DNA of 64,000 bases from Brachypodium distachyon. Taxonomy: Eukaryota; Streptophyta; Magnoliopsida; Poales; Poaceae. The notes beneath the pieces are model-generated. The model saw only the letters and a list, made by a program, of their open reading frames with translations. It did not search any database and was not told the origin of the DNA. The stretch covers positions 72,457,855-72,521,854 of the forward strand of contig NC_016131.3 of the NCBI RefSeq assembly GCF_000005505.3, written 5' to 3'. Both the position numbers and the translations under genes were made by a program. Shown one piece after another: positions 1 through 64,000 of the stretch. The number at the start of each line of letters is the position of its first letter. Position 1 is the first letter of the stretch.

Positions 1-105
1 CAACCATCACTAGATCCTGACAGACAACACTCCAGTCTAGCAACATCTCAACCGGCCTTTTAGAAGTTAAAAGGAAAAGGGCCTAGGGTTTTGCAAATAC
101 TCCAG
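1..105 (-). repeat. Diverged copy of the CKS1 3' flank
   Basis: The first 105 bases align with 606-704, the stretch just downstream of the CKS1 stop codon. Shared blocks include CTAGATCCTGACAGACAA, the CAACCG segment and CTAGGGTTTTGCAA. The orientation is the same in both. No CKS1 coding sequence follows this copy, so only the 3' flank was duplicated, or the coding part was lost. The rest of 106-605 shows nothing recognisable. Confidence 0.7.
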
Positions 106-738
106 TCTACTGGCTACTCCATGTTCAGGCTGATACAGAGAACATTAAATTTGTCTAATGTCTATACTATCTCCAAGATATGGAAAACATGCCCTTGTTC
201 ACTGAACAAGTTATGCAAGATAAACCTCAGCACCTCAACTGTATTAGCTTTACTCCCAGTCCCCCAGCGAGAGCAAAACAACAGAGGATATATAACAATG
301 GTTAACATTCAACTGAACACAAAACGAAGTTCAGTTTAGTTGTAGTGATCATTGAGGAACGCCCACGGTTCATCTGCAACAATTGCTTTATATTCATTGC
401 TCTTTGCTAACTTAAGATTCAACACTCCTTAACATACACCAGATATGCAGGATAGTGTAAACACTAAAACACAAGCAGATCATCACATGAAGATCTAATA
501 ACAGTACCATCACATAACACTTAGCAACCAAGAGTACCCATGATAACACAGACTAACACAATGCAGTTTCCTTCCAGGCATTTCCACAAACACGCAGTGG
601 ACACCACAACCATCGCTAGATCCTGACAGACAAACCAGCATAAACTAGCAGTATCGCAACCGCCCTTTAAGAGATGAAAAGGGACTAGGGTTTTGCAAGT
701 TCCAACCCATGGTCGCCACCACCATCGCCAGGGGGCGA

Positions 739-1200
739 TCACTTGGGCATCATCTGAGCTGCGGCGGCCGCCGCAGCCTCCTGCTGCTGCTGGTAGTTGA
801 GCGGGCGGCGGAACAGCATGATGTGCGGCTCCGGCCGGTGGACCGCGTAGTGCACCCACCCGCGGCTCTGCTGAACGCCGAGCGCACGCCACTCGTTCTG
901 CAAGGATAAACCCCAGTTTCAGATTAGGCAACCAACCCAGCCAAAAAACGCGATCTCGCAGCAATGCAATCAGAAATCTCGACGGTTACCTCAGCGAGGA
1001 GGCGGTTCTTGGGGAGGAGCTTGGCGACTTCCGGCGGGAGGACGACGTGCCTGCGCAGAACAAATCGGCGGCGAGTTAGGGTTTCGCCATTGGCGACACA
1101 CCAAAGAAAAGAGGGGCAAACATCAGAGGCTAGGGTTTGGCACCAACCTGTACTCGAAGGTGTCGTCGAAGTACTTCTCGGAGTACTGGATCTGACCCAT
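739..1200 (-). CDS. CKS1: Cyclin-dependent kinase regulatory subunit CKS1
   Basis: CKS proteins are small CDK-docking subunits that bind phosphorylated substrates and assist CDK complexes through the cell cycle. Three exons read 1200-1148, 1050-990 and 897-739, all with GT-AG borders, giving 90 residues, the normal plant length. The protein opens [14 protein letters not shown], continues [18 protein letters not shown], and holds the family signature [13 protein letters not shown] followed by a poly-Gln/poly-Ala tail ending MMPK. The His-x-Pro-Glu-Pro-His hinge of the family is intact, so the gene looks functional. A TTAAATAG TATA-like box lies at about 1484-1492 on the minus strand. The 3' flank at 606-704 has a second copy at the window edge. 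The start is the only ATG that gives the conserved N terminus. Confidence 0.96.
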
Positions 1201-1839
1201 CTCCACCAGCAGTTCTCGATCAAGCCTCTACAAGACGAAAAAAAATCCCCAAAACATTTCAAACGAAATCCCGGAACAAGCCGCCAAACATTCAACGGCG
1301 ACGGAGAAAGACGAACCCAGGAGGAAGAAATTCGCAGAAACTAGGAGGAATCGAAGGATTTGTGAGGGGAGACGAACCGCAAACCTTGGATCGGAGCGGA
1401 CGAAGGGGGAGCGGGAGGTTGGTACGAATGGAGCGGCCGAGTATCCGATGGGGGGGAGGAGAAGGACGGCGTGGGCGAGTGTATCTATTTAAAAAAGGAA
1501 CCGTGTGGGCGGGGCCGTCGGCGTGGAGATGGACGGCCCAGATGGAGCGGCGCGGATAGGGCAAGTAGTCGTTGCGGATCGGCGTCGTGGGCTGGATTTG
1601 GGGTTCGAAGCGCGGAACAAGAGAACGCGTGGACGGGGACGCGAGGGAGTTTTCGAATTTTGAAATCGCAACGGAAATCTACCCGTTGGTCTGCGAAGAG
1701 CCGAAGAGGCTTCGCATTTTTTTTCCCTTTTTTTTTCCCCTCGATTTATTTATTTCCTTGTCAGGCTTTTTTTTATACCTATTTAATGCCTTTGCGTCGA
1801 GAAAGCAGTTTTTTGTTCTAGCACAATTTCTACTACGGT

Positions 1840-1883
1840 GCAAATTTGATCTTTCTTTTTTTGAGGGGAGCAAATTTGATCTT
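1840..1883. repeat. Micro-insertion scar: 16-bp oligo-T stub between 14-bp direct repeats
   Basis: GCAAATTTGATCTT occurs at 1840-1853 and again at 1870-1883. The 16 bp between them read TCTTTTTTTGAGGGGA. On the minus strand this is TCCCCTC followed by an A run, nearly the same as the insert at 2207-2222. Direct repeats around an A-tailed stub are what target-primed reverse transcription leaves. Tandem slippage is less likely because the insert is unrelated to the repeat. Confidence 0.6.
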
Positions 1884-2194
1884 CTTTGTTCTTTAGAAAA
1901 AAACTGTAGAAATTTCATCGAGAAGGAGACGGAACCTGGAATGAATTTGGGCTGATGGGCTAAAACTGTTGGTGTTGCCTTCTTCTTGCTTCCCAATGGC
2001 TTCGGACGACCCAGCCCAGTTGCAAACATACCGAGGCCGACTGCCTGATGGATCTGGAGCCCAGAACTCCAGCTTTACAGGGAAACTAACAGAACAAAGA
2101 ACAAAGCATGGACCGGGCCGAATGTATTGTAAAGGCTCATGACAAGCAAAAGTACTTTGGGAATTTCTGAGCTGCAGAAGGCCAAAAAACTAAT

Positions 2195-2234
2195 ATTCCT
2201 TCCGTCTTCCCCTCAAAAAAAAATTCCTTCCGTC
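2195..2234. repeat. Micro-insertion scar: 16-bp poly-A stub between 12-bp direct repeats
   Basis: ATTCCTTCCGTC is present at 2195-2206 and 2223-2234. Between them is TTCCCCTCAAAAAAAA. The insert has the same 3' terminal sequence as the one at 1854-1869 but in the other orientation, which suggests one source retroposon family used twice within 400 bp. Confidence 0.6.
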
Positions 2235-3160
2235 CAAATACAAAGCTAAATTCAAAATCTAATTTTTGAAAGTACAATGCCATTTATCTAATTTATTATT
2301 TGTCCTTTCTGCATCCCTAGCATAATAAACTTATACATTTTTCTTTAAACACAGGATCACCCCATCGATTTCCGTTATAAAAAATGACCAAATATTCAAG
2401 ACTTACGGACAAAGAGTCTTACACGAAACAATAAAAGAAAAAAAAAGAAAAAAGTGACGGCAGCCAGAAATTATAAAAAGCTCCTTGTAACTCGTATTTT
2501 ACTTCTTAATATATTATTCATCGTTATCAGACAAAAATCTAGCTGTTCCATGCTCTAAACTGAAAAACCTACTCCATGCACAACTTGCAAGGCTGTTCCA
2601 TTGTTTCATGTGATCCTCTAAACCAAACATCTAGCTCCCAAAACAAGGCTCAGCGCATCTGCTTCTTTTGTCTTACATTAAGTGTCGCAAATTTGCTGGG
2701 ATATGCTGTATCAACACGTGTTTTACTATGTTTGTACACGCATATGTAGACTAAATTGCGACATTTAATATGAGACGTAGGTAGTAGCAAAAATTGGGGA
2801 ACACACGTTGTTATCAAATGGTAACACAAGTATGGGGAAAGATTGTGAAAGAGCATGTGAAAAAACCCAGAGTTCACCTTAAAAACATGCCGGCGGCATA
2901 AGGTATTTGTTGTTTGTAGACTTTATTTTATTTGTATAAAGATCTTTATTGATGACTGTTAGACCGTGACCTTTGTTGATTTGACAACACACAAACACGA
3001 GTTAAACCATGAATATTTTGATGTGATTTGACGACAAATAATAGTAAACGCTGTGTTTAAAATATGCAGGTTATGTTTTTAATTAGTCCATATCTAATCA
3101 GATGTGTCACACAAGTATTTGTAAACTAAAGAACAGGTATGCAGACACATCGGGCTTTCA

Positions 3161-3635
3161 TTTAAAATCGAGAAATATATTTTTGGTCCCTTAATTTTTA
3201 ACAAAGTCTCGAAAATGATCCCTCAACTCGAAATTGTATACATTTGGTCCATCAATGTCAAAACCGGATACTTTTGATCCCTTCCAGGAATTTCGAACGG
3301 TTTTGAGTCCATGTTGTGCGGTTTTCCCTCGAATTTTACATGTCAGATGTCTCAATTGCATTGGGTTCCGCCTAGAAATGGTCTTTGAACTTGAAACTGT
3401 ATATATTTTGTCTCTCAACTATGCATCGATCCTGGCATCCGACATGGAAATTTTTTAGAAAAAACAACACCACGTAGAATCAAAACCAGTCAAAAACGCC
3501 AAAAACCGGAAGAGGGACTAAAAGAATCCTGTTTTGTCAATCGAGAAACCAAATGTATACGATTTTGAATTGAAGGACTATTTATAGACTTTCTTGCCAA
3601 TCTAGGGACCAAAAATATTTTTTCTCTTTAAAATC
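3161..3635. mobile_element. Non-autonomous Mutator-like MITE with 9-bp target duplication
   Basis: The element spans 3170-3626 (457 bp). Both ends carry long inverted repeats. The left end starts GAGAAATATATTTTTGGTCC and the right end, read on the minus strand, starts GAGAAAAAATATTTTTGGTC. The similarity continues inward about 90 bp, including the ATACATTTGGT block. It is flanked by an exact 9-bp duplication TTTAAAATC at 3161-3169 and 3627-3635. Nine-base duplications are typical of Mutator-like elements. No transposase is encoded. Confidence 0.85.
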
Positions 3636-4448
3636 CGGAAGGGAAAATGGGCAACGCCTGCTCTATTGTCTCTGATGGCAACGTAGGGACCTAATGATCG
3701 TTGTTTAGATAGACTTGAACGCAGCCTCCGGACCAAGCTCTCCTAATTTTTTATGTCCCCGCGCGCGAGCTAATTAAGCTGTCCAGCTCACAAGCATGCA
3801 CAACCATTGACCAAAGTTCATAATTTCTACAAACTGCTTGGTTTCGCAAGTTTGTTCAAGGCATTTTAATACCACCAATGATTATACAAAATTATCGTCG
3901 ATCCCTAACCAGATCATGCTTGAGATAGCCAAAACGATTCGCACAATAAATGAAATTTCCTTCCAGCGAAGCGGCAGCTAGATGAGGTCGACAACACATT
4001 ATGACCAATTTGCGATTGGATCAGCTAGCGTTATCGGAACATTCCAGATCGAGAATAGCGGCTCTCTCGGAACCTGATCGAAGGGGCCCGGCAAGATCAA
4101 GCTCTCGAGTCTCGACCACATCACATGCATGCACAGTCGAGCATACGCAACGAATTAAGCAGGAGTGCAGGACGAAGACAACGTTTGCCAATAACAAAAC
4201 ATCATAGGATCTGATAATATCCGAATGTGTGGACGATAGCACAAGAAAGTACTAGTACATGGTTAAGATCAAGTAATAATCGGATGTGTGATCTGTTTCT
4301 CCAGAAAAGATTCTTAGAAATGGGATGGGATCTGAAGCTGCCCAGCTCGGAAAGCTTCATCATTGCTCCATATGTTTTTTCTCTTTTCTTTTTTTCTTTT
4401 TTGCCTTTCTGAAAATTGATCTTATTGACAGAAAGGGGTTCATCATGC

Positions 4449-4506
4449 AACGTGGTGCTGCATGCTCCTCGCAAAACATTAAAAATAAATAAACGTGGTG
4501 CTGCAT
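4449..4506. repeat. Micro-insertion scar: 28-bp A-rich stub between 15-bp direct repeats
   Basis: AACGTGGTGCTGCAT is found at 4449-4463 and 4492-4506. The 28 bp between start GCTCCTCGC and end in the A-rich run AAAACATTAAAAATAAATA. The layout (non-repetitive head, A-rich tail, direct repeats on both sides) fits a severely 5'-truncated retroposon insertion. Confidence 0.55.
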
Positions 4507-6654
4507 TCATAGATGCATGCGAGACAGTACAGTGAGGAGTAGAGCACGTAGCGGGAACAGGAGAGTAACATGAAAGAAACAAATAATTGCAGGAACAGTG
4601 GGGACGATCAGCGCTCATGTGGATATGCATGCCCCTTTCCGCTTCTCTAATAGCAGTTTAATGAGTCGAGGCTCCAATTAACAAACCCTGGAGGTTTAGT
4701 ACACACAACTGTACTTACTGTAGTGTAGAGTGGTGGTGGTCAGTAGTGGTCGCTGTCACTGACCAGCGGGCCCAGGGCTACTGGCTCTGCGGCGCGTCGA
4801 GCGTGGAGGTGGATGGTTCGAGAGCCCGAGGGTAGGAAGGTAATCTGACGGTGGCCCCGGGTTGCAACTCGGGCTGGGGCTGGCATGCTGACTCGTATCA
4901 GCCGTGGCGCGCCCAGCATGAGTACTCCGAATAGTGGAGCCGGTGGGGGTTCTTGAGTGGGCGACGTGTCCCCGTCGTACGAGCCAGGCCGGCGACGGAT
5001 GATATGGGCTGGATGCTTTTTTTGTCGAGGATAATCAATGATGAGAACGGAGCACGGAATTGTCTAGCTAGCCTTCACAGAGAGGAAAAAAGGCACTGCA
5101 CAGCCGTCCCTGCAGGGTTGTTCAACTCTGGATGGCAGCTTTGCATTCAAGGAACTCGACGGATCATCGAGATCAGTAGATTTCATGCTACTGCTCTAGA
5201 GCGATCAATCAAATTCAAAATCTACTCTTGTTCTACCTCAAAATAAAATAAAATATATATATACTCTTGTTCACTTGGGCGGGCGGGTCCTATAGCCAAA
5301 CCTGATATGTGCCGTGGCGATCGGAATTCGGAAATTACTTCTGCTAACCTAGTGACCGATATGGAGCAAAATCACTCGGGCCGTCGCCTTCAGCTCCAAT
5401 CAGTTCATTCACCGGAAAAGAATCTCCCTCCCTCGTGGAGCACATGCCGATCGAGTATCGGACGATCGTAATCCCAGCGAGCAAGAGCTAGAAGCAACAG
5501 ACACCGGCACTCACGCACAGGCTACTAGTACTACTCCACACAGTCGTCGCGGCGCCGCCCCGATCTTTAGCAGCCAGTCCGGGCGCCCGGACACGATCTG
5601 CGCCGGCCGAGAGTGTCACGTCGCGTCGCGCCCCAGCCTCCAAACCCACACGAGCCACAGGCTCCGTCCCCCGGGCGGTCCCTCCCTGACAGCTCCCCTG
5701 GCCGGCGCGCCTGAGCTGGCGTCGATCGCGTTGCTGTCCCAAGCGGAGGGCGGGTGGCACAGGCCTCGTGCTACGTATGCGTGCAGCGTGCAGGACTAGC
5801 GGTACTTCAGCACTGTGTGCGTCGACATCGCAGTTTAACTTCTTCCAGAAATATCACAGTTCACAGATGATGACCAAATCAGTTTGCCTTTTCCTCCTTT
5901 TCACCAACAAAGCGTCTCGGCTGTCCGTGAGCGTGCCCGGTTTTCGTTGCGTGCCCGCGAACAAACGTTTTCGTGCTACAAGCGCACCGCATGAGCCGTT
6001 ACTATACTACACAGAAGAACATGACCGAGTTTTTTTCTCTTTCTCTCTCTCCAGATGTTTCCCTTTCTTTTCTTCTTCCGGAGACCTGTTTTTATTATAC
6101 TCCGTAGTACATCGACCTCATCTCCTCCATTTCCTCCCGATAAGAAAAGAAAACATTATCCTTCCCATCACTTTCAGAACCAACTCCTCAGCGCTGGCAG
6201 TGCATCCGCCGAAACGATTAGCATCAATCCATCCATCGAAATGGATACACCTTGCCCCGTGCATCTACATCCACAGGTTTCTCCGGAATCACACGTTACT
6301 CCGCTACCTGAACCTGCTCTCTAGAAACTTCACCTTAGCTGTGTGCGCGCATCCGCCAAAACGATAACATCCGTTGCAAATTGCATACACCTTAGCTGTG
6401 TGCACGTTAGCACGTACATCCACCCGTTTCTCAGAAATCACACGTTACTCCGTAACTGAATCCGGCGGGCTCTAGAAACTTCACCGCATGACGGCCATGT
6501 GAGCCTAACACGGGCATTTCCCCAGAGCGTCTCACTCACGCAGTCACGCTCACCCTCGCGCCGTCCGATCAATAATTAGCGGCTCGTCTAAACCGACCGG
6601 GGCCAGGACCACCGGCCCGCGCGGCCAACCTGCCCCGATCGACCCCCGCGAGGT

Positions 6655-6664
6655 GTGTATATAT
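6655..6664 (+). promoter_or_regulatory. TATA box of TIP1;1
   Basis: GTGTATATATACCG at about 6653-6666 is a good TATA match about 100 bp upstream of the TIP1;1 start codon. A pyrimidine-rich leader (CTCTCTCATCATCTCTCCC) follows, as is common in highly expressed grass genes. Confidence 0.55.
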
Positions 6665-6764
6665 ACCGCCCCCAAGTCCCGCTCCTTCCTCACCAACTCA
6701 CAACACTCTCTCATCATCTCTCCCAGCTCCGGCCGGTCTCGATCTCTAGCTTTTGGTGGTCAGA

Positions 6765-8055
6765 ATGCCGATCAGCAGGGTTGCCGTGGGGAGCCACCAT
6801 GAGGTGTACCAGGCCGGCGCCCTCAAGGCGGCCGTCGCCGAGTTCATCTCCACGCTCATCTTCGTCTTCGCCGGCCAGGGCTCCGGCATGGCCTTCAGTA
6901 AGCTCTTCCCCCGAACACACACATCTACACTTATCCATCTCGTCAATTAATTCAGTTGCAGAACTGGTTGAAAGGAATTAGCATGTTAGGAATTAAAATT
7001 TGTAGTACTCTCACTTGTATTTAGCAGCTAGCTTTATGCATGCGACAAGCTAGAGAGAACACACTTGCGTCTTGGAGACAAAATGAAACGCCTTTTCCCC
7101 GTGCATAAAAAGTGGAGTGCTTTTTTCAGGCGTTACTACCAGAAGCATAGAGAAACTTGTTTCCGAAAGTCGGAAAGGCTGTTGTGTCATAAAGCCTTTT
7201 TAGTCGGAAAAATGATTGGTGCAGCAGATTGACTAGGCTGCCCCTAAGATTACGTCGAGAATCACATGACTGTGAATCATCAGTAGCTTCTGTGCTGCCA
7301 ATCGAGTCTGACACATTTGCATCTGCACCTGAATTCAATCACCCGCTTCTAATTCCGTCACATTAGTTAACGATCTCAGGAAAATCATGAAGAAAAAAAT
7401 CCCACTCATCTGACCCTGTTCTTGAATTTTCGCAGACAAGCTGAACGCGGGCGGTGCCGCGACGCCGGCGGGCCTGATCTCGGCGGCGATAGCGCACGCC
7501 TTCGCGCTCTTCGTGGCCGTCTCGGTCGGCGCCAACATCTCCGGCGGGCACGTGAACCCGGCGGTGACCTTCGGCGCCTTCCTGGGCGGCAACATCACGC
7601 TCTTCCGCGGCCTCCTCTACTGGGTCGCGCAGCTGCTGGGCTCGACCGCGGCGTGCTTCCTGCTCCGCTTCTCCACGGGCGGGCTCCCCACGGGCACCTT
7701 CGGCCTGACCGGAGTCTCCGTGTGGGAGGCGCTGGTGCTGGAGATCGTCATGACCTTCGGCCTCGTCTACACCGTGTACGCCACCGCCGTCGACCCCAAG
7801 AAGGGCAGCATCGGCACCATCGCGCCGCTCGCGATTGGGTTCATTGTGGGAGCCAACATCCTTGTTGGTGGCGCGTTTGATGGCGCTTCCATGAACCCGG
7901 CTGTTTCCTTTGGCCCGGCGTTGGTTAGCTGGGAATGGGGGTACCAGTGGGTGTACTGGGTTGGCCCCCTCATCGGCGGTGGCCTTGCTGGGGTGATTTA
8001 CGAGGTGCTCTTCATCTCCCACACCCATGAGCAGCTCCCCACCACCGACTACTAA
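6765..8055 (+). CDS. TIP1;1: Tonoplast intrinsic protein, aquaporin TIP1;1 (gamma-TIP)
   Basis: This is a channel of the vacuolar membrane for water and, by family, small solutes such as urea and hydrogen peroxide. Two exons, 6765-6897 and 7436-8055, join through a GT-AG intron to 250 residues, the usual TIP1 length. Six hydrophobic helices are evident. The two NPA boxes are HVNPAVTFG (Asn85) and SMNPAVSFG (Asn198). Val follows the second NPA where orthodox plasma-membrane aquaporins have Arg, and His65 sits in helix 2; both are TIP1-subgroup filter traits. The C terminus HEQLPTTDY is close to the rice protein. The first intron (538 bp) is in the position expected for TIP1 genes. A Kozak-like AGAATGCC context and the TATA box upstream support the start. 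Confidence 0.96.
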
Positions 8056-9640
8056 GCAGATCGATGCAAGCTGCTTCTGCTTCCGAGTTCGTTCGGCCGG
8101 CGTCAATGCCCTCCGTTTCGTCGTCTCATCGTTTAGTTTCGTGAACCCATGTCCGACTGCTGCTGCTTCGCGGCCAGCGTCGTTTGCTTTGAATTGAATC
8201 CTTCCGTCGGTCGGTCGGTCGGTCAGTCTGTATGTGCCCCCGTGCTGTAAAACCATGCATAATCTCCGGGAACCCCGTTAATTTGCTTATGTGAAAACCG
8301 TGCATCGATCTGTCTCTTAATGAGTTTCTTTTCCAGTGATATCCACCCAATATGTGCGTGCATCTGTAATGAACACCTTGAATTCTGAATCTCATCAGTC
8401 ATCAGCGCGCGTGTCAGAAAGGAAGGCCCCATCGATCCTGTCTCATCAGAGATGGGGGTCTCTCAATAATGAACTGTCACGCATGTGGCGACTAGACGGT
8501 ACGGTACGACGCCACGTCGGAATGGGCGCCGGGGGCGATAAGGCTGACCTGTTCTTGTCGGAGCTCAGCCCCGTCGTGTGCTGCACGGATCGATCAACAG
8601 CTCCCTAGAGGGATTGTGGAACATTATTGCTGCTTAATTAAATTTCAGCTCCTACTCCTTTCCTGCCGAATATACCTCTCTCCGGGTTCCTACAAAAGCA
8701 AGTGTACGTACGGTACTGGAGCCGTTGTTGGTGTCGCTGGCGCAATCAGGGCTCGTGCTTCTTCTGCCAGCCTGACCACCACTAACTCTGGCACGGGACT
8801 GAAGACAAGCAGCAAGCTATTTTGGAGGCCACATCACCCTTGATAGTTTTATCGTCTTCTTCGATATGTTTTCTCTCCCACGGAAGTCCTAACTACCGGT
8901 CGATGTGTCCTTACCGAAAGGGAGTGCGCATTAATAATCATCATTAGCTTAAACTGCTCAAGAGAATTAAGGGCTGTGATGTATGACATGTGGCTAGCTA
9001 GCTTAATATTCTAGTCAACCGATCTGTCTTTTGCGTTTATGCGGCATTGTGCCATTGAGTTTAGCTAGCTCAAATGCAACTTGGCGCGCACTATGTGTGC
9101 CAGCACATGCAAGTACTATACATATCAACGATTTTATTAAGTTAAGTAAAACATGTTGAACATGTCAATTTATTTGCCACACTTTTTCCCTTTGCATGGT
9201 GATGCGGTGCCTGTAATTCAGGGTTTAGCTAGGCATTCAAACAGAGCGTCAGTCTGAACTGGAATTGCCAATTCGTCGGAATCTTCGGCAGAATAATGAT
9301 TTTGTCAGCGTTTACGCTAGCCTCCTGACCAATTAAAACCCAAAGGCGGCTCTCTCATCTTTGGATATACCAAGTTCCAGGACCACACCAATCATCGCTA
9401 GCTTATGTAACTTAGCATTATCCTGTCAGCTCATCTGACTTGATTATGACACCAGAACTGTCTTTAGTGCTAGTTAAATAGCTATAGCTAATTAATCGAG
9501 TTGTCATTAAGAACAGATTTTCTATACATATATATGCTGTTCTGTTCAACCTTCATAATCAGTCCTGTTCCTAATCACCACTTAATCAAATACTGTTTGT
9601 GCATACGTCCCTTTTCAGCTGCACCGGCCAGAGATCAGCA
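8056..9640. other. TIP1;1 3' flank and intergenic DNA
   Basis: The first 300 bp are likely 3' UTR, with GAATTGAATCC and a GGTCGGTCGGTCGGTC microsatellite at 8205-8224. The remainder up to the LINE has no supported gene. Confidence 0.5.
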
Positions 9641-9753
9641 CGTCACAAAGTGTCGCTATTCCAGCAATGAATACTGACGAGGGCCGGGAGGAAGAGGGTG
9701 GGGAGGTTAAGAAGAGAGATGCGGGAGTGATGTCCGGAAACCCCTGAGACCCG

Positions 9754-12616
9754 TTGGGGCGCTCCAATGGGCGATTCTGGGCCATCTCGCCGGAAAGTGA
9801 CTGTGAGAGTGATGGGGAGTCGTCGGAAAGTGACTCATCATCGATTGCTTCTGGATCTACGTCGTGGGAACATTGTCTCACGCCGGAATCAGCCAGATCC
9901 ATCGCTTTGAAGGAAAAGAGTTCTGATCTTTCTAGGCGGGAAGCGAAGAGGAGGAGGAAGCGGTTCCAGATGCAGACGCGGATGCAGGTGAGGTCTGAGA
10001 TTGATCTCAATTCTCTTATTTGCAGTAAATCAACGTCTGGATCCGGAGCTTCGCCAGCGCGTGCGTCTGTAAAGCCGCGGGAGGCGGTCCTGTCACCTTC
10101 TTCTTTCTTGTTGGAGAACTTCAATGCGGAGGAGTGGGTTCTTGTAAGGCGGCGGCGGCGGCGTGCATCCATCTCGGCGGCATCTTCCACGTCGAAGGTA
10201 AATTTCTCTCGTCGTTGCAACGATCCCCGTCAGTCGATGATGAGTTTGAATCTCAAATCGTACGGTCAAGTGGGCCCCGCAACTTCTGCGTTGCATGCGA
10301 GCCCAGTTACGATTCTGCAGGGCCATACGGGCCCGGGATCCGTAGCCCAATCCAGGTCGAATCGGATTGATTCGGCTGGCCGATCCCTGCGTTGCCTGTT
10401 AGGTTACGGGTGGCGTACGGATCAATCTCGTGCTCCGATAATTCCGTCTCTTGTTGCTTCCGGAACCATGGCGAACCTTGGTGGAGGTAGGGGAGGCGGC
10501 TTTGATCCTGGTGTTGTTGGTGATGGCCACGGCTATCCTGCTCAGGCGCATGGATCTGGCGGTGGTGCGGGCCGCGGTGGCGCTCCTCCTCAGGCGCATG
10601 GATATGGCGGTGGTGCTCCTGCTATGGCGTTTGGCCGAGGTCAGGGACAGGGTTCTGGTGCTGCGCCTGATCGGGGTTCTGGTTATGGCAGTGGCGGCGA
10701 GGCTCATGGCGGTGGCTATGGCGACTTCCACCCTGGTCGTTGGGCTGCTGGTCACTATGGTGGTGGTGGTCGGTATGGCGGCGGTGGATATCGTCGGCGG
10801 TATGAGTTCCGGGCGGGTCGTGGAGACTACCGTGGTGGTCGAGGGGCTTACAATGGTAATGCTCGTGGTTGTGGTGCTTACGCAGGTGGTGGTCGTGGCT
10901 CAGGTGGCCGAAACATCCCCTATTCTTATTCGGCAGACGAGTCGTCAGCACGTGGTGGTGCTGCTGGAGGCGCCCAAATGTCTGCTACGTCGGTTGCGAC
11001 GGTTGTTGCTAGTGCAGGAGGGCATCCGCATCTGGCGGAGCCTCAGGCGGCGCAGGAGATGCCCGTGGTTCAGGCTCAAGTGACGGCTGCTCTGCCAGCA
11101 GCTTCAGCAGGTCTGGATGCTGCTGATGTTCCCTCTGCCGTGGTGCAACAGCGAGCTCAAGAGAAAGCACCTGATTTTATCCCGTTGGAGCCGGTCATTG
11201 TGAATGTGGCTGGCAGTTCATCAGGGTCAAACAATGCGGCTGCTGTTGCTACTAAAACTGGGAAGAGAAAAGATAAGGTAAAATGTTTCCGATGTGGGTT
11301 CACAGGCCACATTTCTTTTGATTGTACTACGGTGTTGTGCGATTATTGTGAATCCGCGGAGCATGTGTCTTCTGTGTACCCTCTTTTACTTGCTCCAAAA
11401 CCACAAGTGGTGATGCATGGGGTATGCTGATGAGGAGCTTATGTTCTTTGACATGCCACTCACAGGTTCGTATCGGCCTAAGTATGAGAACACTCGTTTG
11501 GGCATGGTGACGGTGGAGGGGGGCAGTTTGTCTGTTTCTCAGCTTGTTTCACTGCTCCGGTTGTTTGTCCCGTCTGATAATTTTGAGTGGGAGGTGAGTT
11601 CGTCCGAGGATAATGTTTTCAAGGTGCAATTTCCTTCCAAGCTTGAGTTGCAGCAGATGATCAGATTTGGCAAATTTAATGTTCCTACGAGTGAATGTAG
11701 GATCACTTTTGATGAGTGGTCTCCTAAGCTGAATCCTAATTGGCTTGTTCAAGATGTGTGGGTGCGAATCGCTGGTATTCCCCCAGCTGTGAAGGGGTCC
11801 TTCTTAGCTCTCTGGGGACTGGGTTCACCGCTTGGTAAGACCAAGGAGGTTGACATGGCATTTACATGTCAGCACGGGGTATTGCGTATTTTCATTGGGT
11901 GGGTTGATTATACATGTATACCAGAGCGAAAGGATCTGCTCATCAAGGATGGCCTCTACAGGCTTACTTTCCAGGTGGAAGGACCACCAAGGGAGGAGGG
12001 GCTTGGTGATGAAGTTATGCATGATGCTAATGAGGGTGACGATGAGGGGGATAAGAAAAAGGATGCTTCAGAGAAGTCCGATCTGGATGATCGTGGTGGT
12101 AAGCGTGGCAAAAATGTGGATGGCGACACCTCTACTTCTTCGTCGGTTGGAGGGAGTGGTGGTGCAGCGGCACCCACTTCTTCTTCTCCGACCGATGGGT
12201 CCAATGTGGTGATGATTCGTATTGGCTCTGTGGAGACACCGGTTCCTATGTCCAGGGTCCCGCTTGTATCTGTTTCAGCTCCGATGTCTTATAGTAAGAT
12301 TGCAGCTCCTCGTCGTCTGTGGGCTGACCTTGTGGAGGAGGAATTGCCGTGTTTTGGGTCTGCTCCGCCTCGTGTTGACAGGTCGAGATACGAAGGTGGA
12401 CGGCCTATGGGCAGCGTGGTGTCAAGGTCGATCGTCGCTGCGCCTTCTCATGTGGATTCTGTGGCCGGTGATATGGTTGCGCCTGCTAGGCATAGTGCTA
12501 CCATGAAGCAGCTTTGCTCTGTGGTTGCTTCCGATGTGCGATCCGGGCACGAGCAGGGGGCGCTGCTCCCTACTAGTGAGGTGGAGCCCCAAGAAGGGCA
12601 GCGTGATGTGGAGTAG
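9754..12616 (+). pseudogene. LINE ORF1 (Gly-rich, zinc knuckle, DUF4283), frameshifted
   Basis: Two overlapping frames, 9754-11430 and 11417-12616, are parts of one ORF1. The first has an acidic/Ser-rich N terminus, a Gly-rich RGG-like tract (about 10480-10920) and a knuckle CFRCGFTGHISFDC at about 11284-11325. A second Cys pair (CDYC) follows. The second frame holds a DUF4283-type domain around 11540-11980 and an acidic C-terminal tail. The break is at about 11420: one extra G in CATGGGG puts TGA in frame, while the alternative frame runs on without interruption. A shared ORF1 explains why the knuckle and the DUF4283 are separated by only some 30 codons. ORF1 products bind the element RNA. 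Confidence 0.8.
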
Positions 12617-12710
12617 GTGGCTTCACCGCCGTCTGACCTTTCTCCGTCCCCATGGCAGGTGGCTGGGGGGTCACGAAATCGCTCGTTGCCGTCGTCGTTG
12701 CAGACCGCTT

Positions 12711-12830
12711 CTTCGACCCGTGTGCCAGGAGGGCGTGCGGGGGCGAAGAGCTCGTCGGCGCGGACCTCTTCTTCGACCCGTGTGCCAGGAAGGGGTGTGG
12801 GGGCGGAGAGCTCGTCGGCGCGGACCTCTA
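12711..12830 (+). repeat. 60-bp direct repeat, two copies, at the LINE deletion junction
   Basis: The segment beginning CTTCGACCCGTGTGCCAGGA is repeated with a 60-bp period, with a few substitutions between copies. It lies exactly between the end of ORF1 and the point where RT sequence resumes at about 12850. It may be the filler of the internal deletion. Confidence 0.75.
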
Positions 12831-12849
12831 ATATGCCGATGATACTATT

Positions 12850-14275
12850 ATTTTCATGGAGCACGACTTAGAGAAAGCCGTTAATATGAAACTAATTCTC
12901 TGTATTTTTGAACAACTTTCGGGACTGAAGATTAATTTTCATAAAAGTGAGCTCTTTTGTTTTGGTCAAGCGAAAGATGAAGAACATCAGTATAAGCGTC
13001 TCTTTGGATGCGAGTCTGGGTCTTTGCCTTTTAAATACTTGGGTATCCCTATTCATTATAGAAAACTTCTTAACAAAGAATGGAAGGCTGTTGAGGACCG
13101 CTTTGAAAAAAAATTGGGATGTTGGCAAGCCAAGTTACTCTCATATGGAGATCGCTTTGTGCTTATTAACTCTGTTCTCACAAGTATGCCAATGTTTATG
13201 TTGTCCTTCCTTGAAATACCTAAAGGGGTACGGAAGCGTCTTGATTTTTATAGATCCAGATTTTTTTGGCAAAGTGATGAGCATAAACGAAAATATCGTT
13301 TAACAAAGTGGAATATTATTTGTCATCCTAAATAACAAGGGGGGTTGGGGATTGAGCTTTTGGATACTAAAAATGTGTGTTTACTCAGCAAATGGCTGTT
13401 TAAGCTTCTTAATGAGCAGGGTATGTGGCAAGAGTTGCTACATAATAAATATCTTCATTCTAAAGCTCTTTCTCAAGTTCAGGCTATGGCCACAGACTCC
13501 CCATTCTGGAAAGGACTTATGTGAGTTAAGACGGCCTTTTTTAATCGAGGTTCTTTTATTGTTGGGAATGGAATGAGCACTCGGTTTTGGGAAGATACTT
13601 GGCTAGGTGATACACCTCTTGCCCATCAATATCCATCATTATATAATATTGTGCAACGAAAAAGTGTTTTGGTTGCGACTGTTCTGTCATCTGTTCCTCT
13701 GAATATTGGCTTTAGACGTACACTGACAGGGAATAAATGGACATCTTGGTTACATTTAGTCCACCGTTTAATAATGGTTCGCTTTTCTGCTGATTCAGAT
13801 TCTTTTTCCTGGAAACTTAATTCAACTGGAGTATTCACGGTTAAGTCTATGTACAGAGAGTTGATGGATGGGCATACTGTTTTTCCTCAAAATTATTTAT
13901 GGAAGATTAAAATACCTTTGAAAATCAAGATTTTTATGTGGTTTCTTTATAGAAAAGTGCCGCTGACAAAAGACAATCTTACTAAGCGTAATTGGATGTG
14001 TGTAAACAATGTTGTTTTTGCGGATTAGAAGAGACTATCCATCACTTGTTTATAACATGTCCATATGCTCGTCTTGTGTGGCGAATTGTTCATATATCTT
14101 TTAATTTGTCACTCCCAACCAATGTCACAGATATGTTTGGGAATTGGTTGAACGGTGTTGATAAAAAACTAAAGCTCAAATTCGGGTGGGAGTTTCTGTC
14201 TTTTGTTGGGCTATTTGGAACTGCCGAAATGATATTGTTTTTAACAAGACTAGAGTGGTTATTTTTTTTCAGGTA
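12850..14275 (+). pseudogene. LINE ORF2 remnant: RT C-terminal part and zf-RVT
   Basis: The frame 12856-13335 begins inside a reverse transcriptase, after the catalytic region. It carries the LINE motifs LSGLKINFHKSE and KYLGIPI and the segment SRFFWQSDEHKRKYRLTKW. After a stop at 13333-13335 and a second stop near 13522, homology goes on with GLGIELLDTKN and WEDTWLGDTPL. The zf-RVT domain (CFCGLEETIHHLFITCPYARLVW) spans about 14005-14090 and is reached by a frame change near 14000. The YADD-type catalytic box and the endonuclease are absent. It is not functional. Confidence 0.85.
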
Positions 14276-14572
14276 ATCTACAGAGCCACTCACTGGATCC
14301 GTTTGTGGTCTTATCTACTCCCTGTGGACCAACGGGAGCTTTTGGATACTGGGTGCAACCGTCTGGAGATGGTTACTCGGGATATCTTCAGCCGGGGTGG
14401 ATGGCGGTCCACTGGTAGAATTCTAACTACATGATGTATAGGCATTATTTGTATCTTTTATTTCGCTGGCTGATTTTTGTGTCAACCTTGTGTGATGCAT
14501 AAACTGTATTTTTAGTTGTGTGTATCGATTGATGCAGAAGCCGGGTCTTTTCCCCCTTTTCGAAAAAAAAAA

Positions 14573-16845
14573 TTGAATCTCTCTCGATGTCGCCAGTGAT
14601 CCCGTGACGTGGAACCGAGATTATCCCCGCCCGAGGGCCGTCCTCTCGAGGAGAGCTTTCAGTTGACGGTACGAAAGATGGAGATCGCAACCGAACCGAA
14701 GGCGGAGAAGGCCCGGCCACTGAATCTCTCCAATGCCACTGGATAAGTTGATAACGCTTCACGACTGCCGCGGAATTCACAAGAGCGCACGTGTTTCGAC
14801 GAAGCGTTCTCTCAAGCACTCGACTATATACAGTTTTGGAAGAATTCCAGCGACCAATTCTGTCACGCATCAAGGGGAAACCAGATTGAGTTTACAGAAA
14901 AATAAGTAAAGGAAATGGACACAGATTTAGTTGTCGAAGAAAATATTGACGGCATGACACAGCTCACGAAGACTTAGTTAGGCTGATTTAGTTTGTCAGA
15001 TAAGCGAAGTAATTGAGCAGTCACATCCGCATCGGTTGAGCTGATTCGGCGGTGATTTTGGCCGGTTCTCGTGACTGTAACTGTTAGTTCCTTGTATACC
15101 TTCGTATATATTCCATGGCGGAACAATAGTTGCTATCAGATCGACCGATCGACCGGGCCAACATAGACGAATTATACGCTCGATCGCGACCTCGCGTGCC
15201 TTTCAAAACATAACACTAGTACTCCTACATAATAGTAACCCCTAATAAAGTGGCCCAGTGTAAATAGCCATCCTTTGTCTGTGTCTCGAAAAGAACTCTT
15301 GTCATGTGATCACATATGTATACACAACGGCATGGCTGTGAGCCAGAGCCCACAGGCAGGCACGTGCCGTTCCCGATTATCGCTTCCCTGAAACAAGTTC
15401 ACCTTGCAACGAAGTTGATTTACAGGTTGCATGCGTTGAGTGAGTCCATGCTGAAGCTGTGTCATCGGATACCGTCGTCCACGATGTCGATCGTGCAGCG
15501 AAAGGATGGGGCCTTGGGGGCTTGCTCCGCTGGCTGGATCAGCAGTGAGTGACTGAGTGGACCGGATCCCGAGCATGGGCCCATTTCATGCATCTGAGTG
15601 CGGAAACGGGGGACAAACTCACGGACCAGGCCGCGTGGCCCGTGGGCACCACCGCTGTCTCTCCCTGCCCTGCCCGATTAGATCAATCAGCGTGGCCCGC
15701 CAAACAAAAATGCCGTCGTGAATTCGCTGCCTACCCCGGAATTTCTGATCTTTTTTGCCATCGCGCAATGCACATGCATGAATGTATCCAAACCTTTTCC
15801 CTTTTTCGGCGAAGAAGTATCCAAACCTTTCCACGTGCTTCCGTTCTTCGAATGGGATAGCCTGCTGGCCCAAACCTGCTAACTTCGTTTCTTGGCCAAA
15901 TATGGCACTCATCGTTCCCTCTCGGGCGGGCAATGCAGCATTGCAGCCATGGTTTCATGGACGGTCGTACGTAACTAAGATCAAAAAACATATGCGTGGT
16001 AGACAAGTTCAGGATCTCATGTGAAATGATTAAGTAGCGTGTGCGACCCCTGATTTCTTCAACGAACAATTTTATGCCGTGTTAAACTTCGGTCGTGCAT
16101 GGGCTCGGTGCGAAGTGGAGAACACATATATTGTTCTGTTGCTGCCTTTCTATGAGTCCTGATGATTGATCCGTCAAAGCGAGCGACTCAGGATCGTCCT
16201 ATTACCGTGTCCTTCCATGCATGGAAAAGGAAAAGACACTAGCAGCCTGCACGCATCACGTGCATCCTCCCCCTGGGAACCCATCAAGGTCCTTTGTCTC
16301 GTCCTTGTTCTCTGCTCACAAGCTGGTTACCGCGCGCACAAACGAAAGTCGAGGTGCTTCACCCTCCACGGGCAAGTACATGAACACGTATACACTTTAA
16401 CAGGCTAGCTTTGACAAGAGAGGGATTTCTAATCCTCTATCACTCGCGGGCTATTTACTCGTCGATCAACTGGGCATGCGTTAGTTCGACACTTCGACTG
16501 AAGCACCATGAGCATGGTGGCGGAGAGCAATGCATTGGATCATTTCGAGCTTTATCGAGGAGTTCATGTACCGACATAGCTAGGTGACGGTTCAGAGACA
16601 GGCTTTACCCAAACGGCATGATGACGTACTGAATGAACAACACGTTTAGCATGGTGCATATACTGTAAAAAGAAAAGAAACAACTTTATTACGCGTAACA
16701 AATAGGTTACACACTTTCAATAATCTTCAGGACACATGTATATGTAGTTGCACGGAGTTAGCATTATTTCCGATCATATATAGATACAAATATACGATCA
16801 CGTTACATTGTTTAATTAAGTAGTTGATCACACGGAGTACATCAG
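14573..16845. other. Intergenic region between LINE and CYP711A
   Basis: I see no gene here. Short frames lack conserved motifs. The last part, from about 16680 on, is the likely 3' UTR of the P450 gene, which is read from the right. Confidence 0.5.
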
Positions 16846-18990
16846 TTAGTGCTCTTCTCGATCGATGACTTGGAGCTTGACGCCATGCTTGAAGTTGTTC
16901 ACGATGGAGAACTCGAGCTGCAGGGGAAACTCCATGCCGGGGGAGTGCCTGAAGACGTAGCGGCGGTACAGGTGGATAACCACGAGCTTGAGCTGCTGCA
17001 TGGCGAACTTCTGCCCGGGGCAACCCCGAGGGCCGATGCCGAAGGGGAGGAACGCGTAGGGGTGCCTTCGCTTGCATTCCTCGTCCTCCGGGTCGAACCG
17101 CTCGGGACGGAACGTGTACGGGTCGGGGAAATGCTTCGGGTCTTTCGATAGCTGCCCCGTCGCTAGCCACACCCACGTTCCCTGCGTGCGTGCAGGCACC
17201 ATTTTTGACTCGGTAAACTCATAAAAATGAAAATTGATGTGGCCGTACATATTCCATTTTAGCCTTGACCACATAAGGCAGCAGATTGGCACGAACCTTT
17301 GGCAGGAGATAGCCTCCGATCTCGACGTCCTCGGTCGTTTCCCTCGAAACCAGCGGGGACGAAGAATAGAACCTCATCGTCTCCTTCAAAACCTATTGGG
17401 GCAAAAGTTGTACATGGATGTTAACACAGGTTATGATCGATACGTTTAATCTTTTTTTTTAGGGAATCGATACGTTTAATCTGAAGATCGTGCAAACGAC
17501 CGAGACGAACCTGCTCCAAGTAGGTGAACTTGGTGTTGAGTTCCTCGGCGTCAGGCACGAGGTCCTTGGGCCCAAACGCGTCGATCTCACTTAGCATCTT
17601 CTCCTCCACCTCCGGGTGCATGGCGACCCGGTACGCGAGTCCCGAGAGCGTGAAGGACATGGACCCGGACCCGGCGAGCAAGTGCTCGTAGGTGAGCGCG
17701 GAGACGTAGTCGGCCGTGAAGAGCTCCCTCATGGCGTGGCTGCTCTCCCGGGCCTTGAGCAGCACGGACAGGAAGTTCTTCTTCTCCCCCTCGCTCTGGG
17801 CCTCCATGGCGGCCCGCTCCGCCACGATGGCGTCCACGAGCCCGCTAAGGGCCCGGTTGGTCTCGTCCATCAGGCGGTCCGCCGAGCCCGGCACCCGCAG
17901 CAGCAGCTGCCGGGCCGGCTCCTGCAGCAGCGGCGCCACGGTTCCCAGCACCATGGAGAGCGACCCATTGAGGTCCGCCTTGAGCGACGTCAGCGCGTAC
18001 AGGTGCTTCTCGATGAAGTCGTCCGTGGCTGTTTTTTCGTTGTTGATGGTGCTGTCGACATTGTTGGCGTCGTCGGGTTTGGTGAGCCCGAAGTCGACGC
18101 CGAACGCGGCTTGCCCGATGGTGTCGGAGAAGAGCTTGACGGCGAGGTCGGAGAAGGCGACCTCTTGGCCGGGGTGGAGGAGACGGGCGGCGCGGCGGAT
18201 GTAGGGATGGACGGCCGGGATGAGGCTTGCAAGGTGAGATGGCTGGTAGATGGCGATGATCACGTTCCGCATCGACTGCCACCTCGAGCCCCTGCAATTA
18301 ATTTGGTTTGCATGCGTTTAAAACTAGCTCTAGCTAGCTCTAGCAGCTTAATTATGTCCAAGACGCGATCTCCATTGTAAGTTGGACGTACTTGGTGAAG
18401 AGGAGACTTTTGAAGTGGATGGGCGAGCTACGGATGGTGCTGGGCACGCTCCTGTCGACGACGCTCTTGAACTTCTTGATGCCGGCCTCCCTGCACAGCT
18501 CTGCGTCCGCGATCACCACCACCGGCTGTCGACCCAGGTAAAACCTGGACAGAACACACCGACCGCCAGCGTATTAAGTGCAGATCGAAAGCCTTAAACT
18601 ACAACTGATACAGGTTTGATATATCTAAGTCGTTTAATTTTTAGTTAGGACAAGTTGATCTGTGAGATGAAAAATCAAGTATATACGTAGGATATAGCCA
18701 CCCAATTGAAATTGATCGGCCGGTGTGTGGAGTTACTAATTAACAACTGACCTGTAGATGGGCCCGTATCTCCTTGCGAGGACGCCAAAGACCTCGGGGC
18801 CATGCTTGGTGAAGAGCGGCAGGTGGCCGATGAGCCCGTAGGCGAGAGGCCCGGGCACCCTGCGCAGGCGCCACGACGGCGCGTAGAAATACACGGCGAA
18901 TGCGCCGGCCGCCAGTGCCGCCACGGTGAACAGAATCGCTGCCAATGGCGACTCCATCTGACGGCTCCAGAGTACTCCCGCTCCGTCCAT
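16846..18990 (-). CDS. Cytochrome P450 of the CYP711A (MAX1) family
   Basis: CYP711A enzymes oxidise carlactone in strigolactone synthesis and sit in the ER membrane. Five exons, 18990-18752, 18544-18392, 18291-17511, 17392-17297 and 17181-16846, join in frame to 534 residues, near the 522 of Arabidopsis MAX1 and with the same exon number. The N terminus has a hydrophobic anchor ([20 protein letters not shown]) and a VPGP hinge. The K-helix is KETMR, PERF is present as FRPERFDPE, and the haem-binding loop is [10 protein letters not shown] with the Cys ligand. Long stretches match MAX1 ([38 protein letters not shown]). The I-helix reads AGSGS where AGxxT is usual. A second in-frame ATG at 18957 could also start translation. 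The subtype within CYP711A cannot be fixed by eye. Confidence 0.93.
17436..17482. repeat. Micro-insertion scar in a CYP711A intron: oligo-T stub between 17-bp direct repeats
   Basis: ATCGATACGTTTAATCT occurs at 17436-17452 and 17466-17482. The 13 bp between are TTTTTTTTAGGGA (minus strand TCCCTAAAAAAAA). It lies in the intron between exons 3 and 4 and leaves the splice sites intact. Confidence 0.6.
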
Positions 18991-20152
18991 CGTACGTCTG
19001 TCTTGCCGAGCTTAGCGATCGATGGGGAAGAGTCACCACTTATATACACATGTTTTGCATGGGTTGTCGTGTCGACGGAGACCAAGCTGTACGTATACGG
19101 GGTAGGTAGGAGTAGTACGTACGTACGTACAAGAAAGAAAAATAGAATGGGTGTGGGACCCAATACCTGTAGCTGCTGCTCACACGTGACTGGAATATGG
19201 GTAGTTCAAAAGTATGGTTATTGTGTTTTTTTTTGCGGTGAAAAGTGTGGTTATTGTTGATGAGACGATGGATGTAAATGTAATCTAAGACCGCAGGAGA
19301 GTATATATGATTGACCGGTCCTGGATGACTCCATGGCGTTGAGCCGTTGAATATGACTAGTGCACGTTATTATCGTGTTGTACGTATGGTTTTGCACGTT
19401 GAGAAAACTGGCCAATTTCGTGAGATCCAAATCCGATCCACACGGTAAAGAGAAAAAGAAAAGATCGATAGTTCCACTCCTGATTAATTTACTGTCCAAA
19501 CAACCACGAGGGGCTGCATGCATGACCGAATCAAAGTAAATTACCCACCACGTGGGTCGATTGATCATCATCGGACGTCTTTTGCACTGGATCAGACAAA
19601 ATCAAGGAACGTTCCTTGTTATTCTACATGCATGCGACCCGTACGTCCTCGATCGCATTCTGACTGGCGACTCCACCAAACCATTTCTACGTTGCACGTA
19701 TACACCACGATATATTCAAACGCACAGCTGGCTAAAATCAAAGAACATCGGCCAGTAGTTACTTCTTCTTTGGGGAAGTGCAACGAAGAATTAAGATCGA
19801 CCATTTGCAAGTTGCGTGCGTCCTGTACGACTCTAGCTATCAAGGTCCCATTGGATACACATACACTGTCTCGCGGAAGTCTCCTTCCGTGCGAATTGAA
19901 ATGGCAGTGTTGGGGGCTGCACTGCACGCGTCAGAGCTTCACGCAACCCGGGCCACACGAGGCCGATATTCCTGACGTGCGTAGCCTCCCTATTTCTTTC
20001 TACGTGCACACGGAGGCTAGACAATTTTTCTCAAAATATTTGCATATCTGGATCCACAATTAGCATAATAAATTATTGTATAATTAACCATGTATATTTT
20101 TTTTCTAGGAAAAAGACTTCAGTTTTGTCATCCTACCAGGCGCCACCGTTTT
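18991..20152. other. Upstream region of CYP711A
   Basis: No gene supported. The 5' leader of the P450 gene probably occupies the first 100 bp; TATATA elements occur near 19035-19040. A run of TACGTACGTACGTAC lies at 19115-19130. Confidence 0.45.
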
Positions 20153-20378
20153 TTTTTCTATGGGTGTGGTTATATCTTAGTCGACTGATTTTTAATCAAA
20201 TGGCTTAAATCTCGGTCGACGTATCATACCCGTTGGATTACTATATAGATATCGTTTCACTCTCCATTTTTCATCATTCGTCCCGAATCTTAAAGCACAT
20301 ACCATATTCAATGGCTGAGAAATCGATATCTCTAACTAATAATTAGTCGACTTAGATATAGCAAACCCGTTTTTCTAT
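20153..20378. mobile_element. 208-bp Mutator-like MITE with exact 9-bp target duplication
   Basis: The element is 20162-20369. Its ends are inverted repeats: GGGTGTGGTTATATCTTAGT at the left and, on the minus strand, CGGGTTTGCTATATCTAAGT at the right, both followed by CGACT. TTTTTCTAT is duplicated at 20153-20161 and 20370-20378. It sits about 360 bp upstream of the neprosin start codon and may contribute promoter sequence. Confidence 0.8.
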
Positions 20379-20739
20379 ATCATGTCCCCGTGAAAACAGA
20401 GATGAGTTTTTAGCTCTAACTAGTCAACTCTCTTCTTCTTAATAGGATCGAGGCACTTGGACTTCAGTCAAAATAAGGAAAAATCCAATGAAATTAAATG
20501 GGGACATGTGAACCAAGCAAATATTAATGAACATTGATGATTGACCTATAACCATAGTAAGCATACATGTATCAAAATGGCCATTCTTTGGATATAATTA
20601 ATTAAAGGTTGAGTACTTAAAGTTTTCCTTTAAAAAACCATGGCTCTACGCTCTATATATTGTCTTCCCAAACAACATACTGCTAGCAAGGAATCATACA
20701 ATTCTAAGTTAGGTTGAAGGAACTCATTTCCTTGTGCCA

Positions 20740-22725
20740 ATGGGTCGTGGTTATGTTGTCATATCAATGTTACTTTGCTTTTTATTCGCATCTTGGTACC
20801 TCACTTTGGCTGAATCAACGGATTCAGGTGGTAATCTGCAGATGAATGACAAGGTAAAAAATCCACACATGGAACTCTTTCTCACTTGTTTTTCTTTTAA
20901 TTCACTAGATTCTCGTATTTCACATGTATGTTACTATACATACATGAAGCTTACATATGCCACAACAATTATTTTCTTTCGTAGAAAGCTACTATTTTGG
21001 TACCAACCGGAGGTGCCAAAAATCAGGATGGAGAAAGAAAGAACATTACTCTTTCAACAACCAAACCTATCTGGTTCCCACGAAGAGCCAACATTCTGGA
21101 TGAAGACAACACCATTTCTCATGTACTCTCTCTCTCTCTCTCTCTAAATTTGGATGCAATTATGTTTGCCCACTGCAATTAATTTCTCTGTTTGGTCCCT
21201 AATTTGATTTATGTCTTGTTGTCACTAGTATGCAATGTGGCGCACAACAACAGGAAAACGTTATGGTTTTCGAGCTGAAATGAGTATATGGGGTTCACCA
21301 AATCAACACTACTCTCAAGACTCCGGATCAGCAATACAAATGTATTGTGCAGAAGGAGATCGCTACCGCTTAATCGAAGCCGGATTTCACGTACAAATAG
21401 ATCATCCATGCATTATTTTGATAAGCTCAAATACTTTCAAAAAACGGTTATCTTAAATTTTGGCCTGGCCGGTTTGCAGGTTGCTCCCGCTTTGTACCAT
21501 AATAGAGATGTCCGCTTCTTTACATATTGGACGGTAAGTTTAAACTTTAAGTTAGTTTTCCTCCCGCAGTTTTCTAGTTTTTTTTACTATTTATCAGATT
21601 AACTTTTGTCATTGTTTCCCACAGTAATACATGTTATTTTTTTATCATTGATCAGAAGGACACCAAATCAGCGGGTTGCTACAACTTGAATTGCCCCGGA
21701 TTTGTTCCTGCGCCTGGAGCTGCACTGGTGCCTGGTCAAGCCATTGCTCCTACGTCAACTTATGATGTACAAGACCGCTATGTCAGGCTTAGCATAAATG
21801 AGGTATCCTTTTATCCTGACAGAGACACATATATATTTACCAAATATTGCATTTGAAGATACATGGCTAATGACATGTTGCTAATTTTTTATATGGAAAA
21901 CCATTAGAGCATATCCACTTTTATTTATTAGATTTTTTAGTACTTCAAATTGAAACATTCATGCGGATATATGTAAGAATCTGGCTTGACTAAATGAATA
22001 ACCATGGGAAGCTCTTGTTCAAAATCCACGATGATTTGTATACAGATTCAGCTAGATTTTCTTGATTTTTTTTAACATATGTTCCAAATGCTCCAGGTAG
22101 ACAAAACAATGCTAATTAATTATTGGATGACTGAATTCAACAAACAAGGAACAAACCTGGTTATTTGTCAAGTTACTTAATTAGATGGAAGCTGAATTAA
22201 TACATTATGTCATGCTTAAGTACCATGAAATCAAAGATAAGAATCTAAAATTGTTTTCACTAAATATTTTAAGCAAACTATCTAGTTTATTTATTTTTCT
22301 TTCTTCATGAAAATTAAAATTTATAACCATCACCCCTTGTCGATTGTGTACAGGATCCAAAATCAGGAGATTTGGTGTTGTACCGGCATGACTTAGAGAG
22401 ACCCTCGTTCTTGGGGCATTTCCCACGTGAGCTTTGCCCTGGAACGTCACGAATACAAGCATTGACTGGATTCGTGAATTACCTACTGACTATAAAGGGT
22501 CCTCCAATGGGCAGCGGCCATTTCCCCAGTAGAAATCCTAAGAGATCTGGATACTTCAAGCATATCAAGATTTATGACTCCAAAGGTCGCGCTTGGGACC
22601 CACATACAACCCCGATTAAGAAAGTAGCTGACAAGTGGGACTGCTATAACCAAACCAGTCTTTTTCTTCAGCGTGACATGGGCTACGCGTTTTTCTACGG
22701 TGGGCCAAGTGGCTGTGTTAGTTGA
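20740..22725 (+). CDS. Neprosin-domain (DUF239) secreted protein
   Basis: Neprosins are secreted plant glutamic peptidases; most genomic members are uncharacterised. Six exons join in frame: 20740-20853, 20985-21122, 21229-21390, 21480-21533, 21656-21802 and 22354-22725, giving 328 residues. The N terminus (VVISMLLCFLFASWYLTLAES) is a signal peptide. The domain includes RLIEAGFHV (Glu134), FFTYWT, the CYNLNCPGFV segment, MGSGHFP and the C-terminal FYGGPSG. The N-terminal activation peptide (DUF4409) of typical ~400-residue neprosins is missing. At the place where I expect the second catalytic Glu (WGGE-type motif) the protein reads LTGFVNYL with Phe245, so peptidase activity is doubtful. A TATA box lies near 20653-20662 and AATAAAG at about 22757. 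A GTG in frame at 20734 is not used; the ATG at 20740 fits the signal peptide. Confidence 0.88.
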
Positions 22726-22912
22726 CAATACATGTTCTGTTTGCTTCATGTGATTCAATAAAGCATCAATTATATATGTTCCTTTTGATGGACATGCAGC
22801 CATGTTTGTTTGTTTTCTTGCCAGGCTGCATTTAGCATATGATGGATTGTCGCAATTTCATCTCAAGGTTTTATATCACTGGGATTTCGATAAAAAACTC
22901 ATTTGCTGGTCA

Positions 22913-23756
22913 ATCTGAAAAGGGACTCGCTTGGGCTCAGTCGACTGAGAACGAGTAGTTCTCAGTCGATGGTAGTACTAGCTAGCAATTGATTGATTTT
23001 TTATAGCTATTTCTACCCGATTTTACTCACCCCGCTGGCTGCTTTTTTTTTTTTTTTAGTTTGTGTGTTCTCCTGACTTTGTAGGCTTGCTGGGACATAG
23101 CCAATACTATAAAATTCTCATGCAACTAAAATAATCATAAAACCATTGTGCAATTTAAAAACTGCAATTTAAATTTCTTGCAAAAGAGAAAATTTATAGC
23201 AGGAAAAATTACAGACAATTCTAAAATTTGCACGTGAAATTTTATGCGATATTCTAATTGCACGTGAAATTTTCTGCACGATTCTAAAAATTGCACGTGA
23301 AGTTTTATAAGCGATTCTAATTGCACTTGAAATTTTGTGCACGATTCTAAAAATTGCACGTGAAATTTTATACGGATTCTAATTTCACGTGAAATTTTGT
23401 GCACGAGTTTAAAAATTGCATGTGAAATTTTGGGTGCAATTCTAAAATTGCACGTGAAATTTTGTGCGCTATTCTAATAAATTGAAGAAAGGAAAAACCG
23501 AAGAATTAAAATCTTACATAAATCTGCCAAGATGAAGATTTGAACCTTTCATCTCTGTCTGGAAAACAAAAACACATTATCAGTGCAACAACATGACTTT
23601 GTTGTCTATAGAGGGACGCGGCCTTATTTATTCAAAAAAACTCTGCGCTGTCTTCCTGCACCACGAATCTTTGATGCCTGATCCAACGTCTCACAAGCAT
23701 CGACTGAGAAAAGCTAATTGTCAGGCGACTGCTCCCTAGCCAATTCGATCTGAAAA
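22913..23756. mobile_element. 826-bp Mutator-like element with 9-bp target duplication and paralogous empty site
   Basis: The insertion is 22922-23747. ATCTGAAAA is repeated exactly at 22913-22921 and 23748-23756. The other neprosin copy has an uninterrupted TGGTCAATCTGAAAAATTAT at about 31420, which is the empty site. The inverted ends are imperfect: GGGCTCAGTCGACTGAGAA near the left end and, on the minus strand, GGGAGCAGTCGCCTGACAA near the right end. Inside is a minisatellite rich in CACGTG. No protein is encoded. Confidence 0.85.
23226..23475. repeat. Minisatellite of about 30 bp units with CACGTG cores
   Basis: About eight units of the form AATTGCACGTGAAATTTT followed by GTGCACGATTCTAAAA or a shorter variant. 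Longer and shorter units tend to alternate. Six units keep the palindromic G-box core CACGTG; one has CACTTG and one CATGTG. The array is part of the transposon at 22922-23747. Confidence 0.85.
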
Positions 23757-24770
23757 ATGGTAAATCTTGAAAAGATAACCATCGTATGACCAGTGGCAGA
23801 GCTAGGAAAGAAATTATTTAAGGAGGGGCCAGTCTTGATTACCAGACAATTTAGGTTGTAGTTTTGATGCATAATTAGGAAAAACTAAAGTATTCACATG
23901 GTGCTATTAATCAAGATGATTACAAGATTAAGGGTGGGCACAACCCTCTACTGTTAGCGCCAAGGATCCAAGCCTGGGTGTCCGGGAAGAACTCCACCCA
24001 GGGCAGCTGCGTGACGGCGCAGTCGCCGATGACCCCAACGGGGTACGTGAGGAGCTCGCACTCCGGTGCGTCGCCGCCGGCCTGTGCGCCTCTGCTCCTG
24101 TCGTGCGCCTACGCGCGCCGCTGCTGCCCCCGCCACGTGCCACCGCGGTTCCGTGACTTCCGTCCTCGACTCCGGCCAGTGCTTGGAAGGTTCTATGATG
24201 GCTCTATGGGGTGACTTAATGGTTTTCGCTTAGTTCTCTGCTAAATATTTGGATAACTCTTGGAGGGGACTACACAGCGACGTGCCCGCCCACCGATCTT
24301 TACCGTACGGCGGCCCCCTCCACGGTCATGCGCTGCACGGGACCTGCTCGCCCACGGTGTGCAGCCAGGCCGGCCCAGCAGCGCGTTGGCCCAGCTACCC
24401 ATCCGCAGTGTGTTGGTCCAGTAGCACCTTGGCACAGCATCATTAGCTGATCGCAGGAACGCAACGCATCATAGCTTAGCCTCAGAAGCACGTTATTGGC
24501 TTGGCCTTCAGTCAAGCTCACTTTGGTTCTCTTCTTCTAAAAATAGACATATTTTCATCATATTAGAAAAAAGGAAAAAAATGCTATAGACGGCGTGCGC
24601 ACCACAACCTGCTCGTAAGTCGCCGTGCATTCGGCACGTTCTGGCCAACTCGCACTCTGTTGTCTTTAAGTGACTAGCTGGCGACGTTTGCAGCCTTGCG
24701 CTAACATGCGGCGTCCACGTTAGGTGAACTATATATACTTCTATCATCTGAGGATAACATCTTTTACTTG
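23757..24770. other. Neprosin downstream flank and GC-rich segment
   Basis: Up to about 23870 the sequence belongs to the duplication unit. From 23940 to 24520 it is GC-rich and coding-like on the minus strand (one frame reads VIGDCAVTQLPWVEFFPDTQ near 24040-23980), but no start, splice sites or known domain could be defined. It is probably a gene fragment. Confidence 0.35.
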
Positions 24771-24774
24771 TTGA

Positions 24775-25415
24775 AACACTTCACTATATCACTTGTTTAC
24801 AACCAGGTAATATAATAGTCACTCGTTTACCAGGTTAACTCATTTATCAGTTTAATATTCTTTGTTTATTAGATTATAGTCACCCGTTTACCAGATTAAC
24901 GATCCTTGTTTATCAGGTATAGTCACCCGTTTATCACGTTAATATTGCTTGTTTTTCAAGTTATAATCAATCGTTTATCAGGATAATATCGCGTGTTTAC
25001 CATGTTATAATCACTCATTTACCACGTTAATATTGCTTATTTACCAGGTTATAGTCACTCGTTTACTAGGATAGTATCGCGTGTTTACCACGCTATAGTC
25101 ACTCCTTTACCAGGTTAGTATATCGCTTGTTTACCAGGTTATAATCACACGTTTACCAGGATAGTATCGCATGTTTACCACGTTATAGTCACTCCTTTAC
25201 CATGTTATTATCGCTTGTTTAACAGGTTATAGTCACTCGTTTACCAGGATAGTATCGCGTGTTTACCACGTTATAGTCACTCCTTTACCAGGTTAATATC
25301 GCTTGTTTTACCAGGTTATAGTCACTCGTTTATCAGGTTAATATCGCTTGTTTACCAGGTTATAGTCACTGATTTACCAGGTTAATATAGCTTGTTTACC
25401 AACTTGATTACACAT
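24775..25415. repeat. Minisatellite with 42-bp higher-order period
   Basis: About 14 units made of two half-units that begin GTTTACCAGGTTATAGTCAC and GTTTACCAGGTTAATATCGC. The half-units alternate regularly, so the array has a basic period of about 21 bp and a higher-order period of about 42 bp. Substitutions (ACCACG, TATCAG) increase toward the left end, which looks older. Confidence 0.9.
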
Positions 25416-26620
25416 TTTCACGAGCCGCCGTCATGAAGGCAAAAGAGAAGAAGCGAGCGGTGGGAAACAAGGAGAAGATATTCGTCTTCGTGTCCGGAGA
25501 TCTCATCCACTTCCGTGTCTCCATCGAGGTCGACATCCATCTCCTCTGAGTCAGGACCTGCTTCGTTCCGGACTGAAAATCGAGTTCTGACAGTTTTGCG
25601 GGATCTGTTCTGCCCACAGCCTGCAAAACCGAAAATACGACCACCAAAAACAGAAATCGACACTTCGTCAGTTCACAGTTCGAAAGTTTGACGGTTCACA
25701 AAAAATTTGTGCATATCATAACGCATCACATGAAAGTTCAAATAAACCAATCCAACGTTGTTGACTTCCGGTGGAGCAGAGGTAGCATCGGCGGTGGCGG
25801 CAGCGCTCTCGGCAGCGGCGGAGGCTGCGGCTTCGGTAGCGGCGGCAACAGCGACCGCGGCATCTCTAGCTTGGCGGCAACACGGCATAATGTGTTCCCT
25901 CTTCGTCTGCCACCACTGTCGGCTCAGTTCATCAAGGCCGCTAGGATCCGTCGTCATAACTCTGTTCTCCTCTTCGCCGCTTTGGCCTCCTCAATTGCAG
26001 TCCGCCGTGCATCGATCTTCGCGTTCCTCAATTGCAGTCCTTGCCGTTGAGAAGCAATGGCACTGGTGGGGCATGGGCGACGGCAGGTGGCTGAAGATAA
26101 GAAGCGAGGGGCGCGGCGCGGTACCTGCCGTTGAAGAGGGAAGATCCCGACGAGGGCAGCTGTGCCGACGCTGCCCCAGATGACCACCGTCGAGGAGAGC
26201 AGGGACCAGTTACGTAAGATCATCCCTGCAAGCACATGCATATGGCGGCCACGACCACGGCCTGCTTCACCTTCTTCCCGGTCACCTCTCCATGCCGGAA
26301 TCTCGGATCGAGTAGCTCGTCGGGCACTCGCTGGCGAGCAGCGGCGCGACCCAAGCGACGAGGCTTACCTCCGCTGCCGCCGCGCCCCCGAAACTTCGCC
26401 CTACTCCGCCGCCCTGTGACACCGGAGGTCGAAGCCGCCGCCGCCGCCACTCGCGTCCGCGCGCCCTTCGCCGCCGCCGCAGCCCGGCGTTCCCTTCGCC
26501 TCTTCCACCGCCGCCACCGCCCCTCTCGCCCTTCACCGCTGCAGCCCCCGCCCCGCGCGCCGTTTGCCCCTGCCACCGCCGACGAGAACAATCGGGAGTA
26601 GGGAGGATAATACCGGGGGA
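25416..26620 (-). pseudogene. Possible decayed minus-strand gene of unknown function
   Basis: The minus strand shows several coding-like pieces in a GC-rich stretch: a Pro/Arg-rich leader (26620-26290), GKKVKQAVVVAAICMC (about 26275-26228), LLSSTVVIWGSVGTAAL (about 26200-26150), an Arg/Ala-rich helix (RNAKIDARRTAIEEAKAAKR, about 26025-25960) and an Ala-rich tract (25900-25790). Stops interrupt them and the splice pattern is unclear. The hydrophobic pieces suggest a small membrane protein. I do not recognise the family. It could also be a transposon-captured fragment. Confidence 0.35.
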
Positions 26621-27660
26621 CCGGTAAGGAGAGGAGAAAGGAAATAGGAGGGGGGGAATGGAAAAGTAACACGGGCTGCTGCTGCCCGCTCGATACCTCC
26701 GCTCGAATCTCAAAGACAACGGTGGATGTCGCACACACTGCAGCACGTATGTACGTGTATGTGCGATCTAATCTGATCTCGTACGCAGTTGGAGTGGCGC
26801 CAGAATTGAAGTGCGTACGATGTACGTATAGCATCGTCATCTGCTCGGTCCATATACACGGCATGTGGAAGCATACGTGTATACATACATACGTACGTAC
26901 AACGGGTGCATGCATGATGGACGGTCATAATCGATCGGCCGGACCACATAGCTAGCTCCATGTTCGTATTTTTCTTGCATAAATATCCGGATCGGCGTAT
27001 AGATCGACCGATGCATGCATGACTACCAACCTTAAATCCGCGTAACATGCTCGTAAATCAAGGTTTTGGCTCTACGCATCAAGTGCGTGCATGCCATCTC
27101 TTGTCCATCATTTTGGTACTACGTACGTACTGTCATTTTCGTCTTGGCGGAGGTATGCGTTTTGTCCACATGGCCACATGCTAGCTAGCTAGGTTCCTTC
27201 CATAGTTCCATTTATATACTTGCATGAGCAATTAGTGAACAATACGCGCACATACATAATGGTTGTGCTTGTGCATGCATATGTGTGTACGCATACACGA
27301 CTATACGAGCATGAGCACGTACCCAGACAAGATGGTATATATAGCAAGTTTACGTTGCGGTTGTGCGTATGTACGTAGCGTATGTGTACGGCCGAGACAC
27401 GAAAATTGCAGCCAGTACGGGTTACGTACGTGCGTACGGCGGACTGACACGAAATTTGCCACACACGAAGCGTTCAAGTCTCCCTTGGCCGTGTTCCCCG
27501 AATTAGTAGCTAATCAGTACCCGCGCCCGATCGACGGCGACATCGACTCTGCTGCTGACCGGAGCATGGATTCGACATCGACTCTGCTAGACAACGGTGG
27601 GCACCTGTGTTCGTTAGATTGTCCGATAACTCTTTTGTTCTTAATTGTAAATGCATCCAG
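26621..27660. other. ACGT-rich intergenic DNA
   Basis: No gene is seen. The stretch is unusually rich in TACGTA and CGTACGTAC motifs and in GCATGCATG runs (for example 26745-26900, 27115-27135, 27270-27440). Confidence 0.5.
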
Positions 27661-28319
27661 GAACCTGGACTCCGTTCAGAAAAAATAAATCAATGAGATT
27701 AAATGCGGACATGTGAACCAAGCATATATTAACGAAGATTGATGATTGATCTATATATATCCATCTCAAGCATACATATCAAATCGTTCATTCACGGGAT
27801 CTAATTAATTAAAGTTTGACTGTTAAAAGCTTTCCATAAGAAACCGTGGCTCCGCACTCTATATATTGTCTTTCCCAAACAACATACTATTAGCAAGGAA
27901 TCATACGAAGTTTAGCCCAAGGAACTCATTTGCTTTTGCCAATGGGTTGTGGATATGTTGTCATATCAATCTTACTATGCTTTACATCCGCACATTGCTT
28001 CCTCACTTTCGTTGAATCAACAGATGTAGGTGGTAATCTGCAAAAGAATGAGAAGGTACTTCGACCCATGAGGCTCTTTCTCAATTTTTTTTTAATATTC
28101 GCTAAATCTCGTATATGCTTTGACCATTTAGTGCTGATCGTTATAAAACTAGTCTATTGTAACTATCCTTTGTTATGTTGCCAATTAAAATTAGGATATC
28201 ACATGTCCGAGATGTATGTATTTACAAAACAAAACCTGTCACCATGCACAGTTATGTACAGTCAATTTGAATTTAAATTTAGTTCCAAACTTCAGTTAGT
28301 TTTCAAATTAGGATAGCAC

Positions 28320-28999
28320 ATGTCCGAGTCCTGGCATATATTATTCATAACATGAGAAAAGGAAATAACATGCATTTAGAATCTGCAGCACGCATAGATT
28401 GCATGGGTCAAAAGGGGCCGCCTCGTGCTTGGGCCGAACGAGGCTTCCCAAGTAGCGAGGTCGAGATACCCTTAAGACTCTAATCCGATTCCATCTCCTT
28501 CAGGCTCGGGCTGAACGAGACTTTCCGAGATCCCGAAACTAGAGCTCCTCTCAAAGAGGCTCTCTAGCCCTCTCCCCTTGAGTTTATTCAAGCGAGAGTG
28601 AATAATACATGCCTCCATGAGGGGTATTTATAGCCTAGGGGTCCATGACAAAAGACCATGATTACTCTTGAGGGAGAGAGAAAAGTGGGGGCAAAAGGTT
28701 AAAAGTAGCTCCTTTGGTCCATAACTTTTGTGTGCACCATGTGAGAAAAATAGGGCTTGGTCCATGATCCACTATGGACTAAAGGCTCCCTCCTCTCACC
28801 TTTCTTGCCTCCTACTCTATCTCATTTGATCCTTTGATCATGGCATGAGAGGCTTGACTCGTTGACTAGTCTTCTTTTACCACGTAGGATTGACCGCACC
28901 ACGCAGGTGTCTTGACTCGTGCTTGCGAAATGTTGACTTGGTCGTTGCCACGTAGGATTTACGGTCCGACCCATATAAGGGTTTTATTTTACTACAACA
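28320..28999 (-). mobile_element. LTR-like relic in intron 1 of the neprosin pseudogene
   Basis: This block is absent from the intron of the left copy. Read on the minus strand it starts TGTTGTAGTAAAATAAAACC, has a TATA element in GGCTATAAATACCCC at about 28623-28637, and then a GC-rich transcribed-type segment, the layout of an LTR promoter. No internal retrotransposon sequence adjoins it, so it may be a solo LTR. The left border is not resolved. Confidence 0.5.
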
Positions 29000-29967
29000 A
29001 GCCTAAATTAATTATTCTTGCAGAACGCTACACTTTTGGTATCCAAATATTTTCGGTTCGTCCAGAGCGCGGTAAATCAGGCCGGAGAAATTCAGAACAG
29101 TACTCTTTCAACACCCAAACCTATCTGTTAACCAGGAGATCCAACCTTTTGGGTGTAGACAGCAACACTGTTTCTCATGTACTCTCTCTCTCTCTCAAAA
29201 GATGCAGCATCCCCATTGGTTAATTATGTTTTTTTTCACTACTATTAATGTCTTCGATTGTTCCTTAATCTGATTTATGTCTTATTGTCGCTGGTATGCA
29301 ATGTGGCACACAAAACCAGGAAAACATCATGGTCTTCGAGCAGAAATGAGTATATGGGGTTCACCAAATCAACAATACTCTCAAGACTCCGGATCAGCCA
29401 TACAGATCTATTGTGCAGAAGGAGGTCGCTACCGCCTAATCGAAGCCAGATTTCACGTATAAACATATCACGATTATTCCAGTAATCTCAAAATACTTTT
29501 CAAGAAACTGTTATCTTAAATTCTGGTTCGGTCGGCATGCAGGTTGCCCCTCTTTGTACCACAATAGAGATGTCCGTTTCTTCACGTACTAGACGGTAAG
29601 CTTAAACCAGCATGCCATGTGAATAAAATGCAGTATGTTGAGTTTTTCTCCCACAATTTTCTATTTTTTTACTACTTATCAGATTTAGCTGTGGTCATTA
29701 ATTGTTTCCCACGATAATACATAAGGACACCAAATCAGCAGGCTGCTACAACTTGGACTGCTCCGGATTTGTTCCTGCGCGTGGAGCTGCATTGGTGCCT
29801 GGTCAAGCCATTGCGCCTACGTCGATTTATTACGTATAAGACCGTTATGTCAGGCTTAGCATAAATGAGGTGCCCTTTTATCCCAGTAGAGACAAACATA
29901 CATTTGAACGTACATGGCTAATAACATGCTACTACTTAGACATATACTAATTAATATGTTATGCCAT

Positions 29968-30730
29968 GTTTAAATGAGTTCTTCTACGGTACTCCGGAAT
30001 AAATATGAACGTTCATTTTTTTAATCAGATTGGTTGTTACTCCCTCCTACTCCAACTAAGTATATGGAGTATTAGGAAGGCAGGGGTAAATACGTAATCT
30101 AAACCTGTGCAAACGAAAAAAAACGTAAAGAGCTTGTCCGAAGGGGGCTGCGCCGGTCGCCGCGCGGAGGACGGCGTTGGCTGCAGCGAGGCCCGCGACG
30201 GGTGCGCGGGGGGCTGCGGGCGGCATGCTGGAGGTGGCCGGCGGGGGCCGTGGGCGGCGTGCTGGAGGAGGCCGGCGGGGGCCGCTGCGACGGCCGCGGG
30301 CGGCGCGCTGGAGGAGGGCGCCACCGGTGCGCAGGAGTATGGCCGCGGCGGCGCCGGAGGAGGGCGCTGGCGGCCGCTGCGAGGGCCGGGGCAGCGAGCT
30401 GCGCTGAGGGCGGGGGCGCGCTGGAGGATGACCGCGCCGGCGCTGGAGGAGGGCGCCGGCGTCCGCTGCGAGGATCATGGGAGAGGCGCGGTGGAGCAGG
30501 GCCCGCGGAGGCGCCAGAGGAGGACGGCGCCAGCGAGCGGCATGAGGGTGGCGGCGTCGCCGGAGGGTGCGAGCTACGCGATCGAGACCACTGGATCAGC
30601 ACCAACGCGATAGGGAAGAAAGAAACCTGATGTGTTTTGGTTTTTAATGAAAAAAGACAATAACGCCCTTCCCTAAAACTCCGTTTAGCCCATTGGAGTA
30701 TCAGGTACAGAAGAAAACCCCGTTTAACTA
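29968..30730. mobile_element. GC-rich TIR element (Pack-MULE-like) in intron 5 of the neprosin pseudogene
   Basis: The insert is about 29977-30721, absent from the left copy. It is flanked by an imperfect 9-bp repeat, GTTTAAATG at 29968-29976 and GTTTAACTA at 30722-30730; the left copy has a matching single site GCTTAAGTA. The ends are weakly inverted (AGTTCTTCTACGGTACTCC against TTTTCTTCTGTACCTGATAC on the other strand). The interior 30125-30600 is very GC-rich and open in several frames on both strands, with repeated GGAGGAGGGCGCC. Capture of a GC-rich first exon is plausible; the donor gene is unknown. Confidence 0.5.
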
Positions 30731-31529
30731 TTTGGAAGTGGAAGATAAGAATCTAAAATTATGTTCACTAAATATTTGTATGTAGTTTCTTTACTCTCTT
30801 TTTTCATGGAAATCATCCATTATGACCGCCATCGCTTGTTGATTGTGTATGTACAGGATCCGCACACTGGAGATTTGGTGGTGTACCGGCACGACTTGGA
30901 GAGCCCCTCATTCTTGGGGCATTTCCCGCGGGAGCTTTGCCCTGGATCGTCGCGAATACAAGCACTGACTGGATTTGTGAATTACCTAAAGAATGTACCG
31001 GGTCCTCCAATGGGCAGCGGCTACTTCCCCACTAGTAACGCCAAGAGATCTGGATACTTCAAGCATGTCAAGATTTACGACTCCAAAGGTCACGCTTGGG
31101 ACCCAGATTCAACTCCAATGGAACGTCTAGTTGACAGATCAGACTGCTACCGGCTTACCGATCTCGATCTTGCGTTTAAGATGGGCTACACGTTTTATTA
31201 TGGTGGACCAAGTGGTTGTGTTGGTTGACAACACAAGTTCTGTTTGCTTCATGCGTGTGATTCAATAAAGCATAAATTATGCAGTATATGTTTCTTGATG
31301 AACGTACAATGTCATGCCTGTTTGTTTTCTTGCCAGATCGCATTTAGCATAGGGCCTGTGTATTATCCCAATTCATATCAAGGTTTTATATCATTGGGCT
31401 ATTAATAAAAACTTATTTTCTGGTCAATCTGAAAAATTATAATGGTGAAAAGATAACCATGGTATAACCGGTGGCAGAGCTAGGAAAGAAATTATTGAGG
31501 GGTCAACCTTGATTAGTAGACTACTCTTA

Positions 31530-32129
31530 TGTTTTTTCTCTTTCTCTCTTTTTGAGAAAAACAGTACAGATCTTAACACCGATTATCTATACATGTAAAG
31601 GGATAATAATGCATTCATGCATGTGATTGATCGCTGCAGCTGCAACCAAGGTCAGACCAGGTTGACAATAGTGCTTCTCATAAGTAGTGTACTTACGGCA
31701 GGAAATTCGATCACCCTGAAAACAGATGAGTTAAGAAATGAAGAAATGATGTAACTGCAGTTTAAATGTTTTATACAAGATCACACATGTTTCATAGAAA
31801 ACCAAAGATACCTGCTACAAGAAAACAAGGTGCACTATGTACCGGCTATACACTTCCTGACTTCCACTCATACTAATACGATGGAAGGGATCAGCTCGCT
31901 GGGTCTTACAAGCAGTAAAGCAAGCTGCCAGATCAAGAGGGTTAGGGACAACATTTTCTTTTTTGTACAGATCAATTCCCACCATTCACACCAAAACCTC
32001 AAGTGGTTATTTCTCCCTTTACTCGCACTGGCTGCGTCAATGAGCACTTAGATACAACTCATTTACATCAGAAAACAAGAGCAAGCTAGATCTAGGGGTT
32101 TTGAGTCTGTTGCACACAAATTGCTGGAT
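31530..32129. other. Intergenic DNA downstream of the RABC gene
   Basis: Nothing recognisable apart from the probable 3' UTR of the Rab gene, which is read from the right. Confidence 0.4.
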
Positions 32130-35100
32130 CTACTGGCAGCATCCTCCTCCGTGTTTTGCATTGTTCTCCTGCTTCTGTTTCAGTGAGTTCCTCTTAACGA
32201 CTGAAGATCCTTCCTCCGAGAGACTTGGAACCTCAAGGATCTGCAATATGTCAGCACAGTAAGGTGGCTGCAGATATCACATCCACAAGAATAGAGTGTA
32301 TCAAGTCGATTATCTGATAAAAACAAGGCTGACAAATCGGCTCAAGCCTGTTCTTGTTAGTACGGCGGGTGATACCCTAGGACTTACTAAATGGAACATG
32401 CAGAAGTAATCATACGTCATTGATACAATGAAAAATGAATCCGTCTTCCAGATGAACTTAAGAATAGCAAGACTGTACAATGAACATGAAAAGAAGAACA
32501 GCAGATGTAGTCCAAATATACAGTTAGGACGCATAAGTTGTAGCAGTAGAAACATAGGAACATAAAAGGGTTAAATATGAAGTAGAATTAGATCTCCTAA
32601 CTTTACTAGGGGGGCTAAGGAAGAAAACTATTAGAAGACTAGATATTCCCATGTTAAGGGAAAAATCAAGTTCAGTCGAGGCATATCTAGGAAAAGCATA
32701 CTGCACACAAATTTGGCTGATGGTTATAGACAGACGTCCACCCTAAATATGTGGCAGATGTGCAAATATACCACCTTACACCAGTTCACACAGGCAGGCA
32801 TGCAAAAAAGCCTTACGTTGGTTCACTGTTCACTTGCTGAACATTACATCACAATGTAAGCAAAATAAAATTATGTCACAAAAAACTGGAAGACTCTTCA
32901 AATAACATTTGTGCCAAATAATCCGACAAGCTCAGATTTTGCAGATAACCTGCCTGAAGAGTAGTTTGCTCGTCCTCCCCAAGGGAAACACTATTCCTAA
33001 ATGATGCTTGGGAAGAGAAAGCACACTTAAACAACAGTAGTTATCTTGAACTTCTTTCTTACTGTCTCTTAAAAATAAAAATGTAAATCTATTGACTCGT
33101 TAGTGCATGTTTCAAGACGTCAAGGGGGCAGTTCTCAAGTCCAGGTATCAAGTGATATGCAAGTTAAGGGACCCGGGTACACTTTACTCTTGGAACATGC
33201 ACAAACTGATGGGCGACAGCACAATATACATTGATTACTGCATTGATCATAGACAAGGAAAGGCATACACAACCAGATATTCAGGACTTATATCTGAAAG
33301 AAAAATTCAGGCAACACATGAACAATACTGCAGCAGAAACATAGCAGTTACAGGCTTACAGCATTGCAACAAGAGGATTTCTATTCTAGCTGTTCTCCGC
33401 AATAAGATGGGACAACAAGTATCAAATATATCGCATCTAGTGGAGGAATGTCCATTGCTTTCTGAAATGCAGCATCGTATTCCAAATTTGTTACAAACCA
33501 GTCAACTATATATTTGTGGAGCTTTGAATCTATGGGAATCTATAACTTTACAAGTCCCTATTTTTGGAGTTCTAAAAGATTATTTTATGGTCAAAAGTAA
33601 AGAGGTTAAGGTTATGGTGCTTAGTATACTTCTCTACGTGTACCTTTAGCGCAAGCTCTTCAAAACATTTCTCCACATTTTCTCTTGTTTTGGCGCTACT
33701 CTCGAGAAATAGGCATCCACATTCCTGTGCAAAAGCAAGACCTTCTTCTCTTGTCACCATTCTTTCCTCATCCTGCAAGAACCATAATATTCAGAACACT
33801 CTAGTGTCACTTCATCTTGTGTACTATTCCAGCAAAAAGCATTGCTAATAGGGTTTAACATGTTTGGTCTTTTGGGGTTAGAAACAATCTCATTCATTGC
33901 ATTAGCAAATTACTTCTCTTCTCCAATTCTGTCTGAATGCCATATATCTGATAAGATCTCAAGCGACACTGACTCATACAGTGGGTCCTAAAATTGATCC
34001 AACAGGTTTACATCGCATCCACCAAACACTTACATATTCAAAAATCAAAATGTAAAACAACAACAGGTCCCAAAATCGAACAACATACGTAACCACTTGA
34101 TTTGAAACAAAGAAAAGTAGAAAACATACCTTGTCCACTTTGTTTCCAACAAGCATTTTAACACACTCTTTGTTTGTTGAGTGCAATTCTATTTCCTTGG
34201 CCCATACATCAGCAAGATTGGTGAAACTTTGTCTCTTTGTGACATCATAAACTAAACAGAAGAAGAAGACAACACAAAGTTAAACTCATGCAAGTTAACC
34301 TGCAATGCTTTTCACAGAATAAAAGATACACTGTAAGGTTCTTTTTTCCAGATATTCTGTTGCTACAAGTAATCACAACAATCATTTCAGCATCACTAAT
34401 CACAACAGAAGTTCTCGCTCACCAAATGTTGCTACGAAATGATTAGGTGGTACAGTATCTGAGTGAGGTGAAACCTAGGTTCAGTGAAAAAAAATCAATT
34501 GAGTATGATAAAAACATGACAAAAATTAATTGCACATCTATTGGCAGCATATCCAAGAATCAGTATACAGATGGTCAAATGGAATGATACAACTAACTAG
34601 AAAGACCATCAACTTGGTGATAAGGAGGAAAGATCTATATAATGGATAAGATTGGAAAGTCACAATATCGTTCACAAATTACTACTGAGTAGTATGTTAT
34701 CTTGCTCGATTTATATGGCTATTGAAAAGATCAAGTTGAGCACGCATGCACTTTGTAAAAAAGAACTGCATCCTGCACACTTGCAAGTCAGGCATAAAAA
34801 ATGGTTAGAGCTTTTAATCGTGGCCGTGCAATAAAATCTTAGAAGATAACATATTACCTAGAATAATTCCATGAGCACCTCTGTAGTAAGAACTGGTGAT
34901 TGTCCTAAATCTCTCCTGGCCAGCTGCAAACAATGAAAAGGAGTTGGCCCAGCAGTTGAAAGTGTAGTAGTGTACTTTTCTTATACATTGTGAAACAATT
35001 TGGTCGTGCCCAGGACAGAACAGGCCAAGTAATGAGCTCTTGCTGGGCTAGGAAAGAAGTTTAAAGTATGTAAGTACAGAAGAGCTATTGTCCCCCAAAA

Positions 35101-36378
35101 GCATACATCATACATACAATATTGTCAGGAAAGCATGTAAGCAGTAACCCCATATTAATTAAAAAAAATGCAACAGAACTTACCGGTGTCCCATATTGTC
35201 AACTTCAGTTTCTTCTCACCGACAGTGAGAAACTTGATTTTAAAATCCACTCCTGGAAATCGTTGTCAATTCAAATAAATTCTGACAAGTAAATAACAGG
35301 GACGATACATCAACTATGGTGGAATAACTGGATGGGTTCCTATTCAGGACAAAAGGAGTTGGAGCTGCTAGCCTACTAGTGCTGGAAAATATTCATGGTA
35401 AAAATGTGCTGATACTGACAGAATGCGAGATGAGCTGATCACTGTCTATTTGGAATATAGTTCGCCACACCTGTTTCGTCTGCTAGTAATGTCAAAATTA
35501 GTTTCACTCGATTTTAAGCGAGGTAGTTTTACAGACGCTCCTGAATCTTCTTCTTTTTTCATCTGTAGTAGCACCAAGCATGAACCAGATGGTAAAAGCT
35601 CGTCCCACTGTTTTCCTTTGAAAAAGGAGAATAAAAAGAAGACGGTGCGACCCCCCTTGCCTTAAAACCGCTGCTTACCACTAACGAATTTCTAGCCTCT
35701 TAACGAATGAACAGACAAAACATTCTCGGGTCAAGGTTCCACCTTCCAGACCATCAAAAATCTATCCCACGCACGGCATGACACCTGTTATTTAAAAACC
35801 AAGGTTGCGGCACGAGCCGTTGCTAAAGAGCAGAAGTACCCTGGCACCCCGTATCCCCAACAAACTGATGTCGCGGCCGGTGTCGCGGGTGATGACCCCT
35901 GCCCTTAGCTTAGCACCCTCGAAAACCGACTTCACCAGCACTAGCATGAGAGCCATGAGCCCATGACCATCTCCAGGCAGGGAAAATATACGAAGACGGC
36001 ACGCACGGGGGAGGGGGCATCATCATGATAATCTATAAACAGCGGGACAGGATAACGCCAGCCGCGACAGCAATCCCATCCCCGTCCCATCAGAGACAGC
36101 ATTAATTGCTGCGGTGTTCCCCTAATCGGGACGGGGCAGGCTTGGGCGCAGGGTGGGGGACGACGCGCGCACGGCGTGACGAATTGAAGCTGGGAGATCC
36201 AGCGGAGCGGAGGGTTTGGGAAGGCCGTGGTGGTACCTATGGTGGGGGAGATGTCGTGGTCGGTGGGGGATGCGGAGACGAAGCTGACGAGGAGGCTGCT
36301 CTTGCCGACGGCCGAGTCCCCGATGAGCAGGATCTTGAAGGAGCAGTCGTAGCTGCTGGTCCCCGGCGACGTGCCCAT
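32130..36378 (-). CDS. Rab GTPase, RABC (Rab18) class
   Basis: Small GTPase of membrane traffic; Rab18-type proteins act at ER, lipid droplet and related membranes. Six exons, 36378-36237, 35252-35184, 34923-34858, 34251-34130, 33772-33644 and 32240-32130, join in frame to 212 residues. All five nucleotide-binding motifs are present: GDSAVGKS, the switch I Thr in SPTIGVDF, WDTAGQE, NKVD and ESSAK. The sequences [20 protein letters not shown] and [10 protein letters not shown], and the tail [11 protein letters not shown], are RABC-like. The C terminus GGCCQ provides two Cys for geranylgeranylation. The start ACCATGG is an ideal context; a TTG further upstream is in frame but not needed. Introns are long, the last one 1.4 kb. 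The RABC1/RABC2 assignment is open. Confidence 0.94.
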
Positions 36379-37723
36379 GGTGGGCAAGGGGATGGGAGGC
36401 AGACGGCGCGAGCGAGCGATCGAATCGCGGGACGGGAGCGAAGCGAAGCGAAATGCGGGGTGGGTTGGTGGTGAGAGGGAGGAGGGAGAGATTCTGGAGA
36501 AGCGAAGCGAGATTACTAGAGGAGAGGAGAAGGGAATAAAGCGAGAGAGAGTCGATGGAAGGAAGGAAGGAAGTCGATCGAAACGGAACGACGAGGACTA
36601 TCGGTTACGTTTTTGGGTGCGTGGCGCGGGGGAGCGGGACAGGTGGCGTCGCCTGGGAGCTCGGCGCCGCGCACGACGCAACCGACCGGGCGGCGTCTTC
36701 TCGGCTCGTCGTGTTGCTTTGACTCGGCTGCCTGCCTGCCTGCCCCGGGGATGATGAGGTGACCAGAGCACGGTTGCAGGTTGCCGGCAAACCCAGAAAC
36801 CAGAAGCAGCTGGAAACAATTTCGTCGTGTACGTGCCACCTTAAAAAAGAAAAAAAAAAACAGTCTCAAAAGCGGTAATGCATGATTGCCTACCTAGCTT
36901 CCTTAGTTTTTATCTGCAAAGAACATCGTCCTAACATAACACTAGGACATCTTTTGGGTCACGGGATGATGATGATGCTGGCCGGTGAGATACATCGACG
37001 ACGGCTGGATCGGAGATGGTTCCTAAAGCAGAGAAAGAGCACGATCGAACCCCCGGCGATCGATCATTCCGCCTTTCCTATCCTTTTTGAAACTTCGCGT
37101 AATCATGTCTCTCGCCCGTGTGTTAGTTAGTGGAAGCCAAGTGCCGCCGAAAAGCCCTTTAGCTTAGCCGGTGAGGTTATGCGCATCAGCAAGGTTAGGT
37201 CGTGGTCTCCGTTGCGTAGGTGAAAGGTGCGTTCTTGGCCTCTGATAACAGGTACAAAGGCCGTCATGGGAAAAACGAAAATGCTTTCGTGTTCACGGGT
37301 GATCAGCATGCAAGTTGAATTCATAGGTCTAGTCGAGGTCGATCTCAGAGTCGAGCTGTCTGACTCCGTGATGCTCTGTGGTTGAAGACAATCTGGCGAT
37401 ATCCATCGAAAGTTACGGGCCAACTGCGATATCCGAAGCCCAGTACTACTACCTAGGGCCAGCTTATTGCGTCCCGGCCCAGCCCAGCCCAGTCCAATAG
37501 AGCAATCAGGTACGGCTACACGGTATTGCTGGCTAAAAAATAACAATAACGGGAATTGCTAATGCTCACTGAGATTTGAGAGTGAGATTTCCTGTCTTAG
37601 TGAACCGAATTCAGCAAGCGTATAACGAGCACACAACAGCACAGAACAATGTAATTGATGTGTAGCACACGGGGACCCTTTTGGCAGGCTACAGCGTCGT
37701 ACGTCTTCAGCATTTTCAGGCCG
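36379..37723. other. Rab gene leader and intergenic DNA
   Basis: The first 250 bp are purine-rich on the plus strand (GAAGCGAAGCGA, GGAAGGAAGGAAG), that is CT-rich in the Rab gene's own direction, typical of a grass 5' leader and promoter. The rest holds no supported gene. Confidence 0.45.
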
Positions 37724-40618
37724 TCATCCGGTCTGGCGGGTGTTGTAGGAGCTGCAGCCGGGGCACTTGTGCGCCAAGATGTGGAACTGCACCTCCGACG
37801 CCGCCCCGCAGTCGTTGCACAGGATCCATATCTGAAAAAACACCAAAAAAAAACCAACAATCTTTCAGTCAGCACGGGACTAGCTAGATCGACGGGTTCG
37901 ACAGAAGGAGAACCCAAATTAACGAGACGGATGGACATTGATTTCTCCTTACCATCTTCTTCTGAATCGCCGGCATCGGCGACGCCGCGACCTGTCGATC
38001 GAGCTTCTGCCAGGCATCGGACATGTCGCAGGCGGACTTGAGGCAAACGGGACACGAGAACCTGAGAGGAAAAAATGTCGCATATATGCTGACACCATGT
38101 TCATGGGGTAATTAAGTCTATCTGACCCTGTGTCTGTGTGGATATAGATATACTTACCGTCGATGTGCTCTCATCTCGCGGAGGCATTCCACGTGGATCA
38201 TGTGCCCGCACCGCAGCACGTTGATATCTCTCGCCGACTCGAACATGTACTGTAGCAGAAATCAGATAAAGGGGAAGCCGAAGCAAAAAGCAAAAATTCA
38301 ATCAGAAACAGGGGAATTCAAATTCTTTGCTGAAGATGATCTCTCTGGAGTCTGAGTCCGGAAGAAAGATGTTCACCTCGAAGCATATAGGGCAGTTCTG
38401 GTGCATTGCCCTATCGACGCAGCGATGGGAATCCTTCAGCACGAAGCTGTAGCAGCACCCTGTTGTATACACAGGCTCAGTGCAACGATGCAGACTTGTT
38501 AGCAGCAGCAGCAAAGGATTCAGTAACTTGAGTATAAGTCCATTTGGCACCAAGAAGGAAGGTTTAGGTACCGCATTTCTCGCAGTGAAAGAAGTTGTCT
38601 GCACCGCCGGTTCTGCGAAAGACGGAGTACAATTGTAAACTAGGATTTGGTATTGGCCTATTATGGTAAATTACAAGGGGTGATATGTCAATGCAGATAC
38701 AGCACTACTTAGCGCTTGCCTGCATATGCCGCATCTGTCGCAGTGAAACTGGTTCTTCGATACCTGCAATTAGGACAAAGCAACATCATACTTCTGAAAA
38801 TATTTCCAAAGCAAAAAGAATTTAATCTCGTAGTAAACTGCAAAGTGGTTCGATCGAGCTCGGACGTGCTTACATCGTCGTCGAAGAAGTTACATTTTCC
38901 GCAGAAGTATTTACCGAGGCGCGCCCCGCAGTTTGAGCAATCCTGTTTTACCTGTAATAGATCGATCAGATACGAATTTCATTCAACTCTGCAATCCATG
39001 GCTGCACACAGCCGTCAGAGGAAACACTATCCTTACTCTTCACTGGGGTAAGGAACTTACTTCCTGTTCGTTGTTGCAGAGCGAGCAGATAACCTGTGAT
39101 GTGCAGAAAAGTATACATGGTGTAAGATCACTATAAGGTGAGGAGGCTCAAACTGATTAAAACGGTTAGAAATAGTAACAAGTTCAATTTCATTTTTTGG
39201 GCATTCGTTCCTTGATTTTCTACTCCTATTAATATTTAAGAACCCAGAAATTCTGCGCAAAGACAAGAATTCCACCGAATTTGTTGCTAGACTTTGTGAG
39301 CATCTAGAATGAACCTGGACTGGACTGGAACCCATTTCCTGGTCTCTATTATACTTGTATCAGTCTATATGCTATATACATCTGATGCAGCTGTCGGTCC
39401 ACATCAATATTCAATAGGAGTGCATAAATAGTGCCTCAACCGTGCGGTGATCAATCTATCAGCTGCAGTGCGCCATCACCATAAATAGGTGAAGCATGTC
39501 TATACATGTTCACTCTTTTATCTATCCATCCCGTCATGATCTCAGCTCTGTTAAGTTCAGCATGCATTCAGTTGCTGCGGTGGCTAGTACACTATGTATG
39601 CATTGCGTATTTGCATGCCAGGAAAGAAGCAGAGGAACTAGTATTAATGCTCAAGGAAATATTACTCCCTCCGTCCAACAAAAAATGTCTCAAGTTTGTC
39701 AAAATTTGGATGTATCTAGACATGACTTAGTGTATAGATGCATTCAAATTTGGTCAAACTTGAGACATCCTTTGTTGGACGGAGGAATAGGAAAGAAGCA
39801 GGGCAAAATATCCGGTGAAAATCACCTCTACGGTGCAAACTGTGAAAACTTCATCGAAAAAGGTTCACAAAATTCTCGAAAAAATTACATATGTTAAAAA
39901 AGTGATGTTTTATATATGTTCAAAATTTTAAGTCCAAACTCAATGACATTTGGTAGCAGCAAAAAAAACAAATCCTGCATGAATAGTGATCTTTTAATGT
40001 CTGACACTATTTATCGTAAATTTCTCTTTTTAATTCCTTCCAAATGATTTTGACTTTGAACTTGAAATTTTGCAGGTTTGTAGAAGATCACACTCCCAGC
40101 ATATGGTATTTTTGTAGATTTTTTTTGAAACTTTTAAACATGATTTTTATGAAGTTTGCACCGAACGAAGGTTTTCACCGGATACGCCGCCAGGAAGCAG
40201 AGTAACCGAGGAAGGAACAGGGCCAAGAACACACCGACCAGCTTGATTTCATGGCGAGGGATCTCGTGACGGTCGCGGACGCTGACAGCCAATGAATCCT
40301 GCGCCGGAACAAAGCAAACAAAACACCTCGCTGAGCAGTTCCAGAACCTCAGGGGAAGAAAAGAAGTAACGCGAAGCGTTTCGACCTTGGCATCGTCGTG
40401 GCAATGGCGGCAGCCGAAGACCTCGCCGCAGCACGGCGCCCTGATCTTGCACCTCCTCTTGTAATGCGCGCACCTGGATATGCCGGAAGGAGGATTCACG
40501 CACGGAACAAACGGGTTTACATTTACAACAACTGATCGCGAAACAGGAGAAATGGAGAATTGAAGTGGGTTCTTATTGTCGTTTACCCGTACTGCTCTGA
40601 TCCCGAGTCCAGCTCCAT
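37724..40618 (-). CDS. CHY-type/RING zinc-finger E3 ubiquitin ligase (RZFP34/CHYR1 type)
   Basis: Family members are RING E3 ligases; Arabidopsis CHYR1 and rice RZFP34 act in stomatal and drought or heat responses. Eleven exons join in frame: 40618-40587, 40473-40386, 40298-40239, 39093-39061, 38951-38874, 38763-38720, 38612-38572, 38459-38377, 38249-38158, 38061-37953, 37831-37724, giving 255 residues. Domain order: CHY zinc finger ([32 protein letters not shown]), CTCHY finger ([13 protein letters not shown] to FHCEKCGCCY), RING ([25 protein letters not shown]) and a C-terminal zinc ribbon ([19 protein letters not shown]). All expected Cys/His ligands seem present. Intron 6 uses a GC donor (CAG/GCAAGC at 38720-38715). 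A Stowaway MITE lies in the 1.1-kb intron 3. Confidence 0.94.
39663..39788. mobile_element. Stowaway MITE in intron 3 of the CHY/RING gene
   Basis: Starts TACTCCCTCCGTCCAACA and ends TGTTGGACGGAGGA, with long inverted halves (CTCAAGTTTGTCAAAATTTG against CAAATTTGGTCAAACTTGAG). The terminal GAG of the right end has been lost. This is the Tc1/mariner-derived Stowaway type common in grasses. Confidence 0.9.
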
Positions 40619-43069
40619 CTCTTTCAGCAGTTTGCTCTACCTGTCAGAGGTACCGAAACGAAAGGAAGAAGTGAATCAAACAAGAAGGTTCAAAGCCAAA
40701 TAAAGCTTCTCACCCACCTTCTCTTCTTCGTCTGCCTCTGCAGTCTGCACCTGCCCAGCCGGACAACGGGACAGTCGTAGCAGCAGCCAGCACGCGCCGG
40801 ATATGTTTATAAAGGAAGCCTTGGGCAGAAAAAGAAGGGAGGAGGAGAAGTCGCGTGGCATTTCGGTGGCGCTTGAGCTTTATGTGAAGCAGTAATATAA
40901 AGAAAGTGCGTGCACAAAGACAGTGAACATGTAGCAGCATTTGCCTCTCAAGGCTTCGCTATGGCACTGGCAACCAAACTGAGGACGAGGAGGCTGGAGT
41001 TCTCGGTTCAGAGAGCAGTTGTTTTCGCAGCTTAATTAAAATCTTGGTAGTAGTAGCCGCTAGCTTCTATAGCAAGGAATGAATGTCATCTCTACTGGAT
41101 TGTCGGGCGGGCAGATCCATCCATCCATCCGCGAGCTTTGATCTCGTCAAGATTAAATCTGCATCGGCAGCTCCTCGATCCCTTTCAGCCTTTCACTCAC
41201 GGGGGTTCCGTAATACTAACACGCTAGTAATCAACAATCACCACTCACCAATTAAAGCGTTATTACAAAGTCGTGGATCGGACAGCACGCGCTGGCTAGA
41301 AGCTTCTTCTTCCACGGCACTTCCACCACCCTTCTTCCTGCGTGATCTGCAGTGCAGCAACGACGGCTTCCTAGTTTGTAACTGCATCTCGATCAGGGAC
41401 TGCCAAAGCGAGATGGTCGATCGTTTGTTCAGGAAGAAGCTAGTGCCAAAGCTTTCTCTCACTTGGAACTTTTGGCCAGCAGCTTCCATGCCACACGTGG
41501 TGGTAGCGGGGTGAGAGCGATGCCTTGCCCGGCGCCATCACGTTTCAGTTCAACCGTCTGCGTACGTATCTGACGACGCCTCACCATCGTTTTTTTGACT
41601 GACCGGCTGCCCATATTCGAACCCTGGTTGGTGCCTTGCCGAGGCGCGGTAAACAAGTAGCCCGGGCCGCGAGTTGCCACTTGCAGCAGGGGTGGCTTCA
41701 CTTTTGATGTCGAGTTTTTCTCTGATGTGCCTTGAACTTGCGCTCGTTGACGACGTCGACTGGAAAGTGGGAACGCACGGCTATCTTTAGCATTCACGGC
41801 GTGTTACTCGTGCCAACAGTTTACTATCTCCACGTCTCAGTTTGTAAACCGAAGGCTGAACATATTCTCTGCTCTTTTGTGAAAAGAAAAATACAAAAGA
41901 ATGTAAACGTTGGTTCCAAATAACAGCAGTATAGAATAGACAAAAGAGGACTGCTTCGCGTACGACAGTTTTCTTACGATTCACATACGACACTAAGTAG
42001 TAGCCATCGATATCAGCAGCTCGGAAGTGCTGTAGCCATTGATCGGAACGTCGTACACAAATCGTATCTAAAGGATCGTACATGAAGTAATTCCGTAGAG
42101 AAAACCGAACGGGACAACGAACGAGAAACCAGATCACCGTGATACGGAAGGGAGCCTTTATATCTTCACGAAACGAATAAAAGCAATATCATGTTGTTGG
42201 TTAAGGACAGGATTCTTTTTTTTTTACCAAGGTTAAGGACAGGATTCTGTCATGAAATAATTAGAACATTAGTTGAGAGGAGCCGGTCCGGAGGGATTAT
42301 ACGACCGTTTCGCTTCGTATAATCTGGAACGTCTATTTTCTGATCCAACGATACGAGATCATCAGAGTTTCCAGACCGGTGTTCGAAGCCGCCGCCTGGG
42401 TAGGTTTTCGCCGCGTACGCTCTTGACTCTCGACTCTCAACTCTCACAGGCCTGTTTGCTTTACAACCAAAATCAGCCCTACCAAAAAATTGGCTTGCCC
42501 ATGGTATTTGGATGCTGTTTGGACGAGGGCCAAAAAGTTGGCTGGTCGAGCCAATCTTTGGCGCGCCCGCGCTACTCCCGCAGAAACCATTGGCGAAACG
42601 AGGACGGCGAAAACCTTCTCCAACGAATTAGCAACGCGCCAACGCCTCTCCAACCTCTAATCCTTGGTGGGCCCTGGCCTTTTTTTTATTTTCTTCTTTT
42701 GTGCTCTCTCTGCTACTTTCTCTCTTGTTGTCTATTCTCTTTTCTAACCTATAATTTATTCTAGATCTTGTTTGCTAGGGAGTTTGCTACCTCACCAGTG
42801 AAATAGATCAAGTTAAATGTTTGAAGTACTACTAACTTGATTGCAAACCAAATGCAAATCGAAAAAGCTTGTCAAAAAATTTGGCTGCAAATTACCAAAA
42901 TATTGATCGTGCTCTGAATTTGGTCATACCAATATTTGCCAACAATTTGGTAGGTCTGACCGGGGCTCAAGCCAAACACACCCACAAACTCCGAACCTGA
43001 AGCCGCCGTCAAAGCGCACTGCGAGCGACCAAACCCCAGGCACCCGGAGACCCAAATCTAGCGCCGCAG
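40619..43069. other. Intergenic DNA between the CHY/RING and ankyrin genes
   Basis: The two genes are divergent, so this 2.4 kb contains both promoters. No other gene is supported. A micro-insertion scar lies at 42199-42248. Confidence 0.5.
42199..42248. repeat. Micro-insertion scar: 14-bp oligo-T stub between 18-bp direct repeats
   Basis: GGTTAAGGACAGGATTCT is found at 42199-42216 and 42231-42248. The insert is TTTTTTTTTACCAA (minus strand TTGGTAAAAAAAAA). The repeat copies are identical, so the event appears young. Confidence 0.6.
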
Positions 43070-45652
43070 ATGGCAGTCCCCGGCGGCCGCAACGGCCTCG
43101 TTGATGACGACGACGGCGACCACGCCGAGGCCTTCGCCGCCCTCTCCGAGGACGAGGAGGCGCCACTGCCTCCCCACCTCCGGGCCCTCGCCGACGCTGC
43201 CCAGACCGGCAACGCCGACGCCCTCCTCGCCGCGCTTGGTACTGGCTTAATTCCCCGTTGCCCCACCCACCCCTAAATTGCGATCCTCGTGCTCTTCTAG
43301 GGTTCCAGAGCACCATTCGATTAAGCAGACTACACGTGTTGCGTAGGTTGGTCATTGGTGTCGGTTATTGTCTGCGAAGTGCAGTTCTATGTCTGTCCTT
43401 TTGTGAAGATGTATATGGAGGGATTCGCTAGCCAGGTGGCTGCTTAGCATGATCTGGCCGCCAAAATTGCAGCTGTCTCAACCTCTAGTTTAGTGCTACT
43501 GTCTGAACTTATGCCCTTTTGCGCTAATAGGCTCATGTTTCTGCCTGCATTTTCCTAGTGCAAGTCCTCTATTGGATGACTTTGATGTATGGTCCTGAAT
43601 TCCATCTGTACAAAATCTTCACTTGCGCTGTAGCATTTGAATTGCAATTCTGCATGTAGAAGCACCAGATGGTTGTCTTCTGCAATACAAGTGTTAAACT
43701 AAAATTATAGGTTCCTGAACTCTTTAACATCGTTCGTGTGAAAAATGTGGCGAGCTATAATTAGCGCCTGACATCTCTAGTTGTTGCAATTGCTTTAGAG
43801 CCAGGTGGGCATTGGCTGTATTGGGCCGAGGAATTTAGGAAGTAACATAAATAAAGTTAGTCACAGAGAAAAATGTTTAGTGTTTACTGTTATAAACTAT
43901 TTGTTACGTGGCTCTAGAAAAGAGGATGCGTATCAGTTATTTTGTCTTCAGATAGCAAACAATGACCATTTAATAAAAAGCCACTGCTATGCCGAACACC
44001 CTTAATTTCTTTGCCTAACCCAGGAAACTTGGAAGAGATAACTCTAGTTTGTGAGTCGCTTGCCCTGTTTTTATTTCTACCTGCACAAGTGCTTCCTTGA
44101 TTGGCATGTCGTATTTTTCTCCATGAAAACGATCAACCTTCACTGGATGGCTTCATCTCCTTAATGCCACTTGTTCGTTGTTTCGAAACTCTGTAATGGT
44201 GTGATCTTCATTATTCAAAAACACCTATGTCTTGTCATCTTGTAACATACATAGTTAACAGTTTAGCACTTGAACTGTCTTACTCCCTCCGGCGGAATTA
44301 CTTGTCGAAATATACATGTATCTAGACGTATTTTACACATAGATACATTCGTATTTTGGGCAAATTTGAGACAAGTAATACCGGTTGGAGGGAGTATGAG
44401 ATTTTTTTTTTGCCTGTCTTTCTGTATTAATTTTTTTTGTTTTGTGAGTACCTGTTGAAGCTGAAGCTTAATCTGAAATGAAGGAGATGCTATCGCTGGG
44501 GTAGAGCTGGGTACATAAGAGGATGCTCCTCATTCCATTGTAACTGACAGAAGAGGATGCTCCTCATTCCATTGTTACTGTTGTTTTCGACTCTTCAAGC
44601 TTTTTTATAGTTTCAATTTTCAAGAAGCTCTCTCCTTGTAACATTAAAATTGCATGATGATCACATATATCTAACATTATAATGTTTGACTATATATTTG
44701 AGGTCCCTACCATGATCGCTTAACCATCTCAATTTGTTGGGCAATATGGACTGCATTAGTTCAAAAATCTTGCTGTTAAATGATTTTTCTTGAAACTTTG
44801 CTTTTCTTGGTTGGTATCACCATGCTGGTGTTTTTGGTTATTATTACTGGCCAAGAGAAAGCTGGCAACATAAAAGTCATTTCTTCATATGTGGTTGTCA
44901 TCCATGGAGCTCTGTACTTAGCATCTATTATTACGTTTACGCAGGTAATTATGGTGGCAGCATTGATGCTCCGGTTGAAGATGGTGATACTCTGCTTCAC
45001 CTAGCATGCTTATATGGCCATCTACCTTGCGTGCAGGTTTACATTGTTTATCTTGCATTTTTCACTCCGCTTATTTGTTTTATCTAACTATGTTCTTCTT
45101 GTCAGCTACTACTGGAACGTGGAGCAAGCTTGGAGTGTAAAGATGAAGAAGGAGCAATTCCTCTTCATGACGCTTGTGCTGGAGGTATGCTTATTTTATT
45201 TGCATTGAGCTTTTGTCATCATTGCCTCTCTTTTGTTCTTTGCGCTTTATATGTTTAGTTTATTTATTGATTCTTTTGGTACAGGATTCACTGATATAGT
45301 CCAATATATTCTCAATTTTGCTGCAAACACTAATGGTTGTGCAAAGCGAATGCTCGACACTGTTGATGCTGAAGGCGATACTGTAAACTCTCAACCATTT
45401 GAGCATATGCTAACTGTGTTTTACATCATCGTAGTATTTATACAATTATGTATTTTCTCCATGCAGCCACTCCACCATGCTGCTCGAGGGGAACATTTGG
45501 ATGTTGTCAAGCTTTTGCTCGAGGCCGGTGCATGTCCCAAGAAGGAGAATTCTTATGGACAGACACCAGCCGAGATGGCTGATCAAGAGACCGATGTCAG
45601 GACCCTGTTAACTGCCAAGCAGGTTGAGGCCAGCGTACAGACGTCGAATTGA
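43070..45652 (+). CDS. Small ankyrin-repeat protein
   Basis: Five exons, 43070-43238, 44945-45036, 45106-45184, 45285-45382 and 45467-45652, join in frame to 207 residues. The N terminus is acidic (DDDDGDHAEAF). Ankyrin repeats follow: DGDTLLHLACLYGHLPCVQL, EEGAIPLHDACAGGFTDIVQ and PLHHAARGEHLDVVKLLLEA, the last preceded by an insertion (NFAANTNGCAKRMLDTVD). Ankyrin repeats bind proteins; no catalytic domain is present and the partner is unknown. Intron 1 is 1.7 kb and carries a Stowaway MITE. The start ATG follows a GC-rich leader and gives the acidic N terminus typical of the grass orthologues. Confidence 0.9.
44281..44396. mobile_element. Stowaway MITE in intron 1 of the ankyrin gene
   Basis: Element 44283-44394 (112 bp), from CTCCCTCCGGCGG to TTGGAGGGAG, flanked by the TA duplication. 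The halves pair through TACTTGTCGAAATATAC and its inverted partner. Confidence 0.92.
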
Positions 45653-46462
45653 TGGGCCTGTGGGAATCCTTAGTTGAAATTGGTAAACTGACAGGTTGAA
45701 TTCACTATCGCAATACACAGCTATGAGAATTGTTTCTTCTATCATCAGAACTATGGAGTTTTGTGCAGTGAGAAAGACATGATGTTTCTCAGCTTCTCCC
45801 TTCAACATTTTTGTTGTTGGTATTTTCACATTATAGGAAAGGTAAAATTGGGCACGTGCCGTACTTTGCCTGCATGATCACACGCAGTGCTTGATGCCTT
45901 GCAACTTGCAAGATTACACGTAGTGCTTCATGCCTTGCAAGATTCTTGAGTAAGGGATTCTTTTTCCACGACGAGATGAGAAATTGAGAATCGATTCAGT
46001 GGATGTAGTGCAGTGTTTACTGCCTGTAGCCCTGTGTTATTACTTTGCTAGGCTATAGATTGCAATCCAAGCTGTATTAGGTAGGAGTAAATCACACATT
46101 TTTAAAGTCCCTTCAAATCAAGGCAGACACGATCACACGAAACCTCTGGGTCCTGGGATGCTTCGCTTTTCGCACTGTACAAAAAATTGAAAGTATTCTC
46201 TTCTTTTAAAAGAACATGCTAGTTTCAAATTAATTGCGGTTGAATGAGCATTGCTAGGCGTACATAGTCCTGCAGATTCCGCGTATCAAGTTCTCTCGAT
46301 CCTTACTTCTCATGGATTCCGCGTAAACCAGTTCGAAGCGGAGTCGGACTCGGACCCGTTCTGGATCTATATTAACTGAACAAACCCCACCGCCCACCGC
46401 GTATCCCCTCTTCCATTTGGTCCTGAACTCCTGATCGATCGATAGTCACCTTTCAATTCTCC
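45653..46462. other. Ankyrin gene 3' flank and ZFWD promoter
   Basis: No gene seen. A short local duplication, GCACGTGCCGTAC...GATTACACGTAGTGCTTCATG, repeats a CACGCAGTGCTTGATGCCTT block at 45880-45940. Confidence 0.4.
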
Positions 46463-47827
46463 ATGGCGGCGGTGCAAGTGCAACAACGCCTTCCCCTTCC
46501 GCTCGCCTCCCCTCAGCAGCTGCGCCGCAGCAACAACACGCCGGTGGCGGTGGTCTGCCGCTACTGGAAGTCCGGCCACTGCAGCCGGAACCCCTGCCGC
46601 TTCCTCCACGCGGACGCGCCAATGGCGCCCTACCCGTCTCCGATCGTCAAGAAGCGCAACAACACCTGGGTCAACACATCTTCCCGCGTCGCCCCGAATC
46701 CCAATGCCGACGCCACGACCACGGTTCCTCCGGCCACGCAGCATCACGCCGAGCCCGAGCCCGAGCAGCAGCCGCCTCCCAAGCGCGCGCGCCAAGCGGA
46801 AGAATCCTCCGGCGCCCACTCCTGGTGCGTCGGCGACGGCATCCGCGGCATCGCGAGGCTTCAGGGCCACGCCAGGGCTGTCACCGGCGTCGCCGTGCCA
46901 GAAGCTTCGGCGGGGTCCGGCAGGCAACTGCTGTACTCCGGCAGCCTGGACGGCATGGTGCGCGCCTGGGATTGCAACACCGGGTGGTGCATCCGCGTCG
47001 CACCGGCTCACGAAGGGGCGCCGCCCGTAGGCCGCCTGGTCGCCATGGGCCCATGGGTGCTCGCCGGGGTTGGCGCCGTGATCAGCGCGCTCCACACGGG
47101 GACCGGCAAGGTGGTCCAACTGCGGCTCGGGCCCACCGCGCAGGCCGTCAATGCCATGCTTGCCGAGGACGATGACGAAGACGGCAAACGGCTTTTCGCC
47201 GGCGGGGACGACGGGGCCATCTACATCTGGAGGCTGGACCGCGAGCGCCAAACCTTCGACGAGATCGCCGCTCTCACGGTCCCTGGACTGCACGCCAGCG
47301 TTTCGTCTCTGGCGCAGGGGAAAGGCGCGCTCTACGCTAGCCACGAGGACGGGGCCATCAGGGCCTGGGACCTCGAGACCCGCCGGTGCATCTGCAGCTT
47401 CGCGGCCCACGATTCCAAGGTCACGGCTTTGCTCTGCTGGGACATGTTCCTGCTGTCCTCGTCCCACGACGGCACCGTCAAGGCCTGGCGGTCACCGTCG
47501 TCGAAGCCGGACCGCGAAGGCGGCGATGACGGCCTGGAGGAGCTCGAGGAGCATTGCACGCACAAGGAAGAAGGCGGCGAGCGGGTGGTCGCCATGGATG
47601 GCACGTATGACGCGGACAAGAAGCCCGTCCTGCTCGTCTCGCGCTGCGATGGCGTTGTCGTCGTCTACGGGCTCCCGTCTTTCGAGAAGAGAGGGCAGAT
47701 CCTCTGCAATGGAGAGGCCGGGGCGATATCGGTGAGGACCCCCGGTGTGGTCTTCATCGGAGACCAGTCCGGCGAGGTCAGGGTGGCCAAGTGGACGACG
47801 GCTGCTGCAGCTGAAGCCCAAGTTTAG
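46463..47827 (+). CDS. CCCH zinc-finger and WD40-repeat protein (ZFWD type)
   Basis: A single-exon gene of 454 residues. The N-terminal zinc finger is CRYWKSGHCSRNPCRFLH (C-x7-C-x4-C-x3-H, about residues 33-50), an RNA-binding type. A Pro/Glu-rich linker with basic PKRARQ follows, possibly a nuclear signal. From about residue 130 on there are WD40 blades: LQGHARAVTGVAV, YSGSLDGMVRAWD, FAGGDDGAIYIWR, YASHEDGAIRAWD, SSSHDGTVKAW and FIGDQSGEVRVAKW. This is the layout of Arabidopsis ZFWD proteins; cellular role is little known. The start ATG lies in CCATGGCGG, a strong context. Very GC-rich coding sequence with open antisense frames, which I regard as shadows. Confidence 0.93.
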   Translation: MAAVQVQQRLPLPLASPQQLRRSNNTPVAVVCRYWKSGHCSRNPCRFLHADAPMAPYPSPIVKKRNNTWVNTSSRVAPNPNADATTTVPPATQHHAEPEPEQQPPPKRARQAEESSGAHSWCVGDGIRGIARLQGHARAVTGVAVPEASAGSGRQLLYSGSLDGMVRAWDCNTGWCIRVAPAHEGAPPVGRLVAMGPWVLAGVGAVISALHTGTGKVVQLRLGPTAQAVNAMLAEDDDEDGKRLFAGGDDGAIYIWRLDRERQTFDEIAALTVPGLHASVSSLAQGKGALYASHEDGAIRAWDLETRRCICSFAAHDSKVTALLCWDMFLLSSSHDGTVKAWRSPSSKPDREGGDDGLEELEEHCTHKEEGGERVVAMDGTYDADKKPVLLVSRCDGVVVVYGLPSFEKRGQILCNGEAGAISVRTPGVVFIGDQSGEVRVAKWTTAAAAEAQV

Positions 47828-47851
47828 CTAGCTGTTACGGTCTCTGTACAG

Positions 47852-47967
47852 TACTCCCTCCAATCCATATTACTTGTCGAAATATTACATGTATCTAGAC
47901 GTTTTTTAGACTTAGATACATTCATATTTAGTCAAATTTGAGACAATTAATATGGATCGGAGGAGTA
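47852..47967. mobile_element. Stowaway MITE just downstream of the ZFWD gene
   Basis: Element 47854-47965, from CTCCCTCCAATCCATATTAC to ATGGATCGGAGGAG, with TA on both sides. It starts only 25 bp after the stop codon, so it lies in the 3' UTR or right at the transcript end. Confidence 0.92.
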
Positions 47968-48620
47968 ATTAACCTCTTTGACATGTAGATCACTGGCAGT
48001 TTTGTTTGTAAGCCAGTGAGTTCGTACGGCAGAGCAACATTAATTTGCTCCTTGTTTTGTAAGATAGCTAATCGGCCATAGTGAATTGTCTCAGCATTCC
48101 TTTGGCACAAAAGATACGATAGCGGGTTACTCATGTGTATACTAGAGCTCTTCATGCTTGAAATCCGGATGATAATTGATCATGGGTGGAAGCTTCAGAG
48201 CTGACGAACAAGTACATACTCAGACTCTTATGAACATCAAATGATCTTAACCGTAATTCTTATTCAGAAGCACGAATGTATCGTCATTACATCAGATTTG
48301 CAGGACTAAGATCAGAATACAACACTTGCATATTCCCACCAGTTGAGGATCTGAACAACCACCATCACTTCAATTCTACTGGTAACAAACCATTTCTCTG
48401 AAGTGAACAACTAATCATCAAACATAATTTTCAGAATTTTTATCTGCCATGTCAACGGAACCTATCCAAGATATGATTAACAAGCACATGCCGCGCAGCA
48501 AAAAAAGCCTGCCCAGAAAGCAAATCTACGGTTTTGACATGTCCAGAAAGGAATTTACATAGCTAATTCTGGAGCTAGGTTTATTGATCATCTGATCATC
48601 TCTCTCTCTCTCTCCCCCCT
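47968..48620. other. Convergent intergenic spacer
   Basis: ZFWD (+) and the PRAT gene (-) converge here. A CT microsatellite (TCTCTCTCTCTCTC) is at 48599-48613. Nothing else stands out. Confidence 0.45.
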
Positions 48621-50277
48621 CTATGATGCTGTCTTGTGCTTAGGCTTTACTAACGCCCGGCAACATGAAGCTAAAGCGTCTGATGCGTCAAGAATTGGTG
48701 GAAGCGTGAAAGGGGGGAGAACACCACCTTGCGCAAAGGCCAAAGCATTCCCATCGAGTGTGTGTGCCATTGCAACCTGCTGCTTGTTCAGCCCCTCCAT
48801 TATGCAAGAGAACGCTGCAAAGGTGGCGCAACTCTGAAGCAATGTTTGAGGCGCTCCTGGATTGAGAGACACTATGTAAGGAAATCATATAGCCAAAGTT
48901 CCAACAATTAACAGATATAAATAGTGGTTGATATTAATGTATTCCACATAGCAGTTTGGAGTGCACACACACAGATGATTGAACAAACATAAGTCCAATG
49001 TTGAAATATCATTCCCATGTTAAGCCACATCTATCTTCTTACAAGGCCAATTGAACAAATGTGCAAGTTATAGACCTGTACTTACTTGAGTAAAATAATG
49101 CAATACGGTTATGACTGCCATGATTCAACTACGTTGCCAGTAAAACAACAGAGAGATGCAATTTAAGCTTACAAGATATGTGCTATGCATAACGTGTCAA
49201 ATGTACCGCCAGTTCAGACCTTTTCAGGTAATGTAATATGCATGAGCACAACATGAAATAGAAAACTGTGGTACATAAATATATTATATTTGTAGCAGCA
49301 AATTATCCTGCATGAACTGTGCAAATCAGGAACACCAGATGCATGAGCAATTCAGTTTAATTAGATCACACAACTAACTGCACAGACTGTGCGGTCATGA
49401 GCTATGTAGCTCGGTTATTTTTTCAAGGGTCATTGATCAGTAAACCAAAATAATTTGTTAACTACTGAGCAAAAGATGGATAAGGCCAAACCATTGTCAT
49501 ATAGCATTACATATTTTCCATATTAGGGACAGTAGACCAGTCCATTGTCAAGTACACTCATGGGATGTGAAAATAATGTTAGTTCAATGTAAATGCACCT
49601 GGAAAGCTCAAAGCAAGGCCAGTGCAACATCCAGCAATGCCAGCATTGACAACTGCGAAAGGAACATGTCAGCTTAGACTTATGTATCCAAACTCTGAGA
49701 TTTAACCAGATCGTCCAGATAAGAAATAAACATACTATCATCTTTTCCACGCAGCTTTCTCAACAAGCACACAACCACACTTTGGACGCCAGAGAGAACT
49801 GCAAAAGTCTGATCCGGGAAATTTCTATCATAAACGATCTGCCGTGAAAGGGATAGAGGTAGAAAAGTTTTTTTTTTTTTGACGAAACGGATACACCATG
49901 TGAAAAATATGCATTCCTAAGCATTGTAAACAAGACCTTGGCAGAAGACCCTGCACTGCTGAATGAGCCTTTGAAGCCCTTCTGAGTGATCAAACCTTGT
50001 CCTGAAACAGAATCCAATGAGGCACATAAGGGTTTCGAGGAAATAACCAAGTATCCATCTTCTGTTAGTGAACACGGCGGCGGGTTTGGGGGTAAATACC
50101 ATATCCAACGATGGATCCAACGAAGGCGCCACCGGCGAAGTCTCCGGCAGACCGGACGAAGCAGACGACTGGGGCGGCAGATAGAGGCGACGGCGGCGAG
50201 CCTCCCTCGGCGGAGCCGGTGCCCTCGGCTGCTCCGAGCTCGTCGCCGTCCGGCTCGTTCTGGCGCTTGGCCGACAT
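48621..50277 (-). CDS. Tim17/Tim22/Tim23 (PRAT) family protein, TIM22-2/TIM22-3 (HP20/HP22) type
   Basis: PRAT proteins are four-helix membrane proteins of mitochondrial or plastid import; the closest Arabidopsis relatives I recognise are the plastid inner-envelope proteins HP20/HP22 (named TIM22-3/TIM22-2). Five exons, 50277-50100, 50001-49937, 49808-49736, 49652-49599 and 48856-48621, join in frame to 201 residues. The N terminus is hydrophilic (acidic, Gly/Ser-rich). The domain includes [74 protein letters not shown] and [13 protein letters not shown]. The first start ATG has GCCGACATG-type context after CG-rich sequence. Organelle targeting is inferred from the relatives, not seen as a transit peptide. 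Confidence 0.92.
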
Positions 50278-50584
50278 CTCCCCGAACGAACTCGTGGACG
50301 GGGGTGGTGGACGTGAATGGCCACCGGCAGGGGACGATGGCCGAGAGGACGGACAGGCGGCGGCGGCGGGAGCACGGACGGGCTTGGAGGGCGATGCAGT
50401 GGGCGTGGGCCGTGGGCCGTGCGTTCTTTTCAGTTAAACCGTCGGCCCGGCAGTCCAGCGACGAACTGTCCTTTTGACTCTTTTTCTCCGTCCGAGCGAT
50501 TTGGCTCCGTCCTTCCTCCTCCGACGACGCCAACAGACGTAATTGTAAGATGACCAACAGACACCAGTAGCTACATGATACTCA

Positions 50585-50720
50585 GCGCGTGTTGACGCCG
50601 ACGACCTTGGCGCCGAGGAGGAAGAAGTCTGTCTGACCGTCTGGAGCTTGGGCTCGTGCTGCTTGCCAGTGGACTCCCAAGACGGCGGCCGGGCGGCTCG
50701 CTGCAGGCGCTTCGTGCTTC
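50585..50720 (-). pseudogene. DUF1668 gene fragment
   Basis: The minus strand encodes TDFFLLGAKVVGVNTR followed by a stop at 50584. It aligns with TEFFLLGSKIVSVN of the two DUF1668 genes to the right, and the preceding Ala-rich piece matches their PLPRAAA segment loosely. It is a relic of a third copy, next to a Stowaway MITE. Confidence 0.6.
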
Positions 50721-50782
50721 CAGGGACGGAGGTAGGAAATTTTTGTTCGATGGGTTCGCTTAATATTTTGGCACAAACTAAC

Positions 50783-50892
50783 TACTCACCCTTTTCCATA
50801 ATTGTTGTCTCAAATTTGTCCAAAAATAGATATATTTATTTCTAAAAAATGTCTAAATACATGTCGACAAGAATTATCGAACGAAGGGAGTA
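50783..50892. mobile_element. Decayed Stowaway MITE
   Basis: Element 50785-50890, flanked by TA on both sides. The left end CTCACCCTTTTCCATAATTG and the right end CGAAGGGAG are diverged, but the inner halves (GTCTCAAATTTGTCCAAAAATA, GTCTAAATACATGTCGACAAG) match the other Stowaway copies of the window. Confidence 0.8.
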
Positions 50893-51149
50893 GTACTCAA
50901 ATATAAGAGGTAGCAATTATATTGCAGATGGAATTTCTTCGGTTCTCCTCTTCTTTGCAGGTCATATTTTTTTTGCATTGTTGAAATGTTACATGTCCGC
51001 ATGTTATAGCACCAAGAACATCCACAACCTTTTTCTTAATTTTGAAAAATTCAAAGTGGTTTTATGGACATCATGTGTCTACACACATGTGCACCTAATC
51101 AGCACTCATCCTGACATGTTACTACCAGTTGTGCGTCTTGCAAAGGAGT

Positions 51150-52440
51150 CGTGCTCACAGGGCCCAACCGTACACTGTGTCAGAGTAGAAGTTGTAGCAC
51201 CTGGAAGCTCCTTTTATCATCTGCAGCTTCCCTGTGCTAGAATCAAGTCTTGCTTCAAGGACCGTCATGACGGCGACGTCGCACAAAGGAATTGACAAAT
51301 TATCCCAATCATGCCTAGTGTCATAGAACCTTGTAACACAGAATTTGCCACAGCCGAGATAGGTGAGGTAAGAATGGGCCAAATGCCACTGCGAGCCCTT
51401 GTATCCATCAACATCATCCCATACATTCCGGTGCACCGGGGGCTCCAAGGCCCCAGAATCAACGATCAAGTCAGCCGAGCAAAGGTTGATCGATCGTTTA
51501 GAGAATCCAAAACATTGGCCATACTCAGGTATATACTGCACTTGGCCCTCAAAAGGCAGCGTCCAGTCACCTACCTTGCGCCATGTGGAAGTTGTAGTAT
51601 CAAAGATGTGAGTGCCATTGCCCAATGTTGATATCCATATGTTCTCGTCGTCCCCAGCTGCATAACAACGTATGGTGCTTCCAAGCCTGAACGGCATATC
51701 AAAGAACGACGGCGAGGGCAGCAGATCCCACAACCAATCTTCCAGCTTGTCGTCGAAACGAAGGGCCTCAAAACATGGCGTGCCGTAGTTGTCGGGGAAC
51801 ATGTTGGTGAGGTAAAGCTTGCCTCGTACCGCTGCCCAGGCAGGCTTGAGTAACTTAGGATGTCGCAGGTCAGGTCCCGCGGACATAGCCGAGGTTGAGG
51901 TGTCATACAAGATGGTGTGCCGATTCATGTTGACGCTGACAATTTTGCTGCCGAGGAGAAAAAACTCCGTATGGTTGTGATGGTGCTTGTTGGCAGACTC
52001 AAAGAAGGCAGCTGCCCTTGGTAGTGGAGTGACTTGCATACTGGTGTTGCCATCACCAATACCGGCAAAGAGGGGTTTCATATCAATGTTGCGGAGGCTG
52101 TAGCCACCAGGACCACACTCTTGAGTTCGTGGACAATCAGATGGACAAATCTTCGAATCATGGAGCACATCTTCGGATCTTTTTTCTGAAATTCTCCCCC
52201 AACCTGATCTGCTTAACAAAATTCAGTCCTGCCGAATTCGTTCCCCAACCTGATCTGCTTAGTTTTTTCCGGACAGAGAAAGAAGAGAAATCAGTATTGT
52301 GGCAGATTAACATTCTGAAATCCACAACGAACCGAATGATATAATGGATCGTCTCGAAACACAGCAACATTAAGGCATAATCGTTATCAACCTCAAATTT
52401 GGAGGTGAGAGGAGGAGATCTATCTAGAAAAAAGGGCAAT
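51150..52440 (-). repeat. Left arm of a large inverted duplication
   Basis: This arm and 53760-55035 are inverted copies of each other. The match covers the DUF1668 coding region and upstream flank (for example GATAACGATTATGCCTTGAT at 53807 has its inverted partner near 52370). The arms are separated by about 1.3 kb. The genes point away from each other. Confidence 0.85.
51155..52170 (-). pseudogene. DUF1668 family gene, left (frameshifted) copy
   Basis: DUF1668 is a grass-expanded family of unknown function with a kelch-like blade pattern. From the start equivalent to that of the right copy (52170) the frame is broken by two extra bases at about 52114-52117 (AAGAGTGTGGTCC against AAGAGTGGTCC in the right copy). 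After that the frame is open to the stop at 51155. An internal ATG at 52081 would give 308 residues starting MKPLFAGIGDGNTS. Retained motifs include TEFFLLGSKIVSVN, FEALRFDDKLEDWLWDLLPS, WISTLGNGTHIFD, WTLPFEGQVQYIPEYGQCFG and YLGCGKFCVTRF. Either it is a recent pseudogene or it uses the internal start. Confidence 0.75.
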
Positions 52441-52756
52441 AAACTCACTAGGCATGGGCGGAGGACCCAGTAGGGCAAGGTAGGGCGCTCGCCCTACCTT
52501 GATTTTTGCCTCAGTTACGAATTGGGGAAGCTTATGAAACGGGGATCTAAAGGGCGGAATCCGTTCGTGGTGTGATGGGAGGAGAAACGGTCGGGAGCGA
52601 GAGAATCGAAGGGGAGATCAACCTGCGGTGGAGGCGCTCGAGCGAGGAGGAAGACGAAGGGGGCTCGGGCGCTCGGCAGCGGGATGAGTGGCGGCGCTCG
52701 CGCGAGGAGGAAGAAGATCCACGGAGCGAGGGGGCTGTGGGGCTCGGCAAGGAGAT

Positions 52757-52797
52757 GGGGTATAGCTTTTTTTTCGAGAGGAGGAGAGGGGGTATAG
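52757..52797. repeat. Micro-insertion scar: 23-bp stub between 9-bp direct repeats
   Basis: GGGGTATAG is present at 52757-52765 and 52789-52797. The 23 bp between read, on the minus strand, CTCTCCTCCTCTCG followed by an A run and G. The TCGAAAAAAAA junction is the same as at the 3' end of the LINE in this window. Confidence 0.5.
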
Positions 52798-53367
52798 GGT
52801 TTAGGTGGCCATCAGGTTGGCCTGGCCCGCCACCGGCCGGTCTAAGGTTAAACGGGCCTGGCCCAGTCGCGGCCCGGTGAAACCCGACTCCTCCAGGCCT
52901 AGGCACGGTACCATATAGCTGGGCCAACTATCCAAGGAGTAAATGAGAATAACACGATTACTAATAATGTTTAAAAATACATGGATGAAAAATGACAAAC
53001 TCGTGTTAGATGTGGTAACCCTTGCATCAAGTTAAGACAACTTATTAAATCGTTGTTAGATGTACATTTGTTTGGTCCTTTAGAATTTGTATTTGCGTCT
53101 CTGTATAAAATAAATATGCAAAATTTCAACTAATTTAACTCTGAATCATTAGAGACAACGATGACGATGACTTGTGCATTTTTTACGAGGTCTAAGAAAG
53201 ACGTTGTAGGAGGCAGTGATGACGGGTCAATTGTCGCCTACATCGGTGGCCAAGCTTCGGTGGGGAAGAAGAAAACCCACCCTTCGCCACATCAGCAGAC
53301 CCGTCAGCCCTTAAATGTGGGCCGGACTTGTCAATTTGGCTGTTAAGAGGGGCAAACGATCAGATTT

Positions 53368-53410
53368 GGAAGGACGGGGGTAATTTTTTTTAGGAAAGGA
53401 CGGGGTAATT
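53368..53410. repeat. Micro-insertion scar: 7-bp T-rich stub between imperfect 18-bp repeats
   Basis: GGAAGGACGGGGGTAATT (53368-53385) and GGAAAGGACGGGGTAATT (53393-53410) flank TTTTTTA. The repeats differ by two positions. Slippage cannot be excluded. Confidence 0.4.
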
Positions 53411-53759
53411 AGGGCAGGCGGCTGTGGTTTTCAGATAAAATTCTCAAAAGTTATGGTTAAGTGATAAAAAAGACGTAATGGAGTTTCTCGTAAAGATAAG
53501 ACGGATTACCTTCGTTGGCAGCGATTCACACTTTCGCAGCCGCCGCTTTGTCGGTCCGCCAAACAGCCTAGCCCTAGAACAACCCCCACCCCCCCGCCGA
53601 CGCCTCCCTCCCTGCTCAACATCCCTCCATCAGACAAAGATCTGCGTTCTCCGACCATCAATCCTCCTGCGTTCTTTCGGGCCTCGGCGGATCTACGCCC
53701 TCTTTGTCGGCGGCCACCTTACCTGGCAGTTCTCCCTAGCCCTGGTGAGATTATTGTCC

Positions 53760-55035
53760 TTTTTTTTTCTAGATAGATCTCCTCCTCACCGCCAAATTTA
53801 AGGTTGATAACGATTATGCCTTGATGTTGCTGTGTTTTGAGACGATCCTTCGTCTCATTCGGTTTGTTGTGGATTTCAGAATGTTAATCTGCCAAAATAC
53901 TGATTTCTCTTCTTTCTCTGTCTGGAAAAAAACTAAGCAGATCAGGTAGGGCACGAATTCGGCAGGACTGAATTTTGTTAAGCAGAACAGTTTGGCAGAT
54001 AATTCAGAAAAAAGATCCGAAGATGTGCTCCATGATTCGAAGATTTGTCCATCTGATTGTCCACGAACTCAAGAGTGGTCCTGGTGGCTACAGCCTCCGC
54101 AACATTGATATGAAACCCCTCTTTGCGGGTATTGGTGATGGCAACACCAGTATGCAAGTAACTCCACTGCCACGGGCAGCTGCCCTCTTTGAGTCTGCCA
54201 GCAAGAACCACACGGAGTTTTTTCTCCTGGGCAGCAAAATTGTCAGTGTCAACGAGAACCGGCACACGATCCTGTTCGACACCTTGACCTCTGGCGCATT
54301 AGCGGGGCCACACCTGCGGCATGGTAAGTTACTCCAACCTGCCTGGGCAGCTATTGGAGGCAAGCTTTACCTTACTAGCATGTTCCCAGAGAACCACGGC
54401 ACGCCGTGTTTTGAGGCCCTGCGTTACGACAACGAGCTTGAAGATTGGTTGTGGGATCTGCTCCCCTCGCCGTCATTGTTTGATATGCCATTTGGGGATG
54501 GAAGCATCATACATTGTTTCGCATCTGGGCATGACAAGAACATTTGGATATCAACATTGGGCAATGGCACTCACATCTTTGATACTACTACAACTACCAC
54601 ATGGCACAAGGTAGGTGGCTGGGCATTGCCGTTCGAGGGTCGAGTGCAGTATGTACCCGAGTACCGCCAATGTTTTGGATTCTCAGAAAGATCAAGCAAG
54701 CTGTGCTCCGCAGACCTGATCTTTGGCTCTAGGATCTTAGAGCCCCCGGCATACCGCAATGTATGGGATGATGTTGATGGATACATGGGTACGCAGTGGC
54801 ATTTGGCTCGCTCTTACCTCACCTATCTTGGCTGCGGCAAGTTCTGCATTACGAGGTTCTATGACACTAGGAATGATTGGGAGGATGATTACATTCCTGT
54901 ATGCAACGTCGCCGTCATGACAGCTGTGGAAGTGAGATGTGATTCTAACACCGGGCACCTCGAGATGATCAAAGGGGCTTCCAGGTGCTACAAGTTCAGC
55001 CCCGACACACTGTACGGCTGGGTCCTGTGAGCACT
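53760..55035 (+). repeat. Right arm of the inverted DUF1668 duplication
   Basis: Inverted counterpart of 51150-52440. It carries the DUF1668 gene with an intact frame. Confidence 0.85.
54023..55030 (+). CDS. DUF1668 family protein, right (intact) copy
   Basis: 335 residues from the ATG at 54023. The first residues MCSMIRRFVHLIVHE and the following GGYSLRNIDM match the usual start of DUF1668 proteins, which supports this start over an upstream non-ATG codon. Other conserved parts are TEFFLLGSKIVSVN, HGTPCFEALRYDNELEDWLW, NIWISTLGNGTHIFD, WALPFEGRVQYVPEYRQCFG and YLGCGKFCITRFYDTRNDW. The repeated Trp/Gly blades suggest a propeller-like fold. Function is unknown. No signal peptide or membrane segment is evident. 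A possible leader intron lies upstream, with an acceptor AAGCAG at about 53940. Confidence 0.85.
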   Translation: MCSMIRRFVHLIVHELKSGPGGYSLRNIDMKPLFAGIGDGNTSMQVTPLPRAAALFESASKNHTEFFLLGSKIVSVNENRHTILFDTLTSGALAGPHLRHGKLLQPAWAAIGGKLYLTSMFPENHGTPCFEALRYDNELEDWLWDLLPSPSLFDMPFGDGSIIHCFASGHDKNIWISTLGNGTHIFDTTTTTTWHKVGGWALPFEGRVQYVPEYRQCFGFSERSSKLCSADLIFGSRILEPPAYRNVWDDVDGYMGTQWHLARSYLTYLGCGKFCITRFYDTRNDWEDDYIPVCNVAVMTAVEVRCDSNTGHLEMIKGASRCYKFSPDTLYGWVL

Positions 55036-55074
55036 CTTCCTTTAATTTACAAGATGGATAATTGGTAGTAGTAC

Positions 55075-55234
55075 AGGGGTGAAGCCAGAAAAAATAGGCA
55101 ATGGTTCACCAGTGTTAAATAATCGGTTCAAACCAAATAATGATAAGCTTAGCAGCAATTTATTACAGTGCTAGATTAGTAAAATTTTGTTGGGTTCAGC
55201 TGAACCCAACTCTAGCATGCTAGCTCCGCCCCTG
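55075..55234. mobile_element. Short MITE with CAGGGG termini
   Basis: The left end CAGGGGTGAAGCCAG is inverted at the right as CTAGCTCCGCCCCTG. Inside is the inner palindrome GGGTTCAGCTGAACCC. Flanks GTAGTA and GTAGCA may be an imperfect target duplication. Probably a hAT-type MITE, but the family is uncertain. Confidence 0.6.
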
Positions 55235-55927
55235 GTAGCATATATCATGTTCAGTGTAAGACTACATATGCGTATTTGTGTTGAGTTGCATAATATATCG
55301 GGGAAAAACACTTTGGACTTCTGAAAAGCTATGGAAAATAATTTTGGTAGTTCATGCTACAACATGTAAACATTTCAACCTAAGGTCCCGCTTAGTGTTT
55401 CGTAAGATTATACCCATGTAAACAATCACCCTTGTATTTTTGCCGGTAACGAATGAAACCGGGGACTCATGGGTGGATTATTTCCAGCTGTTTGGGTACC
55501 GAGGTATCATATATTCGTGTACAGAAAACATGCCATGGGCAGCGTAGCACCAGCAGGCGTGGTTGACAGCTAGGGAGGTAAGGATTTACTGGAGGAGGGC
55601 CACAGATTGGAGCCGGTGGACACCGACGGCAATTTGGAGCCTGGGGGGCGATGGCGGCGGCTTGGATCTCGTGTCGCAACGATTGGAGCTTGGAGACGGA
55701 GGCTCGGGGTGATGCCACCGCCTCGCGCTGTCGAATGTCGTTCCGATGGCGACGCGCGGTTGCTCTTTCATTCCTCGCCTTGCTCGATTCTTTTTCCGGA
55801 CTTTCCAAGGCCTGTAACCTTTTTTCCAGGCGTCCTAAACCGGATGTAAAAGAAACAAAAACGCCCAGCCAAGCACGTTTTTGGTTGGAGCGGAATTTTT
55901 TTCAGGCTCCGTATTTTACCTGGTATG
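55235..55927. other. Intergenic DNA before the Copia element
   Basis: A GC-rich stretch at 55560-55800 is open in several frames, with no recognisable domain. Confidence 0.4.
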
Positions 55928-56155
55928 TGTTGAGAATAGAGAGTAAACGAGATTGAGACAAAGCAAATGATTCAAGCGTGTGTTCTTTATTGATGATTGA
56001 GGTATATATAGAATTACAAGGGTGTCACTAAAAGGTGTCTATTGGAAGGGATGTCACCAAAGGATGGCAGTTACATAATAGAGAGAGAGGGAAGGGATGT
56101 GTCCCTTAAGTATGGATTACTACATATTTAACATGTGTTATATATAATTCTAACA
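55928..56155 (-). repeat. Copia 3' LTR, 228 bp
   Basis: On the plus strand it runs from TGTTGAGAATAGAGAGTAAA to ATAATTCTAACA, with TG...CA ends. The same sequence with few changes begins at 63822. Confidence 0.9.
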
Positions 56156-56899
56156 CTCCGCCTAATCTTGCTTGTCCTTGCGATCATCTTGAATAAAGAT
56201 TCCTCCAAAAATCCTATGGAAAAAATATGAGGAGAATGGTGTATGATATGTTGCTAAAACCCCTTTAAAACCCAGCGGGAAAAATAAGGAGAAAATGTTA
56301 CAACATATAATGGTTATTGGTTCAATGATAACTCATATGAGAAAAACCTTAAATAAGGAAAAACCTCATGAGTTTAGAGAACAATATTTATGACGTGTAT
56401 ATTTCCTTCAAAAAACCCGGTGGGAAAAATTAAGAAATATGACATCAATATGTCTTGTATACTTCCTTAAAAAACCTCAATGGGGAAAATAGGAGTTATG
56501 ACTTATGTCTTCTGTTGATATTACCTCATTAAAAATCTTGATGAGAACTGTAAAGTAAACTCATAAAGGGAAAAAGAGTGTAACATAATGTTTGAATAGG
56601 TTATAACTCAGGAAGATACTCCCCTGAGGTTTGTGAGGATAAAACAATCTGGGGGCAATATGAATAGTGATATTGCTCTTTATATAACCTGTTGCATCCA
56701 TGCAACACAAGCAGCATTATCTTTGTAGATAACGGGTAGTGATTCAATGGAACCAATACCACATAATTTGTATATGGTTTATCATTTTGTGAAGGCATGT
56801 ACACATATGTGTGATGTCCCGTAATAATTACACAATGATTGGTGGGTTCGGCCACTAGAGTGAAGTATGGACAACTTTCTTGGATGGCTATCCTACCAT

Positions 56900-58520
56900 G
56901 TAGGAACACGAAGCCTATTTTGATCTAGCTTTGTGAGATCTAATAAGTAGCCAGAGTCAGTTTATCTGATGATATTAGAGTTTTGATATCTTTGGTCCAT
57001 CTTCTCATGGTTTAAATGGGTCTTTCTCTACGTCTAGAGATCGAATGACCATGAGAGATTGGATGAATAAAATTTGTCCATGTTAAAAGTTTCCAATATT
57101 TTCTTGATATAGGTAGCTCGGTGTACCATAATACTTGAGAGAAGGAGTTTGAGTTGTAGACCCAAGTAAATTTGATTTATCCATATCCTTCCTCTCAAAT
57201 TCCGTCTTTAGGTGATTATGTGTTTCATCAACTTTCTTTATGTATATACACTTGGACAATCATTATTGTTTGAGTAATCCTTTAGTGAAAAAAACTCATT
57301 TAGTCAGCCGTACCAATTTGCCGGACTATGTTGATAAGCCATATAGTGACTTATTAAGGTTTTACACTATTCATGTTGTGTATTTCGTGTGTATTCGGAA
57401 ATTGGGATTCCTTGAGGAACCTATATGTCCAAATCAAGTGACTCATAAAGATATTTTGTCACTACGTCTATCAACTGCATAAATAGACGATTTAGAACTG
57501 CCATTGAAATATGTTATCGGAAAATGATTCCACGCATATATGGAGAATTGGTTTCGGGTATCTGCGTGAACCCTTGTGCTACAAGCCTCGCTTTGAGTCT
57601 TATCACCTCGTTATTTTCATTCCAGTTTCGGAAGAAATTTGGTATTTGTAAATAGACAGTATACTAGCCATAAATAACTCCCTTGACAGGGACTTGAGGT
57701 ATTTGTAAGTGACAAAAATACAGTTATTACTCACATAGATCCCGAATCTATGAGGGCCCATCGATGTACGCTAGGGTGGTGATATCGGTATTTAACCGAA
57801 TAATCGCAGATGGGAAATCTTTGGTAGATGTCCACGTATAAATAGGATAGGAGAATTATTACGATATGCAGTTGTTCACTTATGAATTAAGTCAGCAGCG
57901 TGTAAAACTGCGTGACCCAACATAAGGTTGGTAAGTTGCAATTCATTAGTAAAAATCATGTGTAATGAGCTATATCCTTTGATCAGATATTCAAAATCAA
58001 ACCATTTTGAGTTTGGACATGCGGGACATAGTGTTGAGCTTCAACCCCCCAAAACCATGCAATAATCATTGAAAGCATGTGAGGAAAATTCTGCAACAAT
58101 GTCAATTTGAATTGATTTAATTCGATATTTAGCATTATGAGCTTGTAGTTTACTACATTGGCTCATTATTTAGCACATACATGGTTTCGTGTGGACAGAA
58201 GACTCACGTGAGACATCGTGTAGATGAACTTATTGAACCATGAAATACAGGAAAAGTCCAGACCATGATTGTATGCAACCACAATTATCACTTTGAATGT
58301 GTTCAAGGAATTTGAGTGGTTTTGCTAGTATTTTGAGATAGGAAGGTCCCAAAGTTAGCTTTTATGTAGCACAAAATAGTGCATATGGAATATGAATATG
58401 AATATGAATATTGAGGAAATTTAGCAGTATTTAAACCATGACCAATGGAATTGCTAGTAATTTTCCACGTCATCCCTAATCCAGGATGACAATGGCGACT
58501 ATGCCACATTTGGAATGTAG
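56900..58520 (-). pseudogene. Copia pol remnant: pre-integrase, integrase and RT pieces
   Basis: On the minus strand the order is a GAG-pre-integrase piece with MWHSRHCHPGLGMTWK (about 58509-58462), an integrase-core piece (SIQIDIVAEFSSHAFNDYC, about 58110-58050, then LGHAVLHAADLIH and PKISHLRLFG near 57930-57800) and a reverse transcriptase piece (YIKKILETFNMDKF, about 57112-57070). Stops and frameshifts occur throughout, and much of the RT is missing. The adjoining 56160-56600 has the repeated GGGTTTTT-type blocks usual between Copia pol and the 3' LTR. Confidence 0.8.
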
Positions 58521-59520
58521 TGACATTCCGAAAAATTACCTTATACGCAACATTTGCTACGGGTGTGGTGACTCCCGTAGAAATCTATATATGGAAATGT
58601 AGAATTTTCGGTATGAAAATAATCTTATTTGGATATATAGAATACATACAAATTTATTTGTATCAATGTGCTGATACACTATATTGTGATACACAATATA
58701 GAATGACAACAACAGACATATGTGTATGTGTTATTACAACAGAGATATAATATCTATGGAGTGATGGGACTATTTAAAGTCACCAAACATGTTACTCGAG
58801 TTAAACTCGATTGTCATATTCTCCGTGCCCATAGGATTGACCGCCGCAATGCCTCATTGTTGTTTTGTTCTAGGAGAACATCTTGCGGACAATCAGTTTT
58901 CTTGATGCTGTCAACGTGGAACGTGGATATTGAAGTGATCTTCAAATCTTTGACCTTGGGCATGTCGGTTGTCCTAGGATTGTTGATACAGATTGACCAG
59001 ATGTTGTGGGATATGTCATGTGTTTTGGTGATATGCGTGTAGCATACACACTTTGGACAAAGGCTTGTTTTAACATAGACTTTGCGATGTCTTTTCCACG
59101 ATCTGAAGCATGTGGATATTTCTATCCAGTAAGTATTCAGACTTGAGATCTGGAGGAGTATGGTACAAAGCACCATATTTTTGTATTTTTGTTAGTTGGG
59201 CATCACCTCTTGAAGAGGTTGGAATATACCCACAATCTCATGGGATGCAATGTAGACCTTTTATGTCCATTATACATGTAGGATAGTTGTGACCGTTGAG
59301 CGCAAGCTCATCGAATTGTATTTTTTCGGTCATCTTGACCTATATGTATTGAAACCAGAGATTTGATTAATTTACTGTGAGTAAATTAGATATCATCATG
59401 GTTACGTTGTAATAACATTTGCAAAAATTGAAAGTTCAAGTGAAGACTTGAATAATATAATGTGGACGTCAAATTATTAATATAACACTTTGAAGATTAT
59501 CACTAGAAAGTGATTCGGAT

Positions 59521-59815
59521 CTCTCAGCAATACGCAAAATTTCGCTGCTTTCAATAAGGTGTATGTTCCCACGAAACATTCAACGCCATTTATCATTTTA
59601 CCGTTATTAAAAGTCTATAAGTACCTAGTGTTATATGTAATTTAAATATTCAAAAGAGCACATTGAAGGTAGTTATTGTGTCAATTTCTGACATAACGTA
59701 AACCTCTCAGCAGTACGCGAAAAATTCGCTGCTTTCAATAAGGTGTATGTTCACACGGAACATTCAACACCATTTAGCATTTTACCGTTATTGAAAGTCT
59801 GTAGTACCTTGTGAT
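59521..59815. repeat. Direct repeat of about 110 bp, period 183 bp
   Basis: CTCTCAGCAATACGC (59521) and CTCTCAGCAGTACGC (59704) each begin a block that continues GCTGCTTTCAATAAGGTGTA and ends near TTTACCGTTATT. It lies in the 5' part of the Copia element (minus-strand sense). Confidence 0.8.
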
Positions 59816-60199
59816 CTCAAATATAAATCTGAGGTAATCATCTTTCAAATTGCAAATAATCAAATATTTAATTAAGCGAATTGAGCTTTTAAACATCTTG
59901 GGCTTAATATAAGCGGATAATATATAGATTTGCAAGAAAAATGGAATTCTTGATTGCAAATATGTCATTGTACCAACATTCATGTTGTAGGAATTACTGA
60001 AAGCAAATACATTTGAACATGAACATATTTACATTTGTAGATATCTGGAACTTCATAGAAATTCAATAGAACAGTACAGGAACGCAAATAAAATAAATTC
60101 AGGGTCCTCAACATGATAGGTATTGTACTGTTTGTTGGACCTGTCCGCAATTGTCCGTGTAAACCGGGTTCAATTTGCAAACTAAGTAAGCCTGTAGGC

Positions 60200-62100
60200 C
60201 TGCAGAAAAATATAGGGATGGCGGCAGAGTTATGATGAATCCAGAGGACTAAATAAAAAACTGCCTAGAAATCCCCATCCATCCCATCGGTTGGGATTCA
60301 CCCCAAAACTGCCGCCGCCAAATAGGCAATGCGCTGCCACCGAAGATGGAGGACAGGAAGGGGGCTAGGGGCTTGTTGCCGGAGGGAGGGGCTCGGCGTT
60401 GGCGCTTTGGAGCGAGGCATGTAGCAGGACGGCCGTGGGACGCCGCGCTCGAGGTCCTCTCGGGGAGGAGGCAGTGGCAGAGTGCTGCCACTGGAGGTTG
60501 CGCCGTCGGCCTCTGCGAGTTGGTCGTTGCCGCGTGAAGCCAAGCTGCCAAGGCGCTGAGTAGCGGCACTGTACGTCGCCGCCGGTCGTTGTAAAGGGTG
60601 GTCGTGGATCAACATTGAACTGCCTGCGCTTGGTGAAGCGGGGTTGTGCCCAGGGCCACGTCGGGACAGATGTCGCCTAGCGCTGTCTCCGGCGCGAGGG
60701 CTGGAGAGCCAGGTGCCCCGCTGAAGACGACGTGGCCATCGGTGTGCTGTGTGCATCGATGACGACCGAAAATGAGGAAGATGCAGTGGGTGCAGAAAGA
60801 AGGGTAGCATTCATGGCCAGGGGTTACCACAGATCGGGAGAAAAAGAGTGAGAAACAACTTGATTTCTCATCCTTCTGTGTCCTTGATCTTCTCTAATTT
60901 GATTTATCCATCGATTTTCAGAATATTTTTGTAGATCAGTTTCTTCCTCTTCACTGTTGTTGATCTTCTTCTCTTGGTTCTCCGTTCCGATAGCTAGGCA
61001 CGAAGGAAAATGATGAGATGCATTAGAAGCAATGCAATGATTAATTCGTTAGTTGTAGTGAAGAAATTTATCAATAGGATCGCATGTATGCAGGAATCAG
61101 CATCATGATTGTTCTTCCAATCCATCGATGCATGTTTATTCTTCAGGTGTAGATTTCTTCGCTGGATTGATTTAGAGATCCGTTGCTTCTGATCTATCTT
61201 CTTTGTGAAAGCATGTGTGCGTGTGCTCTACGCATGATCGATCTTAGATCGATTTCTTCTTCGCCTGGCATGTACAGAGGCCTTCCGTGATACTACTTCT
61301 GCTTGTTAGGCCAATTGATCCGTACTAGTAAGTCCGCACACGCGTCCCTCTAAAATTCAAAACATTTCTCTCAAATCTCATTTCTCTTCAAATAAATTAC
61401 TCATAAGACATTCATATCGAACGTGTTTTATCTACTAAGATGCGAAAACACCAACTTCATCTCACCACTCCTCTTTATTGTTTCTTTATCTCTTCGGTCT
61501 ACTCTTTCAGAAAAAATACCCTCCTTCTGAAATAACATAGCAACTCTCAGATGCACGTTCTCCTGATTTTTAACACTCATTTGACTACTGGTCCATAGGG
61601 ACTTACGTTAGAATATTATATGAACATGGGACTTCTGTTCTAAATGAGGGCAAAAGATAAAAAGAATATCATTAATTCACATGCTAACCTTATTGTTAGC
61701 TATGATCCCAAATTATGTCTTAAATTTTGGAGGGAGGTAAACCAGATTTATGTTGGCTTTTCCACACTTTACCTTTTTGTTTAGTTGATTTATCTTCTTG
61801 TTGAGTTGTATAAGATGCAAAATAGCGCCAGCCGTAAACTGATCTGAATCGTATTGAACATGCGCTGCCTGCATGTATGCTTTTACTACAAGTGCTTTGA
61901 CACATCTCTGACTGGGGGTGGGGGGGAGGATTTGATCTTCAGGACGGCAACATTTACCTGGATGGTCAATCTACTCGTCTGCTGAAATCTATTGACCTGG
62001 ATGCTTGTTGTGAACTGTATCAGCATAGCAAGATGGTACTCCACATGGTGCATGACAGTCATTTGGAATGGCATAACTGAGAGTACCTGTGTAGTAAAGT
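60200..62100. other. Non-Copia DNA inside the Copia boundaries
   Basis: 60300-60830 is GC-rich and open in several frames; 60840-61330 is a T-rich, leader-like stretch. Neither shows Copia motifs or a domain I recognise. It may be nested insertion or captured host DNA. Confidence 0.4.
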
Positions 62101-62110
62101 CCCCGTGTTA

Positions 62111-63759
<1,649 letters not shown>

Positions 63760-63821
63760 GTTTTCTTGCAAGTTTGTGCTTTTATAAGTAGTAGAGATGG
63801 AGAGCAACGTGCCTGATAATG
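63760..63821 (-). other. Copia primer-binding site and leader
   Basis: Next to the LTR end the minus strand reads CATTATCAGGCACGTTGCTC, then ACTTATAAAAGCACAAAC. The first part is the putative tRNA primer-binding site. Confidence 0.6.
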
Positions 63822-64000
63822 TGTTGAGAATAGAGAGTAAACAAGATTGAGACAAAGCAAATGATTCAAGCGTGTGTTCTTTATTGATGATTGAGGTATA
63901 TATAGAGTTACAAGGGGTGTCACCAAAAAATATATATTGGAAGGGATGCCACCAAAAAATAGCAGTTACATAATATATGTAGAGGGAGAAAGGATGTATC
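63822..64000 (-). repeat. Copia 5' LTR, cut by the window edge
   Basis: Starts TGTTGAGAATAGAGAGTAAA and matches 55928-56155 closely over the 179 bp available. Differences include ACGAG against ACAAG and a few substitutions later. Confidence 0.9.

Follow-up and report, generated by a model that had tools for sequence, protein, structure and literature searches.

In LINE copies, truncation usually falls at scattered points. Patch-mediated repair of double-strand breaks, which Vaughn and Bennetzen reportedly put forward for rice, can yield direct repeats of the size described here around short filler. In human full-length L1 copies the target duplications peak at 14–16 bp (PMC2912911), and a plant L1 lineage with a 3′ stem-loop is described in the Ohshima review (PMC3747384). 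We describe here a class of much shorter sequences from a 64-kb window, i.e., the whole stretch C1:72457855-72521854 of a genome of 271,293,937 bases in 11 contigs. Each is a scar in which short direct repeats enclose a stub, made of an A-run (a T-run on the other strand) and a head of a few other bases. The class is real and resembles target-primed reverse transcription in its duplication length, its polarity, its T^R preference and its recurring heads, which mostly end at a recurring point. Stubs predicted, blind, from other LINE tails mostly failed to appear.

Micro-insertions in the Window

The initial annotation described 14-bp and 12-bp direct repeats around two 16-nt inserts, and these read as claimed at 1840–1883 and 2195–2234:

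1840–1853, no strand: left target duplication of scar 1 (14 bp), repeat GCAAATTTGATCTT
1854–1869, minus strand: micro-insert 1, TCTTTTTTTGAGGGGA, in sense TCCCCTC(A)n on the minus strand
1870–1883, no strand: right target duplication of scar 1, second copy of GCAAATTTGATCTT
2195–2206, no strand: left target duplication of scar 2 (12 bp), repeat ATTCCTTCCGTC
2207–2222, plus strand: micro-insert 2, TTCCCCTCAAAAAAAA, i.e., TTCCCCTC(A)8
2223–2234, no strand: right target duplication of scar 2, second copy of ATTCCTTCCGTC

The proposed near reverse complementarity of the two stubs is borne out by a perfect 14-nt inverted match (1856–1869 with 2208–2221). A CKS-domain exon lies downstream of two of the window's scars.

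Further scars had been named at 4.4, 17.4, 42.2, 52.8 and 53.4 kb. All five positions hold one, and the scar at 19.2 kb is an addition:

4464–4491, plus strand: micro-insert GCTCCTCGC and an A-rich interrupted tail; 15-bp repeats at 4449–4463 and 4492–4506
17453–17465, minus strand: micro-insert T8AGGGA; 17-bp repeats at 17436–17452 and 17466–17482
19225–19240, minus strand: micro-insert GT9GCGGTG; 17-bp repeats with one mismatch at 19208–19224 and 19241–19257
42217–42230, minus strand: micro-insert T9ACCAA; 18-bp repeats at 42199–42216 and 42231–42248
52766–52781, minus strand: micro-insert CT8CGAGAGG; 16-bp repeats with one mismatch at 52750–52765 and 52782–52797
53384–53395, minus strand: micro-insert T8AGGA; repeats AAGGACGGGG(G)TAAT with a 1-nt gap

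The insert at 4464–4491 includes TCCTCGC, the sense form of the GCGAGGA head discussed below. The scar at 17453–17465 sits where a cytochrome P450 open frame ends, presumably in an intron. A strict rule applied to both strands of the window recovered six repeat-flanked stubs from 126 T-runs of at least 6 T. The scar at 4.4 kb fails this rule because its A-tail is interrupted, and that at 53.4 kb because of the 1-nt gap in its repeats. The exact mirror geometry gave no stubs in the window, as against the six in the forward geometry. Low-complexity repeats were excluded from the counts of repeat-flanked stubs, here and below. Shuffling the flanks (n = 1000) left a mean of 0.067 stubs and a maximum of 2. 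None appeared in 40 Markov-1 windows, but these contain fewer T-runs (on average 59, compared with 126 in the window).

The window also carries longer features. A degenerate LINE at 9748–14572 has a frame with a zinc knuckle (PF00098) and a frame with a below-cut-off DUF4283 match; downstream, sequence that by eye is RT/zf-RVT-like leads to a 3′ end of CCCCCTTTTCG(A)n. Minisatellite arrays occupy 23218–23484 and 24838–25401, with periods of 33/63/125 and 22/44. Similar open frames at 51155–52222 (minus strand) and 53972–55030 (plus strand) form, by eye, an inverted pair, and the latter matches DUF1668 (PF07893).

Recurrence of Heads across the Genome

The head of the first two scars recurs genome-wide. 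T7GAGGGGA occurs 145 times in the genome and the reversed pattern 12 times. The one permutation of the same composition that we counted, T7GGGGAGA, is not enriched (12 vs. 7), which opposes the idea that the heads are mere purine-rich filler. After duplicate sites had been dropped, 94 distinct T7GAGGGGA sites of the 145 counted were read. Under a relaxed rule, a target duplication begins 0–5 nt after GAGGGG at 61 of the 94 (shuffles: mean 0.15, maximum 2); under a strict rule, 56 of the 94 have one (shuffles: 0.09). Within the searched offsets of 0–5, the duplication begins at offset 0–2 in 57/61. When the head may be as long as 14 nt, the end point falls between GAGGG and GAGGGGAA in 47 of 55 GAGGGG stubs, and the other 8 run further. 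The T-run in these 55 is 6 to 15 long. Since the search pattern itself set the minimum head (GAGGGGA), these counts establish that the insert is seldom longer, not that it never stops earlier. The same 7-nt head is found with unrelated flanking repeats at different sites.

At the remaining 33 of the 94 sites a duplication was not recognised. Longer elements account for about four of them, and the 33 include the L015 insert, the LINE 3′ ends at L010, L077 and L048 (all discussed below), units that come first in a stacked pair, and a repeat family that is present three times (L019, L053 and L084), with T7 plus GAGGGGA and both flanks common to all three copies. Given the shared flanks, the stub there was probably copied within a larger element.

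Two further heads behave similarly. T7AGAGGA was counted 414 times against 64 for its control, and T7GCGNGG 530 times against 67, both over the whole genome. Duplications (repeat of at least 9 bp, head of 3–16 nt) were present at 8/20 AGAGGA and 12/20 GCGNGG sites read, and the shuffles gave 0.0. These samples are 20 of the first places listed among the 414 and 20 among the 530, all on contig C1; in the GCGNGG sample two listed places inside loci already sampled were skipped. By one of two rules, 15 of the 20 GCGNGG sites are stubs, as read in 161-base stretches in which inserts longer than about 60 nt are undetectable. The base that follows GCGNGG, which was not preselected, is A in 14/20; a common end GGA is therefore likely, and on the sense strand this reads as a 5′-terminal TCC.

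An open scan of 28 sequences (278,112 bases) did not depend on any one head. L016, a long simple-repeat array, was dropped, as were low-complexity repeats. The scan returned 72 T-runs with flanking repeats. The largest cell (repeat, 0–2 nt, T-run, 5–9 nt head, repeat) holds 36 cases and its mirror cell none, and ten shuffles combined placed 3 cases in the cell that holds the 36 real ones. The two sides were not treated quite alike in this binning. When the same sequences were reversed exactly and a tight rule was applied, 38 cases had the correct polarity and 6 were mirror cases; by both counts the A-tail is on the duplication-adjacent 3′ side. Three of the mirror cases come from stacked units (L011, L013, L022) and three from other repeats (L025 twice, L026). 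A looser reversal control, in which the T-run could lie as far as 14 nt from the repeat, gave 71 vs. 63 at a score of at least 11. That control is weak because true stubs, once reversed, still score, and explicit geometry with exact reversal was used instead.

Twelve of the 36 cases are sites that had been used to pick the loci. The other 24, six of them within the window, have heads that are GAGGGGA(A) in three cases and all different in the remaining 21. By rough extrapolation, 24 stubs per 278 kb, from a sample that is mostly stub-centred, would correspond to the order of 10^4 genome-wide. The open scan supports the earlier suggestion that such insertions are frequent. The end TTCCCCTC(A)n proposed for the first two scars does recur across the genome, but most other scars have different heads, and the scars are thus not one family.

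Target Duplications and Insertion Sites

A set of 143 stubs was reduced to 137 by leaving out L016, with duplicates and low-complexity repeats dropped. The repeats of these 137 measure 10–22 bp, which is the range searched, with a mode at 15 bp. This agrees with the duplications of about 7–20 bp expected of LINE or SINE insertion by target-primed reverse transcription. In 109 stubs the repeats reach 12 bp or more. T stands at the nick in 93 of the 109, where random boundaries give 44%, and the T's are followed by A or G in 93 as well, where random boundaries give 68%. This T^R preference is looser than the human TT/AAAA site that is named in PMC2912911. Microhomology at the 5′ junction was considered and rejected, as 14/47 clean GAGGGG stubs share 1–2 bases with the target, the level expected by chance (P 0.33).

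Some targets hold more than one unit. In L022 (4950–5065) three T-run units with different heads are found on one duplicated target, and at least three repeat copies are present at 5/55 GAGGGG stubs, in four loci (L021, L042, L063, L088). By eye, stacked micro-insertions with the same or different heads on one target are seen in L022, L088, L169, L188, L013, L011 and L018. A first insertion seems to attract the next, and its T-run may serve as a good new primer site.

Candidate Source Elements

The initial annotation expected LINE or SINE ends with TTCCCCTC(A)n, and such ends are present. L010 is a LINE copy (Pfam RVT_3, RNase H-bearing) with this 3′ end, L077 is a LINE copy 91% identical to L010 with the same end, and L048, a probable LINE judged by a sequence motif, also ends in this way. 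The extended tail of L010 and L077, T7GAGGGGAAAAGC, has these two as its only exact matches in the genome. L015, about 113 nt long, is an insert flanked by a 14-bp duplication; part of it looks tRNA-like by eye, and it too ends in TTCCCCTC(A)n. Its SINE family has 40 scored matches, and the six copies read end in TTCC or TTTCC, variable bases and A(n). In the SINEs L104–L108 the bases between TTTCC and the A-tail vary (TTC, CTT, CTC, AT, AT), much like the stub heads. The overlap of the scars with LINE and SINE tails is 7–8 nt only. In L085, TTTCCCCTC(A)n directly follows sequence that by eye resembles the 3′ portion of a receptor-kinase-like gene, and may mark a processed copy or a chimera.

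Twenty of 106 matches to further LINEs of the RNase H lineage were read at their 3′ ends, and in nine of the 20, T's and then CC stand no more than a few bases from the A-tail:

LINE ends with T's, CC and A(n): L189–L191, L193, L194, L202, L203, L205, L206

Two tails of this lineage were counted as stubs in the genome. T7GAAACGGG, from the GAAACGGG tail, was found 4 times vs. 2, and three or more of those four hits coincide with LINE matches. T7AAGGGA is in modest excess (128 vs. 69), the parent LINEs being counted in. On these two tails, a general rule by which stubs mirror the LINE tails of the RNase H lineage in proportion is not supported. We found no parent for the heads GCGAGGA, GCGGGGA and AGAGGA in the sampled LINE ends.

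LINEs with a zf-RVT domain were sampled at 55 of 150 scored matches, and 48 of the 55 regions have an A-run. Many of these copies finish with a hairpin that is followed by a linker, for instance TCTAG or TCTTG, and then A(n), and the separate copies L097, L102, L128, L129 and L141 have near-alike 3′ hairpins followed by TCTAG(A)n. These 3′ ends suggested a stop of the reverse transcriptase at the base of the 3′ hairpin. The stubs predicted from such tails are not clearly enriched in the genome (T7CTAGA[not A], 182 vs. 154, no clear excess; T7CAAGA[not A], 143 vs. 177, no excess), and a hairpin-base stop was therefore rejected.

Origin of the Scars

Each scar is probably a tail-only retroposon insertion made by target-primed reverse transcription, for which a plant L1-type LINE fits best. 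An L1-type endonuclease would nick one strand at a T^R site, and the T-ended primer would pair with the poly(A) tail of an RNA from a LINE or SINE. Reverse transcription would cover the A-tail and 5–9 nt upstream of it and then halt, and the short cDNA would be joined to the second strand, cut some 15 nt off. We infer a plant L1 LINE from the RNase H-bearing lineage as the machinery. The stop may fall at the template's entry into a U-tract that lies immediately 5′ of CC, with a weak rU:dA hybrid; the U-tract is preferred as the stop signal because many heads end in GGA or GGAA there. The recurrence of scars across the genome suggests that LINE reverse transcription often halts soon after its start. 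Retroposition aborted after about 16 nt, as first proposed for the two scars at 1840–2234, is supported by the duplications, the side of the A-tail, the recurring end point and the genome-wide recurrence.

A bolder version, possible and in our view somewhat doubtful, holds that these scars stem from a distinct mode of retroposition whose normal product is the tail alone. The reverse transcriptase would then have a built-in stop 5–9 nt past the poly(A), and the micro-insertions it left, of the order of ten thousand in this genome, would far outnumber longer elements with the same tails. Alternatively, the templates could have been separate, very short polyadenylated RNAs or degradation fragments that were copied to their physical 5′ end, making the insert the whole template. 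The end points fit this, with most GAGGGG inserts no longer than GGGGAA (47/55 by head length; 57/61 by offset), as do the 15/20 GCGNGG sites that are stubs (again in 161-base stretches blind to inserts above about 60 nt) and the mostly failed stub predictions from LINE tails. Set against it are the LINE and SINE copies with the exact TTCCCCTC(A)n tail and the 9/20 related LINE ends with T's, CC and A(n), and we think short templates unlikely. Telomere-like addition was considered as a further origin.

Two explanations dispense with reverse transcription. Patch-mediated double-strand-break repair with filler DNA can account for repeats of this size around short inserts. Its filler should show no fixed A/T polarity, whereas the scars do (36 vs. 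0; 38 vs. 6), nor should it share a head at many unlinked sites, and the T^R preference would not be expected from it; we consider it very improbable. Local tandem duplication or replication slippage could have made the repeats, with the T-rich spacer incidental or expanded later, and it gains something from the loci with three or more repeat copies (the 5/55 GAGGGG stubs at four loci; L022 and L169 by eye). The one-sided polarity of the spacer in the same two counts, the same 7-nt head between unrelated repeats and the unenriched head of the same composition (12 vs. 7) leave slippage with hardly any plausibility.

Aborted target-primed reverse transcription, if it is the right reading, means that plant genomes hold a large readable record of failed LINE insertions, below the size of repeat annotation. 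Two comparative studies, PMC4423477 and PMC2912911, apply a lower limit of 50 bp. The rate and position at which target-primed reverse transcription aborts would become measurable. The duplications would mark endonuclease cuts, near genes as well (the CKS-domain exon, the P450 open frame), and the micro-insertions could double as small presence/absence markers.

Comparison with Known Systems

We regard the scars as a variant of known retroposition whose product is the tail alone, and do not claim that it is unpublished. Like patch-mediated tandem duplications in rice, the scars have short direct repeats around short inserts; unlike those, they have a fixed A/T polarity and a recurring head, which are not expected there. 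The plant stem-loop L1 LINEs (PMC3747384) likewise finish 3′ in an A-tail, which in many of the 48 ends is joined to the hairpin by a short linker, and differ in that their two counted tail-only stubs (CTAGA and CAAGA) are not clearly enriched. The tRNA-derived SINE (L015, L104–L108) has the same order of TTTCC or TTCC, a few variable bases and A(n), with a duplication in L015. Its tRNA-like body, judged by eye, is absent from the scars, which are the last 7–8 nt alone. With the retroposition of L1-clade LINEs the scars share duplications with a mode of 15 bp, a 3′ poly(A), a nick after T and insertion in either orientation. Unlike L1-clade LINEs, their inserts measure only about 11–30 nt, and the 5′ end of the GAGGGG class recurs at one point (TCC or TTCC).
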